Of a stretch of DNA of 64,000 nt, positions 1-64,000 are shown piece by piece. The DNA is taken from positions 3,534,001-3,598,000 of the forward strand of contig NZ_CP071597.1 in assembly GCF_017357405.1 (NCBI RefSeq), given 5' to 3'. A program made the position numbers and the translations under genes. Below the pieces are notes generated by a model. It ran no database searches. It was not told the DNA's origin and was given only the letters and a program-made list of their open reading frames with translations. This DNA comes from Halomontanus rarus. GTDB taxonomy: Archaea > Halobacteriota > Halobacteria > Halobacteriales > Natrialbaceae. The first letter of the stretch is position 1; every line of letters starts with the position of its first letter.

Positions 1-2
1 GC

Positions 3-1718
3 AATTACACGTTCAACGTCAACGTCGAAGACACTACGGCTAGCGACACGGCAGAGATTGTCGTCGAGCAAGCCGATGAGTTGAGCATCGACTTCGACCA
101 GAACACGTACCAGGAAACCGTCGGTGACGAGGTCGACATCGGCCTCGACCTCACGGCTACTGACGAGGTCTACCTCGACGTGAGCTACGACGGTGGTCAG
201 TTGGGTACGATCAACGTTACGAACATTGACGCCGACGACGACGAAGACCTGACCCTCGTCCTCAACACGTACTACGCGATGGACGATGACATGGACGCGG
301 TCGAACTCGTCAACGAGGACGGTGACGAGGTCGACGCTGACATTGACTCGACCTTCAACATCGGCGACTCGCCGTTCCCGGCGCTCGACTACGAACTCGA
401 GGCCTACGATAGCGACGCCCGAGAGGACGAAGTCGACGCTGCCGTGATGATCCTCGACGAGCGATCGACCGACGGCATCAGCACGCACGTCGCACCCACG
501 AACCTCAGCATCGACGACGACGCTGAGGACTTCCTCAACCACTCCACCGAGCGAGACTACGTTGCCAGCGGCGACTACCTGATCACTCAGGTCGACGTCT
601 CGGGCGTCTACGGCTACATGCTCGATGACGGCGACTGGAACGGATCCGCACACGGTATCGAGCTCGATTACGAGCAGACCAACGTCGGTCCGTTCGGCGA
701 CGAACAGAGCTTCAACATGTCGGATCTCGACGGCAACGTTGACTACCAGATCCACGAGGATCCGGACGGAGACACGTTCTACGTGATCTTCAACACCGCA
801 GATCTCGAGAACCTCGACGGTGTCGACTCCATCGAGGGCGACCAGACCTGGGACGCAACCTTCACCGTCTCGAGCGACAACCACTTCGTCGCTGAAGACG
901 AAGACGAGGAGGTCTCCACGGAATTCGACGTCGAAGACCGTAACGTCGAAATCGTCGGCGACTTCAACGACGACGACCAGCTGGAAGTCTCCAACAGCGC
1001 AGAATCCCAGATCAGCGCTGAGACGAACGTCGCACCCGGCACGCCGGGTAGCTACTACCTCCGCTTCCAGACGGAGGTCCTGAACGGAGACCTCACCGTC
1101 TCCGACGACGGAATGCTCACCACGACCCTCGACCTGAGCGACCGTGAAGCCGGCGAGGAGCTTCGGACGGTCCGACTCTCCGAATCCGACGCTGAGCACG
1201 AAGTCGAAGGCGTCATCGTCGAAGGTGACGGAAGCGGCGAAGAAGAGAAAGACAGCGTTGACCTCGACGTCGCCGACCCTGGCGAGATCACGGTTGGCGA
1301 GGACGCTGAGTTCGACGTCACCGTGACGAACAACAAGGACGAGGAAGTCACGACGACTATCACGTTCGAGTTCGATGGCGAGAGCGAGGAATCGGAGCTC
1401 ACGATCGGCGCTGACTCCTCCGCCTCCGAAACGTTCACCGTCAGCGACCTCGAGGAAGGCGACTACTCCTGGTCCGTCTCCGACAGTGACTTCGAACTCT
1501 CCGACTCCGGCACGCTGACCGTTGCCGGCGACGGTGAGGACAACAAGACTGAGGACAACAAGACCGAGGACGACTCCACCGAGACTGAGGACGACTCCAC
1601 TGAGGACGACTCCACTGAGGACGACTCCGACGACGATGGCCAGCCCGGCTTCGGCGTTGCAGTCGCAATCGTCGCACTCCTCGCTGCCGCGATGCTGGCA
1701 CTCCGCCGCCAGAACTAA
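3..1718 (+). CDS. Surface glycoprotein with PGF-CTERM anchor (5' end outside window)
   Basis: The reading frame is open from the first base, so the N-terminus and signal peptide lie upstream. The visible 572 residues are very acidic and built of beta-rich segments with several N-glycosylation sequons (for example NLS, NHS, NGS, NMS, NKT). The last 60 residues are a Thr/Ser/Asp/Glu linker made of DDSTE-type repeats, then the PGF motif, a hydrophobic helix and a short basic tail (LRRQN). That is the archaeosortase (ArtA) sorting signal: the protein is predicted to be cut and lipid-anchored, with the TE-rich linker O-glycosylated. It resembles haloarchaeal S-layer or BGTF-type surface proteins. 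Whether it is the S-layer protein itself cannot be told from the C-terminal part. Confidence 0.85.
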   Translation, partial: NYTFNVNVEDTTASDTAEIVVEQADELSIDFDQNTYQETVGDEVDIGLDLTATDEVYLDVSYDGGQLGTINVTNIDADDDEDLTLVLNTYYAMDDDMDAVELVNEDGDEVDADIDSTFNIGDSPFPALDYELEAYDSDAREDEVDAAVMILDERSTDGISTHVAPTNLSIDDDAEDFLNHSTERDYVASGDYLITQVDVSGVYGYMLDDGDWNGSAHGIELDYEQTNVGPFGDEQSFNMSDLDGNVDYQIHEDPDGDTFYVIFNTADLENLDGVDSIEGDQTWDATFTVSSDNHFVAEDEDEEVSTEFDVEDRNVEIVGDFNDDDQLEVSNSAESQISAETNVAPGTPGSYYLRFQTEVLNGDLTVSDDGMLTTTLDLSDREAGEELRTVRLSESDAEHEVEGVIVEGDGSGEEEKDSVDLDVADPGEITVGEDAEFDVTVTNNKDEEVTTTITFEFDGESEESELTIGADSSASETFTVSDLEEGDYSWSVSDSDFELSDSGTLTVAGDGEDNKTEDNKTEDDSTETEDDSTEDDSTEDDSDDDGQPGFGVAVAIVALLAAAMLALRRQN

Positions 1719-2432
1719 GCAGCGAACTCCCTCGGACAACCACTGAACTCGAACCGACTCGAGTTCGGCCCTGCGATTCATTTCCTTTTATCGACGCTAC
1801 ATCCCACAGCGGTAGCGCTACGTATCACACGGCGTTCCGTCCGTCGAGACGGACGCCAGCCGTACCACCGGTACTGCCAGTCCGACGATTGACTCGCATC
1901 CAGCCGTTCGACGCCCCGTACGCTTCCGACCGGAGACGGGACGGGAGTCCAAACGCCGAACCGACACGGACGACTCGAGGGCGCGATCCGGTGTTCGATG
2001 ACTACCGGTTGTGTTCTATTCTCGTTCGATCTCCGGCCACGTTATCCACAGTTCGCCTCGTCCGCTGTGTCGAGGCTTCGATCCCGCCGTTCGAGAGTGC
2101 GTCCTCGAGTCGATACTCGGGCGGTTCCAGCTGACCGTAATCCGCTCCTACCGCTGCAATAGCCGACGCTATCGACCGGCTACCGTCCAGCCCGTGAGCC
2201 GTATTCGACGCCTACGAACTGGTACTCGGTTCATAGCTACATACACGAGTTCGGTACAGTCTCGACAAGTGGTCTGTTACCCGCGAGAGATCGTCACGAC
2301 GGCTGTCATACCGACGGCCTGCTGGTTCGGCGGCTGTCCGTAGACCGCCGACAGATCGGTGCCGATCGGACCGACGTCTCTCGAGAGCCGCTCGGCGGCT
2401 GCAGGCGGGAAGTACCACGATGAGCGATAGCT
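1719..2432. other. 714-bp intergenic region, no supported gene
   Basis: It separates two surface-protein genes. Short open frames here translate to Arg/Ser-rich sequence without the acidic bias of real genes in this genome. A T-rich run at about 1778-1792 follows the surface-protein stop and may terminate its transcript. A short perfect palindrome (8-bp arms, 2-nt loop) lies at 1838-1855. The rest probably carries the promoter of the downstream gene, but no convincing TATA box stands out. Confidence 0.5.
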
Positions 2433-3614
2433 ATGTCCAACCGAAATCTACGACTCACGGGACGAACCGTTGTGGTGATCACCGTCGGACTCTGTCTCCT
2501 GGTTAGCGGACTCGCGACGGCGGGTGCCGCCGCAGGAACGGACTCGGTATCGACGTCGACTGTGATCGATACCGCGGAGTACGCAGGAATCGACGGTATG
2601 CAGGACGAATCGGAACAGACTGATGGAGGCGGCGAGAACGCGACGGATGGAGCGAATACGGACGCAGACGCGCACGCGGACGTCCGGAACCCACAGCCGC
2701 CGATCGAAGACGAGTACGTCGAGGAGGCACCCGAGCGCGGTGACGAGTACTTCGAGGCGATCGCCGCCGACGGGCGCTGGATCAGTTACACCAACCCGCG
2801 CGATCGATACCGGAGCCCGTACCTCGGAGAGGGATCCGGGAAGATCTGTATGACGCTCGTCAACGAGGAGGGAGAGCAGATCGTCGGCGAGACCGTTCCG
2901 AATACGACCGTCACGATCCCGACCAGCGATTCGATCGACTGGCACTCCTACGCCGGGCCGATGACCGTCGACCTCCCGCTGACCGAGCACTACGAACGGC
3001 CCTACGACGCCGACCAGTTCGGGACGTCGGATCTGCCCCAGGGTGACGGGTACATGGATGCGCACTGTATCGAGATCCACGGCATGCCCGAGGACGGCGG
3101 CCACGTCGGCTACGACGAACCGCGGATCGACGGCGAGTACGCCGACTGGATCGAGGTGGCCGGCTACGTGCAGACTCAGGACACCTGGGATTCGGACATC
3201 GATCCGGTCGAAGCCGCCGAGCCCTACGAGGAAGCGGGCGGCTGGACCTACGCCGAGGGAGATTCGCACGGACAGGTCGTGATCGTCCTCCAACTCGACC
3301 CGCCAGCGGACGCCTATCCGGACGCCGAGGAGACTGTCACCAACGAGACTGGCGCCGATGCGGACACCGAAATCGAAGACGCAGATACCGAGTTGGAGGC
3401 CGAATCCAACGGGACCGAGACGGACGACGCTGATGAGGAATCCGAGGACGCAGACGACGAGCGGGCGGACGAGAACGACGGGGCCGAGAACGAAACGGTC
3501 TCCGCGAGCGAGGACGACGAGGCGAGTTCGAACGCGAGCCAGATGCCCGGATTCGGCGTGTTCGTGGCACTTGCTGCACTGGCCGGAGCGATCCTCGCGA
3601 GAGGACGCCGATAG
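2433..3614 (+). CDS. Secreted PGF-CTERM protein of unknown function
   Basis: 393 residues. An N-terminal hydrophobic signal (residues about 10-34, ending in an Ala-rich cleavage region) is followed by an acidic Asp/Glu/Asn/Thr spacer, a folded middle part (about 85-290) with many Tyr/Trp/Pro residues, and a second acidic, Thr/Ser/Asn-rich linker (about 290-365). The C-terminus has PGF, a hydrophobic helix and the basic tail RGRR, the archaeosortase tripartite signal. It is therefore predicted to be exported and lipid-anchored on the cell surface, like the preceding gene. I do not recognise the middle domain. The chosen ATG gives a complete signal peptide. Confidence 0.85.
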   Translation: MSNRNLRLTGRTVVVITVGLCLLVSGLATAGAAAGTDSVSTSTVIDTAEYAGIDGMQDESEQTDGGGENATDGANTDADAHADVRNPQPPIEDEYVEEAPERGDEYFEAIAADGRWISYTNPRDRYRSPYLGEGSGKICMTLVNEEGEQIVGETVPNTTVTIPTSDSIDWHSYAGPMTVDLPLTEHYERPYDADQFGTSDLPQGDGYMDAHCIEIHGMPEDGGHVGYDEPRIDGEYADWIEVAGYVQTQDTWDSDIDPVEAAEPYEEAGGWTYAEGDSHGQVVIVLQLDPPADAYPDAEETVTNETGADADTEIEDADTELEAESNGTETDDADEESEDADDERADENDGAENETVSASEDDEASSNASQMPGFGVFVALAALAGAILARGRR

Positions 3615-3703
3615 CGACGCGGCCCCGTCTTCGTCACGTAGACTCTGAGGGCCGAGATCGAGAGAGCCGACCTGCTGGAGTATCCAAACGCTTTTGAACG
3701 GTT

Positions 3704-3723
3704 TTGACCAACCAGTCAGTCAA
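3704..3723. promoter_or_regulatory. TetR-type operator palindrome
   Basis: The 20-nt stretch TTGACCAACCAGTCAGTCAA has dyad symmetry of the form TTGAC-NN-AC-NN-GT-NN-GTCAA, a layout typical of TetR-family binding sites. It lies upstream of a drug-exporter-type MFS gene, a classic TetR target. No tetR gene is present in the window. Confidence 0.55.
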
Positions 3724-3847
3724 TGAGCTCGAGCGACGGAGCCGGAGCCGGTCCGTCCGGCGTGCTCGATTGGAACGGAACCGAGCAGAGTGAGACGAGA
3801 GGTCACGTACCGCCATCGCCAGCCACGGTGCGGACGGAGCCGTCTAT

Positions 3848-5194
3848 TTGTGGCAGAACCGAGACCGAAACCGAGAACGGACACCGAAAATCGGACCGGA
3901 ACAGGGGGCCGGGGTCGGATTGAGCTCTCGCTCGAGTGTCCGGCGTGCCGTCGACGGGGTGGCAGACCGCGTTCGAAGCGTCCTCGGCGAACAGTCCCTC
4001 GTGGTCGGGGCGGTCATCCTCAGCACGTTCTTCATCGGGTTCGGCGGCGGTGTGATCTTCCCGATCTTGCCGAACCTCGGTGAACTCCTCGGGATTTCGC
4101 CGTTTCTCGTGGGGGTAATTCTCAGTGCGAATCGGTTCTCGCGTCTGTTCGCGAACGCCCCCGCGGGCGTTCTCGTCGATCGGATCGGGACGCGAACCCC
4201 GTTTATCGTGGGGATGTTCGTCCAGGCCGTGTCCACGTTCGGCTATCTGGTCGCCGTTCTGGCACCGTTTCCGGAGGGCTGGTTTCTCTCCGCGCGGATT
4301 CTGTGGGGTGGCGGCAGCGCGCTCGTCTTCGCGACGGCGTACACGATCGCCGCGGACGTAAGCGACGGCGGCTCTCGAGGGGCGAACATGGGTCTCATCA
4401 GAGGTGGGGTCCTCCTCGGGTTTCCGACCGGCGTGGTCCTCGGCGGAATCGTGAGCGAGGAGTGGGGGACGGTGGTCGCGTTCGCCGTCGCAACGGCGTT
4501 CGCGTTCCTCGCCAGTCTGATCGCGTACCTCCTGATCCCGGAGACCCACGTCGAGGGCGACTCGCACCAGTCGGTGAAGCCGTGGGACGTCGACACGAGC
4601 GGTCCCGCCGTGACGGTGGGTCTGGTGAACTTCTCCGTGCTCTTCGTCTACATCGGCGCGCTGTTCGCGACGCTCGTCCTCTTTCTCGACGAGAACGACC
4701 TCGGCGTTCTGGGATACGGCGCGCAGGGAACCTCTGGCATCTTCATGGCGATCACGGTGGTCGCCGCCGGCGTGTTCATGTTCGTCAGCGGCTACGTCAG
4801 CGACCGCCAGCAGTCACGCGTCCCGACGCTACTTTGCTTTCTGGCGGCGACCGTCGCCGGATTCGTCTTGCTCGCTCGAGCGGATTCGATCGCCACGTTG
4901 GCCGTCGCCTGTCTGTTCATCGGTTCGGGACAGGGGGGAACGAGCGGGCCGTTGATGGCGCTGCTGGCGGATCTCACCCCCGAAGACCGGATGGGGCGTG
5001 CCGTCGGAACGAACAACGTGTTCGGCGATATCGGCGGCGGACTCGGCCCGATCGTCTCGCTGCCGATCATCGACGTCGTCGGCTTCTGGCCGGTTTACCT
5101 GGCGTGTGCCGCCCTTCCGTTACTCGCGGCGGCGATTCTCCTCGGCGGGGTTTACCGCGAAACCGGTCAGTTCGTTCCCAGCGTTGGATCCTGA
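3848..5194 (+). CDS. MFS transporter (drug-efflux type)
   Basis: Up to 448 residues with 12 predicted hydrophobic segments. The conserved loop between the second and third helices (NAPAGVLVDRIGTRTP) is the MFS signature. The first membrane segment starts near residue 50 (VVGAVILSTFF). The start is uncertain: the frame opens at a TTG at 3848, a second TTG lies at 3921 and a GTG at 3959, and no ATG precedes the first helix. An ATG at 3723, immediately behind the TetR-type palindrome, opens a different frame that runs into a TGA at 3921-3923, so a frameshifted or misread 5' end is possible. Predicted role: proton-coupled efflux of small toxic compounds in the cytoplasmic membrane. Confidence 0.8.
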   Translation: MWQNRDRNRERTPKIGPEQGAGVGLSSRSSVRRAVDGVADRVRSVLGEQSLVVGAVILSTFFIGFGGGVIFPILPNLGELLGISPFLVGVILSANRFSRLFANAPAGVLVDRIGTRTPFIVGMFVQAVSTFGYLVAVLAPFPEGWFLSARILWGGGSALVFATAYTIAADVSDGGSRGANMGLIRGGVLLGFPTGVVLGGIVSEEWGTVVAFAVATAFAFLASLIAYLLIPETHVEGDSHQSVKPWDVDTSGPAVTVGLVNFSVLFVYIGALFATLVLFLDENDLGVLGYGAQGTSGIFMAITVVAAGVFMFVSGYVSDRQQSRVPTLLCFLAATVAGFVLLARADSIATLAVACLFIGSGQGGTSGPLMALLADLTPEDRMGRAVGTNNVFGDIGGGLGPIVSLPIIDVVGFWPVYLACAALPLLAAAILLGGVYRETGQFVPSVGS

Positions 5195-5527
5195 TCGCGT
5201 GTTCGGCGGTCTCGAAGGGCGTCGAACTCACTGACGTGACACCGATCGCCGCTGTACGCCCGCTCACACGATGGGAGCCGGCTCGGCGCGTACCGTGTGC
5301 GAGCACCGCGGACTGTGCGAGCGGTGTGTCCCTCGTATCGGTACGCGTTCGACCCGTCGCGTCGGCTCCGTTTCAGCCGCCTCGTGGATTTCGCTTCCCT
5401 CCGTATCTGACTGGACTCGACTCACGCATCCGGCGGGCGGTGGTCCGCTCTCGAGCCGGCCGCGAGGATCGGTTGCCATGCAAGTGCTCGTCTACACTTC
5501 AAAGGACTCGAGGACGTACACTCGGCG
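5195..5527. other. Intergenic region, no supported gene
   Basis: About 330 bp between the MFS gene and the next small gene. Open frames on both strands are Arg/Ser-rich and look non-coding. I see no RNA gene or repeat. Confidence 0.4.
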
Positions 5528-5773
5528 ATGACCGAACTCGATATGCCAGACGGCGTCGACACCGAGGAAGCCACCGCGCTCGTCCGCGAGTTCGCCGAGG
5601 TCGGTGACCGGGTCGAGTTGTATCACGACGTGCAGAGCCTCGAGACGGAAAACCGGCTCACGGGGACGATCGTCGATATCAAAACAGAGTACCTCGAGTT
5701 AGATGTCGACGAGCCGGCGAACGAACGGCTTCAGCCGACGGATATCGATCGAATGTCGCTGGTCAGCGAGTGA
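5528..5773 (+). CDS. Conserved small haloarchaeal protein
   Basis: 81 residues, acidic, with the codon bias of a real gene. The middle (GTIVDIKTEYLELDVDEPA) looks like a small beta-barrel, reminiscent of SH3/Sm-type folds, but I do not recognise a named family. The gene is convergent with the thioredoxin reductase gene downstream; a palindromic repeat sits between them. Confidence 0.7.
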   Translation: MTELDMPDGVDTEEATALVREFAEVGDRVELYHDVQSLETENRLTGTIVDIKTEYLELDVDEPANERLQPTDIDRMSLVSE

Positions 5774-5829
5774 GTTCCGTCGACCGCGAAACGTCCAGCA
5801 CGCGGTTCAGACGGTTTGCTGTAACGATT

Positions 5830-5868
5830 CCCGGTACAACCGCGATCGACCTGCGGTAGCATCGGAAC
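5830..5868. repeat. Palindromic dispersed repeat, copy 1
   Basis: An imperfect hairpin whose core CAACCGCGATCGACCTGCGGT (in two parts: CAACCGCGAT at 5837 and CGACCTGCGGT to 5857) recurs with one difference at 58935-58955. It lies between two convergent genes, where a terminator or REP-like element is expected. Confidence 0.6.
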
Positions 5869-5887
5869 CGACTTCCGAGAGACCGTC

Positions 5888-7246
5888 TCAGTCGTCGGCC
5901 GCTGCGATTTCCTCTTCGTCTTCGTCCTCGCTCGCACCCTTGCCCTCGCCTTCGCCCTCGCTCGCAGCGGCGCGCTCGAGGTCCTCGAGGTACTCGTCGG
6001 CGTCGATCGCGGCTTTCGAACCCATGCCGGCCGCGGTGACGGCCTGCTGGTAGTGGAAGTCGACGACGTCGCCGGCGCCGAAGATGCCGGGGACGTCGGT
6101 CTCCGTCTGTCCGCCGCCGTCGCCGCCTTGGGTTCGCAGGTACCCCTCCTCGTCCATCTCGACGCCGGTGCCCTCGAGGTAGTCGGTGTTGGGGGTGTGT
6201 CCGATGGCGAAGAAGACGGCGCCGACGTCGAACTCGAACTCGTCGGTTTCAGGGTCGTCGAGGCGGTCGGTCGGGTGGCCCTTGTCGTTCTCGACGAGGG
6301 TGACGTAGTCGACGCCCGCCTCCTGGGAACCGTGGATCTCGGTTACCTCGGTGTTTTTCATGATCTCGATGTCCCCGTCTTCGACGTGTTCCATGACGCG
6401 GTCGATCCAGTAGTCCTCGGCGCGGAACTCCTCGCGGCGGTGGGCGATGTAGACGGTGTCGGCGAACTTGGTGAGGAACGTGGCTTCCTCCATGGCGGCG
6501 TCGCCGCCGCCGACGACGAGCATGTCCTCGTCGCGGAAGAACGCGCCGTCACAGGTCGCACAGGTCGAGAGACCGTAGCCCATGAGTTCGTCCTCGCCGG
6601 GGATTCCCAACGTTCTGGCGCTGGCACCGGAGGCGGCGATGACGGCGTCGGCGGTGTAGACGTCTCCGTCGGACATCTCGATCCGGAACGGGCGACTCGA
6701 GGCGTCGACGGACTCGATGATGCCGTTTTTCAGTTCGGCACCGAACTGGCGGGCCTGCTCTTTCATGTTGTTGACCAGTTCGGGGCCGCTGATGCCCTCG
6801 GGGAAGCCGGGGTAGTTGGCGACGTCGGTCGTCAGGGTCAACTGACCGCCGGGTTCGTCACCCTCGATCACGAGGGGAGCGTTGTTCGACCGACCGGCGT
6901 AGATGGCTGCGGTGAGTCCGGCGATGCCGGTGCCCGCGATGACGAGTTTTCGATGTTCGATTTCCTCGTCAGTGTCGTCGGCGATACCGAGTTTCTCGTC
7001 GAGTTCGCCGGTCTCGTCGAGCGCGCTGGTGTCGTCCCAGCCGCCGACGAGTTCGTCGTCGATGAACACCTCGGGGGCGGTCTTGCGACCCTCCGAGCGC
7101 TCGACCATCTCCTCGAACAGGTCGTCGTCGCCGGTGACGTTGTAGGTCTCGTACTCGATTCCTTTCGCATCGAAGAGGTCCTTGGCCTTCTCGCAATACG
7201 GGCACTCCTCTTTGGTGTAGATCTCGACTCGAGGCTGGTCGCTCAT
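5888..7246 (-). CDS. trxB: Glutaredoxin-thioredoxin reductase fusion
   Basis: 452 residues. Residues about 1-85 are a glutaredoxin-like thioredoxin fold with the redox pair CPYC near residue 15. After a short acidic linker comes a complete flavoprotein disulfide reductase: FAD-binding GTGIAG, the redox-active CATC, the nucleotide-binding GGGDAAMEE, the basic motif HRREEFRAE typical of NADPH binding, and the second FAD motif GAGDVV. The C-terminal 25 residues are a Glu/Asp/Gly tail. The enzyme would pass electrons from NADPH through FAD and CATC to a disulfide, possibly to its own glutaredoxin domain. The ATG at 7246 gives the full N-terminal domain; the open frame further upstream is non-coding in character. 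Confidence 0.92.
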   Translation of the reverse strand: MSDQPRVEIYTKEECPYCEKAKDLFDAKGIEYETYNVTGDDDLFEEMVERSEGRKTAPEVFIDDELVGGWDDTSALDETGELDEKLGIADDTDEEIEHRKLVIAGTGIAGLTAAIYAGRSNNAPLVIEGDEPGGQLTLTTDVANYPGFPEGISGPELVNNMKEQARQFGAELKNGIIESVDASSRPFRIEMSDGDVYTADAVIAASGASARTLGIPGEDELMGYGLSTCATCDGAFFRDEDMLVVGGGDAAMEEATFLTKFADTVYIAHRREEFRAEDYWIDRVMEHVEDGDIEIMKNTEVTEIHGSQEAGVDYVTLVENDKGHPTDRLDDPETDEFEFDVGAVFFAIGHTPNTDYLEGTGVEMDEEGYLRTQGGDGGGQTETDVPGIFGAGDVVDFHYQQAVTAAGMGSKAAIDADEYLEDLERAAASEGEGEGKGASEDEDEEEIAAADD

Positions 7247-7423
7247 GACTATACGTTCGGACACGTGGGGTAAACGCCTTGCGTTCTCGGAACGGATGTG
7301 TGTGTCGAACGCACAACTGCGGCGGGGACGGTTCGTCGATCGCGGAGTTCTTCCCCGCGACGCTGGTCGGACGCGGGTCGGCGCGGACGACGCACTTACG
7401 GCCGCCGGCACCGACGTCCGACT

Positions 7424-7708
7424 ATGGCTGCGGATCTCGAGGAGAAGACGGATCGATACGGGGAGTTGCTCGCGGAGGCGCTCGAGGAAGCGGAGGTCGC
7501 GCCCCGAGACGGGACGCCGATGGCCGACGCTGCCGACGAGTGTTACGAGATGGCGAGATCGTACCTCGAGGACGGGCGTCACTTTCGCGAGGACGGCGAT
7601 CCGGTGAACGCGCTGGCGTCGTTCTCGTACGGCCACGCGTGGCTCGACGCGGGGGCGCGGATCGGCTTGTTCGACGTGCCGACGGAGGGGCACCTGTTCA
7701 CGGTGTGA
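7424..7708 (+). CDS. DUF357 family protein
   Basis: 94 residues, mainly alpha-helical, with the archaeal DUF357 pattern: an N-terminal amphipathic helix (EKTDRYGELLAEALEEAE) and the conserved segment YEMARSYLEDGRHFREDGDPVNALASFSYGHAWLDAG, split here at its helices. Function unknown; the family is widespread in Euryarchaeota. It is divergent from the thioredoxin reductase fusion, with about 180 bp between the starts. Start chosen at the ATG beginning the conserved part. Confidence 0.8.
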   Translation: MAADLEEKTDRYGELLAEALEEAEVAPRDGTPMADAADECYEMARSYLEDGRHFREDGDPVNALASFSYGHAWLDAGARIGLFDVPTEGHLFTV

Positions 7709-7788
7709 CGACCCTCCCGACGGACAGGATCTGACTCTTACTCTCTCTCTCTTTCCCTCTCGGTGCAGAACGTCGTCTGTCGATACGC

Positions 7789-8439
7789 TCACGGAGGGTC
7801 ACGAGTTCGGCCGAACCGCCGACCGACGAGTCCCGCGACGCCGTCGAAGTAGCCGGTCCCCCACACGGCGACGAGGAGCGCACCGACCGCGTTGTACAGG
7901 AGATCGAAGACGATGTCGTTCGTCCCGTACTGGGCCAACACCGGTTCGCCGCCGACGACGCTCGCCAGGCCGGCGGAGGCGAACTCGCCGATCTCCCAGA
8001 GGACGCCGAACGCGAGGACGAAAACGAGGATGAACACGAAGCGGAATTCACCGGGGACGTCGACCGATTCGGCGGACTGATCGAGCGCGTCGACGACGGC
8101 GTATCCGACGCCGGCGACGAGCGTCGCCGAGACCGTGTGCGTGATCGAATCGTACCAGCCGAACAGTTCGTACGGGCCGAGGGCGCCGACCGCGTGGAGG
8201 AACGCGGCCGTCGCGATCCAGAGTGCGAGTCCGGCACCCATCTCGTACTCGAACTCGCGGCGGACGAGGGCCGGCAGGAAAGTAACGGCGAGCGGGATGG
8301 CAGCGTTTACGACCAGCCCGAACTCGAGCGTGAAGAGTGCGTAGCCGACGACGAGCGCGAGCAGCCCCTGAATCAGCCGGACGGCGTTCCAGCACCGGCT
8401 CGCGGAGAGACCCAGCACGGTGTCGCTATCGGACGTCAC
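7789..8439 (-). CDS. Integral membrane protein
   Basis: 216 residues with about six hydrophobic segments. Conserved-looking polar residues sit in the membrane part: WYDSITHT, LWEIGEF and YGTNDIVFDLLYN. That pattern of charged residues in VanZ/DUF2238-like membrane proteins suggests a substrate-binding or enzymatic membrane domain, but no function can be assigned. It starts at a GTG that overlaps the stop of the upstream gene (GTGA), so the two are translationally coupled. The motif near its C-terminus is shared with the upstream partner. Confidence 0.75.
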   Translation of the reverse strand: MTSDSDTVLGLSASRCWNAVRLIQGLLALVVGYALFTLEFGLVVNAAIPLAVTFLPALVRREFEYEMGAGLALWIATAAFLHAVGALGPYELFGWYDSITHTVSATLVAGVGYAVVDALDQSAESVDVPGEFRFVFILVFVLAFGVLWEIGEFASAGLASVVGGEPVLAQYGTNDIVFDLLYNAVGALLVAVWGTGYFDGVAGLVGRRFGRTRDPP

Positions 8440-9020
8440 GACGGATCACCCGACCGTCCGCGACGACCTTCGCTCGCGGTATCGTGGCGGTGGAAGTACA
8501 CGACGAAGAGAACGGCAGCGAGCCCACCGAACGCGGTGGCGTAGACGAGATCCCACATCAGTTCGCCCTTCGTCGTGAGAAAGGACGTCGCGAGAACGAC
8601 GTCGGAAACCCACTGGGCGATCACCCACAGTCCGGCGACGGCCATCGTCGCGAGAACGACGAACGCGACGGAAAATCGCGGTGACATCTCGATCGGCGTG
8701 AAGGCGTCGAGTTCGACGGTGACGAGTAATGCGATCGCCGAGACCGTGAGAAAACCAGCGATCGGCAGGGTTCCGTACAGCCGCACCCAGATCGGGATGG
8801 CGGCGACTGTCAGTACCTCCCACGGAACCATCACTAACGCGTCCCGTCGAACGATCGGCGGCACGAGCGCGAGGGCGACGATTACCGTCGCCAGGGTCGC
8901 CCAGAGAAACGACCCTCGAAGGACGGTCGCGACGGCCGCGACGACGATCGAACACGCGACCAGCCAGGCTAACGCTGCGTTCACCCGTTCGTTCTCGATG
9001 AGCGATCGTACGACAGGCAT
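8436..9020 (-). CDS. Integral membrane protein, partner of the following gene
   Basis: 194 residues with about six hydrophobic segments. Near the C-terminus TTKGELMWDLVYATAFGGL parallels the motif TNDIVFDLLYNAVGALL of its downstream neighbour, and both have a polar segment in the fourth helix region (here ELDAFTPIE). The two therefore look like divergent members of one superfamily encoded as an overlapping pair. Function unknown. Confidence 0.72.
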   Translation of the reverse strand: MPVVRSLIENERVNAALAWLVACSIVVAAVATVLRGSFLWATLATVIVALALVPPIVRRDALVMVPWEVLTVAAIPIWVRLYGTLPIAGFLTVSAIALLVTVELDAFTPIEMSPRFSVAFVVLATMAVAGLWVIAQWVSDVVLATSFLTTKGELMWDLVYATAFGGLAAVLFVVYFHRHDTASEGRRGRSGDPS

Positions 9021-9481
9021 ACTCCTTCTTACGGTGATTCTTCGGTGATCAGTCCGTCAGTCGACTGGCAGACGACCGAACCGGCCGACCGACGCTCGAC
9101 TTTCGTCCCTCTCGAGTCGCGCTCGCGTGGTCGCACACGTCTCGCTTGGGCGGCCGGACGGAAATTGACGCAGCTTTCATACTCCGCCGATCGCTCCCGT
9201 CGTTCGTCCGCTTCTCGATCGTTCGGGACCCGACAGCCGGAGTCGCCCGTTCTCGAGACCGGTGCTCGTCTTTCGACGGTCCCTCGGCATCTCGAGAGCC
9301 GCGAACGTACGGTTCCGGCTGCGACGCCCGGCGTGTGCGGCGCTCCTCGGGCTCGAGAGTGCGGGATCGAGTGTTCGACCTCGTCGATAGCGGAGCTGAC
9401 GAACGTACCCGCTTCACGGATATCTCGCGGCTCGCCGCTCGTCGAACGACGCTGAGTGAAGCTCGGTGACCCCAACGACGT
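9021..9481. other. 461-bp intergenic region, no supported gene
   Basis: It lies between two minus-strand genes. Several open frames span it on both strands, but all translate to Arg/Ser/Pro-rich sequence without domain character. I found no RNA gene or repeat. Confidence 0.4.
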
Positions 9482-10681
9482 TCACGCTTCGTCGAACAGC
9501 GTCTCACCCGGTTTCAGATGCGCCTCGACGGCGTCACGATCCAGCGTCACGCCGAGACCCGGTTCGTCGGGGACGGCGATTCGACCCGCTTCGAGCACCG
9601 TCTCCTCGACGAGGTCGCCCCACCACTCGATATCGCGCGCGTGGAACTCGAGGGCGAGAAACGTCGGTGATGCGGCCGCGACGTGGGCGCTGGCCATCGT
9701 GCCGATCGGCGAGGAGACGTTGTGGAGACAGACCGGCATGTAGTAGGTGTCGGCCATGTCCGCGATCGTGCGGGTTTCGCGCATCCCGCCGACCTTCGGC
9801 ATGTCCGGCTGGATGATGTCGACCGCCTGCTCCTCGACGAGTCGCCGCACGCCGTGTTTGCGGTAGACGTTCTCGCCGGTCGCGATCGTCGTCTCCGTGC
9901 GTCGGGTCACCTCGCCCTGAACGTCGTGGTTCTCTGGCGGGACGGGGTCCTCGAGCCACCAAACGTCGTAGGGTTCGATCGCCCGTGCGAGTCGGATCGC
10001 GCTGTCGCCGGCGTATCGCCAGTGACAGTCGAAGGCGACGTTGGCATCGTCGCCAACGCGTTCGGTGACCGCACGGACGACGTCCGCTTTGTACGTGATC
10101 GCCTCGTCGTCGAGGTGGCGATTGTAGGCATCGTCCTCGAGTCGTTTCGAGGCGTCGAGGTCGAACTTGAGGGCGTCGAAGCCGTCTTCCTCGATCACCG
10201 CTTCGGCGGCGTCGGCGAACGCTTCCGGCGCGTACGGGTCGTCCAAATCGTCGGTCGTCGATTCGCTTCGGAGGTGTTCGCCGGCGTGACAGTCACAGTA
10301 CACCCGAACCTCTTCTCGGTAGGTCCCGCCGAGTAATTGGTGGGCGGGGATGCCGTAGAGTTTCCCGACGAGGTCGTGGAGAGCGATTTCGATGCCCGAA
10401 ACCGCCGTTACGGGCGTGCCGCCGATCGATCCCTCGCCGGAGAGGACGTTCAGCATGTCCGTGAACAACCGATCGATATCGCAGGGGTTTCGCCCGACGA
10501 GCGTCGGTTCGAGTCGCTCGATCACGTCGACGACCCCCGCTCCCCAGTAGGCCTCGCCGGTTCCGGCGATCCCGGCGTCCGTGTAGACTCGAACGAGCGT
10601 CCAGTCGAAGTTGCCGGCGACGGTCGTGGTCTGTACATCAGTAATTTCGACGTCTCGAATCGCTGCCACGTCCCCTGTCAT
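9482..10681 (-). CDS. Enolase-superfamily (mandelate racemase group) sugar-acid dehydratase
   Basis: 399 residues from the ATG at 10681. The N-terminal capping domain (1-120) is followed by the TIM-barrel. Visible active-site positions: KFDLD (second strand Lys), AFDCHW (Asp-x-His), LEDPVPPEN (Glu), TGENVYR (Glu) and a late His in CLHNVSS. The Asp-x-His, Glu, Glu, His pattern is that of acid-sugar dehydratases such as galactonate dehydratase, so dehydration of a C5 or C6 aldonate to a 2-keto-3-deoxy acid is the best guess. The exact substrate is open. It has no catabolic partners beside it. A GTG at 10696 is possible but would place the start inside an operator-like palindrome. Confidence 0.85.
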   Translation of the reverse strand: MTGDVAAIRDVEITDVQTTTVAGNFDWTLVRVYTDAGIAGTGEAYWGAGVVDVIERLEPTLVGRNPCDIDRLFTDMLNVLSGEGSIGGTPVTAVSGIEIALHDLVGKLYGIPAHQLLGGTYREEVRVYCDCHAGEHLRSESTTDDLDDPYAPEAFADAAEAVIEEDGFDALKFDLDASKRLEDDAYNRHLDDEAITYKADVVRAVTERVGDDANVAFDCHWRYAGDSAIRLARAIEPYDVWWLEDPVPPENHDVQGEVTRRTETTIATGENVYRKHGVRRLVEEQAVDIIQPDMPKVGGMRETRTIADMADTYYMPVCLHNVSSPIGTMASAHVAAASPTFLALEFHARDIEWWGDLVEETVLEAGRIAVPDEPGLGVTLDRDAVEAHLKPGETLFDEA

Positions 10682-10690
10682 TGGGAAACG

Positions 10691-10710
10691 TATCACGCAT
10701 TATCGTGATA
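10691..10710. promoter_or_regulatory. Operator-like palindrome upstream of the dehydratase gene
   Basis: TATCACG, a 6-nt spacer (CATTAT) and CGTGATA form a perfect 7-bp inverted repeat ten bases upstream of the ATG. Read on the minus strand it abuts a TATA-like TTTTATCA about 30 nt before the start, so a bound repressor would block the promoter. Confidence 0.5.
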
Positions 10711-10905
10711 AAACATCTCACTCCGGCAGTCGTCTCGTCGCGAATCCACGGTGAATCAGCGGTCGCACGTGGCGTGACCCGTACCACCGACCGCATCCAT
10801 AACCGTTATATACGTTCGTTTACTACCTCTCTCGTCTCCCGACTGCACGAACTGACGGCGGCCGAAACGTTCTTATCTAATTACTCGGTCGCTTTATTAG
10901 GTGGG

Positions 10906-10920
10906 CGAAACCTTTATATG
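10906..10920 (+). promoter_or_regulatory. BRE and TATA box of the tfb gene
   Basis: CGAAACC followed by TTTATATG is a strong haloarchaeal BRE/TATA pair. A transcript is expected to begin about 24-27 nt downstream, that is near 10938-10943. A second TATA-like sequence (GTTATATACG, 10805-10814) lies further upstream. Confidence 0.65.
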
Positions 10921-11009
10921 GCTTTCGGGCTTACAATATGTTAGCAGAGGCGACCGGGTTTTCTTCTGGTTTCCCCCACCCGGGAGCCTCGAGTAACCCA
11001 CGATCAACT

Positions 11010-12008
11010 ATGACAGACACGATTACCCGAACCTACACTGGCGAGACAGAGCGACAGAACGACGAGAACGAGACGGAGCGCGAGGACGAATCGACTGCCC
11101 GAACCGACGAGCGAGAGCACTGTCCCGAGTGTGGCGGCCGACTCGTCTCCGACTCCGAGCACGCAGAGACCGTCTGTGACAACTGCGGACTCGTCGTCGA
11201 GGAAGACGAGATCGACCGCGGCCCCGAGTGGCGCGCGTTCGACTCCGCCGAGAAGGACAAGAAGAGCCGCGTCGGCGCGCCGACGACGAACATGATGCAC
11301 GATCAGGGGCTCTCGACGAACATCGGCTGGCAGGACAAAGACGCCTACGGCAAGGCCCTCTCGAGTCGCCAGCGCCAGAAGATGCAGCGCCTGCGCACGT
11401 GGAACGAGCGCTTCCGTACGCGCGACTCCAAGGAGCGTAACCTGAAACAGGCGCTGGGCGAAATCGACCGGATGGCCTCCGCGCTGGGCCTCCCGGAGAA
11501 CGTTCGCGAGACCGCCAGCGTCATCTATCGGCGTGCGCTCGAGGAGGACCTCCTCCCCGGACGCTCGATCGAGGGCGTCGCGACGGCGTCGCTGTACGCC
11601 GCGGCCCGTCAGGCCGGCACCCCCCGCAGTCTCGACGAAATCTCGAGCGTGAGCCGCGTCGACAAGATGGAACTGACCCGGACGTACCGGTACATCGTTC
11701 GGCAGCTCAGCCTCGAAGTGAAGCCCGCCGATCCGGAACACTACCTGCCGCGGTTCGTCAGCGACCTCGATCTCTCGGACGAAACCGAGCGGATGGCCCG
11801 CGAACTCCTCGAGAGCGCGCGGAAACAGGGTGTTCACAGCGGGAAGTCCCCTGTTGGGCTCGCCGCAGCGGCGGTCTACGCGGCCGCACTGCTGACCAAC
11901 GAGAAGGTCACCCAGAACGAAGTGTCGGGCGTCGCCAGCATCTCCGAAGTGACGATCCGGAACCGCTACAAGGAACTCCTCGAAGCGTCGGAGACGGCGG
12001 CGGTCTAA
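11010..12008 (+). CDS. tfb: Transcription initiation factor IIB (TFB)
   Basis: 332 residues. An acidic N-terminal arm precedes a zinc ribbon (CPEC near residue 36, CDNC near residue 55), then the B-finger/linker region and two cyclin-like repeats (about 130-215 and 225-315). TFB binds the TBP-DNA complex and BRE and recruits RNA polymerase. Haloarchaea usually have several paralogues that help choose promoters. The ATG at 11010 starts at the usual N-terminus (MTDTITRTY). An in-frame ATG at 10938 lies exactly where a leaderless transcript would start behind the TATA box and would add 24 residues. Confidence 0.95.
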   Translation: MTDTITRTYTGETERQNDENETEREDESTARTDEREHCPECGGRLVSDSEHAETVCDNCGLVVEEDEIDRGPEWRAFDSAEKDKKSRVGAPTTNMMHDQGLSTNIGWQDKDAYGKALSSRQRQKMQRLRTWNERFRTRDSKERNLKQALGEIDRMASALGLPENVRETASVIYRRALEEDLLPGRSIEGVATASLYAAARQAGTPRSLDEISSVSRVDKMELTRTYRYIVRQLSLEVKPADPEHYLPRFVSDLDLSDETERMARELLESARKQGVHSGKSPVGLAAAAVYAAALLTNEKVTQNEVSGVASISEVTIRNRYKELLEASETAAV

Positions 12009-12164
12009 GCGATCCGGGGATGTCCTCGATTATCGTCCGTCGACTGCGTTGCGGTCTCGGATTTTCTCTCGTCATCTCGTCTCGGTGAGTGGGGTCGCTC
12101 GTCACCTGTCGGCTCGACGAGTGATGCGACAAAGTTTTTCAACACTGGTGTGAAAGGCCATACC

Positions 12165-12344
12165 ATGGACGAGGCGACTGTTCAACTATTGTGTCCGGAG
12201 TGCACCAAAGATTGGCAGGTTTCTCCTGGCGAACTTCCCGACGCTGCAGAGATGTATCACTGTCCGAACTGTCACGCGTCTCGGCACACGTCGGAGTTTA
12301 TGCGAACCGATCGCGATCTCCGGGCCCTGAAACAGCTCGGGTAG
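12165..12344 (+). CDS. Small zinc-ribbon protein
   Basis: 59 residues with two Cys pairs, CPEC (near residue 11) and CPNC (near residue 34), spaced as in a zinc ribbon. A basic-acidic C-terminal helix ends in LRALKQLG. Such CPxC micro-proteins are abundant in haloarchaea and mostly lack a known function. The start is the ATG after an AT-rich promoter-like stretch (12131-12150). Confidence 0.75.
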   Translation: MDEATVQLLCPECTKDWQVSPGELPDAAEMYHCPNCHASRHTSEFMRTDRDLRALKQLG

Positions 12345-12640
12345 CGACGCGTTTTTCGCGGCTAGTTTCTACACGTTTTTCCATATTTCAGCGTTCACCG
12401 AGCGACGGTCCTCTCCGCGAGCGAGACGTTCTAACTCTCTATCAACGAACCCTCAAAAACAGCACATAAATACCGTATTACTCGTAGTAGATTTGTGTTT
12501 CCACCGCGCAGTCGACTGTTTGGCGGTGCCTACGAACTGGATCGAATATGTACAAATCAGGAACAGACGCCGCATCTAGTAGTGGTCGCATGTTAACGCG
12601 ACTCAAGATAATAATATAACCCTGCGGTGGATAGGATTGC
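12345..12640. other. AT-richer intergenic region
   Basis: About 300 bp with no gene. T-runs just after the preceding stop (12351-12356 and 12375-12381) are suitable archaeal terminators. The right end holds the promoter of the next gene. Confidence 0.45.
12605..12620 (+). promoter_or_regulatory. TATA-box region of the UPF0058 gene
   Basis: AAGATAATAATATAAC is centred about 28 nt upstream of the ATG at 12641, the spacing expected for a leaderless transcript. Confidence 0.5.
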
Positions 12641-12883
12641 ATGGTTATGAAGAAGCAGGAGCTCATTCACCTTCACGGCCTTCTGGCGGAGGTATCCAAT
12701 CAGTGTGCAGCGTGGGACGACTGCCCGATTTCGCTCGAAGAATACGAGTCGCGTGGGATTCGGCCGACATCTATCCACAAATCGAAGACCGACCACAAAG
12801 CCGCTGTTTTTGCACTCGCTGGGGGAATCACTGAACACATGCGCGAGGGGGAGCAAGAAGCAGTCGCTGCGACCGCTGACTAA
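12641..12883 (+). CDS. UPF0058 family protein
   Basis: 80 residues. The core KKQELIHLHGLLAEV and the later HKSKTDHKAAVFALAGGI match the archaeal UPF0058 family, small helical proteins of unknown function found in nearly all haloarchaea. Two starts are possible: ATG at 12641, which fits leaderless transcription from the TATA box, or ATG at 12647, where family members usually begin. Confidence 0.88.
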   Translation: MVMKKQELIHLHGLLAEVSNQCAAWDDCPISLEEYESRGIRPTSIHKSKTDHKAAVFALAGGITEHMREGEQEAVAATAD

Positions 12884-13146
12884 GCACCACTATTGCAACC
12901 CCACAGAAGTAACGACTCGTACTGGCAAGATTCGGTTTCTATCTGTCGCTCTCCGTTACCTTCTTTCGTACTAACCGTTTCCTGCGTACTCGACTTCGCT
13001 TCGTTCCAAATAAACCACAGTGCTCGGACGACTGTTCAGAACCACGATTGCGAGTGTGGGAAAAACCGTTCACTACCGACGAAGAGGTCAGGATTCACCG
13101 CAGATCGCCGCGACTCGGAACGACACGAATCGAGTCGACGAGGCGA

Positions 13147-13662
13147 CTACTCGAGGAGATCTTCGAACTCGGGTAACACGTCGTCGTCCGTCTCGGTATC
13201 GGTTTCGTTATCTGCCTCGTTTCCGTTTCCGTTCCCGTTCCCGTCCTCCGCTTCGTTCGTTCGGCTACCGCCGTCTTCGACGTGGTCTCCGTCTTCGTCC
13301 TCGTCCTCGTCCTCGTTTTCGTCTTCGTCCTCGAGAACCTCGACACTGAGCACCTCCAGTGGGATGTTCTCGAGTCGTTGGCCGATCTCCTTGCGAGCGA
13401 TGCGGGAGGCGTGTTCCTCTCGCTCGACGTTGAACACGGTCATCTCGAGTTCGAGTGCCACCAGTGCTTCGTCGGCGGCGATAAACGCAGGGGGAAGCTC
13501 CTCGCCTGCCGGCGAGGTTCGTTCACCCATGTTAATTTCGACGTAATTCAGGTCAGGGTTCAGCATCTCGCCCGTCTTCGAGATTGCAATCCGGATCGCC
13601 TCGTCCTCCGTCTCGACGTCGAATACCGGCACGGCAGCCTCGACGACAACCCTGCAGTTCAT
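13147..13662 (-). CDS. DUF555 (UPF0212) family protein with acidic tail
   Basis: 171 residues. Residues 1-110 match the archaeal DUF555 family (VVVEAAVPVFDVETEDEAIRIAISKTGE and ALVALELEMTVFNVE as recognisable blocks). The remaining 60 residues are a low-complexity Asp/Glu/Asn/Gly/Thr tail ending in PEFEDLLE. Function of the family is unknown. It is divergent from the DNA glycosylase gene, with about 160 bp between the starts. Confidence 0.88.
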   Translation of the reverse strand: MNCRVVVEAAVPVFDVETEDEAIRIAISKTGEMLNPDLNYVEINMGERTSPAGEELPPAFIAADEALVALELEMTVFNVEREEHASRIARKEIGQRLENIPLEVLSVEVLEDEDENEDEDEDEDGDHVEDGGSRTNEAEDGNGNGNGNEADNETDTETDDDVLPEFEDLLE

Positions 13663-13823
13663 GGCCGAATGTACACTCGCCTGCAGTATGAAGGTTCGCC
13701 CCGGATCGGGTGAACGCCGATTTCACGCTTCGAAACCGGTCGTTCGTCCGAAATCGTGCCACGGGAACCGACGGCACCGAGCAAACGAAAGGCAAAAGCC
13801 CGCGCTCCCGCCAGACCGAACCG

Positions 13824-14720
13824 ATGGAAACCGGTGCGATTCCGATCGACGACCTCTCGGGCGGACTGGACTGTTATCTCACCCTCGAGAGCGGCCAGAC
13901 GTACCTCTGGCAGCGCGAGGACGGGAAGATGTACACGGGCGAGCGCAATCCCGACGCCTGGTACCACACGACGATTCCCGACACCGGTGACGTTCTCCGC
14001 GTCCGCCAGCGGGACGGCCGACTCGAGTGGACGTCGACGACCGACGCCGACTCACACGTGCGCCGACTCCTCAGGCTCGACGACGATCTCGAGACGATCG
14101 CCGCCGCCGCGCCCGAGGAGTCGCTGGTCCGGGAGGCCTACGACTGCCACCGCGGTATGCGGCTGGTCGAGGATCCAGCGTTCGGCTGTCTGATCTCCTT
14201 TATTTGCTCGGCTCAGATGCGAGTCAAGCGGATTCACAATATGGTGTCGACGCTGGCCCACGAGTACGGCGACGAGCTCGCCTTCGAGGGCGAAACCTAC
14301 CACGCCTTCCCGCGACCCGAGCAACTCGCCAGCGCGACCGAGGCCGAACTTCGCGACCTCGGACTCGGCTATCGCGCCCCGTACGTCGTCCGCACGGCGG
14401 AGATGGTCGCCGGCGGCGAGGCCCACCCCGAGGAGGCCCGCGACCGCCCCTACGAGGAGGCCCGCGAGTACCTCACGAGATTCGTCGGCGTCGGCGACAA
14501 AGTCGCCGACTGCGTGCTCCTGTTCGCACTCGGCTTCGACGAGGCCGTTCCGTTAGACACCTGGATCAAGTCGGCGATCGAGGACTACTACCCCGACTGT
14601 GACCGGGGGAACTACGCGCGAACGTCTCGAGCTATCCGCGAGCGTTTCGGCGGGCAGTACGCGGGCTACGCCCAGACGTACGTGTTCCACCACCTTCGAA
14701 CGGGTGGACGAGACGCGTAG
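13824..14720 (+). CDS. ogg: 8-oxoguanine DNA glycosylase (OGG1 family)
   Basis: 298 residues. An N-terminal OGG-type domain (GQTYLWQRE region) is followed by the helix-hairpin-helix GPD fold. The hairpin FVGVGDKVADCVLLFALG contains the Lys that in OGG1 forms the Schiff base, and PLDTWIK holds the catalytic Asp. It is expected to excise 8-oxoguanine opposite cytosine and nick by beta-elimination. The ATG at 13824 begins the recognisable domain; the open frame upstream overlaps the divergent promoter region and is unlikely to be translated. Confidence 0.92.
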   Translation: METGAIPIDDLSGGLDCYLTLESGQTYLWQREDGKMYTGERNPDAWYHTTIPDTGDVLRVRQRDGRLEWTSTTDADSHVRRLLRLDDDLETIAAAAPEESLVREAYDCHRGMRLVEDPAFGCLISFICSAQMRVKRIHNMVSTLAHEYGDELAFEGETYHAFPRPEQLASATEAELRDLGLGYRAPYVVRTAEMVAGGEAHPEEARDRPYEEAREYLTRFVGVGDKVADCVLLFALGFDEAVPLDTWIKSAIEDYYPDCDRGNYARTSRAIRERFGGQYAGYAQTYVFHHLRTGGRDA

Positions 14721-15012
14721 TGTCGAGCGGACCAACGTCGTTCGAGCGACTCGCAACCGGCGGCGAGACCGCCATCCGGCACGGTTCGTCCCCACCGCAG
14801 ACGACGGGGGACTTCGACTCTCGAGTCCGAGGCGAAAGCCGAGATTGCCCGTCACCGCTCGTCGTGAGAGGAGAACGAAGACACAGTCCTAACATCGGAA
14901 CGGAACAGAACGCGAGGAGGCCATAGTCGGCAGAGACGGCACTACTACGGGAATGAGGCACAAGTGGGGGACTCGGAGACGATCTCCGACCCTACGACCC
15001 CGAACCGAGCCT

Positions 15013-15057
15013 AGCACCCTGCAAACCGACATCGATGTCACGCGATTCGATCACAGG
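15013..15057 (+). repeat. 45-nt direct repeat, copy 1
   Basis: Its 20-nt core ATCGATGTCACGCGATTCGA (15031-15050) is identical to the core of copy 2, 66 bp downstream. The flanks are also similar. In one frame both cores read IDVTRFD. Confidence 0.7.
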
Positions 15058-15078
15058 GTCGGCTCGACGGGTTCAGCC

Positions 15079-15123
15079 AGTGCCCTGAAAGCCGGTATCG
15101 ATGTCACGCGATTCGACCCAAGG
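15079..15123 (+). repeat. 45-nt direct repeat, copy 2
   Basis: The identical core occupies 15097-15116. The two copies differ mainly by transitions in the flanks. The 66-bp period is a multiple of three. Confidence 0.7.
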
Positions 15124-15390
15124 CAGTTTCTGTCTGTCTACACATAATTATCAAACTGTCGAAGGAGTCAATATCGACTTAGACTTCTTCAATAAACATA
15201 ATTAATATCGGACATCATATATGGTTATCGGGGATGGTACTACAGCCCACGGGAGTTCGTCTACGACCCTAGTCGCGGGATGAATCCGTCACACGATCGG
15301 CGACCGCGACGACCGGGCGGTCGACGAGGTGGACGAATTCGACGGATTCGACGAAGCCAATGTGTTCGATCGGCGACGTTCCCTCCCCGG

Positions 15391-15666
15391 TCACGATTCT
15401 CGAGACTCGTCGCCGTCTTCGTCCTCGTAGTCGGCTCGCCCGGTTACCGCCCAGTAGGCCTGCGAAATCAGCGTCACGACGAAGATCACGACGAGGATAC
15501 CGGCGACGGCGTACGCCTCCGTCCGCCCGAGCAGGAAGTCCGTCAACCCCGCCGCGACGACGACGAAAACGATCGCACCGACGGCCAACTCGAGGAGTTC
15601 GCGCAGCGTGGCGCGGCCGCTCGAGACGTCGATGTACTCGTCTTCGAAGCGCTCGATGATGCCCAT
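15391..15666 (-). CDS. Small membrane protein
   Basis: 91 residues with two hydrophobic segments (about 25-50 and 55-78), an amphipathic acidic N-terminus (MGIIERFEDEY) and a charged Asp/Glu-rich C-terminus. This is a common layout of haloarchaeal hypothetical membrane proteins. No function can be assigned. The ATG at 15666 is preferred over one six codons upstream because the conserved-looking sequence starts there. Confidence 0.7.
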   Translation of the reverse strand: MGIIERFEDEYIDVSSGRATLRELLELAVGAIVFVVVAAGLTDFLLGRTEAYAVAGILVVIFVVTLISQAYWAVTGRADYEDEDGDESRES

Positions 15667-15809
15667 CTCGCGTGTTACTATCACGTCCCGCCGGCATAAC
15701 GGGTCGGTTTCGGCGGTTAGGGTGGTGTTCGCGTGAATCGAGTGTTTGCACTATAGTCGGTCGCGGTTCACGTCCTCACTTCCGTACCCTCATCTCCGAT
15801 CGATCGAAC

Positions 15810-16808
15810 TCAACAGAACTCCTCGAGCATCGTCTGATCGCGCTTCAGCGGCCGCGCCCGGTACCCGTACTCGGTCTCGAGGAGGTCCGCGAACGCCTCG
15901 TCGGAGCCGTGAGTGGTGTACACCCGGTCGGGATCGATCGCCCGGACGGTCTCGAGGAGTTCGTCGAAGTCGCAGTGGTCGGTCAGCGGGAAGGTGACGT
16001 CGTAGCCGCCCCGGTAGCGAAAGGAGTCGTCGACGGCCCACCCCGAGAAGCCGGCTTTGAGCGCGTCGGTCCGCTCGACCAGCCGGTCGATCCAGTCGGC
16101 TCGCGACTGGTTCGACGGGACGACGAGGATCTCGTCAGTCAGGTTCTCGAGGTCGCCCTCTTCGGCGTCGAACTCGCGAGCCGGAAACGAGAGGTCCGTC
16201 GCCGACTCGATCGCCCGATTGACCTCCCGGACCGACGGCGAAACCAGTATCTCGCGCTCGGTCGCCTCGCGGGCCAGCCACTGGAGTTTCTGGGCGCGGC
16301 CGAGCGAGTAGCCGAAGCAGACGAGCGGTCGATCGCCGTTGTCTCGGATCCAGTCGCGAACCTCGGACTCGAGGCTCTCCTGGGGCGGGAATCGGTACGT
16401 CGGGAGCCCGTAGGTCGTCTCCATCACCAGCACGTCCGCGTCGACTGCGTGCGGGTCGAACCCCTCCAGAAAACACCGATCGCGGATCGAGAAGTCGCCG
16501 GTGTAGCAGTAGCGGCGGCCGTTCGCGCCGTCGATGAGCGCCGCGCTCGAGCCGACGACGTGGCCGGCGGGGATCAGTTCGATCCCCGGGACCGAGTCGA
16601 CGAACTCGAAGCCGGTTCCGGTTCGCGCCTCGGCGATGGCGGCCGTTTCGGGCGAACAGACGACCGTCTCGGGTGCCGTGCGGAAGGTGTGGTCGGCGTG
16701 GGCGTGGCTCACGATATTGGTGTCGCCGACCGCGCTTCTGGCGTCGGCGACGATCCGCGTGCCGCCCTCGATTTCGAAGTGGATGCCGTCGTGGTGTCTG
16801 ACCGTCAC
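15810..16808 (-). CDS. MBL-fold beta-CASP-like RNA/DNA-processing nuclease
   Basis: 332 residues. The metal-binding motif HAHADH lies near residue 40 and GHVVGSSAALID and YTGDFS are further metallo-beta-lactamase motifs. A beta-CASP-like insertion and LTDHCDF with a late TTHGS complete the fold. It resembles the archaeal exonuclease or mRNA 3'-end-processing-factor group (COG1236). The start is a GTG at 16808; longer open frames upstream run antisense through the acylphosphatase gene and are excluded. Confidence 0.82.
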   Translation of the reverse strand: MTVRHHDGIHFEIEGGTRIVADARSAVGDTNIVSHAHADHTFRTAPETVVCSPETAAIAEARTGTGFEFVDSVPGIELIPAGHVVGSSAALIDGANGRRYCYTGDFSIRDRCFLEGFDPHAVDADVLVMETTYGLPTYRFPPQESLESEVRDWIRDNGDRPLVCFGYSLGRAQKLQWLAREATEREILVSPSVREVNRAIESATDLSFPAREFDAEEGDLENLTDEILVVPSNQSRADWIDRLVERTDALKAGFSGWAVDDSFRYRGGYDVTFPLTDHCDFDELLETVRAIDPDRVYTTHGSDEAFADLLETEYGYRARPLKRDQTMLEEFC

Positions 16809-16993
16809 GGGATATCCGATGAAGGGCCTCGAGCACCGTTTCCCTGTCGATTTCGTCGATCGCGGTGCTCGTTTTTCGGATCCTCTCCTCGTTCGAGCGA
16901 GCCGAGCATCGAGCGGCGGGTCTCGAACGGCGAAGGGTCGACCACCGACGCGGAGAAGCCGCCTTTTTGTGGCCTCCGGGTGAGAACTCGCGT

Positions 16994-17281
16994 ATGACGA
17001 AATCGACCGACCGTACGCGAGCACACGTGTTCGTCTCGGGAACGGTACAGGGCGTCTTCTACCGCGCGACGACCCGCGACACGGCCGGCGAGCACGGCGT
17101 CGACGGCTGGGTGAAGAACCTCGAGGACGGACGGGTCGAGGCGGTCTTCGAGGGGCCCGAGAATGCAGTCGAATCGATGGTCGAGTGGTGTCACGAGGGG
17201 AGCCCGGCCGCCGACGTGGAGAACGTCGACGTCGAGTACGAGGACACGCAGGGCGAAGAGGGATTCGAGATCCGGTATTGA
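16994..17281 (+). CDS. acyP: Acylphosphatase
   Basis: 95 residues. FVSGTVQGVFYRATTRDTA holds the phosphate-binding loop with the catalytic Arg, and GWVKNLEDGRVEAVFEG contains the catalytic Asn. It hydrolyses acyl phosphates. It lies divergent from the MBL-fold gene with about 185 bp between starts. Confidence 0.95.
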   Translation: MTKSTDRTRAHVFVSGTVQGVFYRATTRDTAGEHGVDGWVKNLEDGRVEAVFEGPENAVESMVEWCHEGSPAADVENVDVEYEDTQGEEGFEIRY

Positions 17282-17302
17282 GGGTTCGAACGCTCGAGCG
17301 GC

Positions 17303-17890
17303 TTAGTCGTCGCCGTCTTCGTCCGTCGTCGGCGCGAGCGAGTCGTCGCCGTTCGAATCCGAATCCGAATCCGAATCCAGATCCGAGTCCGCCGCCTCGA
17401 GTTCCGCCACGTACTCGGCGAGCCACGGCGGCTCTTCGGTGTGAGCCCACTCGGCCCACGCCGCTTTCTCACCAGCGTAGTAGGCACGGTAGGCGCCGAC
17501 GACGTCGTCCGGACGGCGATACTCCTCGGGCATCGTCTGGGGTCGCGGCGTCGGCTCGCTCGAGGGAAAGTCGATCTCGTCGGGATCGATCCGCTCGATC
17601 ACCCGCCAGCTGGCGTGGGCCTCGTCCTTCTCGTAACGGTCGACGAACTCCGCGTTGAGCGCCGCGGCGTGTTCTCTGAGCCGAAGCCAGTTCGCCCGCG
17701 ACTCGGCGGCCCACCTCGTCACGGGATGACTGGTGTGGGTCGGCTGGTACAGAAACTCGGCCTCGAGGCCGTTGGCTCGAGCGGCCGTACACAGCACCTG
17801 CGCGGCCTCGAGCAGCAGCTTGTTGACGTGCTGGTCGCAGTGGTAGCGAGCGGCCAGTCGGGGGTCTTCGTCGAGCCAGAAGACGTTCAC
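17303..17890 (-). CDS. Phage-type conserved protein of unknown function
   Basis: 195 residues from a GTG start. The conserved blocks FWLDEDPRLAARYHCDQHVNKLLLEAAQVLC, here split across the first 35 residues, and THTSHPVTRWAAESRANW are typical of a family found in tailed phages and scattered cellular genomes, with conserved His, Cys and Trp positions that suggest an enzyme. No activity is known to me. The last 30 residues are a Ser-Asp repeat tail. It is convergent with acylphosphatase, 21 bp apart. Confidence 0.78.
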   Translation of the reverse strand: MNVFWLDEDPRLAARYHCDQHVNKLLLEAAQVLCTAARANGLEAEFLYQPTHTSHPVTRWAAESRANWLRLREHAAALNAEFVDRYEKDEAHASWRVIERIDPDEIDFPSSEPTPRPQTMPEEYRRPDDVVGAYRAYYAGEKAAWAEWAHTEEPPWLAEYVAELEAADSDLDSDSDSDSNGDDSLAPTTDEDGDD

Positions 17891-17964
17891 AGCGGAGGGA
17901 GGGCCGGCACCCACCTGAGCCTGTCGTCGCAATCTTCAACGGGGTTCCCGTGGAACGGCCCCGT

Positions 17965-19428
17965 ATGATCACAGGCGAGCGGATGGCCGCCGTCGACGAG
18001 AACGCGTCGGCGCTCGGCGTCCCGCGCAAGCAACTGATGGAATCGAGCGGACACGCCGTCGCCCGCGTCGTCCGCGAGGTCGCTGAGCCCGGGTCTCGGG
18101 TCGTCGTCGTCGCCGGACGCGGTAACAACGGCGGGGACGCGTTCGTGACGGTTCGGTTCTTGGACGACTACGACGTCACCACGCTCTTGCTCGGTCGATC
18201 CGACGCGATCGGCACCCGGATCGCCCGGGAGAACTGGGAGGCGCTCCAGCAGGCCGACTACGAGACGCGGGAGGTCACGGACTCGAGCGAGTTCGACCTT
18301 CCGGAGTGCGACGTGATCGTCGACGCGATGCTCGGAACCGGCATCTCGGGGTCGCTTCGAGAGCCCGCGGCGACCGCGGCTGAGACGATCGACGACGCGG
18401 ACGCGACCGTCGTCGCCGTCGACGTCCCCTCCGGGTTCGACGCCGAGGACGGCGAACACGCGGACGACGGCGTCGAGGCCGACCACGTCGTCACCTTCCA
18501 CGACACGAAACCGGGCCTCGAGGAACTGGCGGCCGACGTGACGGTCGCGGACATCGGCATCCCGGCCGCCGCAGAGCGGTTCGTCGGCCCGGGAGATCTC
18601 GACCTCGCCCGACCGAGCGAACGCGAGGGTCGGGCGTTCGTCGTCGGCGGCGGCCCCTACACGGGCGCACCCGCGCTGGCCGCACAGGCCGCGCTGCGCT
18701 CGGGGATGGAACTCTCCTTCGTCGCCGCACCGGACACGGTCGCCGGCGAGATACAGGGCTACGCCGAGGACTTGATCGTCCAGCCCTACGAGGGCGACCG
18801 ACTGACGCCGGACCAGGTCGACGACCTCGTCGATACGGCGGAGGGCTACGACGACGTCGTGATTCTGGGGCCGGGACTGGGCAACGCCGACGAGACCCTC
18901 GAGGCCGCCCGCGAGTTCCTCGAGTCCTACACCGGCCCCGCCGTCGTCGACGCCGACGCGCTGCCGATCGTGCCCGAGATCGATACTGAGGCGACGCTGA
19001 TCTGTACACCAAACCGGAAGGAGCTCGCGGCGATGGGCGGGCCGGAGATCGAGGATCTGCGAGCGTCGACCGACGAGATCGAAGCCTTCGCCGCGGACCT
19101 CGGCTACGTCGTCCTCGCGAAGGGCGTCGACGACGTGGTCTCCGACGGGGACCGGACGCTCGTCGCCCGCGTCGGGAATCCGGGGATGGCCGTCGGCGGA
19201 ACCGGCGACCTGCTCGCGGGTATCTCGGCGGGACTGCTCGAGCACGTCGAGCCGTTCGAGGCCGCAGCGGCGGCGGCCTACGTCAACGGCCGGGCGGGCG
19301 AGCTCGTCGCGGATCGACAGGGTCACGAGAGCGGGCTCGGGATCTACGCGTCGGATATGCTCGAGGCTATTCCGAGGGTGCTGTGGGGCGACGCCGGCGA
19401 GCGAGAGCGGGGTAGCGGCGATGACTGA
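17965..19428 (+). CDS. nnr: Bifunctional NAD(P)H-hydrate epimerase / ADP-dependent dehydratase
   Basis: 487 residues. The N-terminal half is the epimerase (YjeF_N): VVAGRGNNGGDAFV and a catalytic Asp in VDAMLGTGISG. The C-terminal half (about 215-480) is the ribokinase-like dehydratase: GGGPYTGAPALA, GPGLG and the ATP/ADP site NPGMAVGGTGDLLAG. The pair repairs hydrated NADH and NADPH. The last bases overlap the start of moaC by 8 nt, so the two genes form an operon. Confidence 0.95.
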   Translation: MITGERMAAVDENASALGVPRKQLMESSGHAVARVVREVAEPGSRVVVVAGRGNNGGDAFVTVRFLDDYDVTTLLLGRSDAIGTRIARENWEALQQADYETREVTDSSEFDLPECDVIVDAMLGTGISGSLREPAATAAETIDDADATVVAVDVPSGFDAEDGEHADDGVEADHVVTFHDTKPGLEELAADVTVADIGIPAAAERFVGPGDLDLARPSEREGRAFVVGGGPYTGAPALAAQAALRSGMELSFVAAPDTVAGEIQGYAEDLIVQPYEGDRLTPDQVDDLVDTAEGYDDVVILGPGLGNADETLEAAREFLESYTGPAVVDADALPIVPEIDTEATLICTPNRKELAAMGGPEIEDLRASTDEIEAFAADLGYVVLAKGVDDVVSDGDRTLVARVGNPGMAVGGTGDLLAGISAGLLEHVEPFEAAAAAAYVNGRAGELVADRQGHESGLGIYASDMLEAIPRVLWGDAGERERGSGDD

Positions 19429-19978
19429 TCAAACGGATTCGAGTGGCGCGAGTCGAGAGGGCGGGACGCGCGAAGAGAGCGGGAGTGGAACGAATAGAGA
19501 AGTCGAGGCCGGCGCTGACGACCTCACGCACACCACGGCAGCGGGCGACGTGCAGATGGTCGACGTCGGCGCGAAACCCGACAGCGAGCGGCGGGCCGTC
19601 GCCGCCGGCGAGATTCGGCTCCGGCCCGAGACGGTCGCCGCGATCCGCGACGACGAGGTCGGTAAGGGCGACGTGCTCGCGACCGCGCGGATCGGCGCGA
19701 TTCAGGCGGTCAAACACACCTGGGAGACGATCCCGATGTGCCACCAGATCCCGATCACCAACGTGGACACCGACTTCGTCCTCGCCGAGGACCGCGTCGA
19801 GTGCGAGGTCGCCGTCGAGACCACCGGAAAGACCGGCTGCGAGATGGAGGCTCTCGAGGGCGTCACGACGGGACTCAACGTCGTCTGGGATATGGTAAAA
19901 GCGATCGAGAAGGACGACGGCGGATACCCGGCGACTCGAATCGAGAACGTGCGGGTGCTCGAGAAGCGAAAAGAGTGA
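19421..19978 (+). CDS. moaC: Cyclic pyranopterin monophosphate synthase MoaC
   Basis: 185 residues. After an acidic, low-complexity N-terminal extension of about 35 residues the MoaC domain follows, with MVDVGAKPDSER, IPMCHQIPI and TTGKTGCEMEALEGV. It makes cPMP in molybdenum cofactor synthesis. The N-terminal extension is longer than in most bacterial homologues. Confidence 0.95.
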   Translation: MTDQTDSSGASREGGTREESGSGTNREVEAGADDLTHTTAAGDVQMVDVGAKPDSERRAVAAGEIRLRPETVAAIRDDEVGKGDVLATARIGAIQAVKHTWETIPMCHQIPITNVDTDFVLAEDRVECEVAVETTGKTGCEMEALEGVTTGLNVVWDMVKAIEKDDGGYPATRIENVRVLEKRKE

Positions 19979-20032
19979 GCGGAGCGGTCCGGTCCGTCCG
20001 ACTGAACGTTCGGGCGCTATCGTGTGACCGTC

Positions 20033-20776
20033 TCAGAGGTCCATCCCGCCGTTGACATCGATGACCTCACCGGTCACGTACGAGGAGTCCTCGCTGGCGA
20101 GAAAGCGGACCACCGCAGCGACGTCCTCGACTTCGGCCAGTCGCTCGAGCGGAATCCCCGAGATGATCCGCTCTAAGACGTGGTCTGGGACGGTCTCGAG
20201 CATGTCCGTCTTCGTAAAGCCGGGCGCGACGCAGTTGGCGGTCGAGCCACCTTGTGCGAGTTCGAGGGCGATGGTGCGGGTGAAACCGAACATGCCGCTC
20301 TTGGCGGCGGCGTAGTTGGCCTGCCCGAAGTTGCCTTGCTTGCCGACGACGCTCGAGATGTTGATCAGACGGCCCTCGTCGGCGTTCCAGACGTCGTCGT
20401 AGAAGGTTTGGGTGCAGTTGAACATCCCGCCGAGGTTGACGTCCATCACCCGGTCCCACTCCTCGCGGCTCATCTCGGCGAACTGGGTGTCCGCCGTCAT
20501 CCCGGCGTTGTTCACCAGGACGTCTGCGGGCCCGAACGCCTCGTGACAGAGGTCGCGCATGGCCTCGACTTCGTCGCGGTCGGTGACGTCGGCCTGTGCG
20601 GCGACCGCCTCGCCGCCGGCCGCTTCGATGGCCGCGATCGCGTCGTGGGCAGCGCCCTCCGAGGACCGATAGTTGATGACGACGTTCGCTCCCTCTTCTC
20701 CGAGGTGTTCGGCGATGCCGCGACCGATGCCCCGTGCCGAGCCGGTGACGACGCAGGTTCGCCCGTCCATGGACAT
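20033..20776 (-). CDS. phaB: Acetoacetyl-CoA reductase (SDR)
   Basis: 247 residues with the short-chain dehydrogenase pattern: TGSARGIGRGIA (coenzyme binding), NNAG, catalytic Ser in INISSVVG and YAAAK. The overall sequence resembles PhaB/FabG-type 3-ketoacyl-CoA reductases. With phaC, phaE, phaP and phaR within 1-4 kb it most likely reduces acetoacetyl-CoA to (R)-3-hydroxybutyryl-CoA for polymer synthesis. A TATA-like TTATTTA on the minus strand lies about 30 nt upstream (near 20807), giving an almost leaderless message. Confidence 0.88.
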   Translation of the reverse strand: MSMDGRTCVVTGSARGIGRGIAEHLGEEGANVVINYRSSEGAAHDAIAAIEAAGGEAVAAQADVTDRDEVEAMRDLCHEAFGPADVLVNNAGMTADTQFAEMSREEWDRVMDVNLGGMFNCTQTFYDDVWNADEGRLINISSVVGKQGNFGQANYAAAKSGMFGFTRTIALELAQGGSTANCVAPGFTKTDMLETVPDHVLERIISGIPLERLAEVEDVAAVVRFLASEDSSYVTGEVIDVNGGMDL

Positions 20777-20938
20777 ATTTCTCTGGACGTTCCACGGGAA
20801 ACGGTAAATAACGACCTGTGACAGAACGAAAACGAGTTTACCGTTTATATCTCGTGATCGTCGCCGGACGACTCCGTCGTGTCGTCGCTGCGACCGTGAT
20901 ATATACACCTATACGGGGGCGGAATATTGTCTCCGTTA

Positions 20939-21337
20939 ATGAGTTCGAGTTTCGACGGTCTCGAGGTCGTCTTTCCGCTCGTCGTTTCGTTCGTCGTCTT
21001 CTCGATGGTCTGTCTCGCTTACGCGATCGCTTCGGACGCGAACGCACGCGAGGAAAGCGGCGCGAGCTGGGCGTTCGCTGCCGTCGTCGCCGCTCCGCTC
21101 GTCCTCCCGCTGTACGCGTACTATCAGCATCGTCGGTTTCTCCCACGGCGGTCACCGCCGACCCGTCGTGAGCGGGTCGCGGGAACGATCGGCGTCGGGA
21201 CCGGGATCGCGGTCATCGTCACCGCAGCGCTCACACCGCCGGATCCGTTCACGATGCTCTCTACGTTTCCTCTGGCAGCGATCGTCGTCCTTCCACTGAC
21301 GTACCTCGCGCTGTATAGCTCGAGGCTATCCGTCTAA
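20939..21337 (+). CDS. Small membrane protein
   Basis: 132 residues with four predicted membrane helices: about 8-30, 45-62, 78-98 and 105-125. The helix-2 to helix-3 loop is basic (HRRFLPRRSPPTRRER). A TATA box (GATATATAC, 20899-20907) is about 35 nt upstream. No family recognised. Confidence 0.72.
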   Translation: MSSSFDGLEVVFPLVVSFVVFSMVCLAYAIASDANAREESGASWAFAAVVAAPLVLPLYAYYQHRRFLPRRSPPTRRERVAGTIGVGTGIAVIVTAALTPPDPFTMLSTFPLAAIVVLPLTYLALYSSRLSV

Positions 21338-21436
21338 ACATCAGCCGGGTGAATGTAAATCACCAGTTTCGGATCTGCCGTCTCACTCGAGTCCGTCGTC
21401 TACAACGTGATCCGGTCCGAGAGAAATTAGGTGTGG

Positions 21437-22891
21437 TCAGCGCTCGCTCGCCTGCTCGATCCAGTCCTCGAGCAGACTGGGCGAGATGTCGGTCTCGACG
21501 GCGAGTTCTGCGGGGTCGGCGTCCGCGAGCTCGGCGAAGGTACCGATGCCGGCGTCGTGAAGGGACTCAGCGTAGGCGCTGCCGACGCCCGAGAGTTCGG
21601 TCAGGTCGTCACCTTCGATCTGGCCGACGTCGGTCGAGTCCGCGTCCGGGTCGACGTCGGGCTCGATCCCCTGGGCTTCGGATTCGGAACCGGACTCGCC
21701 CTCGACGTCCTCGGTCCCCGTCTCGTCGCCCTCGACGTCCTCGGCGAGTGCGGCGTCAGGTTCGTCTTCGTCCGCGTCGGGCGTCTCCGGCTCCGCCGCG
21801 ACGTCGACTTGCGAGCGCTCTTCGAACCACTCACAGACTTCCGGCCAGAGTTCGGCGTGGCTCCGCGAGGAGACGGACATGCCGATGTGACCGGTCGCGA
21901 ATTCGAGGATTTCGGTGTCCTCCGACGGAATCGCGTCGTTGAACGGCTTCGACGCCTCCGGCGGGATGAGGTGGTCGTACTCGGCGACGATCTGGAGGAC
22001 GGGCATGTCGACGTTCTCGAGGTCGACGTGTTTGCCGTCGAGGTAGAGTTCGTTCTCGACGAGCTTGTTGTCCTGGTAGATGTCGCCGATGAACTGATCG
22101 TAGGTCGCGCCGGCGACGTCGATCCCTTCGGCGAGCCAGCGTTCCATCCGCGCGAAGTTCTCGACGAAGTCCTCGTCGTCCATGTTGTCGTAGAACCGAA
22201 CGTACTTCGTGACGTTGTTCGCGACGGGGTCCATCAGCGCGAATCCGACGTCGAGGAAGTCCGCGGGGACGTTCCCGAAAGTGTCGGTCACTCGCTCGGG
22301 GTCGTAGTGCTCCTCGGCACCCCAGAGCTCGAGGACGCCGCCCTCACCGGTAAAGCAGAGGCCGGCGGCCATCAGGCCGAGGTTGCGGACCTTCTCGGGG
22401 AAGAGCGCGGCGTACATCGACGCCATCGTCCCGCCCATGCAGTAACCCAACAGGTTGATCGAGTCCTGTCCGGATCGCTCGCGGACGACGTCCACGCAGT
22501 TGTCGATGTAGCGGGTGACGTAGTCGTCGAGCGTCAGCGACCGGTCGAGCGCAGAGGGCTCGCCCCAGTCGATCAGGTAGACGTCGAAGCCGGCCTCGAG
22601 CAAGGTCCGGACGACCGAGCGGTCGGGCTGGAGGTCGAGGATGTACGGCTTGTTGATCAGCGCGTAGACGATGAGGATCGGGACGTCGTGTTGCTCTTCC
22701 GTGCGAGCCTCGTAGTGTTTGAGGTGGAGTTTGTTCTCCTCGTAGACCGTCTCGCTGGGCGTCTGGCCCACCTCGACGTTCTCGAGCGTCTCGGTCCGGT
22801 CGGGAGCGACGCCCAAGTTATCGGTCAGTTCGGCGGCACCCTCCCAGGCCTGCCGCTGCATGTCGAGCGTGAGTGTGAACGGATTCTTCAT
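21437..22891 (-). CDS. phaC: Class III poly(3-hydroxyalkanoate) synthase, PhaC subunit
   Basis: 484 residues. The alpha/beta-hydrolase core has the lipase-like box GYCMGG with the catalytic Cys, an Asp in AEYDHLIPP and a His in TGHIGM. It polymerises (R)-3-hydroxyacyl-CoA together with PhaE. Residues about 375-430 are an acidic extension, and the last 55 residues form a helix-hairpin-helix-like module ([15 protein letters not shown], then [13 protein letters not shown]), similar to DNA-binding modules. Start and phaE stop overlap by 4 nt, indicating coupled translation. Confidence 0.93.
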
Positions 22892-23442
22892 TCTTCGTCC
22901 CGGGCTTCGAGGGTTTCGAGCACGCGGTCGAGTTTCTCCTCGACGGCGTGCTGGCGGCGCTCGAGTTCGACGAGGCGGTCGCCAACCTCGACGACGTCGC
23001 TCTCGGTGGCGAACCCGAGCGTCCGAAGAGTGGTCTCGGCGGCCTCGTCGGCCTGTTGCTGTGCCTCGAGGACGTCGCCGACGGTCTCGCCGGTCATCTT
23101 GGCGAACGCTGTCGTCGACATGACCTCTTTGAACGCCTCGTTCGAGGTGTTCAGCCAGATGTCGCGGAACTCCTCGAGTTCGACGTCCTCGCCCTCGAGC
23201 GTGTCGTTCATCCGGTCGACCATCTGCTGGGAGGCGTTCATCCAGGCCTCGTAGGCGCGGGCGTAGCCCTCGACGCCGTCGCTGATCTCGTTCTCCTCGG
23301 TGGTTTTCTCGACCGTCTCGGACCAGCTCTCGATGAACTCGGCCTGGGCTTCCATGTTGCCCTCGAGTGCTTCGAGGAATTGTTCGTTCCACTGTTCGGC
23401 GAATGCGTTCCAGTTCGGCGGTTGTGTGTTGGAGTCTGCCAT
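22888..23442 (-). CDS. phaE: PHA synthase subunit PhaE
   Basis: 184 residues, helical and acidic, with [19 protein letters not shown] at the start and a C-terminal coiled coil ([22 protein letters not shown]). This is the size and layout of the short haloarchaeal PhaE, which activates PhaC. The first codons lie 55 bp downstream of phaP. Confidence 0.9.
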
Positions 23443-23497
23443 TGGGTAACTAAAAATTGGAGTGTATACGGAAGCGTTTGTGGGTCGTGTGTCTCGT

Positions 23498-23983
23498 CTA
23501 CGCCGACGCGTCGAACTCGTCGGCAGCGTCCTCGACGTTCTCGGCCACCGCGACCACGTTGGTCTCGAGTTGCTCGTGGGCGTCGAGGTAGGCGTCGAAC
23601 GAGGAGTCGACGACGTCGGCATAGTCGGCGGCGAACTCGTCGTAGGCCGTGCCGGATTCCTCGACAGCTTCGATCGCCGCGTCGAGGGAGTCGAGTTGGG
23701 CCTCGGTCGCGGTGTCGAATCCGTCGTCGACCAGGTCGCGGAGTTCGTCGAAGTCGGCGGCCTCCTCGGGAAGGTTGCTTTCGACGGTGTCGAAGTACGC
23801 GTGGAGTGCGCCCTTCGTCAGCTCCGCGTTCTGCTCGACGAGGTTCTCGGAGGCTGCGAGCGCGTCGGCGAACGCCGTAAACGAGGTCTGCTGGGCCTCG
23901 AGGGCGTCGTGGGTCAGGGACTGGCTCTGTTCGATGGCGGTGCGCTGTGCGTCGAAGACGGCGGTGAATGGGTTCTGGGTCAT
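23498..23983 (-). CDS. phaP: Phasin PhaP
   Basis: 161 residues, almost entirely amphipathic helix, acidic, with repeated FDAQ, FDELRDLVDDGFD and FDAYLDAHEQLETN type heptads. Phasins coat PHA granules. The position between phaR and phaE matches the gene order known from PHA-producing haloarchaea. Confidence 0.88.
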   Translation of the reverse strand: MTQNPFTAVFDAQRTAIEQSQSLTHDALEAQQTSFTAFADALAASENLVEQNAELTKGALHAYFDTVESNLPEEAADFDELRDLVDDGFDTATEAQLDSLDAAIEAVEESGTAYDEFAADYADVVDSSFDAYLDAHEQLETNVVAVAENVEDAADEFDASA

Positions 23984-24054
23984 GGTTGTGGGTTCTGTGT
24001 TGTGTGTCGGGTGTCTGCTGTTGTCGGATTCGTTTCTGTACCGCTTCGGGCGAC

Positions 24055-24363
24055 TCACTCGTCGCGCGATCGCTTGACGGGAACGACGACCGTCTGGACG
24101 ATGTCACCCTCTTCGATGTCGAGGGCTTCCCGTTCCGGTTCGGGAATGCTGATCCGGCCGCCGCTCTGGACGCGAGCCTTGAACGTCGCGGTGCTCGTGC
24201 TCATCGGGTTGAATCCCGACAGCTCCTCGAACGGCGAGGAACTCGCCTGCAGGAACTGTCGAAACATCTCTTGCTGGGATTCGGCGACCTGCTCGCCGGT
24301 CTCCTGCATCTGCTGTCCGAACATCGCGGGGAGCCACGGCGGTTGGCCGGAGTCGTCCGTCAT
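24055..24363 (-). CDS. phaR: AbrB-type regulator PhaR
   Basis: 102 residues. The N-terminal half is helical and Gln-rich. The C-terminal half (about 55-102) is a SpoVT/AbrB swapped-hairpin DNA-binding domain (FKARVQSGGRISIPEPEREALDIEEGD). In Haloferax a protein of this architecture, PhaR, controls phaRP transcription and granule formation; the same role is inferred here. The minus-strand TATA-like CTTATG (24389-24394) is about 28 nt upstream, fitting a leaderless start. Confidence 0.87.
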   Translation of the reverse strand: MTDDSGQPPWLPAMFGQQMQETGEQVAESQQEMFRQFLQASSSPFEELSGFNPMSTSTATFKARVQSGGRISIPEPEREALDIEEGDIVQTVVVPVKRSRDE

Positions 24364-24416
24364 CGACTGAACGAACGAGTGCCACGGGCATAAGGCTTTC
24401 CGTCAGTTACCATCTG

Positions 24417-24433
24417 ATACCATTGAATGGTTT
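24417..24433. promoter_or_regulatory. Candidate PhaR operator in the maoC-phaR divergent region
   Basis: ACCAT-TGA-ATGGT (24419-24431) is a perfect inverted repeat, and a third ACCAT lies just left of it at 24409-24413. It sits upstream of the phaR core promoter. Confidence 0.4.
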
Positions 24434-24623
24434 CACGGGGTTGGCGGCGTCTCGAGTCGGTTCACAACGGCTGCCGTCGGTCACGGGTCTCTCCACGCTC
24501 GAGCGATCAGTTCGATTGTACACGCTCGAAAATCGGTACGTTCCGTTTTCTGCGTCGCTAGGGTGTGCGTACGACCCGTGCAGCCAAAGAAGTCTTAACT
24601 CCCACCCGCCTATGCGGCGGTAC

Positions 24624-25268
24624 ATGGGAGAACGTAACACTGGGGGGAGCAATTTCGTCGCGATGACCAACGCGTGGACGACGATGGCCAGTAGCTTCGT
24701 ACAGGGGGCAACCGCCGCCAACCGCGCCGCCGTCTCCGCGATGCTCCCACCCGTCGACACGAACGGCTCGAGTTCTGAGACTGCCGAGACCGTCGAGGCA
24801 TCGATTCCCTCTGTCGAGTACGACCAGCTCGACTGGTCGTTCGAACGCACCGTCGACGATCCCGACCACATCAGCGTCGGCGACACCGTCACGTTCGAGA
24901 AACCCCTCTCCGACGAGGACGTCCGCGCGTTCGCACAGGTCAGCGGCGACACGAATCGCCTCCACCTGAACGACGAGTTCGCCGCCGAGACCCGCTTTGG
25001 CGAGCGCATCGCCCACGGCACCCTCGTCTCCGGGCTCATCAGCGCCGCCCTCGCACGGCTTCCGGGACTGACCATCTACCTCTCGCAGGACCTCGAGTTC
25101 CGCGCCCCCGTCGGGATCGGTGACCGCGTCTCGGCGCGCGTCGAGATCGTCGAGGACCTCGGAAACGACCAGTACCGACTCGAGACCCAGATCCGCGACG
25201 AGGACGACGACGCGGTCGTCATCGACGGCGAAGCCGTCGTGTTGATCGACGACATGCCGGCGAACTGA
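24624..25268 (+). CDS. maoC: MaoC-like (R)-enoyl-CoA hydratase
   Basis: 214 residues. A helical N-terminal part of about 75 residues precedes the hot-dog fold (from VGDTVTFEKPLS). The hydratase-2 motif is present: FAQVSGDTNRLHLNDEFA with the catalytic Asp and His, then RIAHGTLVSGL. It would turn enoyl-CoA from fatty-acid oxidation into (R)-3-hydroxyacyl-CoA for PHA synthesis. It is divergent from phaRPEC. TCTTAACT (24592-24599) is about 28 nt before this ATG, which favours it over another ATG at 24612. Confidence 0.88.
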   Translation: MGERNTGGSNFVAMTNAWTTMASSFVQGATAANRAAVSAMLPPVDTNGSSSETAETVEASIPSVEYDQLDWSFERTVDDPDHISVGDTVTFEKPLSDEDVRAFAQVSGDTNRLHLNDEFAAETRFGERIAHGTLVSGLISAALARLPGLTIYLSQDLEFRAPVGIGDRVSARVEIVEDLGNDQYRLETQIRDEDDDAVVIDGEAVVLIDDMPAN

Positions 25269-25461
25269 CGCCGATTCGGGTTCAGAATCGACGTTCGCCG
25301 TTCTATCGTAACAACTGAAACCGTTCACACCAATCGGACAGTCCTCGTGCAATCGAGTGTATACTGACGGTCAGTGCTCCTATCGTTCCGGTTTCGACGA
25401 CACTACTCCGCGAGCCGACGGTGCAATGGTGCTAAGTAGCTCCTCGCGGAACCGTCTTCCA

Positions 25462-26898
25462 ATGACGCTGTTCGGCACCGCAGGCATCCGTGGCCCCGTC
25501 GACGAGACAGTGACGCCCGCACTCGCGCTCTCGGTCGGACAGGCCGTCGGCGAGCCGGGCGAGACCGTCGTCGTCGGCCGCGACGGCCGCGAAACCGGTG
25601 CGGCGCTGGCCGCCGCGATGGAAGCCGGCCTCGAGAGCGCCGGCGCCGACGTCCGCCGCGTCGGGCAGGTGCCGACGCCGGGGCTCGCATTCGCCTCGCG
25701 GGGCCGCCGTGGAGTCATGCTCACCGCGAGTCACAACCCGCCCGAAGACAACGGGATCAAGCTCTTCGTCGACGGCGTCGAGTACGACCGCGACGCCGAG
25801 GAAGCCGTCGAGGCGCTGGTCGTCGAGGACCCGACGCTCGCCGACTGGAACGAGTGGGGTTCCGCCGAACGATTCGGGGTCCTCGGCCCCTATCGCGACG
25901 CCGTCGTGGACTACGTCCGCGAGCGGTTCGCCGGCCGAACCGAGGAGCGCACCCGACCGCTCGAGGGACTCTCGATCGCCGTCGACTGCGGGACCGGTGT
26001 CGGCGCGCTCGCGACGCCGCACGTGCTCGACAGGCTCGGTGCCAGGACCGTCGCGATAAACGCCACCGTCGACGGGCACTTCCCCGCTCGAGAGAGCAAG
26101 CCGACGCCGGAGACGTTGGCCGATTTCTCGGCGTTTCTCGAGGGGGGCGACTTCGACCTCGGGTTGGCTCACGACGGCGACGCCGACCGGCTGGTCGTTC
26201 TCGGTCCCGACGGCAGAGTGATCCACGAGGATACGATTCTGGCGGTCGTCGCGGCCCACTACACTCGAACCGCGACCGTGGACGACCCGGTCGTCCTCAC
26301 CACGCCCAACGCCTCCGCCCGCATCGACGAACTGGTCCGCGAAGCCGGCGGCCGCGTCGAACGCGTTCGGCTGGGTGCGTTACACGAGGGGATCGCCCGC
26401 GTGCGGGAAGGAGCCAGCGAGGACGGCGACGGCGACGCAGACACTGACACCGAGGTCGTCTTCGCCGCCGAACCCTGGAAACACATCCACACCGCCTTCG
26501 GCGGCTGGATCGACGGCGTCGCGAGCGCCGCCGTCGTCGCCGCGCTCGTCGCCGACGCCGGCAGCACCGACGCGCTCCGCGCTCCGGTCACCGAACGTCC
26601 CTACCGAAAACTGAGCGTCGACTGTCCCGACGACGCGAAGGCGGCCGCGATGGCCCGCCTCGAGACCGCGCTCCCCGACGCCTTCGAGGACGCGACGGTC
26701 GACGCGGAGTACGGCGTCCGCCTCGAGTTCCCCGACGCCTCGTGGGTGCTGGTCCGACCGAGCGGAACCGAGCCCTACGTCCGCATCTACGCCGAGAGCG
26801 ACGCGGTCGACGAGCTGATCGAGGACGCGCGCGAGGTCGTCGCGGAGGCGGTGAGCGAGGCCTCGTCGGAGTCGGAGTCGGAGCCGGAATCGGAGTAG
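25462..26898 (+). CDS. glmM: Phosphohexomutase (phosphoglucosamine/phosphomannomutase family)
   Basis: 478 residues. All four landmarks are present: the phosphoserine loop TASHNP, the metal loop DGDADR, the sugar-specificity loop (here AEPWKH in place of the usual GEESGH-type sequence), and the phosphate-binding RPSGTEP. The start at 25462 gives MTLFGTAGIRG, the normal family N-terminus. The diverged sugar loop makes the substrate uncertain. The C-terminus ends in a short Ser/Glu repeat. Confidence 0.88.
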   Translation: MTLFGTAGIRGPVDETVTPALALSVGQAVGEPGETVVVGRDGRETGAALAAAMEAGLESAGADVRRVGQVPTPGLAFASRGRRGVMLTASHNPPEDNGIKLFVDGVEYDRDAEEAVEALVVEDPTLADWNEWGSAERFGVLGPYRDAVVDYVRERFAGRTEERTRPLEGLSIAVDCGTGVGALATPHVLDRLGARTVAINATVDGHFPARESKPTPETLADFSAFLEGGDFDLGLAHDGDADRLVVLGPDGRVIHEDTILAVVAAHYTRTATVDDPVVLTTPNASARIDELVREAGGRVERVRLGALHEGIARVREGASEDGDGDADTDTEVVFAAEPWKHIHTAFGGWIDGVASAAVVAALVADAGSTDALRAPVTERPYRKLSVDCPDDAKAAAMARLETALPDAFEDATVDAEYGVRLEFPDASWVLVRPSGTEPYVRIYAESDAVDELIEDAREVVAEAVSEASSESESEPESE

Positions 26899-26988
26899 TC
26901 GACTCGAGCACGGAGAACCGTCGACGTCGACTCGAATCCGCTCGCCGACGCCGATGCGTTCTTCCCACATCCCGTCGTATCGACGAGC

Positions 26989-27390
26989 ATGACGACCGAC
27001 TCAGACTTGATCGACGCCGCCCGCGAAATTCAGTCTCGAGCCCACGTCCCCTACTCCGAGTATCCCGTCGGCGCCGCCCTCGAGACCGCCGACGGCGAGG
27101 TCTTCGTCGGGTGTAACCTCGAGAACGCGAACTACAGTAACAGCCTCCACGCCGAGGAGGTCGCGATCTCCGAGGCGGTCAAGGAGGGCCACCGCGAGTT
27201 CGTCCGACTCGCGGTGAGTTCCGGCCGGCGCGACGGCGTCACCCCCTGCGGAATGTGTCGGCAGACCCTCGCGGAGTTCTGCGACGACGACCTCGTCGTG
27301 CTCTGTGACGAAGGCGAGGGCGAGTCGCCCACGGAGTACACGCTCGGTGCGCTCCTCCCGAACACGATTACCGAGGAGATGCTCGAGTAG
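26989..27390 (+). CDS. cdd: Cytidine deaminase
   Basis: 133 residues with the zinc-binding CHAE-type motif (LHAEEVA, catalytic Glu) and PCGMCRQ. It deaminates cytidine and deoxycytidine to uridine. The uridine phosphorylase gene lies 0.5 kb downstream, giving two consecutive steps of pyrimidine salvage. Confidence 0.95.
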   Translation: MTTDSDLIDAAREIQSRAHVPYSEYPVGAALETADGEVFVGCNLENANYSNSLHAEEVAISEAVKEGHREFVRLAVSSGRRDGVTPCGMCRQTLAEFCDDDLVVLCDEGEGESPTEYTLGALLPNTITEEMLE

Positions 27391-27429
27391 GTCGCTCGGC
27401 GAATCGAAGCGCACCGAAGGCGAAGACCG

Positions 27430-27858
27430 CTACCCACTCGAGAGCCACTCCCGAAGGATCGTCCGATGGCACCGCTTCTTTGCGGTGTTCTCGAAACAGA
27501 CCAGCACCAGCGACTCGCCGACCTCGAGCCGCTCCTCGAGGTCCGCGAGAGCCGCCCGTGCTTCCTCGGCCGTCTCGAGATGCTCTCGATACCGCGACTC
27601 GAACCCGACCTGTTCCCACGAGGCGTTGTGTGCTTCCTCCTCGCAGAATCCGCTGAGCTTCAGGTCCTCTTCGGCCCGTTTCGTCTCCTCGAGCAGGTCG
27701 TCCGGCGGCCCGAGCGCCGGGACGTTCTCGTCGACTGCGGCCTGAAACCAGGCGGTCGGCCGGCGGACGACGCCGACCATCGTCGCTTCGGGCGGGACGT
27801 CCGCGAGGTCGTGCTGGAGGGCCGCGACGTAGGTGTCCTCGAGCGTTCCACGTGCCAT
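27430..27858 (-). CDS. DUF488 family protein
   Basis: 142 residues. The C-terminal CFENTAKKRCHRTILREWL has the Cys-(x)n-CHR core typical of DUF488 proteins, which are thought to be enzymes but lack a confirmed activity. The gene lies between cdd and udp on the opposite strand. The ATG at 27858 is about 24 nt from a palindromic TATA box shared with udp. Confidence 0.8.
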   Translation of the reverse strand: MARGTLEDTYVAALQHDLADVPPEATMVGVVRRPTAWFQAAVDENVPALGPPDDLLEETKRAEEDLKLSGFCEEEAHNASWEQVGFESRYREHLETAEEARAALADLEERLEVGESLVLVCFENTAKKRCHRTILREWLSSG

Positions 27859-27878
27859 ACTGGCTCCTCGTCCTGCAG

Positions 27879-27886
27879 GTATATAC
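27879..27886. promoter_or_regulatory. Palindromic TATA box between divergent genes
   Basis: GTATATAC reads the same on both strands. It is about 24 nt from the start of the minus-strand DUF488 gene and about 33 nt from the start of udp, so it could serve both directions. Confidence 0.5.
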
Positions 27887-27915
27887 GATGACGGCCCGAA
27901 GTCCCGGCGACACCC

Positions 27916-28767
27916 ATGACCGGCGACAGCGACCGCGAACACGAAGACCCGAGCGAAGATCCGAACACCGACGTCCAGTACCACCTCGAGATCGGACCCG
28001 ACGACGTCGCGGAGAGCGTCTTGCTCCCCGGAAACCCCGAACGGATCGAGAAGGTCGTCGACTGTTGGGACGACCACGAGTTGCGAGCCCACCACCGCGA
28101 GTACCGGACCGCGACGGGGACCTACGAGGGGAGTCCGATCTCGGTGACGTCGACGGGGATCGGCGGTCCGTCGGCGGCGATCGCGGTCGAGGAACTCGCC
28201 CGTGTCGGCGTCGACACCTTCATCCGCGTTGGCTCGTGCGGTGCGATCCAGCCCAAGATGGACGTCGGCGACCTCGTGATCACCACCGGCGGCGTCCGAC
28301 AGGAGGGGACCAGCGACGAGTACGTCCGCGAGGACTACCCCGCGACGGCGGACTACGAGGTCGTCTGCGCGCTCGTCGCCGCCGCCGAACGACTGGGCTA
28401 CGACTACCACACCGGTGTGACGATGAGCGCCGACTCCTTCTACGCCGGGCAGGGTCGACCCGGTTTCGAGGGCTTCGAGGCCGCCGGCTCCACGGAGTTA
28501 GTCGAACAGCTCAAAGCGGCGAACGTGAAGAACATCGAGATGGAAGCCAGCGCCATCCTCACCCTCGCCTCGATCTACGGCCTGCGCGCCGGGGCTATCT
28601 GTACCGTCTACGCCAACCGCGAGACCGGCGAGTTCCGAACCGAAGGGGAGAATCGGGCGGTCGAAACGGCGTCGCTCGCCGTTCACCTGCTGGCGAAGAT
28701 GGACGAGGTCAAACGCGAGGCGGGGGCGGATCGGTGGCACGCCGGGCTCGCGCTCGAACTCGAGTAG
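27916..28767 (+). CDS. udp: Uridine phosphorylase (nucleoside phosphorylase family)
   Basis: 283 residues. LLPGNPERIEK, RVGSCGAIQP and the nucleoside-binding NIEMEASAILTLASIYGLRAG are diagnostic of the PNP/UDP family, with the Glu-Met-Glu type ribose site. The overall pattern fits uridine phosphorylase. It has a 20-residue acidic N-terminal extension. Together with cdd it converts cytidine to uracil and ribose-1-phosphate. Confidence 0.9.
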   Translation: MTGDSDREHEDPSEDPNTDVQYHLEIGPDDVAESVLLPGNPERIEKVVDCWDDHELRAHHREYRTATGTYEGSPISVTSTGIGGPSAAIAVEELARVGVDTFIRVGSCGAIQPKMDVGDLVITTGGVRQEGTSDEYVREDYPATADYEVVCALVAAAERLGYDYHTGVTMSADSFYAGQGRPGFEGFEAAGSTELVEQLKAANVKNIEMEASAILTLASIYGLRAGAICTVYANRETGEFRTEGENRAVETASLAVHLLAKMDEVKREAGADRWHAGLALELE

Positions 28768-28914
28768 GCGTCTCGTCTGCTCACGTTCACGGTCTCGATC
28801 CGCACCCGAAGAGCCGGACGAACACCACGCTGCTCACGGGTCGCTCCCGATGGCCCGGGTCGCTCTCCGTTCGCCTCCTCGGGGTCTGGTACGGTCGTAT
28901 CGCTGTCGTCGGTA

Positions 28915-29679
28915 CTACTCTCGAACCCGGACCACACCCTCTTCGAACACCTTTCGGTTCGGGACGATGTACTCCTCGGAATCGCTCTCGATTTTCGTCA
29001 CGAAGACGTCGACCTCCTGGACGATCCCCCGCTGCTCGCCGATACGCACCTCGTCGCCGATGCTGTAGGGCTGGTTGAGCAGGAGATAGATGCCGGCCGC
29101 ACTCGAGACCAGAAAGTCCTTGAACGCGTACGCGCCGACGAGGACGACGCCGGCAGCGTACACCGTCAACAGGATCATCAACGCGACAACGTGGACGCCG
29201 ACCTGGGCGAGCGCGATGATCAGCGCCACGAACAGCACCGAGTACTTGACGACCTTCGGAAGAACCGTCACCTCGGGGAGTTTCACACCCCGTAGATACT
29301 CGCTGACGACGAGTTCGGACTTGTCCGCGATGATGAACCCGACGATCATGACGAGGACGGCGATGAACACCTGCGGGACGAAGACGGTGACTCGCTCCCA
29401 GAAGGCCTCCGTATCGAGCAACTGCGCGATGTGGATCGCGGTGAGAACCGCGATTCCGTAGATGAACCACGAGCTCAGCCGGGCGACTATTTCGACCGTC
29501 GAGGTGTTCAGACTCTGGGCCGTTCGCTCGAACGGTGTCCCCTCGACGGCGTCGGCGACGCCCGCCGCGGTCAGCAGTTCCTTGTTGAGTTTCCCGACCA
29601 GATAGCCCACGACGATCCCGAGTGCGAGCACCGCGGCCGCGATGATCGCCGGCTCGTCGACCAGGGCCTGCCAGTCCAT
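28915..29679 (-). CDS. mscS: Small-conductance mechanosensitive channel (MscS family)
   Basis: 254 residues with four hydrophobic segments followed by the MscS beta-domain (YSIGDEVRIGEQRGIVQEVDVFVTKIES, then YIVPNRKVF). The gene starts one base after the stop region of the diadenylate cyclase gene, so the two are surely co-transcribed. Predicted role: release of osmolytes on hypo-osmotic shock. Linkage to c-di-AMP synthesis suggests regulation of turgor by this nucleotide. Confidence 0.92.
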   Translation of the reverse strand: MDWQALVDEPAIIAAAVLALGIVVGYLVGKLNKELLTAAGVADAVEGTPFERTAQSLNTSTVEIVARLSSWFIYGIAVLTAIHIAQLLDTEAFWERVTVFVPQVFIAVLVMIVGFIIADKSELVVSEYLRGVKLPEVTVLPKVVKYSVLFVALIIALAQVGVHVVALMILLTVYAAGVVLVGAYAFKDFLVSSAAGIYLLLNQPYSIGDEVRIGEQRGIVQEVDVFVTKIESDSEEYIVPNRKVFEEGVVRVRE

Positions 29680-29680
29680 G

Positions 29681-30508
29681 TCAGTACTCCTCCGGGTCGA
29701 CCTCCAGAATTATCTCACCGGCCTTGAACGCCCGCACCAGCCCGTCGCTCTCCGAAAGCACGATCGAGATGGCGTTCGTATCGCGGCTAATCGCGCCCCC
29801 CGCCATGTGCCTCGCGCCGAGCCCCTTCGGAATGTCCACCCCCTCGGCGGAGGGCTCGAGGTAGCGATACGCCGAGACGATCTTCCCGGAGTCGGAGATG
29901 ATGAACGCGCCGTCGAGTCGCGAGAACTCCTTCAACATGACGTTCACGATCGGATCGCCGACGTGGACGTGGGACTTCTCGAAGGGGTTGTACGACAGCG
30001 GACGGGACTTGTTCATCACCTTCCCCGCGTCGCCGACGATGAACAACGCGCCCACCGGTTTCCCCTTCTGTCCTTTCTTTCCGAGTTCGATCGCCAACTC
30101 GAGGACCGACTTGATTACTTCGGGGTCGGCACGGGATTTCGCAAAGAGATTGTAGATCCCCGTGTGCGAGTCGGCGTCGGCTCGCACGCGCGAGACGGTG
30201 TCGATGCCGTCGTCGAAGACGCTCGTCGCACACGCCAGCACGTCGCCGTCCTCGATCACACCCTGCTCGAGGCTGCCCTCGAGTCCGAAGCGGACTCGCT
30301 CGGCGACGTTCTCGAAGTCGATCGGGAGTTCGACGAACGTGTCCGCTCCAACGGTGTTTTCGGTGCTCACGACGACGACGTCGAACTCGGTATCGGAGTC
30401 GGTGTCGTCGAGGTCCGCAAACCGCTCGTAGTAGGACCCACTCGGTGAGAAGAGCATGACGGCGTCGACGCTCGAGAAGATGTCCCCGAATACGTCGTCT
30501 AAGACCAT
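29681..30508 (-). CDS. dacZ: Diadenylate cyclase DacZ
   Basis: 275 residues. The DisA_N (DAC) domain occupies the C-terminal half, with the two catalytic signatures LDGAFIISDSG (DGA) and GARHMAGGAIS (RHxxA). The N-terminal half is the archaeal DacZ-type domain. The enzyme makes c-di-AMP from two ATP; in Haloferax volcanii the orthologue is essential and its level is tightly controlled. Upstream of the mscS gene in a two-gene operon. Confidence 0.94.
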   Translation of the reverse strand: MVLDDVFGDIFSSVDAVMLFSPSGSYYERFADLDDTDSDTEFDVVVVSTENTVGADTFVELPIDFENVAERVRFGLEGSLEQGVIEDGDVLACATSVFDDGIDTVSRVRADADSHTGIYNLFAKSRADPEVIKSVLELAIELGKKGQKGKPVGALFIVGDAGKVMNKSRPLSYNPFEKSHVHVGDPIVNVMLKEFSRLDGAFIISDSGKIVSAYRYLEPSAEGVDIPKGLGARHMAGGAISRDTNAISIVLSESDGLVRAFKAGEIILEVDPEEY

Positions 30509-30975
30509 TGCTACTACAAGTTGGTCCCGTGTGAATAAGCGTTTTGGACCGTCTGACGAGCGTCTGTCTATTTCATCTCGATTCCGACCAATTAGATTAG
30601 GTTCACTCTCCAGTAGTTTCGGTAATTCCCAAATCGCATTTGCGTCAATGGACCATCCTGTGCCGCTTTATCGAACGAATATCGATTTGAGTTCGGACGA
30701 CCGCCTCGAGTCGGCCCGCTTCGTGCCGACTCGAGACCGTCACTGCTGGAGAAACGATCGGTCACGAACTCGAGGGTTGCGTGTCCGGATTCGAGGGCGA
30801 GAGGGGGCGTGCTCTCGACAGTGGGAACGACGTTCGCGAAATCGCAGTCTCCGCAACCGATTCCGTGAGCGACGACTGCGCGGGACCGCATTCGAACCGC
30901 GGTCGCAGCGAAACTGCTCTCCGGTTCGAACCGGACGGCGATTACCGTCGCTCGCGGAGTTGTTCGCGACGACAA
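30509..30975. other. Intergenic region of inverted repeats 3' of tRNA-Leu
   Basis: No protein gene is supported. From left to right: an AT-rich stretch (30530-30690), a perfect 11-bp hairpin (CTCGAGTCGGC at 30705-30715 with its complement at 30725-30735), a longer imperfect inverted repeat (30761-30870), the tRNA-3'-end mimic (30877-30940), and a short hairpin CGTCGC/GCGACG at 30946-30971 directly before the tRNA 3' end. Confidence 0.6.
30877..30940. repeat. tRNA-3'-end mimic element (tRNA-Leu type)
   Basis: The first 24 bases match the 3' end of the tRNA-Leu gene 99 bp to the right at 22 of 24 positions. They are followed by a core (30900-30919: CGGTCGCAGC then GAAACTGCTC) and by an inverted TTCGAACC arm. 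The same layout and 18 of 20 core bases recur next to tRNA-Val at 61370-61434. Confidence 0.75.
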
Positions 30976-31060
30976 TGCGCGGGACCGGATTCGAACCGGC
31001 GGACCCCTACGGGACAGCGTCCTAAGCGCTGCGCCGTTGGCCTAGCTTGGCTACCCGCGC
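30976..31060 (-). tRNA. tRNA-Leu (anticodon UAG)
   Basis: 85 nt. The acceptor arms GCGCGGG and CCCGCGC pair fully, with discriminator A. The anticodon stem CAGCG/CGCTG encloses CTTAGGA, giving anticodon UAG. The long variable arm marks a class II tRNA, and GGTTCGAATCC is the T arm. No intron and no encoded CCA. Confidence 0.95.
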
Positions 31061-31190
31061 TCGAGTTCACGTTTCCGCGAGTCGAGTAAGAAGGTGTCGA
31101 TCCGGTACATCGTCGATCGAACCGTCGACACTAGTTCGGAGGCGTCACGGAGATACCCCGCCCCGACCGAGAGACAGTCGAACACGCGGA

Positions 31191-31364
31191 CTATTCGTGC
31201 GTCACCGGCTCTTCGGGCGACCAGTCCGGCGGCACGATAAACGTCACATGCTCGGAATCGCGCAGCTGGTGGAGTTCCGCGGCTTGCTCCGCCAGCGCCC
31301 GATCTCGGTACGGCATCTCGAGGCCGCACCCGGTGCAGACGAGCTTACAGGTTGGTTCGTTCAT
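31191..31364 (-). CDS. Small Cys-pair protein
   Basis: 57 residues. One CTGC knuckle near the N-terminus, then an Ala/Glu helix and the end VTFIVPPDWSPEEPVTHE. It looks like a haloarchaeal micro-protein that may bind zinc as a dimer. No known function. Confidence 0.65.
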   Translation of the reverse strand: MNEPTCKLVCTGCGLEMPYRDRALAEQAAELHQLRDSEHVTFIVPPDWSPEEPVTHE

Positions 31365-31613
31365 AGAGACACGTTGCGGCCGCCCGCTGGCGGTCGCGGG
31401 AGACGTCGTCCTCGAGTTCGGACGCACCATCTATTAGTAATCATCTCCTATGGAATCGCCAGCAACGGGACAGTTTCACTACTCATTCGTAGCTGAACGT
31501 TGTCTCGAGTATCCGACTATTGTGGAGACTGTTGGAGTTCCGACACTGTCGTCCCCCGTGATCTCTGAAGGCTCGTGTTTATCATCGTCCAACAGGTACG
31601 GGGAACCAGAACC

Positions 31614-31922
31614 ATGTACAGTGCCCGTGAACGCGTCGAGCACGAGGCGTGGCTGGCCGAACTCGAGACGATCGGTACCGAACTCGATCTCTCCCCGGAG
31701 GCGGTTTCGTGTGCGAGCGAACTCTTCCTCGGAGACGTCCCCGAATCCGATCGATCGAAGCGGGCGGTCCTCGCGGCCAGTTGCTACGCGGGGGCGTTGA
31801 TCGCCGGTGACGGTCGGTCTCAGGGTACCGTCGCCGATGCGGCCGACGTCTCTCGGCTCTCGATCCAACAACGGTGGAAAGACCTGCTCGAGGATGCGGG
31901 GCTCGAGCCGCCGCGGTGGTAA
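31614..31922 (+). CDS. Single-cyclin-fold TFB-like protein
   Basis: 102 residues. KRAVLAASCYAGALI and TVADAADVSRLSIQQRWKDLLEDAGL resemble the second cyclin repeat of TFB (compare the tfb gene in this window: VGLAAAAVYAAAL and ISEVTIRNRYKELLEAS). There is no zinc ribbon and only one repeat, so it is not a full factor. It may be a regulator that docks to DNA or TBP, or a remnant made stable by selection. Confidence 0.75.
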   Translation: MYSARERVEHEAWLAELETIGTELDLSPEAVSCASELFLGDVPESDRSKRAVLAASCYAGALIAGDGRSQGTVADAADVSRLSIQQRWKDLLEDAGLEPPRW

Positions 31923-32072
31923 TAGAACGTAAGCGATCGAGGATCAGGTGCCGATCGAGGCGAGGTCGGGATCGGGTTCGGGTTCTATAGTAGCCACCGA
32001 ACGTCACTGCCCACATGATCGCACGAGTGCTGTACGATCGGTGTGTAAACCGTTTTAATCGTTACTGTACGC

Positions 32073-32567
32073 TCACTCCGGACGGCCGGAGTCGCGCCCG
32101 TCGCGGTCGGACGTCAGGTTGCCGTGTTCGTCGATCTCCCCGTTGACGATACGCGTACTCGAGATGAGTTCGCCGTCTTCGGCACGTTCGTGGGGAACGA
32201 CGAGCATCTCGAGGGGATCGATACCCTGCTCTCGTCGAAGGTCGTTGATCTGCTTGCCGACCTCGACGGTCTCCGGCGAGACGATCAGGCAGTCGAACTG
32301 CGGTTCGACTGCGATTCCCGTCGGTTCCTCGAGGGTTCGAACCTCGTACTCGCGGTCGTACTCGTCGGCGTATTCGGCGAGTTCGTCCTCGAGATCGCGC
32401 TTTCGTTCGTCGTAGGACCGGACGTAGCGATCCACGTGGCGCGTTTTCGGCGCGAGTTCGTCGCTCGTCAGTCCGACCGTCACGTCCCCGAGTTCGAACG
32501 CCCGTTCGAATAGTTTCCTGTGACCGTCGTGAACGGGGTCGAACGTCCCACCAAGCGCGACGTTCAT
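32073..32567 (-). CDS. coaD: Phosphopantetheine adenylyltransferase (archaeal)
   Basis: 164 residues. ALGGTFDPVHDGHRKLF contains the nucleotidyltransferase HxGH motif and ISSTRI is the second signature. It transfers AMP to 4'-phosphopantetheine in coenzyme A synthesis. The ATG at 32567 begins the core directly. Confidence 0.93.
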   Translation of the reverse strand: MNVALGGTFDPVHDGHRKLFERAFELGDVTVGLTSDELAPKTRHVDRYVRSYDERKRDLEDELAEYADEYDREYEVRTLEEPTGIAVEPQFDCLIVSPETVEVGKQINDLRREQGIDPLEMLVVPHERAEDGELISSTRIVNGEIDEHGNLTSDRDGRDSGRPE

Positions 32568-32809
32568 ACGCCAGTACACTGGCGCAGTGCGTATAAAAGG
32601 GTCGACTCGCCGACTCGGTTCGGTGATCGAATCGGCCGTCGAGGCCCGGCACTGATTCTGGTCCGTATCTGAGACGTGTTGTGGCCCCGAAATATGTATT
32701 CACACTCGAGTAAATCAGCCGACGAGAGCCGTCTGTCAGCTCTACATTCGACGATCGACGAACCCCCCTTTCACATCCTTTTTTGTAGTTCCCCATATTG
32801 GCTGCAGGT

Positions 32810-35065
32810 ATGGGACTCGACGAGGACGCACTGGAATATCATCGGATCGATCCGCCCGGGAAACTCGAGATTTCGACGACGAAGCCGACGAACACGCAGC
32901 GGGACCTCTCGCTGGCGTACTCGCCGGGGGTCGCCGCGCCGTGTATGGAGATTCACGAGGACGAAACCGACGCGTACACCTACACCGCGAAGGGGAACCT
33001 CGTCGGCGTCGTCTCTAACGGCTCCGCGGTTCTCGGACTGGGTGACATCGGCGCGCAGGCCGGGAAACCCGTCATGGAGGGGAAGGGCGTGTTGTTCAAA
33101 CGCTTCGCCGACATCGACGTGTTCGACGTCGAACTCGACGAGGCCGACCCGGAGGAGATCATCACGGCGGTGAAGATGATGGAACCCACCTTCGGCGGCA
33201 TCAATTTAGAGGACATCAAGGCGCCGGAGTGTTTCACCATCGAGGAGCGACTCCGCGAGGAGATGGACATCCCCGTCTTCCACGACGACCAGCACGGCAC
33301 CGCGATCATCAGCGGGGCGGCGTTGCTCAACGCCGTCGACATCGCCGGCAAGGACCTCGCGGACATCGAGATCGTCTTCTCGGGAGCTGGCGCGAGCGCG
33401 CTCGCGTCGGCGCGGTTCTACGTCTCGCTGGGCGCGCGCAAGGAGAACATCACGATGTGTGACTCCTCGGGGATCATCACCGAGGCGCGCGCCGAGGCGG
33501 GTGACGTCAACGAGTACAAGCGGGAGTTCGCCCGCGACGTCCCCGAGGGCGACCTCGCGGACGCCATGGCGGGCGCGGACGTCTTCGTCGGCCTCTCGAT
33601 CGGCGGGATCGTCAGCCAGGAGATGGTCCGCTCGATGGCCGACGATCCGATCGTCTTCGCGATGGCCAACCCCGACCCCGAAATCACCTACGAGGACGCC
33701 AAGGAAGCACGCGAGGACACGGTCATCATGGCCACCGGTCGCTCCGACTACCCGAATCAGGTCAACAACGTGCTCGGGTTCCCCTTCATCTTCCGTGGCG
33801 CACTCGACGTCCGCGCCAGCGAGATCAACGAGGCGATGAAAGTCGCCGCCGCCCGGGCGCTCGCCGACCTCGCCCGACAGGACGTCCCCGACGCGGTCGT
33901 CAAAGCCTACGGCGACGACCCCATCCAGTTCGGACCGGGTTACATCATCCCGAAACCGGTCGATCCGCGCGTCCTGTTCCAGGTCGCCCCCGCGGTCGCG
34001 CGGGCGGCGGTCGAGAGCGGCGCCGCTCGCGTCGACATCGACATCGAGGACTACGAAGAGGAACTCGAGGCCCGCCTCGGGAAGTCCCGCGAGATGATGC
34101 GGGTCGTCCTCAACAAAGCCAAGAGCGAGCCAAAGCGCGTCGCGCTCGCGGAGGGTGACGACGAGAAGATGATCCGGGCGGCCTACCAGCTTCAAGAACA
34201 GGGGATCGCCGACCCCGTCCTCATCGGCGAGGAGAACGAGATCAAACGGACCGCGGCGAACCTCGGCCTCGAGTTCCAGCCGGAGGTGGCCGATCCCACG
34301 GCAGGCGCCTACGAGGAGTACGCCGAGCGGCTGTACGAACTGCGCCAGCGCAAGGGGATCACCCGGTCTGAGGCCGGCGAACTCGTCGCTCGCGACACCA
34401 ACTACTTCGGTAGCGTGATGGTCGAGCGAGGCGACGCCGACGCGCTCCTGACTGGACTCACACACCACTATCCCTCCGCGCTCCGACCGCCGCTACAGGT
34501 GATCGGCACCGCGCCGGATGTCGACTACGCGGCCGGCGTCTACATGCTGACGTTCAAGAACCAGGTCATCTTCGTCGCCGACGCGACCGTCAACCAGCAA
34601 CCCGACGAGGACGTCCTCACCGAAGTGACCAAACAGACGGGCAAACTCGCCCGCCGGTTCAACGTCGAACCCCGCGCGGCCCTGCTGTCGTACTCGAACT
34701 TCGGCAGCGTCAACAACGAGGCGACCCGCAAACCGCGGGCGGCCGCGAAGGCGTTGCAGGCCGACCCCGAGGTCGACTTCCCCGTCGACGGCGAGATGCA
34801 GGCCGACACCGCCGTCGTCGAGGAAATCCTCAACGGGACCTACGAGTTCTCCGAACTCGAGGAACCCGCGAACGTGCTCGTCTTCCCGAACCTCGAGTCG
34901 GGTAACATCGGCTACAAGTTGCTCCAGCGACTGGGCGGTGCGGAGGCCATCGGCCCGATGCTCGTCGGGATGGACAAGCCGGTCCACGTGCTCCAGCGCG
35001 GTGACGAGGTCAAGGACATCGTGAATCTGGCGGGCGTGGCAGTCGTCGACGCCCAGCAGGAATAG
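32810..35065 (+). CDS. maeB: NADP-dependent malic enzyme with phosphotransacetylase-like domain
   Basis: 751 residues. Residues 1-420 are the malic enzyme ([12 protein letters not shown], the metal/NAD region [17 protein letters not shown]). Residues about 430-751 are a phosphotransacetylase-like domain ([16 protein letters not shown] and [23 protein letters not shown]). This is the MaeB architecture; the C-terminal domain usually senses acetyl-CoA rather than catalysing. It decarboxylates malate to pyruvate with NADPH formation, which could also feed PHA synthesis. Confidence 0.95.
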
Positions 35066-35241
35066 GGTCGCGTCGCGAACGTCGCGGCTCAGAACGAAAC
35101 GAGCGTTTTTGGACGAGATTCACACGAGTAGTCTCGATACTCCTGGTCCTTACAGTAGCTCGCAGCACGATTTCTTCGTTCAGTTTCGAGTGTGAAAGGG
35201 ACGGTCGATACAGGTCGGTCACTCAGCAGACAGATTGCCAA

Positions 35242-35622
35242 TTAATCGTCTTGCTCAACCCGCCCCTCTACCTCGCCATCCGGCCGGAGGAACACCAAAG
35301 CATACGAACTACGATCCCCATCCGGGGTTGGAATATCGTGCATATCGTCCCAGACAAGTTCTCCATCGACGTAACACCGAACAGTTAGTATGCCTCGGGT
35401 CTCGAACCGTTTGACTCGCCAACTGTTGCCCGATTCGACCGTTTTCGGCCCGTACGTGCTTTCCTCCCCGTCGAATTCGAGTTCAACTGAGACGTCGTGG
35501 CTCGTCTCCCGGTCGTTCCAAATACGGACGTGATGATTTGTGGAACTCGTCAACTCAGAACATCCTGCGCCCAGAGTTGCTGCCCAAACTCCTGTTCCAG
35601 CGAGTACGGCACGCCGGTTCAT
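35242..35622 (-). CDS. Small Tat-exported lipoprotein
   Basis: 126 residues. RRAVLAGTGVWAATLGAGC is a twin-arginine signal with a lipobox, so the mature protein is attached through the Cys near residue 21. The rest is a small beta-sandwich-like domain rich in Asp/Glu. The gene is less GC-rich than its neighbours and lies in a patch that may have been acquired by transfer. Confidence 0.8.
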   Translation of the reverse strand: MNRRAVLAGTGVWAATLGAGCSELTSSTNHHVRIWNDRETSHDVSVELEFDGEESTYGPKTVESGNSWRVKRFETRGILTVRCYVDGELVWDDMHDIPTPDGDRSSYALVFLRPDGEVEGRVEQDD

Positions 35623-35836
35623 GACAAACTGTTGTGATAGTGTCGCTATAAGTTTTCTCTACAGTTAACTACTATCTGTGCTGTGTCGTTCGCTCAGTTC
35701 ACATACGCACTCACTGACTCGAGTGGCTCAGTTTCAGACCTAGTCTGAATAAAGAAACCGAGTTACCAACTACTGATACGAGATATCGTCGGCAACGGAC
35801 GCGGGCGGGCTCGGGACGAAACGAAAACAATTCTCG

Positions 35837-36481
35837 TTAGTCCGACGCGTGGCTTCCGCCGTGACTTCCGTTGCGGTTGGCTCGAGACGGCGGCGGGAAC
35901 TGCGTCGCGGAGGGCTGCGGTGGCTCCGGCAGCACGCACCGATCCAGTTCGCGGTTGACGTGTTCGTACTGGTCGGGGGCGTTCGCGAGGGGGTGGGCGG
36001 GGTTGTCGTCGCTATCGATCCGTGCCGCGCGAACCTCGCCGAAGCCGGTGAGTCGGGCCTGAATTCCTCGCCAGTGGTTCGAACTGGCCGACGGAACCGT
36101 GTACGGACGCGGCGGCTTCCGGTCGGGGTGGCTCGTCGCGAGGATGGCGTTGTTGACGTTGCTGGCGAGGTCGTCGTGGTCGATGAGAACGCCGACTCGA
36201 GCGTCGGGCGGGGCGCGGGCCGCCAGCACGTCGAGGCCGAGGTGGAGTGCTCGATACTCGGCGACGTTGTTGTCCGGCGGCGTGTCGGCGGTCGCGATGC
36301 GAGCGACGCGCGTCCCGTCGCGTGTTTCGATAACGGCGCCCAGTCCACCACCGGCCTCCCGGAACGATCCATCTGTGGCGACGTAGAAGTCTCGATGGTG
36401 GGTCCGGGGAGGGTGGGCGATGTGGGGTGTGGGCGACTCGTCGAACAGGTCCCGAAGTGCGGACCGGCCGTGAGCGGCCAT
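35837..36481 (-). CDS. rnhA: Ribonuclease HI-like protein
   Basis: 214 residues. An N-terminal part of about 40 residues precedes the RNase H fold: FYVATDGSFREAGGGLG (first Asp), NVAEYRALHLGLDVL (Glu), IDHDDLA (Asp) and NPAHPLAN near the end. It would cut RNA in RNA-DNA hybrids. The C-terminus is a Pro/Asn/Ser/His-rich tail. Confidence 0.87.
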   Translation of the reverse strand: MAAHGRSALRDLFDESPTPHIAHPPRTHHRDFYVATDGSFREAGGGLGAVIETRDGTRVARIATADTPPDNNVAEYRALHLGLDVLAARAPPDARVGVLIDHDDLASNVNNAILATSHPDRKPPRPYTVPSASSNHWRGIQARLTGFGEVRAARIDSDDNPAHPLANAPDQYEHVNRELDRCVLPEPPQPSATQFPPPSRANRNGSHGGSHASD

Positions 36482-36936
36482 GGTCGACACAAAGTCGTGG
36501 GTCACCTTAACGTTAGCGTCTGTTATCACATACCATAGATCGCCCCCGAAAGTGTTAGCGAGAAACAAATACATCGAAAAACCACTCCCGTGGATCGATC
36601 AAGAACACATCGGCCAAGAGATAAATATGAGATTATACGATCAGCGGTCAACTAGCGGGGACTGTCACAGAGCGACGTACTCAGTTCCTCGTTCGTTTCT
36701 AACGGTACAGGTGAGTGACGGTGCCTGTCGTTCTTCGGTGCGTGAACGTCGACGAGTTTGCTCTCTCGATCGACGAGGACGTTTCCGTAAGGGAACGTCG
36801 GGTCGTGAACGTGATTTCGACGGTCGAACCCGTCCACCCTGCTGTGACCGAACGAGTTCCTGACGCTTCGGGTGTGTGCTGACTACCTGCTGCGAGTTGA
36901 GCATCCAACGACTATCATATTTAGGCGAGAGAATCC

Positions 36937-37060
36937 CGCCGTGTACGGCGTTCGCAAGACCGCAGGTCTTGCGCGCACACCGGAACTCAAAGAGTTCCGG
37001 GGACGTTGACGAGACGCGTTGCGTCTCGTTCGCACATCAGAAAGCGAAGCATTCTGAGGA
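36937..37060. repeat. Array of five short perfect hairpins with alternating spacers
   Basis: Hairpins: CGCCGT/ACGGCG (36937-36950); CGCAAGACC/GGTCTTGCG (36953-36973, loop GCA); CCGGAACTC/GAGTTCCGG (36980-37000, loop AAA); ACGAGACGC/GCGTCTCGT (37009-37029, loop GTT); CAGAA-GC/GC-TTCTG (37038-37056, loop GAA). Spacers alternate between a CGCACA type and a GGACG type. The stems differ in sequence but are all fully complementary. Confidence 0.8.
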
Positions 37061-37437
37061 CGGACGTGAATCGCCACACGACGGATTTTCGTATTCGGTG
37101 GCCGACTGGGTGCTGACCGACGCAAAACAACCGAGATAACTCCGAGTCAGCGGGGTAGAACCTCGAGCCCACCGCCGGATAGGAGTAACGGCCGCGTGGC
37201 CCGGCCAGCACCCCGTCGGTGTGTAAACGTAAATTCCAACCCAGCGGTGTGGTGCCGTGGGAAGCCTCGTCGTCGTCGGGCGACGCCCGAGTGCCTGAGG
37301 GACCGTCGGTCCCTCTCTGTTTACGGCGAGGAGGAGGTCACTGTAGATATATCATACGTTATGGATTTTTCTCGTTCGGTAATATTACGATAGACTGTTC
37401 TAATTGTAAAGTGCATCTGTCATTCAACTTCAACTAT

Positions 37438-37451
37438 CAATACGTATATTG
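37438..37451 (+). promoter_or_regulatory. TATA box of the peptide-transporter operon
   Basis: AATACGTATATTG is centred about 32 nt before the ATG at 37479, so the message would have a very short leader. Confidence 0.5.
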
Positions 37452-37478
37452 TCGCCCTTTCTCTTTTGTCGGAGTGGT

Positions 37479-39071
37479 ATGGCGAGTGTTACCGAGCAAC
37501 AAATAAGCCGACGATCGGTACTTCGATACTCGGGTGCAGTGACGACGATAGCCGGACTCACGTCGATGACCGGGATCGGAAGTAGCCGGATTCAAGCATT
37601 GGACGAAATCACGATCACGCTGTCACAGTTCCCGGACACCATCGACCCACTCGACCACATCACCGGGGACTACTTCGACGTGTACGACCACATTTACGAG
37701 CCGGTGTTCGACTTCGAGCCCGGCGAGGGGATCTTCCCGCGTGTCGCCGAGGAGTGGGAAGCCCAGGGCGACGGGACCACTCAGGTCGAACTCAGGGACG
37801 ACGTCGTGTTCCACAACGGCGATTCTCTCACCGCGGAGGACGTCGCGTGGACGATCAATCGAACGGTCGATCCGGAGATCGGTGTTCCGAGCCCGATCGG
37901 GACGTTCGGACTCGGTTCGATCGAGGGCGCGGAGGCTGTCGACGACACGACCGTCGAGATCAGCTACGGCGCCGCGCCGGGGCTCGCGGAGTTCGAGTTC
38001 GGCAACTACGCCCGCGCGATGGATATGGAATGGGCAATCGAAAACCACGACGCCGAAGCGGAGGCGATTTCCGGTGCCGACCCGGCGGATTTCAACGGGA
38101 CGGGACCGTACGAAGTCGTCGACTTCACGTCGGGTGAAGAGATCGTCGTCGAGCGGTTCGACGACTACTGGGGCGACGAACCGCCGTTCGAGCGGGTGAC
38201 GTTCAACGCTGCCGGCGAATCGAGCAGTCGGGTGGCCGCACTCGAGACAGGAGAAACCGATCTCACGATCAACATTTTACCGGAGGACGTCGCCACGGTG
38301 CAGCAGGCTTCGGGCGTCGAAGTCCGGAATGTGACGAGCTTCCGGAACATCTTCTGTCCGATGAAGAACACCATCCCACCGTTCGACAGTCAGGAGTTCC
38401 GGCAGGCGATGAATTACGCCGTCGATAACGAAGGAATCGTCAACACGGTTCTCAGCGGGTTCGGCGAACCGAGGGGACAGCCGGTTGCACCCGGAATCAA
38501 CGGCTTCAATCCCGAAGTCGAACCCTACGAACAGGACATCGGCATGGCCGAGAGCCTCGTCGAAGAGAGCGGCTACGGTGGCGCGGAGATTGAACTGTAC
38601 GCGCCCCAGGGCCGCTACCTCAACGACGCCGCGATCGGCGAGACGGTTGCCGACATGATCGACCAACTCGGTAACGTCAGCTGCGAGGCGAACATCGTGG
38701 ACTTCGGCGTCGTCTCCGACGCGAACCAGGCGGGGGTCGATCCCGACGAAATCGACATCGCGTTCTACATGATCGGATGGGGGACCATCACCGGCGATAC
38801 CGACTACGGAACGCAGGGCTTCTTCACGATTCCAGATAATCCGGACCGGACGTTCGACGACGAAGAGCTGAGTGACGCAATCTTGGAGAGTCAACAGATC
38901 GACGATCCGGAGGAGCGAGAAGCAGCGCTTCAGGAAGTCAACGCACTGGCCCACGAGAAAGCGCCGTTCGTGTTCCTCCACACCCAGGAGAGTATCTACG
39001 GCGTCAACGAGGTCATCCAGTGGGAACCACGGGAAGACGAGACCATCTACATCTGGGACATGGAGGTGTGA
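37479..39071 (+). CDS. dppA: ABC transporter substrate-binding protein, family 5 (oligopeptide type)
   Basis: 530 residues. RRSVLRYSG is a twin-arginine motif; the signal ends near IQALDE. No lipobox Cys is visible, unlike most haloarchaeal binding proteins, so anchoring may be by the uncleaved signal or another means. The SBP_bac_5 fold is recognisable: DPLDH, the YEPVFDFEPGEGIFPRVAEEWE region split around residues 70-95, VVFHNGDSLTAEDVAWTI, and NGTGPYEVV. It feeds the four downstream genes of the importer. Substrates may be peptides, nickel or sugars. Confidence 0.9.
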   Translation: MASVTEQQISRRSVLRYSGAVTTIAGLTSMTGIGSSRIQALDEITITLSQFPDTIDPLDHITGDYFDVYDHIYEPVFDFEPGEGIFPRVAEEWEAQGDGTTQVELRDDVVFHNGDSLTAEDVAWTINRTVDPEIGVPSPIGTFGLGSIEGAEAVDDTTVEISYGAAPGLAEFEFGNYARAMDMEWAIENHDAEAEAISGADPADFNGTGPYEVVDFTSGEEIVVERFDDYWGDEPPFERVTFNAAGESSSRVAALETGETDLTINILPEDVATVQQASGVEVRNVTSFRNIFCPMKNTIPPFDSQEFRQAMNYAVDNEGIVNTVLSGFGEPRGQPVAPGINGFNPEVEPYEQDIGMAESLVEESGYGGAEIELYAPQGRYLNDAAIGETVADMIDQLGNVSCEANIVDFGVVSDANQAGVDPDEIDIAFYMIGWGTITGDTDYGTQGFFTIPDNPDRTFDDEELSDAILESQQIDDPEEREAALQEVNALAHEKAPFVFLHTQESIYGVNEVIQWEPREDETIYIWDMEV

Positions 39072-39107
39072 GTGGCGGTTGAACGGAGTACAATCACAAC
39101 GATTCCG

Positions 39108-40184
39108 ATGTCCATAGGCAAGTTCCTCGTTCGGCGAATACTCCAGGGAGTATTCGTCATCTGGGGCGTCGTTACGATTCTGTTCGGGCTCCGTGCAGTG
39201 TCGCCTGGCGATCCGGCGACACTGATGCTCGGTGAGGGTGCGACTCAGGAACTCGTCGAGCACGTCAGGGAAGAAGAAGGGTTGAACGAACCGATATACG
39301 CCCAGTACGTCGACTACCTTCAGGGGTTGGTCGTCGGTGATTTCGGCTACTCGTGGCAGTCGAACAGGGACGTGGAGGCGATGGTGATCGAACGCGTTCC
39401 GGCGACGGTAGAGCTGGCGGTCGCCGCGACGATTGTCGCGGTTCTCATCGCGGTCCCACTCGGCGTGATTTCGGCGACGCGCCGGAACCAGCCCACGGAC
39501 TACGGGGCGACGCTGTTTTCCCTTCTGGGTATCAGCACACCCAACTTCTGGCTCGGACTGATGTTGATCCTCGTGTTCGGCGTCTGGTTCGGGATCCCGC
39601 ATCCGACTCTCGAGACGTCCCCCGCGTCGTTGGCCGGGATTAGCGTTCCGTACCCCCGCTCCGTCGGCTACAGCTTTTTCGACTTCCCGACAGGTCGACG
39701 GGCAGTCGGATTCAGCGAGGCATTCGTGGCGGTCGTCCGTGACCGCTCGTTCAGTGAGCTGGGCGTCTGGCTGCAATACATTGCACTCCCGGCGATTACG
39801 CTCGGGACGTACTTTACGGCCCTCATCACTCGTCTCACTCGCAGCGGCATGATCGACGAACTCGGCAAGCCCTACGTCACGGCAACCAGGGCGAAGGGGC
39901 TCCCCGCAGTGTTGATTCGATACAAGCACGTGCTTCGTAACACCATGATTCCCATCGTCACCGTCCTCGGACTTCAGATGGGGACGCTGATGGGGGGTGC
40001 GGTCATCACGGAGACCGTCTTCAATTGGCCGGGACTCGGTCTCCGTCTCATCGACGCGTTGCATATGCGCGACTGGCCGCTCATGCAGGGTATCATCGTC
40101 TTCATCGCCGTCGCGTTCGTGGTGATCAACATCGTCGTGGACGGCCTCTACACCTACCTGAACCCGCAGGTGAGCGACGAATGA
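39108..40184 (+). CDS. dppB: ABC transporter permease, DppB type
   Basis: 358 residues with six membrane helices. GDPATLMLGEGAT near the N-terminus and the cytoplasmic coupling loop YVTATRAKGLPAVLIRYKHVLRN are standard for DppB/OppB. The ATG at 39108 is taken; a GTG directly after the previous stop (39072) is in frame and would add 12 residues. Confidence 0.92.
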   Translation: MSIGKFLVRRILQGVFVIWGVVTILFGLRAVSPGDPATLMLGEGATQELVEHVREEEGLNEPIYAQYVDYLQGLVVGDFGYSWQSNRDVEAMVIERVPATVELAVAATIVAVLIAVPLGVISATRRNQPTDYGATLFSLLGISTPNFWLGLMLILVFGVWFGIPHPTLETSPASLAGISVPYPRSVGYSFFDFPTGRRAVGFSEAFVAVVRDRSFSELGVWLQYIALPAITLGTYFTALITRLTRSGMIDELGKPYVTATRAKGLPAVLIRYKHVLRNTMIPIVTVLGLQMGTLMGGAVITETVFNWPGLGLRLIDALHMRDWPLMQGIIVFIAVAFVVINIVVDGLYTYLNPQVSDE

Positions 40185-41182
40185 TCTCTGAGAGAGTCAA
40201 ATCGAACCTGAAAGGGACGTTCTCCGAGAGTATCCTCCCGAAAATCGGGTTGTTTCTGCTGGTCTCGATCGTCTTTATGGCCGTGTTCGCACCGGTTCTT
40301 GCCACCCACGACCCGACGCGGACGGGCTACTTCACCGAGCACGGGACGGAGTACCCGCCGATCGGACACGAGTTCACGACGCAGGTCGCACAGGAGGGCG
40401 AATTCGCCGAGGTTACTGTCGAGTCGAGCAGCGAACACGTTCTCGGAACGAACAACGTCGGCCAGGACGTCTACTCGCGGTTCGTCTACGGTGCACGAGT
40501 CTCGATTCTGGTCGCTATCATGGCGACGACCCTCGCCTTGCTCATCGGGGTCCCCGTCGGGCTCACCGCTGGATACTACGGCGGTCGCGTCGACGATGCG
40601 TTGATGCGGATCGCCGACACCATGCTCGCGTTTCCGGCGCTGGTACTCGCTCTGGCGCTGATCGGCGTGTTTGGGGAGTCACCGGTACAGGTTCCCGATC
40701 CGATCGTGATGGCCGGGTTCGCAGACGGGATGCCCGAAACCATCCCTCTTCCCGGAACCGTCACCATCGTCTCCGCGCTGGTCATCTGGGTCTGGTTCGC
40801 GCGCGTCGCCCGCGGCGAAGCGTTGTCGCTTCGCAATCAGGAGTACGTCAAAGCGAGCAAGAGCTTCGGCATGAGCGACAGACAGATCCTCCTCAAACAC
40901 GTCCTGCCGAACAGCCTCACACCGATAATCGTCCTCGCAACGATTCAGGTCGCGGTGATCATCCTGCTCGAGGCCTCGCTCGCGTATCTCGGGTTCTCCG
41001 GGACGACGCTCTCGTGGGGGTACGAGATCGAGCGCGGACAGGACATCCTCCGGACCCGACCGTGGGTCTCGATACTTCCCGGGATCGGTATCATGCTGGC
41101 AGTCATCAGCGTCAACCTGCTCGGTGACTGGTTCCGTGATGCGCTCGATCCCAACATCGAAGGAAGCGAGCGAGGTGCCTGA
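40181..41182 (+). CDS. dppC: ABC transporter permease, DppC type
   Basis: 333 residues, overlapping dppB by four bases (ATGA). An N-terminal helix is followed by a long external segment (about 55-100), then five helices. HVLGTNNVGQDVYSRFVYGAR and the coupling loop EYVKASKSFGMSDRQILLKHVLPN are typical of DppC/OppC. Confidence 0.93.
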   Translation: MISERVKSNLKGTFSESILPKIGLFLLVSIVFMAVFAPVLATHDPTRTGYFTEHGTEYPPIGHEFTTQVAQEGEFAEVTVESSSEHVLGTNNVGQDVYSRFVYGARVSILVAIMATTLALLIGVPVGLTAGYYGGRVDDALMRIADTMLAFPALVLALALIGVFGESPVQVPDPIVMAGFADGMPETIPLPGTVTIVSALVIWVWFARVARGEALSLRNQEYVKASKSFGMSDRQILLKHVLPNSLTPIIVLATIQVAVIILLEASLAYLGFSGTTLSWGYEIERGQDILRTRPWVSILPGIGIMLAVISVNLLGDWFRDALDPNIEGSERGA

Positions 41183-41183
41183 G

Positions 41184-42500
41184 ATGAGCGAGGACATCAT
41201 CCGAATCCGTGATCTGTCGACTCGGTTTTTCACCGCGGAAGGGCAGGTGAACGCGGTGTCGGATCTCGAGTTGACGATCGAGCGCGGCGAAGTGTTCGGT
41301 ATCGTCGGCGAGAGCGGCAGCGGAAAGAGCGTCACGGCGCTCTCGGTCATGGACCTGGTCGAATCACCCGGCGAGATCACTGGCGGTTCGATCGAGTACC
41401 GAAACCCGGCGTTCGCGGACGCCATCCGAGACACCCACCCGGATGCCGTCGACGGAGAGTTGGTGGACCTGCTCGCGATCCCCAGGGAAACCCGCCAGTC
41501 CCTTCGAGGGACCTCGTTCAGCATGGTCTTCCAGGATCCGGAGAGCAGTTTCAATCCCACCCTCACGGTCGGTGAACAGCTCGCCGAAGCCGTCGAGGTT
41601 CAGCGACGGGCGAGTGCGAACCCGCGGTCGACGCGGGCACGGACCAACCGATCCCGGTACTCGCTTGGATCGTACGTGCTCTCGACGGTACTGCCCTCAC
41701 AGCGGTACGTAACCGACGAGAGCCGGAACCGAGCCGTCGAGTTGCTCGAGTTGGTCGGCATTCCTGATCCCGTCGAGCGGGCCGACGAGTACCCGTACGA
41801 GTACTCCGGGGGCATGCTTCAGCGGGCGATGATCGCACAGGCACTAGCCGGCGAACCGGACGTGTTGATCGCCGACGAGCCGACGACGGCACTCGACGTG
41901 ACGATTCAGGCCCAGATCCTCGACCTCCTTTCTGACCTTCAGGAAGAGACGGGCATGACGATTCTGCTGATCACGCACAACCTCGGCGTCGTCGCCTGGA
42001 TGTGTGACCGCGTCGGCGTGATGTACGCGGGCGAGATCGTCGAACGCGGCCAGCTCGAGGACGTGTTCGATCGACCGACCCATCCGTACACGAAAGGACT
42101 GCTCGGTAGCGTTCCTGATCTCGAGGGCGCGGGCGGACGTCTCCAGCCCATTCCGGGGAACGTTCCGAGCCTCCTCGATCGCGAGATGCCCGACCGCTGT
42201 TACTTCGCCGATCGATGCCCGAAGGCGATGGACGAGTGTCTCGAGCACCCGCCGGAGTTCGATGTCGAGGGGAGCGACGAACACGCCGCGAAGTGCTACC
42301 TCGCCGAGGTGGAGTACACCGAATCGCGGGCGCTCCCAGCAGACTATTTCGAACTGAAAGACGCGAGTGAGACCGACGAGCGTCCCGTCGCAGCCGACGA
42401 CGAAGAACCACATCGAACCGGCTCGGGAACGGGACAGGAGACGGAGACGACGCCGGCCGGTGACGGGTCGACGAGTGGGAGCGGAGGTGACTCCGAGTGA
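41184..42500 (+). CDS. dppD: ABC transporter ATPase, DppD type
   Basis: 438 residues. Walker [10 protein letters not shown]-loop [10 protein letters not shown], signature [15 protein letters not shown], Walker [13 protein letters not shown] and the H-loop THN. A 45-residue insertion ([18 protein letters not shown] onward) between Q-loop and signature is unusual. Near the C-terminus [14 protein letters not shown] is the oligopeptide-transporter Cys motif that can hold an iron-sulfur cluster. The end is a low-complexity Thr/Glu/Gly tail. Confidence 0.92.
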
Positions 42501-43993
42501 GCACCGAGACGGAGACGGAGACAGAGGCAGAGGCGGAGGCGGAGACGGAGACGGAGGCAGAGACCACGACCAAGGTCGAAATCGACGCCGAGGCCGAAAC
42601 CGGTAGCGAACAGCCGCTCGTCCGCGTCGATAGTCTACACAAATACTTCTACGAGAAGAATTCGATCGTCGATCGATTGCTCGGCGAGGAACCGGTCGCC
42701 GTCCGTGCGGTCGACGACGTGAGTTTCGACATCCATCGCGGCGAGACGCTCGGACTCGTCGGGGAATCCGGCTGTGGCAAGTCGACCACCGGCGAGACGC
42801 TGCTCCACTTGCAGGAACCGACCGACGGTGCTGTCGAGTTTCAGGGGCGGAACGTCTTCGAACTCGCTGGACGCCATCTCGACCGATTCCGACGGTCCGC
42901 TCAGGTCGTCTTCCAAGACCCTTTCTCGAGTCTCGACCCGCGGATGACGATCGGCAGGATCGTCCAGCAACCGCTCGACGTTCACAGCGTGGATACTGAG
43001 GCTGACCGTCGAGACCGGGTTCAGAACCTGCTCGAGGTCGTCGGTCTCTCGGCGGATCAGTTCGATCGGTACCCCCACGAGTTCTCGGGCGGCCAGCGCC
43101 AACGGATCGCGATTGCGCGCGCGCTCGCGCTCGAGCCGGAGTTTGTCGTCCTCGACGAGCCGACCAGTTCACTCGACGTCTCGGTTCAGGCGGAGGTGTT
43201 GAACCTGCTCGACGATCTGCAAGACGAGTTCGACCTCACGTACCTATTGATCAGCCACGACCTCTCGGTGATTCGCCACGTCTGCGACCGCGTCGCGGTG
43301 ATGTACCTCGGTGAGATCGTCGAGATCGGGCCGGTCGAGAACATCTTCGCCGAGCCCAAACATCCCTACACGCAGGCGCTGCTAGCGAGTGTGCCCAGAG
43401 CCTCGACCGACGAGAAAGAACGTGAGCGAGAGACGATATCGGGAGACGTCCCCTCGCCCCGCGATCCGCCGAGTGGCTGTCGGTTCCGGACGCGCTGTCC
43501 CGAGGTAATTCCACCGGCGGACCTCGAGATCGAGCAGTCGACGTATCGCGACCTCATGAACCTCCGCGAACGCGTCGAGAGCCGAGAACTCTCCCTCGAG
43601 CTCGTCGATGATGGCGAGGGCAATCGTATCGATGGTTCCAGCGGACGTGTCGGTAACGTGGATGTCACTGACGAGCGAACGGGCGACGAGACGCGCGCGA
43701 TCGTCGGGGCGGTTAAAGACCGGTTGTTCTCCGCCGGAGACGGAACACTTCCGGGCCGACACGACGAGGTCGTCACGGCGGCGCTCGAAGCCGCGGTCGA
43801 CGACGACTGGCAACGGGCAGCAGCGATGCTCCGAGAGGAGTACGAGAGCGTCTGTGAGCGTGTGAATCCCGGACTCGGTGAAGAGGCCCATGCGGTTGCG
43901 TGCCATCTTTACGGCGATCCGGACGAGTTGGTACCGGGAGACCGTCCCGACGGGGAATCGAACGTCGGTCGGGAGCGTGACGAGCGGGAGTAA
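42497..43993 (+). CDS. dppF: ABC transporter ATPase, DppF type
   Basis: 498 residues from a GTG that overlaps the dppD stop (GTGA). The first 35 residues are a Thr-Glu-Ala-Glu repeat encoded by a GAGACG/GAGGCG-type tract, likely prone to length change. Then Walker [20 protein letters not shown], signature [15 protein letters not shown], Walker [13 protein letters not shown] and SHD. The Cys motif [10 protein letters not shown] follows. The last 100 residues (from about 395) form an extra domain unlike standard DppF. Confidence 0.92.
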
Positions 43994-44039
43994 GAGCGTG
44001 AAACGGAACAGATAGGGGTGACGAACGCCGAGACCGATT

Positions 44040-44975
44040 GTGTCCATCGGCCGCTATCGAAATTTCGGCTTCTTCCTGATCCTCGCCGCCGTCTGGGGAT
44101 CGGCGTTCGTCGCCATCAGCGCCGGCCTCGAGTACTTTCCACCCGTGCTCTTCGCAGCGTTCCGGTACGACGTCGCCGGACTCGTCATGCTGGCGTACGC
44201 TGCCTTTGCCGTCGACGAGTGGATTCCGAGCGGGCGCGAGGAGTGGCTCCTCGTCGTCGTCGGCGCGGTCCTGTTGATCGCGGCCTACCACTCGTTCCTG
44301 TTCGTCGGCCAGCAGCATACGACCGCCGCAGCGGCGGCCATTCTGGTGAGCCTCTCTCCCGTCCTGACGACCGGGTTCGCACGCGTACTGGTTCCGTCGG
44401 ATGCCCTGTCTCCGGTCGGCGTCCTCGGCGTCGCAATCGGTCTCGTCGGCGTCGCGATCGTCACTCAACCTGATCCGTCGAACCTCCTCGCGACCGACGT
44501 CGTCGCGAAACTGCTGATCGTTCTCGCCGCTGCCTCCTTCGCCTTCGGAAGCGTCCTCACCCGCCGTATCGACGCGTCGCTTCCCATCGAGGCGATGGAA
44601 GCCTGGGCGATGCTCGGCGGTGCGCTCGTGATGCACGGCGTCAGTCTGGCCCTTCGAGAACCCGTCACTCCCGCGGAATGGGCCAACCTCGAGGCAGTCG
44701 GTGCCCTCGTGTACCTCGCACTCGTCGCGAGCGCGTTCGGCTTTCTGCTGTACTTCGACCTGCTCGAGCGACTCGGGGCCGTCGAGATCAACATGGTCTC
44801 CTACGTGGCACCGGTCTTCGCCGCGCTCGTCGGCTGGCTCTACCTTGGTGAAGTGATCGACCTCGCGACGGGCGTCGGGTTCGTCGTCATCGCGATCGGG
44901 TTCGCACTCGTCAAGCGGCGGGCGTTACGGGAGGAGTTCGGTCAACTCGAGATCGGCGGGTCTCGGTCGTCGTGA
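44040..44975 (+). CDS. DMT-family (EamA) transporter
   Basis: 311 residues from a GTG start. Ten hydrophobic helices form two EamA repeats (WGSAFVAISAGL in the first, LYFDLLERLGAVEINMVSYVAPVFAALVGWL-type signature in the second, here at about residues 238-270). Likely exporter of metabolites or amino acids. It follows the ABC operon in the same direction after 46 bp and may be co-transcribed. Confidence 0.88.
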   Translation: MSIGRYRNFGFFLILAAVWGSAFVAISAGLEYFPPVLFAAFRYDVAGLVMLAYAAFAVDEWIPSGREEWLLVVVGAVLLIAAYHSFLFVGQQHTTAAAAAILVSLSPVLTTGFARVLVPSDALSPVGVLGVAIGLVGVAIVTQPDPSNLLATDVVAKLLIVLAAASFAFGSVLTRRIDASLPIEAMEAWAMLGGALVMHGVSLALREPVTPAEWANLEAVGALVYLALVASAFGFLLYFDLLERLGAVEINMVSYVAPVFAALVGWLYLGEVIDLATGVGFVVIAIGFALVKRRALREEFGQLEIGGSRSS

Positions 44976-45046
44976 GCAGTGGCGGGGGTCGCCGAGAGAA
45001 CAGAAACTCGAACGAACTAGGTCGGAGTCGTCTGCGCGTGTTAGCT

Positions 45047-45322
45047 TCACGCCCGGTGGGAGTGACCCACGTAGAGTGCGAGGAGATTGAGCGCGAGAAG
45101 ACCGAGGAACGTCAGCGTTTCTGCCGATCCCGAGAGTCCCGTCGCGAGTAACGGAACGTGCAAAAACGGGAGGACGATCGCGGTCCAGAAACCCGTCACT
45201 CGAATCGGTTTCGCGAGCATGGGAGTGATTCGCTCGAGGAGACGCTGTTCGGAGACCTGACTTTCTGACGATACATTCTGGCCCGACGTACGTTGGTCGT
45301 GTGTAGTGGGGGGACTCGACAT
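45047..45322 (-). CDS. Small membrane protein
   Basis: 91 residues. A polar N-terminus of about 40 residues is followed by two hydrophobic helices (about 44-62 and 68-86) and the end HSHRA. Convergent with the DMT gene. No family recognised. Confidence 0.65.
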   Translation of the reverse strand: MSSPPTTHDQRTSGQNVSSESQVSEQRLLERITPMLAKPIRVTGFWTAIVLPFLHVPLLATGLSGSAETLTFLGLLALNLLALYVGHSHRA

Positions 45323-45717
45323 CGAAGCACCTGCAGACGTATCATATTTCCCACGTTCGATGGCATATATGCCACAGAGCGTTTCGATGGATTGTAGCAG
45401 GTTTACACCATTCCGCCGTATTCAATCCGAGTGCAAAACCCTTCGAGATCGAGCAAGAGCTTTCAAAAGCGAATCTGAGGGCGTTTCGAACGATCAGGGC
45501 AGTGGTGTGTTCTGCGGGTGCTACGTGGTCGGTATAGACGGCCTACGCGACCGAACAGTCTCGTTTGTGTATATGATTCTGTATGGATATTTCTATCGGT
45601 GTGTGCAACCCGTCGACCACAGGGTCGAACTCGAGAGCGCGTTCACTCTCTTCACGAGATTAGTGTCTGATAGAGAATACCAGCGGATCGATCGAAGTCG
45701 GTGACGGATTCGGTCCC
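45323..45717. other. Intergenic region, no supported gene
   Basis: About 395 bp, with lower GC than the neighbouring genes. An open frame on the plus strand (45306-45704) overlaps the start of the previous minus-strand gene and has a Cys/Phe/Arg-rich composition not seen in real haloarchaeal proteins. It probably holds the promoter of the small membrane protein gene on its left. Confidence 0.4.
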
Positions 45718-47946
45718 CTACTGGAAGCCGATCCGACTGCCGCGGCGACCGGTTCCCGGTTCGGTCGTCGCCCCGCCTTTGAAGTCTTCTTTGATCTGTT
45801 CGTAGTAGTCGAGGATGTCGTCGGTAATCGTCGGTCGGACGTTCTCCATCGCCTTTCGGAAGTGGCGCATCTCGACGATGTTGGCCTCGTGATCCTCTCG
45901 CAGGGCCTCGATCGCCGCTTCGCGAGCGATCGACTCGAGGTCGGAGCCGACGTAGCCGTCGGTGATCTCGGCGATCTCACGCAGGCTGACGTCGGAGGCC
46001 AGCGGCGTGTCTTCGGTGTGGATCTCGAGGATCCGTTCGCGACCGTCGGTGTCGGGTTCACCGATCATCACCAGCCGGTCGAACCGCCCCGAGCGCAGCA
46101 GTGCGGGATCGATCATGTCCGGGCGATTCGTGGCGCCGATCACCATCACGTCGCCCATGTCCTCGAGGCCGTCGAGTTCGGTCAGCAGCTGGTTGACGAC
46201 GCGCTCGCTGACGTTGGAGCCGACCTCTCCGCCCCGGCCCGGTGCCAGGGAGTCGAGTTCGTCGAAGAAGATCACCGTCGGCGAGACCTGCCGCGCTTTG
46301 CGGAAGGTCTGACGGATGGCTTTCTCGGACTCGCCAACCCACTTGCTGAGCAGCTGCGGGCCACGAACCGAGATGAAGTTGGCGTTGGTCTCGTTCGCCA
46401 CAGCCTTGGCCATCAACGTCTTCCCGGTTCCGGGTGGCCCGTAGAGGAGGACGCCGGCCGGCGGGTCGATTCCGAGCCGGTCGAATCGCTCGGCGTTGTT
46501 CAGCGGCCACTCGACGGACTCCTGGACCTGATCTTTGGCGTCGTGGAGGCCACCGACGTCGTCCCAGGAGATCTTGGGCAACTCGACGAGTACCTCCCGC
46601 ATCGCCGAGGGCTCGACCTCGTTGAGCGCACCGCGGAAGTCCTCGCGCTTGACGATCATCCGGTCGATGAGACTCGGCGGGATGTCCTCCTCGTCGAGAT
46701 CGATTTCCGGTAAGTAACGCCGGAGCGCCTTCATCGCCGCCTCTTTGGTGAGCGACTCGATGTCGGCGCCCACGAAGCCGTGGGTCTCGTCGGCTAAATG
46801 CGAGAGGCTGACGTCGTCCGACAGCGGCATCCCGCGGGTGTGAATCTGGAGGATTTCCTCGCGACCGACTTCGTCCGGGACGCCGATCTCGATCTCGCGG
46901 TCGAACCGGCCGGGTCGACGAAGCGCGGGGTCGACCGAGTCCACCCTGTTGGTTGCCGCGATGACGATGACCTGTCCGCGGGCCTCGAGGCCGTCCATCA
47001 TCGTCAGCAACTGGGCGACGACGCGTCGTTCGACCTCGCCGGTGACGTCCTCGCGTTTGGGTGCGATGGAGTCGAGTTCGTCGATGAAGATGATCGCCGG
47101 CGACTCCTCGCTCGCGTCCTCGAAGATCTCACGTAACTGCTGTTCGGACTCCCCGTAGTACTTCGAGATGATTTCCGGGCCCGCGATGGAGAAGAAACTC
47201 GCGGAGGTCTCGTTGGCGACGGCTTTCGCGAGCAGCGTCTTCCCGGTGCCAGGCGGCCCGTGAAGCAAGACACCCTGTGGCGGCTCGATCCCCAACTTCT
47301 TGAAGATCTGCGGGTGTTTCATCGGCAGCTCGACCATCTCGCGGACGCGCTGGATCTCGCCCTGGAGACCGCCGATATCCTCGTACGTGATTCCACCTCC
47401 GGTCTTCTCGAAGCCGGAGATCGGCTCCTCGCGGAGTTCGACGTCGGTATCCTCAGTGATGAGCACCACGCCCTCGGGTTCGGTCTCGACGGCGATCAGC
47501 GGAATCGCCTGCCCCGGGGACCGCATGAAGGGGTGGTTCGTCGAGGACATGACAGGGACGATGTCACGGCCGACGACCGGCCGTTTGAGGATCTGGCGTT
47601 TGACCATGCCGGCGGCGTCGGAACCGAACTGCACCGACGCCTCCTCCGGCGGAGCGAGGACCAATTTGTCGGCTTTCGTGGCTTCCGCTTTGCGGATCGT
47701 AACGCGTTCGCCGATCCCCACGTCGGCGTTCTGACGGGTGAACCCGTCGATGCGGACTGTATCGGTGTTCCAGTCCTGTCGGTCTGCACGCCACACCTTC
47801 GCGGCGGTGGTGTCGGCACCTTCTATTTCGATGATGTCGCCCGGACTCAGCTTCAGGTGCAAGAGCGTGTCCGGGTCGAGACGGGCGATTCCACGACCCG
47901 AATCGTTCGGGTACGCTTTTGCGACCTCCAGTTGGACTTCGTTCAT
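45718..47946 (-). CDS. cdc48: CDC48/VAT-family AAA+ ATPase
   Basis: 742 residues. An N-terminal double-psi barrel substrate-binding domain (ESSFR region [17 protein letters not shown] to about residue 180) is followed by two AAA modules. Each has Walker A GPPGTGKT, Walker B ([16 protein letters not shown]) and an Arg finger. It unfolds proteins, in archaea often for the proteasome. The C-terminus is a Gly/Arg-rich tail ending in IGFQ. Size and layout match haloarchaeal CdcH-type proteins. Confidence 0.96.
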
Positions 47947-48147
47947 AATTACAGATGGACGGCGATGTCTGTTTCTCCGACTCGTGTTCGGATAGGTTTT
48001 TTGCTACGGTGAGTCGAACTCACTGTGCTAGTCTGTACCATATATTCCTCGGACAGGGAGCTACATAGATGTACCGGCACCGGCGATGTCGGCTGTTTTT
48101 CGGGCGAAGTAGCGGGGTTTTTGGCGATCCGCCCCTCCCTCGTATAC

Positions 48148-49578
48148 ATGCGACTACTGGCGTTCGACGGGCACACGGGTGCGAGTGGCGACATGATCCT
48201 CGGGGCGCTCCTCGCTGCTGGCGCCGACCCGTCGGTTCTGGCCCCCGTCGAGGACGCACTCGAGTGTGAGTACGCGATCGATTCGACGACGAAGTGCGCG
48301 ATAGCGGCGACGACCGTCGACGTGTTGTTGACCGGTGCGGCGAGTGAGGCTGAGGGCGAAGAAGCGGACGACGGTGCGAATACTGGTACGAACGGTCACG
48401 ATCACGGCCACGACCACACCCACGGTGATCACGATCACGATCACGACCACGACCATACTCACGGTGATCACGACCGCGAGGACCACGTCCACGCCGAGGG
48501 TCACGGCCCACACCGCAGCTACCGCGAGGTCGTCGACCTCGTCGAGGACTTAGACCTCGAGCCCGACATCGAACGCGACGCGCTCGCCGTCTTCGAACTG
48601 CTCGGTGAGGCCGAAGCCGCCGTCCACGGCACCGACCTCGAGGAGACCCACTTTCACGAGGTCGGCGCGGACGACGCGATCGCGGACATCGTCGGCGCGA
48701 CGCTGCTGATCGCCGATCTCGAGCCCGATCGAATCGTGACCACGCCGCTCTCGACCGGCGGCGGGACGGTCTCGATGAGCCACGGCGAGTATCCCGTTCC
48801 GACGCCCGCGGTCGTCGAGATCGCCGAGCAAGCGGACTGGTCGCTTCGTGGCGGCCCCGATGGGATCGGGACTGAGTTACTCACGCCGACAGGCGCGGCG
48901 ATTCTGGCACATTTCGCCGACGGCGTCGGTTCGGTGCCGCCGCTTTCGCTCGAGGGGTCAGGTTACGGGGCCGGAGGATACGACTTCGAGGACCGACCGA
49001 ACGTGGTGCGCGTCCTCGTGGGATTGGCGGATTCCGACGGCGCGAGCGAGCGTGAGCGTGAGCGCGAGTGTGAGCGGGTGACGACCGAGCCCGAAAGCCA
49101 CGACGGGACCGGCTCCCTGGTTCGCGACGACATCACCGTCCTCGAGACGAACCTCGACGACGCGACGCCGGAAGTGCTGGGCGGACTCCACGACACGCTC
49201 ACGGACGCGGGCGCACGGGACGTCTCCATCGTGCCGATGACGATGAAGAAATCGCGACCGGGTCACCTCGTGAAGGTACTCTGTAAACCCGCAGACAGCC
49301 AGCGTGTCGCCCGCCGACTCGCCGAAGAGACCGGAACCCTCGGCGTTCGAGAGACGGGCGCGACTCACCGGTGGATCGCCCAGCGGGAGTTCGAGACGGT
49401 GACCCTCGAGGTCGACGGCGATAGCTACGACGTCGACGTGAAGATCGCGAGCGACAGCGAGGGTGAGGTGTACGACGTGAGCGCAGAGTACGACGACGCC
49501 GCGGCGGTGGCTGCGGCGACTGGGCAGTCGGTGCGGTCGATTATTCGGCGAGCGGAGGCAGCAGCTGAGGGTAGCTGA
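48148..49578 (+). CDS. larC: LarC-type nickel-insertion / pyridinium-dithiocarboxylate mononucleotide protein
   Basis: 476 residues starting MRLLAFDGHTGASGDMILGALL, the LarC N-terminus. Residues about 70-120 are a His-Asp-rich metal-binding stretch with about 25 His. The later ETNLDDATPEVLGGL and MTMKKSRPGHLVKVLC blocks are the C-terminal domain. LarC uses CTP to insert nickel into the cofactor of lactate racemase-type enzymes. In some bacteria the gene is split by programmed frameshifting; here it is one frame. No larA, larB or larE is in the window. Confidence 0.9.
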   Translation: MRLLAFDGHTGASGDMILGALLAAGADPSVLAPVEDALECEYAIDSTTKCAIAATTVDVLLTGAASEAEGEEADDGANTGTNGHDHGHDHTHGDHDHDHDHDHTHGDHDREDHVHAEGHGPHRSYREVVDLVEDLDLEPDIERDALAVFELLGEAEAAVHGTDLEETHFHEVGADDAIADIVGATLLIADLEPDRIVTTPLSTGGGTVSMSHGEYPVPTPAVVEIAEQADWSLRGGPDGIGTELLTPTGAAILAHFADGVGSVPPLSLEGSGYGAGGYDFEDRPNVVRVLVGLADSDGASERERERECERVTTEPESHDGTGSLVRDDITVLETNLDDATPEVLGGLHDTLTDAGARDVSIVPMTMKKSRPGHLVKVLCKPADSQRVARRLAEETGTLGVRETGATHRWIAQREFETVTLEVDGDSYDVDVKIASDSEGEVYDVSAEYDDAAAVAAATGQSVRSIIRRAEAAAEGS

Positions 49579-49684
49579 TATCTCGACCAGCACGTTCGGC
49601 GAGCCGCGGGGTCCTTCGTCGCTCGCGCTCTCCGACGAAGTACGGCAAAAAATATGGCACAGCTGCTCGACGTTCTGACGTCAG

Positions 49685-50107
49685 TTAGAGTCCGCCGAGG
49701 AAGCCGCCGTTGAAGAGGTCGTCGTCGAGGTCCAAGTCGAAGTCGAGGTCGATGCCGGTCGCATCGTTGTCGGCGTAGTTCGCGGCAACTGCGTTCGTGT
49801 CTTCGACGTTGGCGGCGTTAGACTGGTCGACGTCCTGTCCCTGAACCGCGACCGTCGTCGCTTCGCTCTTGTCCGAGCTACTGTACGACGTGGCGCTCTG
49901 GACCTGCGCGTTGTTGTTCTCCTGATTGACCTCTATGTTGTTTTCAGCCTCGGCCTCCTGTTCGTTCTCTACTTCCGCGTTTCCGATATCGATCTCAGTG
50001 TCGTTACCGACACTGATATCCTGCGCTGCGGCTGTTCCAGCGAACCCCATGAACATGAGGCCCCCGACTAGTGCGACTGTCATTACGAGCGTCAGTGTCC
50101 GTTTCAT
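49685..50107 (-). CDS. Secreted Q/N-rich protein, partner of the divergent repeat protein
   Basis: 140 residues. A clean Sec signal peptide (basic MKR, hydrophobic core, cleavage after AGTAAA) is followed by an Asn/Glu/Gln-rich mature part (residues 40-70) and QGQDVDQSNAANV (about 89-101). The latter shares QDVDQ-N with the repeats of the divergent 515-residue protein. The C-terminus, LDFDLDLDDDLFNGGFLGGL, is acidic then Gly/Phe-rich. GGAG lies about 8 nt before the ATG, so translation uses a Shine-Dalgarno site. A minor fibre subunit or nucleator is my inference. Confidence 0.72.
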   Translation of the reverse strand: MKRTLTLVMTVALVGGLMFMGFAGTAAAQDISVGNDTEIDIGNAEVENEQEAEAENNIEVNQENNNAQVQSATSYSSSDKSEATTVAVQGQDVDQSNAANVEDTNAVAANYADNDATGIDLDFDLDLDDDLFNGGFLGGL

Positions 50108-50664
50108 AGTTGCTCTCCAGCAGGGCGTTTTGGCGACCCCACTGCAACCGTGTGACCGCCAGCGACCGATATGAATCCGCCCAACGGTTACAGGATAAGC
50201 TCAAAACTGTCATTCACACAATGTGATTGTTTCGACCATAGGATATTACTTATGCTGATACGAATTGGAAGCACCAATGTCAACAACAGTATGAATGCCG
50301 CAAGACCGAATCACTAAGACGAATGGCTATCCGCCATATCCGTGAGTTTCCGTCGCTGCTTTTCGGTTTTGGCACTCGTTTCGCTTTCGTAACCGACTGC
50401 TACTGCGCGTACAGTAGAACTGACATTAAATCACTGACACGAGTGTCGGCGTAGTTATAATTTTGGCGCATTTATTCAACCGAGAAACTCGCGTATTCTC
50501 ACCGTTCCATCTCGCAGCTGCCAGATTACGCTTAGTACGCGCTGTGTGATTCACCCCAATCGGTCAATAACAATACCCGAATCCGAGGAACGAATTTTCG
50601 CCGCGAACAGTAGTAGAAACAAAAGACACTCACGGCACAAATCAAACGACTACAGACTTACACA
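50108..50664. other. 557-bp divergent intergenic region
   Basis: It separates the two secreted repeat proteins, and is AT-richer than the genes. It should hold both promoters: AAACAAAAGA at 50617-50626 may be the BRE/TATA of the right-hand gene, TTTTGAGCTTATCC (minus strand, 50189-50202) that of the left-hand gene. No RNA gene or clear palindrome seen. Confidence 0.4.
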
Positions 50665-52212
50665 ATGACGATACGATCACAGCTCACGACAGTTTTCCTC
50701 GTCGGGATGCTCGTTGTCTCGCTAACCGCGTTCGTTCCCGCGGCTGCGAGTCAAGAGTCCTCCGACAACGGCGTACAGACACTCGAGAACGGCGACGCAC
50801 TCTACCTCTCGTTCGGTGCCGACCTCGAGGACATGAGCCTCGAGGAGTACGTGCAAGCCCACGCGTCGGACGACCTCGAGCAGGACTCGGTCGCGGAGAT
50901 TATCCAGTATCAGGACGTCGATCAGGTCAACATCAACACGCAGGAGGGCGCGACCTCCGTTTCGATCGACGGCGGCGAGGCGACCGCGATTCAGGAAGCC
51001 AGCCAGTACAACGACAACGACCAGTCCGCCGAGGCGGACGCGACCAACGAAGCTCGGGAGGATCGGTTCGAGAACGTCGGCGAGGTCTACATCCTGCTCG
51101 GGAACGGCGACGATCAGTCGTTCGACGGCTGGGCCGTGATGGACGAGGACAAGGATGCCGGCGACAGTGACAGCGTCTCCCAGGCCGCCGTCGCGACGGT
51201 CAGCCAGTACCAGGAGGTCGACCAGCTCAACTACAACAACCAGAGTACGGCGATCGCGATCGCAGAAAACGGCAGTGAGGCGATCGCACTCCAGCAGAGC
51301 GAACAGTACAACGAGAACCTCCAGCAAGGTGTTGCGAACGCGACGAACGTCTACGCGGACGACACCGACGGCGACAAGAAAAAGAAGAAAGCCGACGGCG
51401 TCAGTGGCACGCAGTACGCGGAGGCGAGCGTCGAGCAGGCGCAGAACGTCTCCCAGACGAACATCAACGAGCAGGGCGCTGCGGTGGCGATCGCCATCGG
51501 CGAGGACAGTACCGCCACGGCGATTCAGGTCACCGACCAGACGAACCTCAACACCCAGTACGGGAGCGCCGACGCGGCGAACGTCATCGGCCAGCTGGGC
51601 GGCATGAACGCGGTCTCCGCGGTCACCGACGGTGAAAGCGACGTTCTGACGACCGACAGCGAGACGAAACCCCACACGCACGACAAGAAAGCCAAGAAGA
51701 AAGGCGACGACGACGGTGATGCTCAGTACTCGGAGGCCAGCGTGACCCAGTACCAGAGCGTCGAGCAGGTCAACATCAACATGCAGAACATGGCTGTCGC
51801 GATCGCGACCGACGGGAGCGAAGCGTCGGCGGTCCAGATGTCCACGCAGGAGAACTACAACGCCCAGGTCGGTGCCGCCAGCGCTGCGAACGTCGCTGGA
51901 GACGGCATCGAAGGTGAAGTGTACACCGACCGCACGACGCTGACGGTCGGCGGCGATAACGTCACCGACAACCAGCGGTTCTCCTTCGATTACGACGGCA
52001 ACAGCGAGCAGCTGAACGACGTCGACCAGTACACCAGCGCGATGATCGAACAGGTCCAGTACGTCCAGCAGCTCAACCTCAACGAACAGCACGCCGCGAT
52101 CGCAGTCGCAGAGAACGGCGGCGAAGCCAGTTCGATGCAAATCAGCATGCAGACGAACGAAAACTACCAGTTCGCGTCGGCAGACGCGGAAACGATCGCC
52201 CTCGCCTGCTAA
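50665..52212 (+). CDS. Secreted curlin-like repeat protein
   Basis: 515 residues. A Sec signal (cleavage near AAASQ, residue 29-30) is followed by five copies of an about 50-residue repeat at roughly 76-128, 176-228, 254-307, 358-409 and 458-510. Each copy follows V-x-Q-x-Q-x-V-x-Q-x-N-x-N-x-Q, then AxAIAxxGxEAxAxQ and a second QxNxNxQxGxAxAxN. The regular spacing of Gln, Asn, Ala and Gly recalls the strand-loop-strand units of curlin CsgA. Linkers of 30-50 residues are acidic or Lys-rich (GDKKKKKADG, DKKAKKKG). It ends in a single Cys (LAC). Export and self-assembly into a beta-solenoid or amyloid fibre are inferred. Confidence 0.75.
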   Translation: MTIRSQLTTVFLVGMLVVSLTAFVPAAASQESSDNGVQTLENGDALYLSFGADLEDMSLEEYVQAHASDDLEQDSVAEIIQYQDVDQVNINTQEGATSVSIDGGEATAIQEASQYNDNDQSAEADATNEAREDRFENVGEVYILLGNGDDQSFDGWAVMDEDKDAGDSDSVSQAAVATVSQYQEVDQLNYNNQSTAIAIAENGSEAIALQQSEQYNENLQQGVANATNVYADDTDGDKKKKKADGVSGTQYAEASVEQAQNVSQTNINEQGAAVAIAIGEDSTATAIQVTDQTNLNTQYGSADAANVIGQLGGMNAVSAVTDGESDVLTTDSETKPHTHDKKAKKKGDDDGDAQYSEASVTQYQSVEQVNINMQNMAVAIATDGSEASAVQMSTQENYNAQVGAASAANVAGDGIEGEVYTDRTTLTVGGDNVTDNQRFSFDYDGNSEQLNDVDQYTSAMIEQVQYVQQLNLNEQHAAIAVAENGGEASSMQISMQTNENYQFASADAETIALAC

Positions 52213-52458
52213 CCGTCTTCGACCGCAGATCGCACTGTTTCGGTGCGTATTGACGATTCGTTTCTTTCTTCCACCCCTGCCTCCTCGAGGATTTTACCGG
52301 CCAGTGCCGACAGTCCGACAGTGTCCGATCTAACAGTGAATCACGCTCGAGAGACCCGAACGAGGACGTCACTTCGTGGCCACGACGCACGTTCAAGGAG
52401 CCGGGCGTCGTCTCGTGTCCACGCCTCCCCAACCGACGGAGCCCTCCGCGAGACTGAA

Positions 52459-53244
52459 TCAAGACGGCGGGGAGTCATCGCGCTCGGCGTCGTCCGTGAC
52501 TCCGTCGCCCGATCCGTTCCGATGTTCCGCGAGCGCCTCCTCGACGGTCAACTCCCCCGCTGCGACCCGCCGGGCGAGCACCTCGTCGATCGCCCGGTTC
52601 GTCTCGCTCCGTTCGCGCGACCGATCCTTGATCACCTGTAACTCGCCCGCCGTCGGCTCGATCTCTCGATTCTCGACGACGTCTCCCTCGAGCCGGGCGA
52701 TATTGACCGCCGCGAGCACGTCACCCATCCCTCGAGCGCCCGTTCCCAGATACGGCGTCGTACCCGTCTCGTCGACGAGTTCGACCCGGACGTCCTCGAG
52801 CTCGTTGACCAGTTTGGCGCTCTCGAGGCGGGAGCCGTCGCCGATACGGACGACGGGATCGGTCGCGTCGGCGACCTCCCGTTGGATGACGTCGATGGCG
52901 TCGCCGATGGGGACCTGAAAGCCAGCCACGACCATCTCACCGGCGCAGACGGCGATGCCGGGGCGACGACCCGGATCGACGCCGACGATGGTTCGGCCGC
53001 CCTCGCCGCGGAGCGCGGCGAGCGCCTGCTCTGCGGCTCGGCGCGGGGCGTCGGGTTCGGCGACGATCGTCGTCACGGGCTCGTCATCGAAGACGTCGGC
53101 GTCGTCCTCGCCGGTCACGACGACGGCCGTCGCGTCCGGGAGGTCCTCGTCGACCTCGATCGTGGTGAACGTCACACCGCGATCTCGGAGCTCGTTGACG
53201 ACGCCGTGGTACAGTTCGAAGTCGGAAGTTGCGACGACGATCAC
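52459..53244 (-). CDS. RuvC-like (RNase H fold) protein next to radB
   Basis: 261 residues from a GTG start. The first 85 residues form an alpha/beta domain (VIVVATSDFELYHGVV). Then comes IVGVDPGRRPGIAV, the first strand of a RuvC/RNase-H-like fold with its Asp, followed by VRIGDGSRLESAKLV and the Glu/Asp-containing VRVELVDETGTTPY. It is head-to-head with radB (about 110 bp), suggesting a role in recombination or repair. No activity is established for this family that I know of. Confidence 0.78.
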   Translation of the reverse strand: MIVVATSDFELYHGVVNELRDRGVTFTTIEVDEDLPDATAVVVTGEDDADVFDDEPVTTIVAEPDAPRRAAEQALAALRGEGGRTIVGVDPGRRPGIAVCAGEMVVAGFQVPIGDAIDVIQREVADATDPVVRIGDGSRLESAKLVNELEDVRVELVDETGTTPYLGTGARGMGDVLAAVNIARLEGDVVENREIEPTAGELQVIKDRSRERSETNRAIDEVLARRVAAGELTVEEALAEHRNGSGDGVTDDAERDDSPPS

Positions 53245-53356
53245 GGGCGTCCTTGGATCGGGAGTCGAATAAACGTGACCGACGAGCGGTGTCGGCATCG
53301 GTGCGCTCGAGCGCCTGTTCCGGGGGCTTTTTGGCCGGTTGCTCCCAACGTCACCT

Positions 53357-54058
53357 GTGAACGACGAGGCGATTCCGACCGGCTGTCCGCCGGTCGACGA
53401 GTTACTCGGCGGGGGGTTCGAGCGCGGAACCGTCACACAGCTGTACGGTCCGCCCGCGGCGGGCAAGACGAACCTCGCGTTGAGCGGCGCCGTCGAAGCC
53501 GCGGCGGCGGGCGGCACCGCCGTCTTCATCGACACCGAGGGCGTCTCCGTGGATCGCTTCGAACAATTGCTCGCCGCTCGCACCGACGACATCGACGACG
53601 TCGCCGCCCGAATCGTCGTCGAGGACGCACTGGACTTCGAGGAACAAGCCGAGGCGGTCCGCGACGCCGAGGAGTTCGCCGAGCGGGCCGATCTGATCGT
53701 CCTCGACAGTGCGACCGGGTTCTACCGACTCGAGCGCGGTGAAGACGGGGCCGAAGGTGACGCCCTGCGTGCGGTCACCCGACAGGTGACCCACCTGCTC
53801 TCGCTCGCGCGCAAACACGACCTCGCGGTCGTCGTCACCAACCAGGTGTTCGCCGACCCGGACTCCGATCGAACCCGCCCGCTCGGCGGCAACACGTTCG
53901 AGCACTGGACTGGCGCCGTCCTCCGAATCGAGCGGTTCCGCGGCGGGAACCGGCGGGCGACCCTCGAGAAACACCGCTCGAAACCCGCCGGTGAGTCGGT
54001 CCAGTTCCGGATCACCGAGCGCGGACTCGAGGGAACCGACGAGACGGCACAGTTCTAG
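53357..54058 (+). CDS. radB: DNA repair and recombination protein RadB
   Basis: 233 residues. It is a RecA core without the N-terminal HhH domain of RadA: Walker A GPPAAGKT, Walker B LIVLDSATG, and loop regions HLLSLARKHDLAVVVTNQVF. Length and lack of an N-terminal domain identify RadB, a RadA paralogue that assists recombination. The start is a GTG (VNDEAIPTG). Confidence 0.94.
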   Translation: MNDEAIPTGCPPVDELLGGGFERGTVTQLYGPPAAGKTNLALSGAVEAAAAGGTAVFIDTEGVSVDRFEQLLAARTDDIDDVAARIVVEDALDFEEQAEAVRDAEEFAERADLIVLDSATGFYRLERGEDGAEGDALRAVTRQVTHLLSLARKHDLAVVVTNQVFADPDSDRTRPLGGNTFEHWTGAVLRIERFRGGNRRATLEKHRSKPAGESVQFRITERGLEGTDETAQF

Positions 54059-54211
54059 GGTCGGTTCGTCACGGACTCGTGTGGATCCTGAGACGTCGAA
54101 ACGTCGAGATGCCCTTCTGACGCCGGTTCGGACTCGACTCGAGTTCAAGTTCGAGTTTGGGCTCTGGTTCGAACTCTCGTCCGGACCCGACCCGGACTCT
54201 AAATCGACCTC

Positions 54212-56059
54212 CTATCGCCGACCGAACAACCGCTCGAACAGCGTCCGCTCGGTCGGCCGTTCGGCGAGCAGTACCGAGCAGTCCACCTCGTTGACGATGT
54301 CGAAGTGCAACGACCCGGAGACGAGCCGCGAGAGGAGTCCGCGTTCGCTCGCGCCGATGACGACCAGCGTGTGATCGTCGGCCTCGCGAGTGATCGCCCG
54401 CTCGACGTCTCCGGAGTCGTCGACCGTAATGGTCGCGTCCTCGAGATCGTGATTGTCGGCCCACTCGGTGAGAAATTGCTCGCCACGCTCGCGCCGTGAC
54501 GGGTCGTCGACGATGTGCAGCAGGGAAAGCTCCGAGCCGGCGGTCGACTGAAGCGTTCGCGAGACTTCGGCGCTCAGATCCGAGTCCGGTCCCCCTGCGG
54601 TAGGCAAGAGGATCCGCGACGTGTCTAGCTCTCGGTCCTCGAGGATGAGAAAGTCACAGGGGAGCTGGCTGGTCAGTTCGTCGATCGGTCGTTCGGCTCG
54701 AGCGGCGCCCCACAGCTGGTTCTCGCCCCAGCTCATCACGACGAGGTCGGCGTGGGTGCGCTCTGCGGCGTCGAAGATCTCTTCGAACGATCGATGAGAG
54801 ACGATCGTCGACGTCTCGCAGTCGACACCGTAGCCGTCGATCGTCTCACGGACGTCCGTCAGGAGGTCCTCGGATTCGTTGATGATTCGGTTACGTTGGC
54901 TGAGGTCGGATCCAGGCCCCGATCCCGTCCGTCGCGTCGGCGTCTGCACGATGTGGACGACGTGGACGACCGCGGAGTCGTGTCGACTGGCGAGCGTGCA
55001 GGCGAGGTCGACGAGCCGTGACTCGGTGCGCGGATTCGCGATCGGAACCAGCACTCGGTAGGAGTCGTCGCCGGTCGGCCTCGTCTCCGCAGTATCGATC
55101 AGGGGGACGTAAGAGCGGCCGACGAGACTCCCGAAGAGCCACTCGCGGACCGAGAGCCGTCGACTCGCGCCCTCGAAACGGGCCGACTCGAGTCGGTGTT
55201 CACTCGTCTGGTAGTAGTTGACGAGGGTCACCAGCACGATGCCGCCGATCGTGTTCCCGAGGAGGACTGGCAGGATGAACTCGGTCGTGCCGACGACGAT
55301 AGAGAGTCTCCCGTTGAAAACGAGATAGAGCATCTCGGTGAACGAGACGACGACGTGAAACAGGTTTCCGAGCGGTATCGCGAGGAACGCGAGGTAGACG
55401 ACGACCAGTCTCGAGATCGTGTCCCGGGCGGCGTAGACGACCCAGACGACGCCGGCGACGATCAATCCGGCGAAGGCGGCTTTGGAGAACAGGCTCCACC
55501 ACGACGTTTCGACGCCGTGGGTGGCGATCGAGATCGCGGCGTCCGACGTCGGTTCGTCGAACACGCCGCCCCACGCGAGGACGGCCGCGCCGATGGCACC
55601 GCCAGTGAAGTTTCCCGTGAGAACGATCGTCCAGTGGCGCAGTAACGCCGGCACGCTCGCCAGCCGTTCGATCGTCAGCGCGACCGGCGGAAGCGTGTTC
55701 TCCGTGTACAGTTGATAGCCGCCGATGATTATGTAGATGAAGCCGAGCGGATACAGCAGCGAACTCAGGACCGCATTGCCGTCCGTCGTCGCGTACAGCG
55801 AGGCGTACAACAGGAACGTGATCGTGATCGCGAAGCCGGCCGCGAGGCCGCTGAAGAACAGTTCGCGGCTCCCCGACGTAATTTCCTCGTCGGCGACGGC
55901 GACGATTCGCTGGAAGACTTCGTCCGAGGAGAACCGGTCGCGGACGACTGCTCCGACCGCGGGTGCACCGCTTCGGGAGCGTTCCACGGCGTCTCGAACC
56001 GTATCTCCCTCTCCCTCACCCTCGTTCTCTCCCTGATCGGAACGATCGGAGCCACTCAT
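54212..56059 (-). CDS. Formate/nitrite-type channel fused to two UspA domains
   Basis: 615 residues. Residues about 45-300 are an FNT channel with six helices (LFFSGLAAGFAI, LYTENTLPPVAL, GNFTGGAIGA, LGNTIGGIVLV). The C-terminal half carries two tandem universal-stress domains (about 335-470 and 475-605) with ends such as GASERGLLSRLVSGSLHFDIVNEVDCSVLL, split here over the nucleotide loop region. A direct link of a small-anion channel to ATP-binding stress domains suggests gating by energy state. The N-terminal 20 residues are acidic low complexity. Confidence 0.9.
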   Translation of the reverse strand: MSGSDRSDQGENEGEGEGDTVRDAVERSRSGAPAVGAVVRDRFSSDEVFQRIVAVADEEITSGSRELFFSGLAAGFAITITFLLYASLYATTDGNAVLSSLLYPLGFIYIIIGGYQLYTENTLPPVALTIERLASVPALLRHWTIVLTGNFTGGAIGAAVLAWGGVFDEPTSDAAISIATHGVETSWWSLFSKAAFAGLIVAGVVWVVYAARDTISRLVVVYLAFLAIPLGNLFHVVVSFTEMLYLVFNGRLSIVVGTTEFILPVLLGNTIGGIVLVTLVNYYQTSEHRLESARFEGASRRLSVREWLFGSLVGRSYVPLIDTAETRPTGDDSYRVLVPIANPRTESRLVDLACTLASRHDSAVVHVVHIVQTPTRRTGSGPGSDLSQRNRIINESEDLLTDVRETIDGYGVDCETSTIVSHRSFEEIFDAAERTHADLVVMSWGENQLWGAARAERPIDELTSQLPCDFLILEDRELDTSRILLPTAGGPDSDLSAEVSRTLQSTAGSELSLLHIVDDPSRRERGEQFLTEWADNHDLEDATITVDDSGDVERAITREADDHTLVVIGASERGLLSRLVSGSLHFDIVNEVDCSVLLAERPTERTLFERLFGRR

Positions 56060-56361
56060 TGTCGGATCGACTCTCTAGATGAACTATAAGTTTGGCTTTC
56101 CGGTCGTGTCGGCTGTGTCGTGACGATACCAGCGTACGACTCGTGCGAATCGAGACACTCGTCTCGTGTTCACGGTCGAGGGAGACCGAGTGTCCTGTCC
56201 TGTCCTGTCCTGTCTCCGCGATCGTCGGTCCCGTCTCGTTTCGAGCGATTCTGGTCGCCGCGACGTTCGACGCGGCTCCACAACTCGTGGTCCAATCTCG
56301 ACCGGAAATGGAGTCCGTTCGACCGCCAACGGCGTCGGCTCGGACGCCGCGTGTTACGACG
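56060..56361. other. Intergenic region with pentanucleotide repeat
   Basis: About 300 bp. TGTCC is repeated four times in tandem at 56191-56210, with a fifth imperfect unit. No gene is supported; open frames are Ser/Arg-rich. It contains the promoter of the FNT-Usp gene. Confidence 0.45.
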
Positions 56362-57519
56362 TTACAGTTCGTTCAACTTCCGTAGCAACTGCCCGCGGTA
56401 CTCCTCGTCGCTCTGGACGCCCTTCAACTCGAGGACGTTGCGCTCGAGTTTGTCGAGCGCGACGCGGAAGGAGTTCTCGGCGCCGTAGCCCTCGCCGGAG
56501 CCGGCGACCTGCCCCTTGTTGGTCCGGAGGCGGATCTGACACTGAACCAGCGGCGTGCCGCGGAGTTTCTCCTTGTGTTCGTGAAAGCGGACGTGGGCGT
56601 GGACGACCTGCATTTCGGCGTACTTGTCCGCGGTCTGCTCGATGCTCTGAGTGATCGTTTCACGCGTGATGGTGTCCAGCATCGAGATGTTCGTGATCTG
56701 GACGTCCATGTGGTCTTCCTCGGTGAACGTGAGCGCGCGCAGGACGTCCGTCTTGGTGACGACACCCTGGACGAGTCGGTCGTCGTGATCCGGCGTGACG
56801 ATCAGTCCGGAGAAGCTGCTCTCGAGCATGCGTTCGACGGCCTCTCTGCCGGAGGCGTCGACCGTCGTCGTTTCGACCGGGCTCTCCATGATGTCGTAAA
56901 CCGGGACGTCCATCAGTCGCTGGTTGTCGCCGACGCGGTCGCCGGTGGTCATCCGGTCGTTCTCGCGGATGACGAAGTCGGCGATGTCGTGGGTTGTGAC
57001 GACGCCGGTGAGGTAGCCGTTCTCGTTGAGAATCGGTAGCCGGGAGATACCGTGCTCGCGGAGGTGGTTGATCGCCTTCCCGACGCCGTCGTCCTCCTGG
57101 AGCGTGATCGGGTCGTCCGTGTAGATGTCCTCGACGGTGAGCGCGTCGAGGTTCTCGAGGACCGCCTCGAGGATGTCGTTGTGAGTGATCACGCCCCAGA
57201 GTTCGTCGTTCTCGAAGACCGGCGCGACCTTCGCGTTCCCCTCGACGAGGACGCGGGCGACCTCGCGGATGTTCTCGTGACGGTCGACCTTCGGCGACGG
57301 GTCGTTCCGACTGGGTTTGATGAGTGCGGAAACCTTGGCGTCGTCCTCGACGTGAGTCTGGAGCACTTCTCGCTCGCTGATCACCCCCTCGTATTCCCCG
57401 TCGTCGGTGACGATTATTCCCTTGGGATTGCCGTTCTCGAAGGTCGAACGGACCTTTCCCATTCGCGTTCCGACGTCGACTTCGATGTAGTCTCTGGTGG
57501 CGATATCAGCGATATTCAT
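56362..57519 (-). CDS. Four-CBS-domain protein with C-terminal HPF-like domain
   Basis: 385 residues. Residues about 1-275 are four CBS motifs in two Bateman modules (GIIVTDDGEYEGVISEREV, KVAPVFENDELWGVITHNDI, SRLPILNENGYLTGVVTTHDI and SGLIVTPDHDDRLVQGVVTKTDV mark their ends). Residues about 285-385 resemble the S30AE/HPF ribosome-hibernation fold (DVQITNISMLDTITRE, VHAHVRFHEH, VALDKLERNV). CBS pairs bind adenine nucleotides, so ribosome dormancy controlled by energy charge is a plausible role. The ATG at 57519 gives the normal CBS start. Confidence 0.85.
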   Translation of the reverse strand: MNIADIATRDYIEVDVGTRMGKVRSTFENGNPKGIIVTDDGEYEGVISEREVLQTHVEDDAKVSALIKPSRNDPSPKVDRHENIREVARVLVEGNAKVAPVFENDELWGVITHNDILEAVLENLDALTVEDIYTDDPITLQEDDGVGKAINHLREHGISRLPILNENGYLTGVVTTHDIADFVIRENDRMTTGDRVGDNQRLMDVPVYDIMESPVETTTVDASGREAVERMLESSFSGLIVTPDHDDRLVQGVVTKTDVLRALTFTEEDHMDVQITNISMLDTITRETITQSIEQTADKYAEMQVVHAHVRFHEHKEKLRGTPLVQCQIRLRTNKGQVAGSGEGYGAENSFRVALDKLERNVLELKGVQSDEEYRGQLLRKLNEL

Positions 57520-57622
57520 CGTTCTGGCTGAGTATACCGCTGCGACGGTATTTAAAATACCGCCCGTCATCGCCAGTTTCCGGGGCACACGCTTTTTTGC
57601 CGGCGGCGGTCGTACGGGGGCC

Positions 57623-58045
57623 ATGACATCGGCTATCGAGTCCAGTTCTGAAAGCGGTCCGATCGTCGATATCGGCGTCCTCGGTCGATACACCTACCTC
57701 GCGACGGAACTCGTCTGGGGTGCGGTCGCCGTCGCCCTACTCAGACGGGCCGGCGCGCTCCGGCGGGCCGCCGTCACCATCCTCGCGCTCTATCCGATCG
57801 CCTACGTCTGGGATCGCTACACGCTCGCTGTCGGCGTCTTCGACATCAAGCTTCGAACGGGCGTCGAACTCGCCGGTATTCCGCTCGAGGAACACCTCTT
57901 CATGGCGGTCGTTCCGGGGCTCGTCATCGGGATGCACGAGACGATTTTCGGGGCTGGTGCCAGTGGTGGCGCCGATGACGGCGACCGTGACTGCAACGAC
58001 AGTGCTCGTGACCGCCACGGGTCGGCGGTGTCGCCACGGCGGTGA
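57623..58045 (+). CDS. Lone lycopene-cyclase-type membrane domain
   Basis: 140 residues with three membrane helices. YPIAYVWDRYTLAVGVF and AGIPLEEHLFMAVVPGL correspond to the repeat of CrtYc/CrtYd lycopene cyclases, whose PLEE motif carries catalytic acidic residues. Normal enzymes have two such repeats; here there is one, followed by a Gly/Asp/Arg-rich tail. It might act as a homodimer or with an unlinked partner, or have another prenyl-ring function. Confidence 0.78.
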   Translation: MTSAIESSSESGPIVDIGVLGRYTYLATELVWGAVAVALLRRAGALRRAAVTILALYPIAYVWDRYTLAVGVFDIKLRTGVELAGIPLEEHLFMAVVPGLVIGMHETIFGAGASGGADDGDRDCNDSARDRHGSAVSPRR

Positions 58046-58131
58046 TCGCGACGATTTCGACCGGCTCCTCAACGCGCGCAATTGACCGCGACTGACTTAT
58101 CACGCGAGCACAAATTGGCGGACGACTACGA

Positions 58132-58890
58132 ATGAACCGCTCTCGGCGTCCCGGTAACCGGAGTCGATCGGGTCCGAACCGCAGTCCGGGCCCGGACTCC
58201 GGCCCCGACTCGGACCGTGGCCTCCTCGGTCTCCTTCGAGCACTCTTCACTCTCGTCTTCCTCTGTGCACTGGTGGCTGCCGCGGTTCTCGCCGGGCCGA
58301 CGGTCATCGAGGAACTCGACGAGTACGCCAACCCCGTCGAGGTCGAAGAGCCGCCGCCGGCCGGAGACCGCTCACCCGACACGCTCGATCCCGACGATCC
58401 GGGTTCCTCTACGTACGACGGCACCCATACGACGTTCTCCGCCGCGGACGTCGAGGATTTCGTTCACTTGAAGGTCAACGAACGCCGGACCGAACGCGGA
58501 CTCGAGCCCCTCGACTGGGACGGAACCATCGCTTCGGTGTCGCGGGCCCACAGTGCCGACATGTCCGAGCGAGAGTATTTCAGCCACGAGAACCCGAACA
58601 ACGAGAGTCCGTTCGACCGGTTTCAGGACGTGAGCGGCTACTGTCGGGGCTACGGCGAGAACATCGCGATGACATGGGCCGACCAGCGGGTCGAGCGCCC
58701 TTCCGGTGACGACACCGTTCGCTACCGAACGCCCGAAGAACTCGCCGACGGACTCGTCGAGCAATGGATGAACTCGCCGCCCCACCGCGAAGCCATGCTC
58801 TCGGATACCTGGACTCGCGGCGGCGTCGGCGTCTACCTCGCCGACGACGGGCAGGTGTACGCGACGCACAACTTCTGTATCGAGTTCTGA
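58132..58890 (+). CDS. CAP (SCP/PR-1) domain protein with signal anchor
   Basis: 252 residues. A basic Arg/Pro/Ser N-terminus precedes one membrane helix (about 33-55) with an outward acidic Pro-rich linker. The CAP domain starts near residue 105: VEDFVHLKVNERRTERGLEPL, AHSADMSEREYFSHENP, GYGENIAM, WMNSPPHREAML. The His and Glu of the CAP cavity are kept. Such proteins are extracellular; many bind lipids or metals. Confidence 0.9.
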   Translation: MNRSRRPGNRSRSGPNRSPGPDSGPDSDRGLLGLLRALFTLVFLCALVAAAVLAGPTVIEELDEYANPVEVEEPPPAGDRSPDTLDPDDPGSSTYDGTHTTFSAADVEDFVHLKVNERRTERGLEPLDWDGTIASVSRAHSADMSEREYFSHENPNNESPFDRFQDVSGYCRGYGENIAMTWADQRVERPSGDDTVRYRTPEELADGLVEQWMNSPPHREAMLSDTWTRGGVGVYLADDGQVYATHNFCIEF

Positions 58891-58928
58891 TGTTTCGGTT
58901 CGCTTCGTGAGTCTCCCGTAAATCAGTT

Positions 58929-58966
58929 CCAGTGCAACCGCGACCGACCTGCGGTTGCACCGGGAA
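58929..58966. repeat. Palindromic dispersed repeat, copy 2
   Basis: GTGCAACCGC (58932-58941) and GCGGTTGCAC (58951-58960) form a perfect 10-bp stem with a 9-nt loop GACCGACCT. It matches copy 1 at 5830-5868 at nearly all core positions. It follows the CAP gene and may act as its terminator. Confidence 0.65.
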
Positions 58967-59122
58967 ATCGGTACCGCAAACCGTATCAGTCCAGCGTTCA
59001 GTTCCGGTGTGTTCTACGAACCGGCGAGTAGCAGCGTCCTAGCGTTCGTGTCAGTGCCGGCACCGGTACCAGCACTCGAGAAGAACTTCAACACTCATCA
59101 AACGGGACAGTGTAGCCGACGT

Positions 59123-59905
59123 ATGGATACACGGGAGACGCTCACGTCGGTCTATCGAACGGCGCAGGATCGGGACGTTACGTTCCTCGCGGCTGGATTC
59201 GCCTACTACGCGTTCGTCTCGCTCATCCCGCTGGTCTTGCTCGCGCTCGTGGTCGGCTCCCTGCTCGGCGGTGAGCAACTCGCACAGCGACTCGTCGAGT
59301 CCGCGGGGGATCTCCTGCCCGCCGCCGGCGACGAACTGGTGACCGACGCGCTGACGACCGAGGCCGGCCGGGCGGAGGCGACGGTGGTCGCACTCGCCGT
59401 GGCCGCGTGGGGTGCGCTGAAGGTCTTTCGCGGACTCAGTCAGGCGTTCGACGACGTCTACGACGCCGCCGTGGAGGACTCCTTGGTCGAGCAGATCACG
59501 CAGGGAATCACCGTCATCTTCGGGATCGCGCTGGCGCTGGCGCTGATGATCGCGATGGGCGTCGTACTCGGCATCCTCTCGGGCGAAATCCCGTTCGTCG
59601 GGCTGTTGAGCTGGGCGGTGTTGATCCTCGGGCTCTTCCTCGCGTTCGTCCCGATGTATTACGTGCTTCCGCCGATCTCCGTCGAGGTCCGCGAGATCCT
59701 TCCGGGTGCGGTCTTCGCCGCGTTCGGCTGGACGGTGCTTCAGGTCGGCTTCCAACTCTACGCCGCCAACGCCGCACAGTACGAGGCGTACGGCGCGGTC
59801 GGTGCGGTGTTGCTGTTCGTCACCTGGCTCTACTTCGCCGGCATCCTGATCCTCCTCGGCGCGGTGATCAACGTCGTGCTCTCGCGGCCGGCCGCCGCCG
59901 AGTGA
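59123..59905 (+). CDS. YihY/BrkB-family inner-membrane protein
   Basis: 260 residues with six hydrophobic segments. TFLAAGFAYYAFVSLIPLVLLAL at the start and WGALKVFRGLSQAFDDVYD plus the last helix VTWLYFAGILILLGAVIN are diagnostic of the YihY family. Function is unsettled; it is not an RNase BN. The ATG at 59123 gives the usual N-terminus. Confidence 0.9.
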   Translation: MDTRETLTSVYRTAQDRDVTFLAAGFAYYAFVSLIPLVLLALVVGSLLGGEQLAQRLVESAGDLLPAAGDELVTDALTTEAGRAEATVVALAVAAWGALKVFRGLSQAFDDVYDAAVEDSLVEQITQGITVIFGIALALALMIAMGVVLGILSGEIPFVGLLSWAVLILGLFLAFVPMYYVLPPISVEVREILPGAVFAAFGWTVLQVGFQLYAANAAQYEAYGAVGAVLLFVTWLYFAGILILLGAVINVVLSRPAAAE

Positions 59906-60014
59906 TCCCCAGTTCACGTCTCGCGGCGACGGCGAATCCACACGGAACGTGATCGGAATTTTTCGATTCGCGGACCAAGAAACATTATAGTGCTCGGACT
60001 GTCAAGCGTGACCA

Positions 60015-61049
60015 ATGACCGACGATCACGCGGACACGCCCGCGACGGACGCGGAGGACCGCTCCGACGCCGACGCTGGAAACGCCGACGAGGACCGACC
60101 CTCCTCGGACACTATGTCGACGCCCGGAGGCGGTCCCCGGCGGGTCGTCTCGAGCAAGGGCGTCGACGACATCCTCGAGTCGCTGAACTCGGGGCCGGCT
60201 GCGAGTTCGGCGGAGACGGACGGGGTGGAGACGAAAACGGAGGCCGAGGATGGGGGTGCAACCGCGACCGACCCGGCGGATACCGACGCGACCGAGACCG
60301 CAGTAGAGGCCGGGTCGGAATCGGAATCGGAGTCCGAGTCCAAGCGCGAACCCGCGTCCACCTCTGCCTCGAGCGCGAATGCCAGTGCGAATTCGACCTC
60401 GACTTCCACCTCGAGCGCGAGCGCGAGCGAGGCCCTGTCGGCGATTCGAAACGGGCACGAACGCGACGACCACGGCCGCCCGCTCGAAGACAAGGATACG
60501 GATTCGAGCGCGACCGACACGGTCTCGGATTCGCCGACGGAACTGTCCTTCGAGGAATCGGACGCGGACGGAGTCGAGGCGACGTCCCCGGACGCGACCG
60601 AGGGTGACGACGCCGCGCCCGACCCTGACGACTTCGCTGCCCGTCTCGACAGCAACGCCGTCACCGGGGCCGACGTCCGCGCGGCCGAGGCCGGCGAAGG
60701 CCGGGAGAAGACGCCCGAGGTCGACGAGATCGACCTCTCGATGGACGACCTCGAGCGGACCCGAGCTGCGGCGGGGGGCTCGAGTTCGAGTTCGGGTTCG
60801 GGTTCGACCAGCGAAAGCGGCGATGGCCCGCTCGCGGGGACGATCGAGCCGAGTGCGGCGGGTGCGGCGACGGGAGACGTGGACGATAGCGGGAACGCGG
60901 CGGTGGACGGACTCGATGCGGACGACGCCACTTCAGACTCGGACTCGAATTCGGGTGCGGGTACGGATACGGACACGGACACGGACACGGACACAGACTC
61001 GAGTGAGTCCGGACTGCTCGGACGGGTCCGGTCGCTGTTCTCGCGGTAG
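60015..61049 (+). CDS. Long disordered acidic protein
   Basis: 344 residues, almost all low complexity: Asp, Glu, Ser, Thr, Ala and Gly. Two ordered-looking parts stand out: RRVVSSKGVDDILESLN (about residues 42-58) and the C-terminal GLLGRVRSLFSR, an amphipathic helix that could bind membrane or a partner. Short TDTD and SESE tracts (about 325-335 and 100-108) come from repeated DNA. The codon bias is that of a real gene. Function unknown. Confidence 0.75.
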   Translation: MTDDHADTPATDAEDRSDADAGNADEDRPSSDTMSTPGGGPRRVVSSKGVDDILESLNSGPAASSAETDGVETKTEAEDGGATATDPADTDATETAVEAGSESESESESKREPASTSASSANASANSTSTSTSSASASEALSAIRNGHERDDHGRPLEDKDTDSSATDTVSDSPTELSFEESDADGVEATSPDATEGDDAAPDPDDFAARLDSNAVTGADVRAAEAGEGREKTPEVDEIDLSMDDLERTRAAAGGSSSSSGSGSTSESGDGPLAGTIEPSAAGAATGDVDDSGNAAVDGLDADDATSDSDSNSGAGTDTDTDTDTDTDSSESGLLGRVRSLFSR

Positions 61050-61476
61050 CGTCCTCTCTCTTCGGTAGCCAGCATCGAACGACAGTCACTGCGAGTTGCT
61101 CCTGCGTCGAATCACCGATCGATTCACTGTCGTCGACTCGTCTCGGTTGTACCGTTCGACGTAACGGTCGTGTCGCTTGGGGAGGAGATTGCTCGCCGCA
61201 GGACTAGCAGATGGAGGGCAGCTTCGAACCACGCCGAGACGTGCTCGCTTACGCTGCGCGCGACTCGTCTGGTTCGAATCTTCCGGTAACGATTTCTGAC
61301 GGAACGGACGACTCGCGTGACGTGGCGAAATTGCCACGCTCCGCTCGTCGGTTGTTGTTCCATCAGAAATGGGTTGGGGCAGATTTGAACCACGGTCGCA
61401 GCACAACTGCTCCCTGATTCAAATCTATCCCAACGGAATGATTTTGCTGCTCGCGTATTGCTCGCAGCAAAAATAG
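61050..61476. other. Array of inverted repeats 3' of tRNA-Val
   Basis: No protein gene. Four consecutive inverted repeats: 61221-61283 (TTCGAACCA with TGGTTCGAA); 61293-61369 (TTTCTGACGGAAC with GTTCCATCAGAAA and an inner CGTGGC/GCCACG); 61374-61433 (tRNA mimic, below); and 61442-61472 (TTTTGCTGC with GCAGCAAAA). A run of five T on the minus strand just after the tRNA could end its transcript. Confidence 0.7.
61370..61434. repeat. tRNA-3'-end mimic element (tRNA-Val type)
   Basis: 61370-61390 is identical over 21 nt to the 3' end of the tRNA-Val gene, 107 bp to the right. The core CGGTCGCAGC-ACAACTGCTC (61393-61412) follows, then an inverted copy of the tRNA end (61418-61433, 14 of 16 bases complementary). 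The core matches that of the tRNA-Leu element at 18 of 20 positions. Confidence 0.8.
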
Positions 61477-61551
61477 TGGGTTGGGGCAGATTTGAACTGC
61501 CGGCCTCCTCCATGTCAAGGAGGTGTCATAACCAGACTAGACCACCAACCC
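61477..61551 (-). tRNA. tRNA-Val (anticodon GAC)
   Basis: 75 nt. The acceptor strands GGGTTGG and CCAACCC pair, discriminator A. The anticodon stem CCTCC/GGAGG encloses TTGACAT, giving anticodon GAC. T arm GGCAGTTCAAATCTGCC. No intron, no encoded CCA. Confidence 0.95.
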
Positions 61552-61734
61552 GCCTGGCTTCCGTGGCCCGTCTGCCACGTGCGTTCTCTGCATCCAATCG
61601 TTGCCCGCCCCCGTAATTGAAGGTTTCGAATCGGGTTCCCTACGTGAGTTCACGACACACACGGCTCCGACACGCTTAAGTTGGTGTACTCATTTGATCA
61701 TTGTAGAACAACAACGTACATTGGTGTTTCCCCT

Positions 61735-62751
61735 ATGCAGGATTACGTCGAACACGTCACGGACGGACAGGATCTCACACAGTCGGACGCTCGAGCGGCC
61801 TCGAGGGCCGTTTTCGAGGATGCGACGGAAGCGCAGATCGGTGCGCTCCTCGCGGCGCTACGGGCGAAAGGCGAGACCGAGGCGGAGATCGCGGGCTTCG
61901 CCGAAGGGATGCGCGAAGCGGCGCGAACGATCGAGCCCGACCGCGAGCCGCTGGTCGACACCTGCGGCACAGGTGGCGACGACTACGACACGATCAACGT
62001 CTCCACGACGAGCGCGATCGTCGCCAGCGGGGCGGGGGTCCCGGTCGCCAAACACGGCAACTACTCCGTGTCGTCGTCCTCGGGGAGCGCAGACGTGCTG
62101 GAGGAGGTCGGCGTCACCATCGATGCCGAACCGCCGGCGGTTCAGGACGCCATCGAAGCCGACGGCATCGGCTTCATGCTCGCGCCGGTGTTCCACCCCG
62201 CGATGAAGGCCGTCATCGGCCCGCGCAAGGAACTCGGTATGCGGACGATCTTCAACGTCCTCGGCCCGCTGACGAATCCCGCCGGTGCCGACGCACAGGT
62301 CGTCGGCGTCTACGACCCCGACTTGGTGCCCGTCCTCGCGAGTGCGCTCTCACGGATGGACGTCGACCGCGCGCTCGTCGTCCACGGCGCGGGCACCGAC
62401 GAGATCGGGATTCACGGCGAGACGGTCGTCGCAGAGGTCGACGGGACCGACGTCGAGGAGTACACCCTCGAGCCGGCCGATCTCGGTCTCGAAGCACACG
62501 ACATCGAGGACATCTCGGGCGGTACGCCCGAGGAGAACGCCGCCGACATGCGCGACATCGTCGAGGGAGAACTCGCGGGCGCGAAACGCGACGTCATCCT
62601 CGCGAACGCCGGCGCGGCGATCTACGTCGCCGGCGAGGCGGATTCGCTAACCGACGGCGCCGAACGCGCCCTCGAGGCGATCGAATCCGGCGACGCGGCG
62701 GCGAAACTCGAGCGGCTGTGTGCCGGTGCCGGTGCCGACGACGGCCAATGA
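61735..62751 (+). CDS. trpD: Anthranilate phosphoribosyltransferase
   Basis: 338 residues. LVDTCGTGGDDYDTINVST is the PRPP-binding signature, KHGNYSVSSSSGSADVLE and RKELGMRTIFNVLGPLTNPA complete the family pattern. It joins anthranilate and PRPP, step 2 of tryptophan synthesis. The stop overlaps the trpF start (ATGA). Upstream (61681-61734) TTGGTGT occurs twice, 41 bp apart, which could be regulatory. Confidence 0.95.
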   Translation: MQDYVEHVTDGQDLTQSDARAASRAVFEDATEAQIGALLAALRAKGETEAEIAGFAEGMREAARTIEPDREPLVDTCGTGGDDYDTINVSTTSAIVASGAGVPVAKHGNYSVSSSSGSADVLEEVGVTIDAEPPAVQDAIEADGIGFMLAPVFHPAMKAVIGPRKELGMRTIFNVLGPLTNPAGADAQVVGVYDPDLVPVLASALSRMDVDRALVVHGAGTDEIGIHGETVVAEVDGTDVEEYTLEPADLGLEAHDIEDISGGTPEENAADMRDIVEGELAGAKRDVILANAGAAIYVAGEADSLTDGAERALEAIESGDAAAKLERLCAGAGADDGQ

Positions 62752-63518
62752 CGACGACCACGCGGACGAGAACGAGGGTGAAAGTCTGCGGCCTCACGCG
62801 CGAAGACGATCTGGAAACGGCGATCGCCGCCGGCGCGGACGCGATCGGCGTCATCTGCGACGTCTCGGTCGACACGCTGCGGGAGGTGTCTGTCGAGCGC
62901 GCGGCCGAACTCGTCGCCGCGGTGCCGCCGTTCGTGACCGCGGTCCTCGTGACCATGCCGCCGGATCCCGACCGGGCGATCGACCTGCTCGAGCGCGTCC
63001 AACCGGACGCCGTGCAGGTCCACGGGACGCTCTCGCCCGCCGAACTCGAGACCGTCCGCGCGGGGACCGACCCGACGCTGTCGGTTCTCTCGGTCGTCGA
63101 CGCCGACGACCTCGAGACCGCGACGGCCTACGACGACGTCGTCGACGCGCTCGTGGTCGATTCCGTCGACGCCGAAGGCGGCGGTGGAACCGGCCAGACC
63201 CACGACTGGGAGCGCACCCGGGACGCGACGGCCGACCTCGAGTCGCCGGTGGTGCTCGCCGGCGGACTGACTCCCGAGAACGTCGTCGACGCCGTCCGAA
63301 CGGTCGATCCGTTCGCCGTCGACGTCGCGAGCGGCGTCGAAGAACGGGGCGGAATCAAAGACTCCGACGCCGTCCGATCGTTCGTCGAACGGGTGACGGA
63401 CGGCCGTCGATCGTCGTCGTCAACGGAATCCGATTCCGGATCCGAACTCGAAGCCGACTTCGCCGCCGAGGCCGAACGCGAACCAGAAACCGAACACGAA
63501 CCAGAACCCGACCCCTGA
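62748..63518 (+). CDS. trpF: Phosphoribosylanthranilate isomerase
   Basis: 256 residues. VKVCGLTREDDLETAIAAGADAIG with the catalytic Cys, VQVHGTLS, and VLAGGLTPENV with VDVASGVEERGGIKD are TrpF landmarks. The last 45 residues are an extra Glu/Ser/Pro-rich acidic tail. It overlaps trpD by 4 bp and is 12 bp from trpE. Confidence 0.94.
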   Translation: MTTTTRTRTRVKVCGLTREDDLETAIAAGADAIGVICDVSVDTLREVSVERAAELVAAVPPFVTAVLVTMPPDPDRAIDLLERVQPDAVQVHGTLSPAELETVRAGTDPTLSVLSVVDADDLETATAYDDVVDALVVDSVDAEGGGGTGQTHDWERTRDATADLESPVVLAGGLTPENVVDAVRTVDPFAVDVASGVEERGGIKDSDAVRSFVERVTDGRRSSSSTESDSGSELEADFAAEAEREPETEHEPEPDP

Positions 63519-63530
63519 CCTGACACTACC

Positions 63531-64000
63531 ATGCCTAATACACCACACTTGGACCTCGACCGCGACGCCTTCCGCGATCACGCTCGCGGAACCGGTGAGG
63601 GGACCGACCGACCGGTCGTCGTCCGCACCGTCGCGACGCTCGAGGTCGAAACGACGCCGCTGGCAGCCTACGCCGCCCTCACCGGCCGCTCGGAGACGAG
63701 TGACCGGTCGCGGTCGCCCTACGCCTTCCTGCTCGAGAGCGCCGAAAAGACGGCCTCGAGCGACCCCGACGGCGCGTTCCGACCGAACTCCGCCCAGCCG
63801 GACCGTCACGCTCGTTTCTCCTACGTGGGGTACGACCCCGAGGCGGTGATCACCGTCGACCCCCAGACCGAGGGTTCGACCGTCGGCGTCGAGCCCCTCT
63901 CGGAAACCGCCCCGGTCGAGTCGATCGGGACCGACGACGCGGGTGATACCGTCGACTCCCTCCGAGCGGCCCTGCCCGACGCCCGCCTCGCGAACTTCCC
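63531..64000 (+). CDS. trpE: Anthranilate synthase component I (3' end outside window)
   Basis: The visible 156 residues contain the N-terminal regulatory domain of TrpE: PLAAYAALTGR, YAFLLESAEK and RFSYVGYDPEAVI. The Leu-Leu-Glu-Ser motif is the region that binds feedback tryptophan. The position after trpD and trpF matches the common haloarchaeal trpDFEG operon. The catalytic domain lies beyond the window. Confidence 0.88.
   Translation, partial: MPNTPHLDLDRDAFRDHARGTGEGTDRPVVVRTVATLEVETTPLAAYAALTGRSETSDRSRSPYAFLLESAEKTASSDPDGAFRPNSAQPDRHARFSYVGYDPEAVITVDPQTEGSTVGVEPLSETAPVESIGTDDAGDTVDSLRAALPDARLANF

Follow-up and report, generated by a model that had tools for sequence, protein, structure and literature searches.

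A co-encoded pair of secreted Gln/Asn-rich repeat proteins in haloarchaea, a putative extracellular amyloid-like fibre system

Curli are secreted, and their main and partner proteins are encoded together, the gene order csgBA being seen in the curli locus. CsgG-type secretion genes are not expected in a cell without an outer membrane. In FapC, according to PMC12822426, imperfect repeats with conserved Q/N positions form one layer each and are separated by flexible linkers; three repeats are near universal in Fap, and a conserved Gln/Asn ladder stabilises the stacked arches of both FapC and CsgA. That paper, which recently surveyed curli and fap operons, included repeats only if they lay at most 5 kb from another curli or fap gene, and so would miss an archaeal system without a channel (PMC12822426). 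Among archaea, the sheath protein SH of Methanospirillum is described in PMC10593813 as an extracellular, amyloid-like beta-arch polymer in which monomers with a cap domain build giant beta-rings, and PMC3521004 notes one archaeal protein whose curli-like repeats are regularly spaced. In Haloferax volcanii, Congo red and thioflavin T staining of biofilms suggests amyloid, and the paper on this puts forward one candidate gene, HVO_1403, chosen by homology to a Sulfolobus factor (PMC4180959). A literature search over titles and the beginnings of abstracts, with most subscription papers outside its scope, returned no paper that we recognised as treating the repeat family described below.

The window, meaning the whole stretch of 64,000 nt of Halomontanus rarus that was analysed, holds two head-to-head ORFs of 515 and 140 amino acid residues that a sequence-only reading had singled out as a curlin-like pair. 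Both were found at the positions which that reading had given, with 557 bp between them, and both begin with a hydrophobic, signal-peptide-like N-terminus as judged by eye. The Pfam and NCBIfam scans gave no match of note for the large or the small protein, and a PDB sequence search with the single large-protein sequence gave nothing meaningful. The features of the large gene are as follows.

50665..52212, + strand: large five-unit secreted repeat protein, 515 aa (ORF)
50665..50748, + strand: probable Sec signal peptide of the large protein, about residues 1-28 (sequence judged by eye)
50881..51045, + strand: repeat unit 1, about residues 73-127 (half-motifs at 81 and 110)
51181..51345, + strand: repeat unit 2, about residues 173-227 (half-motifs at 181 and 210; AlphaFold2 strands in the two-unit model)
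51346..51411, + strand: linker 2-3 with a KKKKK run (sequence; low AlphaFold2 confidence around the linker)
51412..51579, + strand: repeat unit 3, about residues 250-305 (half-motifs at 258 and 288; AlphaFold2 strands in the two-unit model)
51580..51723, + strand: linker 3-4, acidic with a Lys-rich run (sequence; AlphaFold2 confidence under 50 at residues 310-346)
51724..51888, + strand: repeat unit 4, about residues 354-408 (half-motifs at 362 and 391; AlphaFold2 strands in the full-length model)
52027..52191, + strand: repeat unit 5, about residues 455-509 (half-motifs at 463 and 492; AlphaFold2 strands 459-473 and 495-503 in the full-length model)

The large protein consists of five units of ~55 residues with two Q...Q.N.N.Q halves each; in the lines above, the first position given for each unit is its start (Q of Q.Q) and the second that of its second-half motif. 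This half-motif was picked after inspecting the large-protein sequence but recurs across the family; it occurs in 10 copies; when the residues were shuffled 20,000 times, the mean count was 0.003 and the highest 1. A homology search retrieved 147 proteins at E≤0.001 among 7,993 scored candidates, and 92 of the best 120 of these 147 homologues make up the family alignment. In the 48 of the 92 members that show exactly 10 half-motifs, the two halves of a unit lie 27 residues apart in 191 and 28 in 49 of 240 units, while the spacing from one unit to the next is variable (35-108 residues from motif start to motif start, n=192). The sequence-only reading had described five repeats of two ~22-residue halves, lying 50 residues apart; the five repeats and their two-half design held, with halves of ~25-27 residues instead, and the acidic or poly-Lys linkers were recovered, with variable spacing between units. 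Its beads-on-a-string layout agrees with rigid units joined by variable charged linkers. Two Lys-rich linker runs lie at window positions 51376-51390 and 51685-51702, the rest of the large protein being acidic; that such runs could bind eDNA or poly-gamma-glutamate is a guess. Compared with the orthologues of Natronoglomus mannanivorans (L037), the large gene gave a dN/dS of ~0.22 and the small gene ~0.26, and both look to be under purifying selection. A second copy of the large gene in the same genome encodes 560 aa and has no motif-bearing neighbour within the 19-kb stretch examined.

The units are strongly beta-patterned, as had been supposed. In the 92-member alignment, 68 of 69 invariant or near-invariant positions of the half-motif stretches fall on a two-residue phase, with a binomial p of 2e-19 that is not an independent test, the anchor motif itself being evenly spaced and the genomes related; outside the motif's own letters, the phase holds for 25 of 26 positions by a manual count of alignment offsets. 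Conserved residues on alternate positions are, at the level of sequence, a beta-strand signature. The AlphaFold2 model of the full-length large protein (pLDDT 61.2, pTM 0.56) has strands in the units and linkers of low confidence. For a two-unit piece (residues 168-310, 79 rows; mean pLDDT 75.6, pTM 0.46), three strands of 20, 7 and 27 residues were predicted per unit, alike in both units, with block-mean pLDDT of about 75-93 and a disordered linker between the units. Among 28 PDB fold matches the FapC amyloid ranked 1-2, the CsgA fibril 7 and the HET-s amyloid 13, and beta-solenoid proteins (SufB/SufD and ice-binding proteins) also occurred among these weak matches. The structure prediction that had been suggested as a check gave three strands per unit; the best fold match, FapC, was not significant (E 0.02, TM 0.12). 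When the family profiles were run against the PDB sequences, a file in which FapC is assumed to be present, the sole match was a PhoQ sensor chain (E 0.12 and 0.024). A viral fold library gave 66 matches, none at E≤0.001; a viral origin was also sought with a viral-contig pattern scan, which matched 21 stretches, none of them a relative.

The small partner is encoded divergently on the opposite strand.

49685..50107, - strand: small secreted Q/N-rich protein, 140 aa, about one (permuted) unit, divergent (ORF)
49880..49948, - strand: first half-motif region of the small protein, residues 54-76, Q.N.N.Q at 62-68 (alignment)
49817..49864, - strand: second half-motif region of the small protein, residues 82-97, Q.QDVDQ.N (alignment and motif scan)

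One half of the small protein is of the Q.Q...Q.N type and carries the QDVDQ.N string that the sequence-only reading had noticed in both proteins; the other, Q.N.N.Q, is degenerate. By hhalign, the small-protein family matched the unit with E 8.3e-8 and prob 94.5 (E 2.3e-5 and prob 76 in a 17-row version), and on this profile evidence the small protein is homologous to the repeat unit. The small partners of L049 and L078 each contain one complete unit as judged by eye.

The large gene was found in 84 of 391 genomes of the class. Of these, 79 belong to the same family as the window, a family assigned to Natrialbaceae on the basis of named loci, and 5 to three other families; among 294 genomes drawn across the phylum, 11 had the unit, and every one of them is from the family of the window. 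Most of the 68 named loci come from Natrialbaceae (Natrinema, Natrialba, Natronorubrum), the remainder being Haladaptatus, Halegenticoccus, a few others and one bacterial MAG. A 32-row small-protein profile matched 113 of the 391 genomes at E≤0.001 and 75 at E<1e-10; this stricter cut was set after viewing the matches, because the profile spans the signal peptide, which produces weak hits (E about 1e-4 to 1e-6) in genomes that lack the large gene. All 75 genomes with a strong match also carry the large gene, which is the co-occurrence across Halobacteria that had been anticipated, and 9 of the 84 genomes with the large gene have no small-protein match at E<1e-10. The match covers at least 90 of the 126 profile positions in 70 of the 75 strong genomes; in G004, G005, G025, G203 and G247 only the first ~70 positions are covered, in ORFs of ~290-340 aa that may represent a longer relative. 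The contrast within the family uses 21 known negatives (20 listed and G371), and the genomes are related, which makes the Fisher tests of co-occurrence not independent.

Gene order was counted at 61 of 67 loci; L053, L086 and L095 have too little upstream sequence and L097, L102 and L103 no full main ORF. A motif-bearing small ORF lies divergently within 2 kb at 37 of 44 non-Tat loci and at 1 of 17 Tat-type loci, the Tat class being defined by a regex on the leader and the 44 non-Tat loci being mostly, not wholly, Natrialbaceae; L042 and L043 are the same stretch and were both counted, and counted once they give 36 of 43. As background, of 2,520 other ORFs of comparable size in these loci, 7 carried the motif. 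With these counts, and with no Pfam or NCBIfam match of note, the view that two secreted repeat proteins outside the known families form a conserved pair, co-occurring and divergently encoded, is upheld. At a locus of Haladaptatus salinisoli (L102:5893-7849, + strand), five small motif-bearing ORFs of 83-153 aa lie in tandem; no five-unit gene was found in the stretch examined.

Two conserved elements were located between the divergent genes.

50567..50573, + strand: conserved ATAACAA element, 98 bp before the large gene's ATG (alignment of divergent regions)
50616..50649, + strand: conserved leader directly before the large gene's ATG (alignment of 12 of 26 intergenic regions)

The longer form of the first element, GATAACAAA, occurs in 23 of 26 divergent regions, the window, L037 and L038 having the core only; in a shuffle control (20) of the 26 regions, no 8-mer exceeded 7 of 26. 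Other loci carry the blocks GCGTTGCCC and AACGGTTTC nearer the small gene, which are absent from the window. The intergenic conservation is partly due to common descent. The Pfam scan of five neighbouring genes in the window identified a CDC48-type AAA protein, a nickel insertion protein, a Rad51-type protein and a formate/nitrite transporter with Usp, with one unmatched, and there was no fap-like and no CsgG/E/F gene among the five. In the transporter gene (window 54212-56059, - strand), the formate/nitrite transporter domain is fused to two universal stress protein stretches. Clustering of neighbours over 66 stretches (the window and 65 loci), run on ORFs pre-filtered for length and composition and yielding some clusters that are artefacts of antisense ORFs, placed LarC-like genes at 24, RadB-like genes at 24 and CDC48-like genes at 20 loci, which shows that the family loci have a common chromosomal context; no recognised secretion helper appeared among the clusters.

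The large proteins occur in three forms: plain Sec-like, PGF-CTERM-bearing, and Tat-like with RRGYLKG-type leaders (by regex). A PGF-CTERM match at E≤0.1 was obtained for 21 of the 92 members. A conserved C-terminal Cys was also considered as an anchor or cross-link and was rejected, since a Cys lies in the last six residues of 25 of 138 proteins and is the sole Cys in 10. A contig titled Thermincola ferriacetica MAG (L104:5977-8289, + strand) encodes three tandem proteins of two units each, with no evident signal peptide and an extra C-terminal part. Their hhalign comparison with the haloarchaeal unit gave prob 99.8 and E 8.3e-28; judging from this match, a homologous unit occurs outside haloarchaea, in a Bacillota MAG, and the repeat unit is common to archaea and this bacterial assembly. 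Another homologue, P0157 (215 aa), on a 21.9-kb contig, resembles these two-unit proteins. The two-unit genes adjoin two YheC/D-like ATP-grasp genes and a PGA_cap gene. YheC/D are spore-coat-associated in Bacillus, and our guess is that the MAG homologues are spore-surface proteins.

The repeat family is unnamed and crosses domains, and it most likely represents an extracellular amyloid-like fibre system, with fibre formation inferred; for the pair of the window as such a system in haloarchaea, we hold the chances to be slightly better than even. Each unit of ~55 residues would form a flat layer from three beta-strands, in the order long, short, long, and the conserved Gln/Asn/Ala side chains would make a ladder on one face. 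The five layers of a large protein would stack, tethered by disordered charged linkers, and the chains in turn would line up end to end in a stacked fibre outside the cell. The partner protein, of about one unit and encoded on the opposite strand, might add to, start or cap the stack. A nucleating role for it and the reverse polarity are equally likely, since a PGF-CTERM anchor on some five-unit homologues could make those the base fixed to the cell. For export, both proteins would use the ordinary Sec route, or Tat in one subfamily, and therefore no outer-membrane exporter would be needed, while the PGF-CTERM variants may hold the fibre to the cell surface, where it could contribute to a biofilm matrix. 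The pair are candidates for the protein behind the amyloid staining of archaeal biofilms, and they offer specific genes for study in cultured Natrialbaceae. More tentatively, and with a probability that we place short of even, the pair belongs to a distinct, unnamed class of functional amyloid, neither curli nor Fap, common to haloarchaea and Bacillota, with a five-layer subunit, a co-encoded one-layer partner, no dedicated channel and PGF-CTERM anchoring in some species, and constituting one source of the amyloid staining of archaeal biofilms.

The same layers could also belong to a surface protein that does not polymerise, a self-contained five-layer beta-solenoid (adhesin or S-layer decoration) with the small protein as a cap preventing fibre growth. 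The near-fixed number of units (4 or 5 first-half motifs in the full-length homologues inspected), the existence of PGF-CTERM variants and the SufB/SufD and ice-binding beta-solenoids among the weak fold matches are consistent with this; we nevertheless consider it unlikely, as the AlphaFold2 strand list of the large protein has no visible capping domain and a Gln/Asn ladder on stacked arches is, according to PMC12822426, a trait common to FapC and CsgA. A disordered Q/N-rich charged matrix polymer that forms no ordered layers, and whose Lys-rich linkers let it gel or attach to anionic polymers (eDNA, poly-gamma-glutamate), is improbable. The long charged linkers of low AlphaFold2 confidence, the KKKKK and KKAKKK runs and the PGA_cap gene beside the bacterial relatives would suit such a polymer, but the two-residue periodicity, the rigid 27/28 spacing and the confidently predicted unit strands (block means of about 75-93) argue against it, as does the comparison with the L037 orthologue of the large gene, in which dN/dS was 0.17 for units and 0.25 for linkers, so that the units are the more strongly constrained.

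That the pair is a true archaeal curlin, a divergent member of PF07012, is suggested by the like residues (Q, N, A, G) at alternating positions and by the UniProt name of the homologue P0148, which starts 'Curlin associated r...'. However, P0148 has no PF07012 match at E≤1, PF07012 matched none of the 92 family members at E≤0.1, and in the window's genome it gave none at E≤10. The curlin core QxGxxN(x5)Q has no copy in the large and small proteins together, against 5 in CsgA, 5 in CsgB and 10 in L105; of the bare QxGxxN, the large protein has two copies. In the profile-profile comparison that the sequence-only reading had proposed, a two-unit profile gave prob 0.1 each against CsgA/CsgB and against haloarchaeal curlins (two sequences per curlin profile), whereas these curlin profiles matched each other with prob 94.5 as a positive control. 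Curlin homology was rejected on these three lines, the claim of a curlin-related pair was not supported, and we regard the curlin identity as very improbable.

True curlin-repeat proteins are nonetheless present in the class: PF07012 proteins over the cut-off were found in 2 of 292 genomes, both of genus g19 of the window's family (L105:1303-2037, - strand, 245 aa, E 2e-45; L106:994-1614, + strand, 207 aa, E 1e-36), and both have a signal-peptide-like start. They resemble the small partner in coming from the same class of archaea, in being small and secreted and in an MKRTL signal peptide, but only the signal peptides align, and their canonical curlin repeats are unrelated to the haloarchaeal unit (hhalign prob 0.1). 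With CsgA and CsgB the pair shares the alternating Gln/Asn ladder, whereas the haloarchaeal unit is about twice as long, has linkers and lacks the QxGxxN(x5)Q core. The SH sheath, by its description, is set apart from the haloarchaeal pair, as it has no linker-joined five-repeat chain. FapC/FapB of Pseudomonas, with FapC giving the top two although weak fold matches, are alike in having imperfect Q/N-conserved repeats joined by linkers, the single layer per repeat being only predicted for the large protein, and differ in having three repeats in Fap against the five units of the large protein; for repeat layers joined by flexible linkers, FapC would be a better working analogue than curlin.
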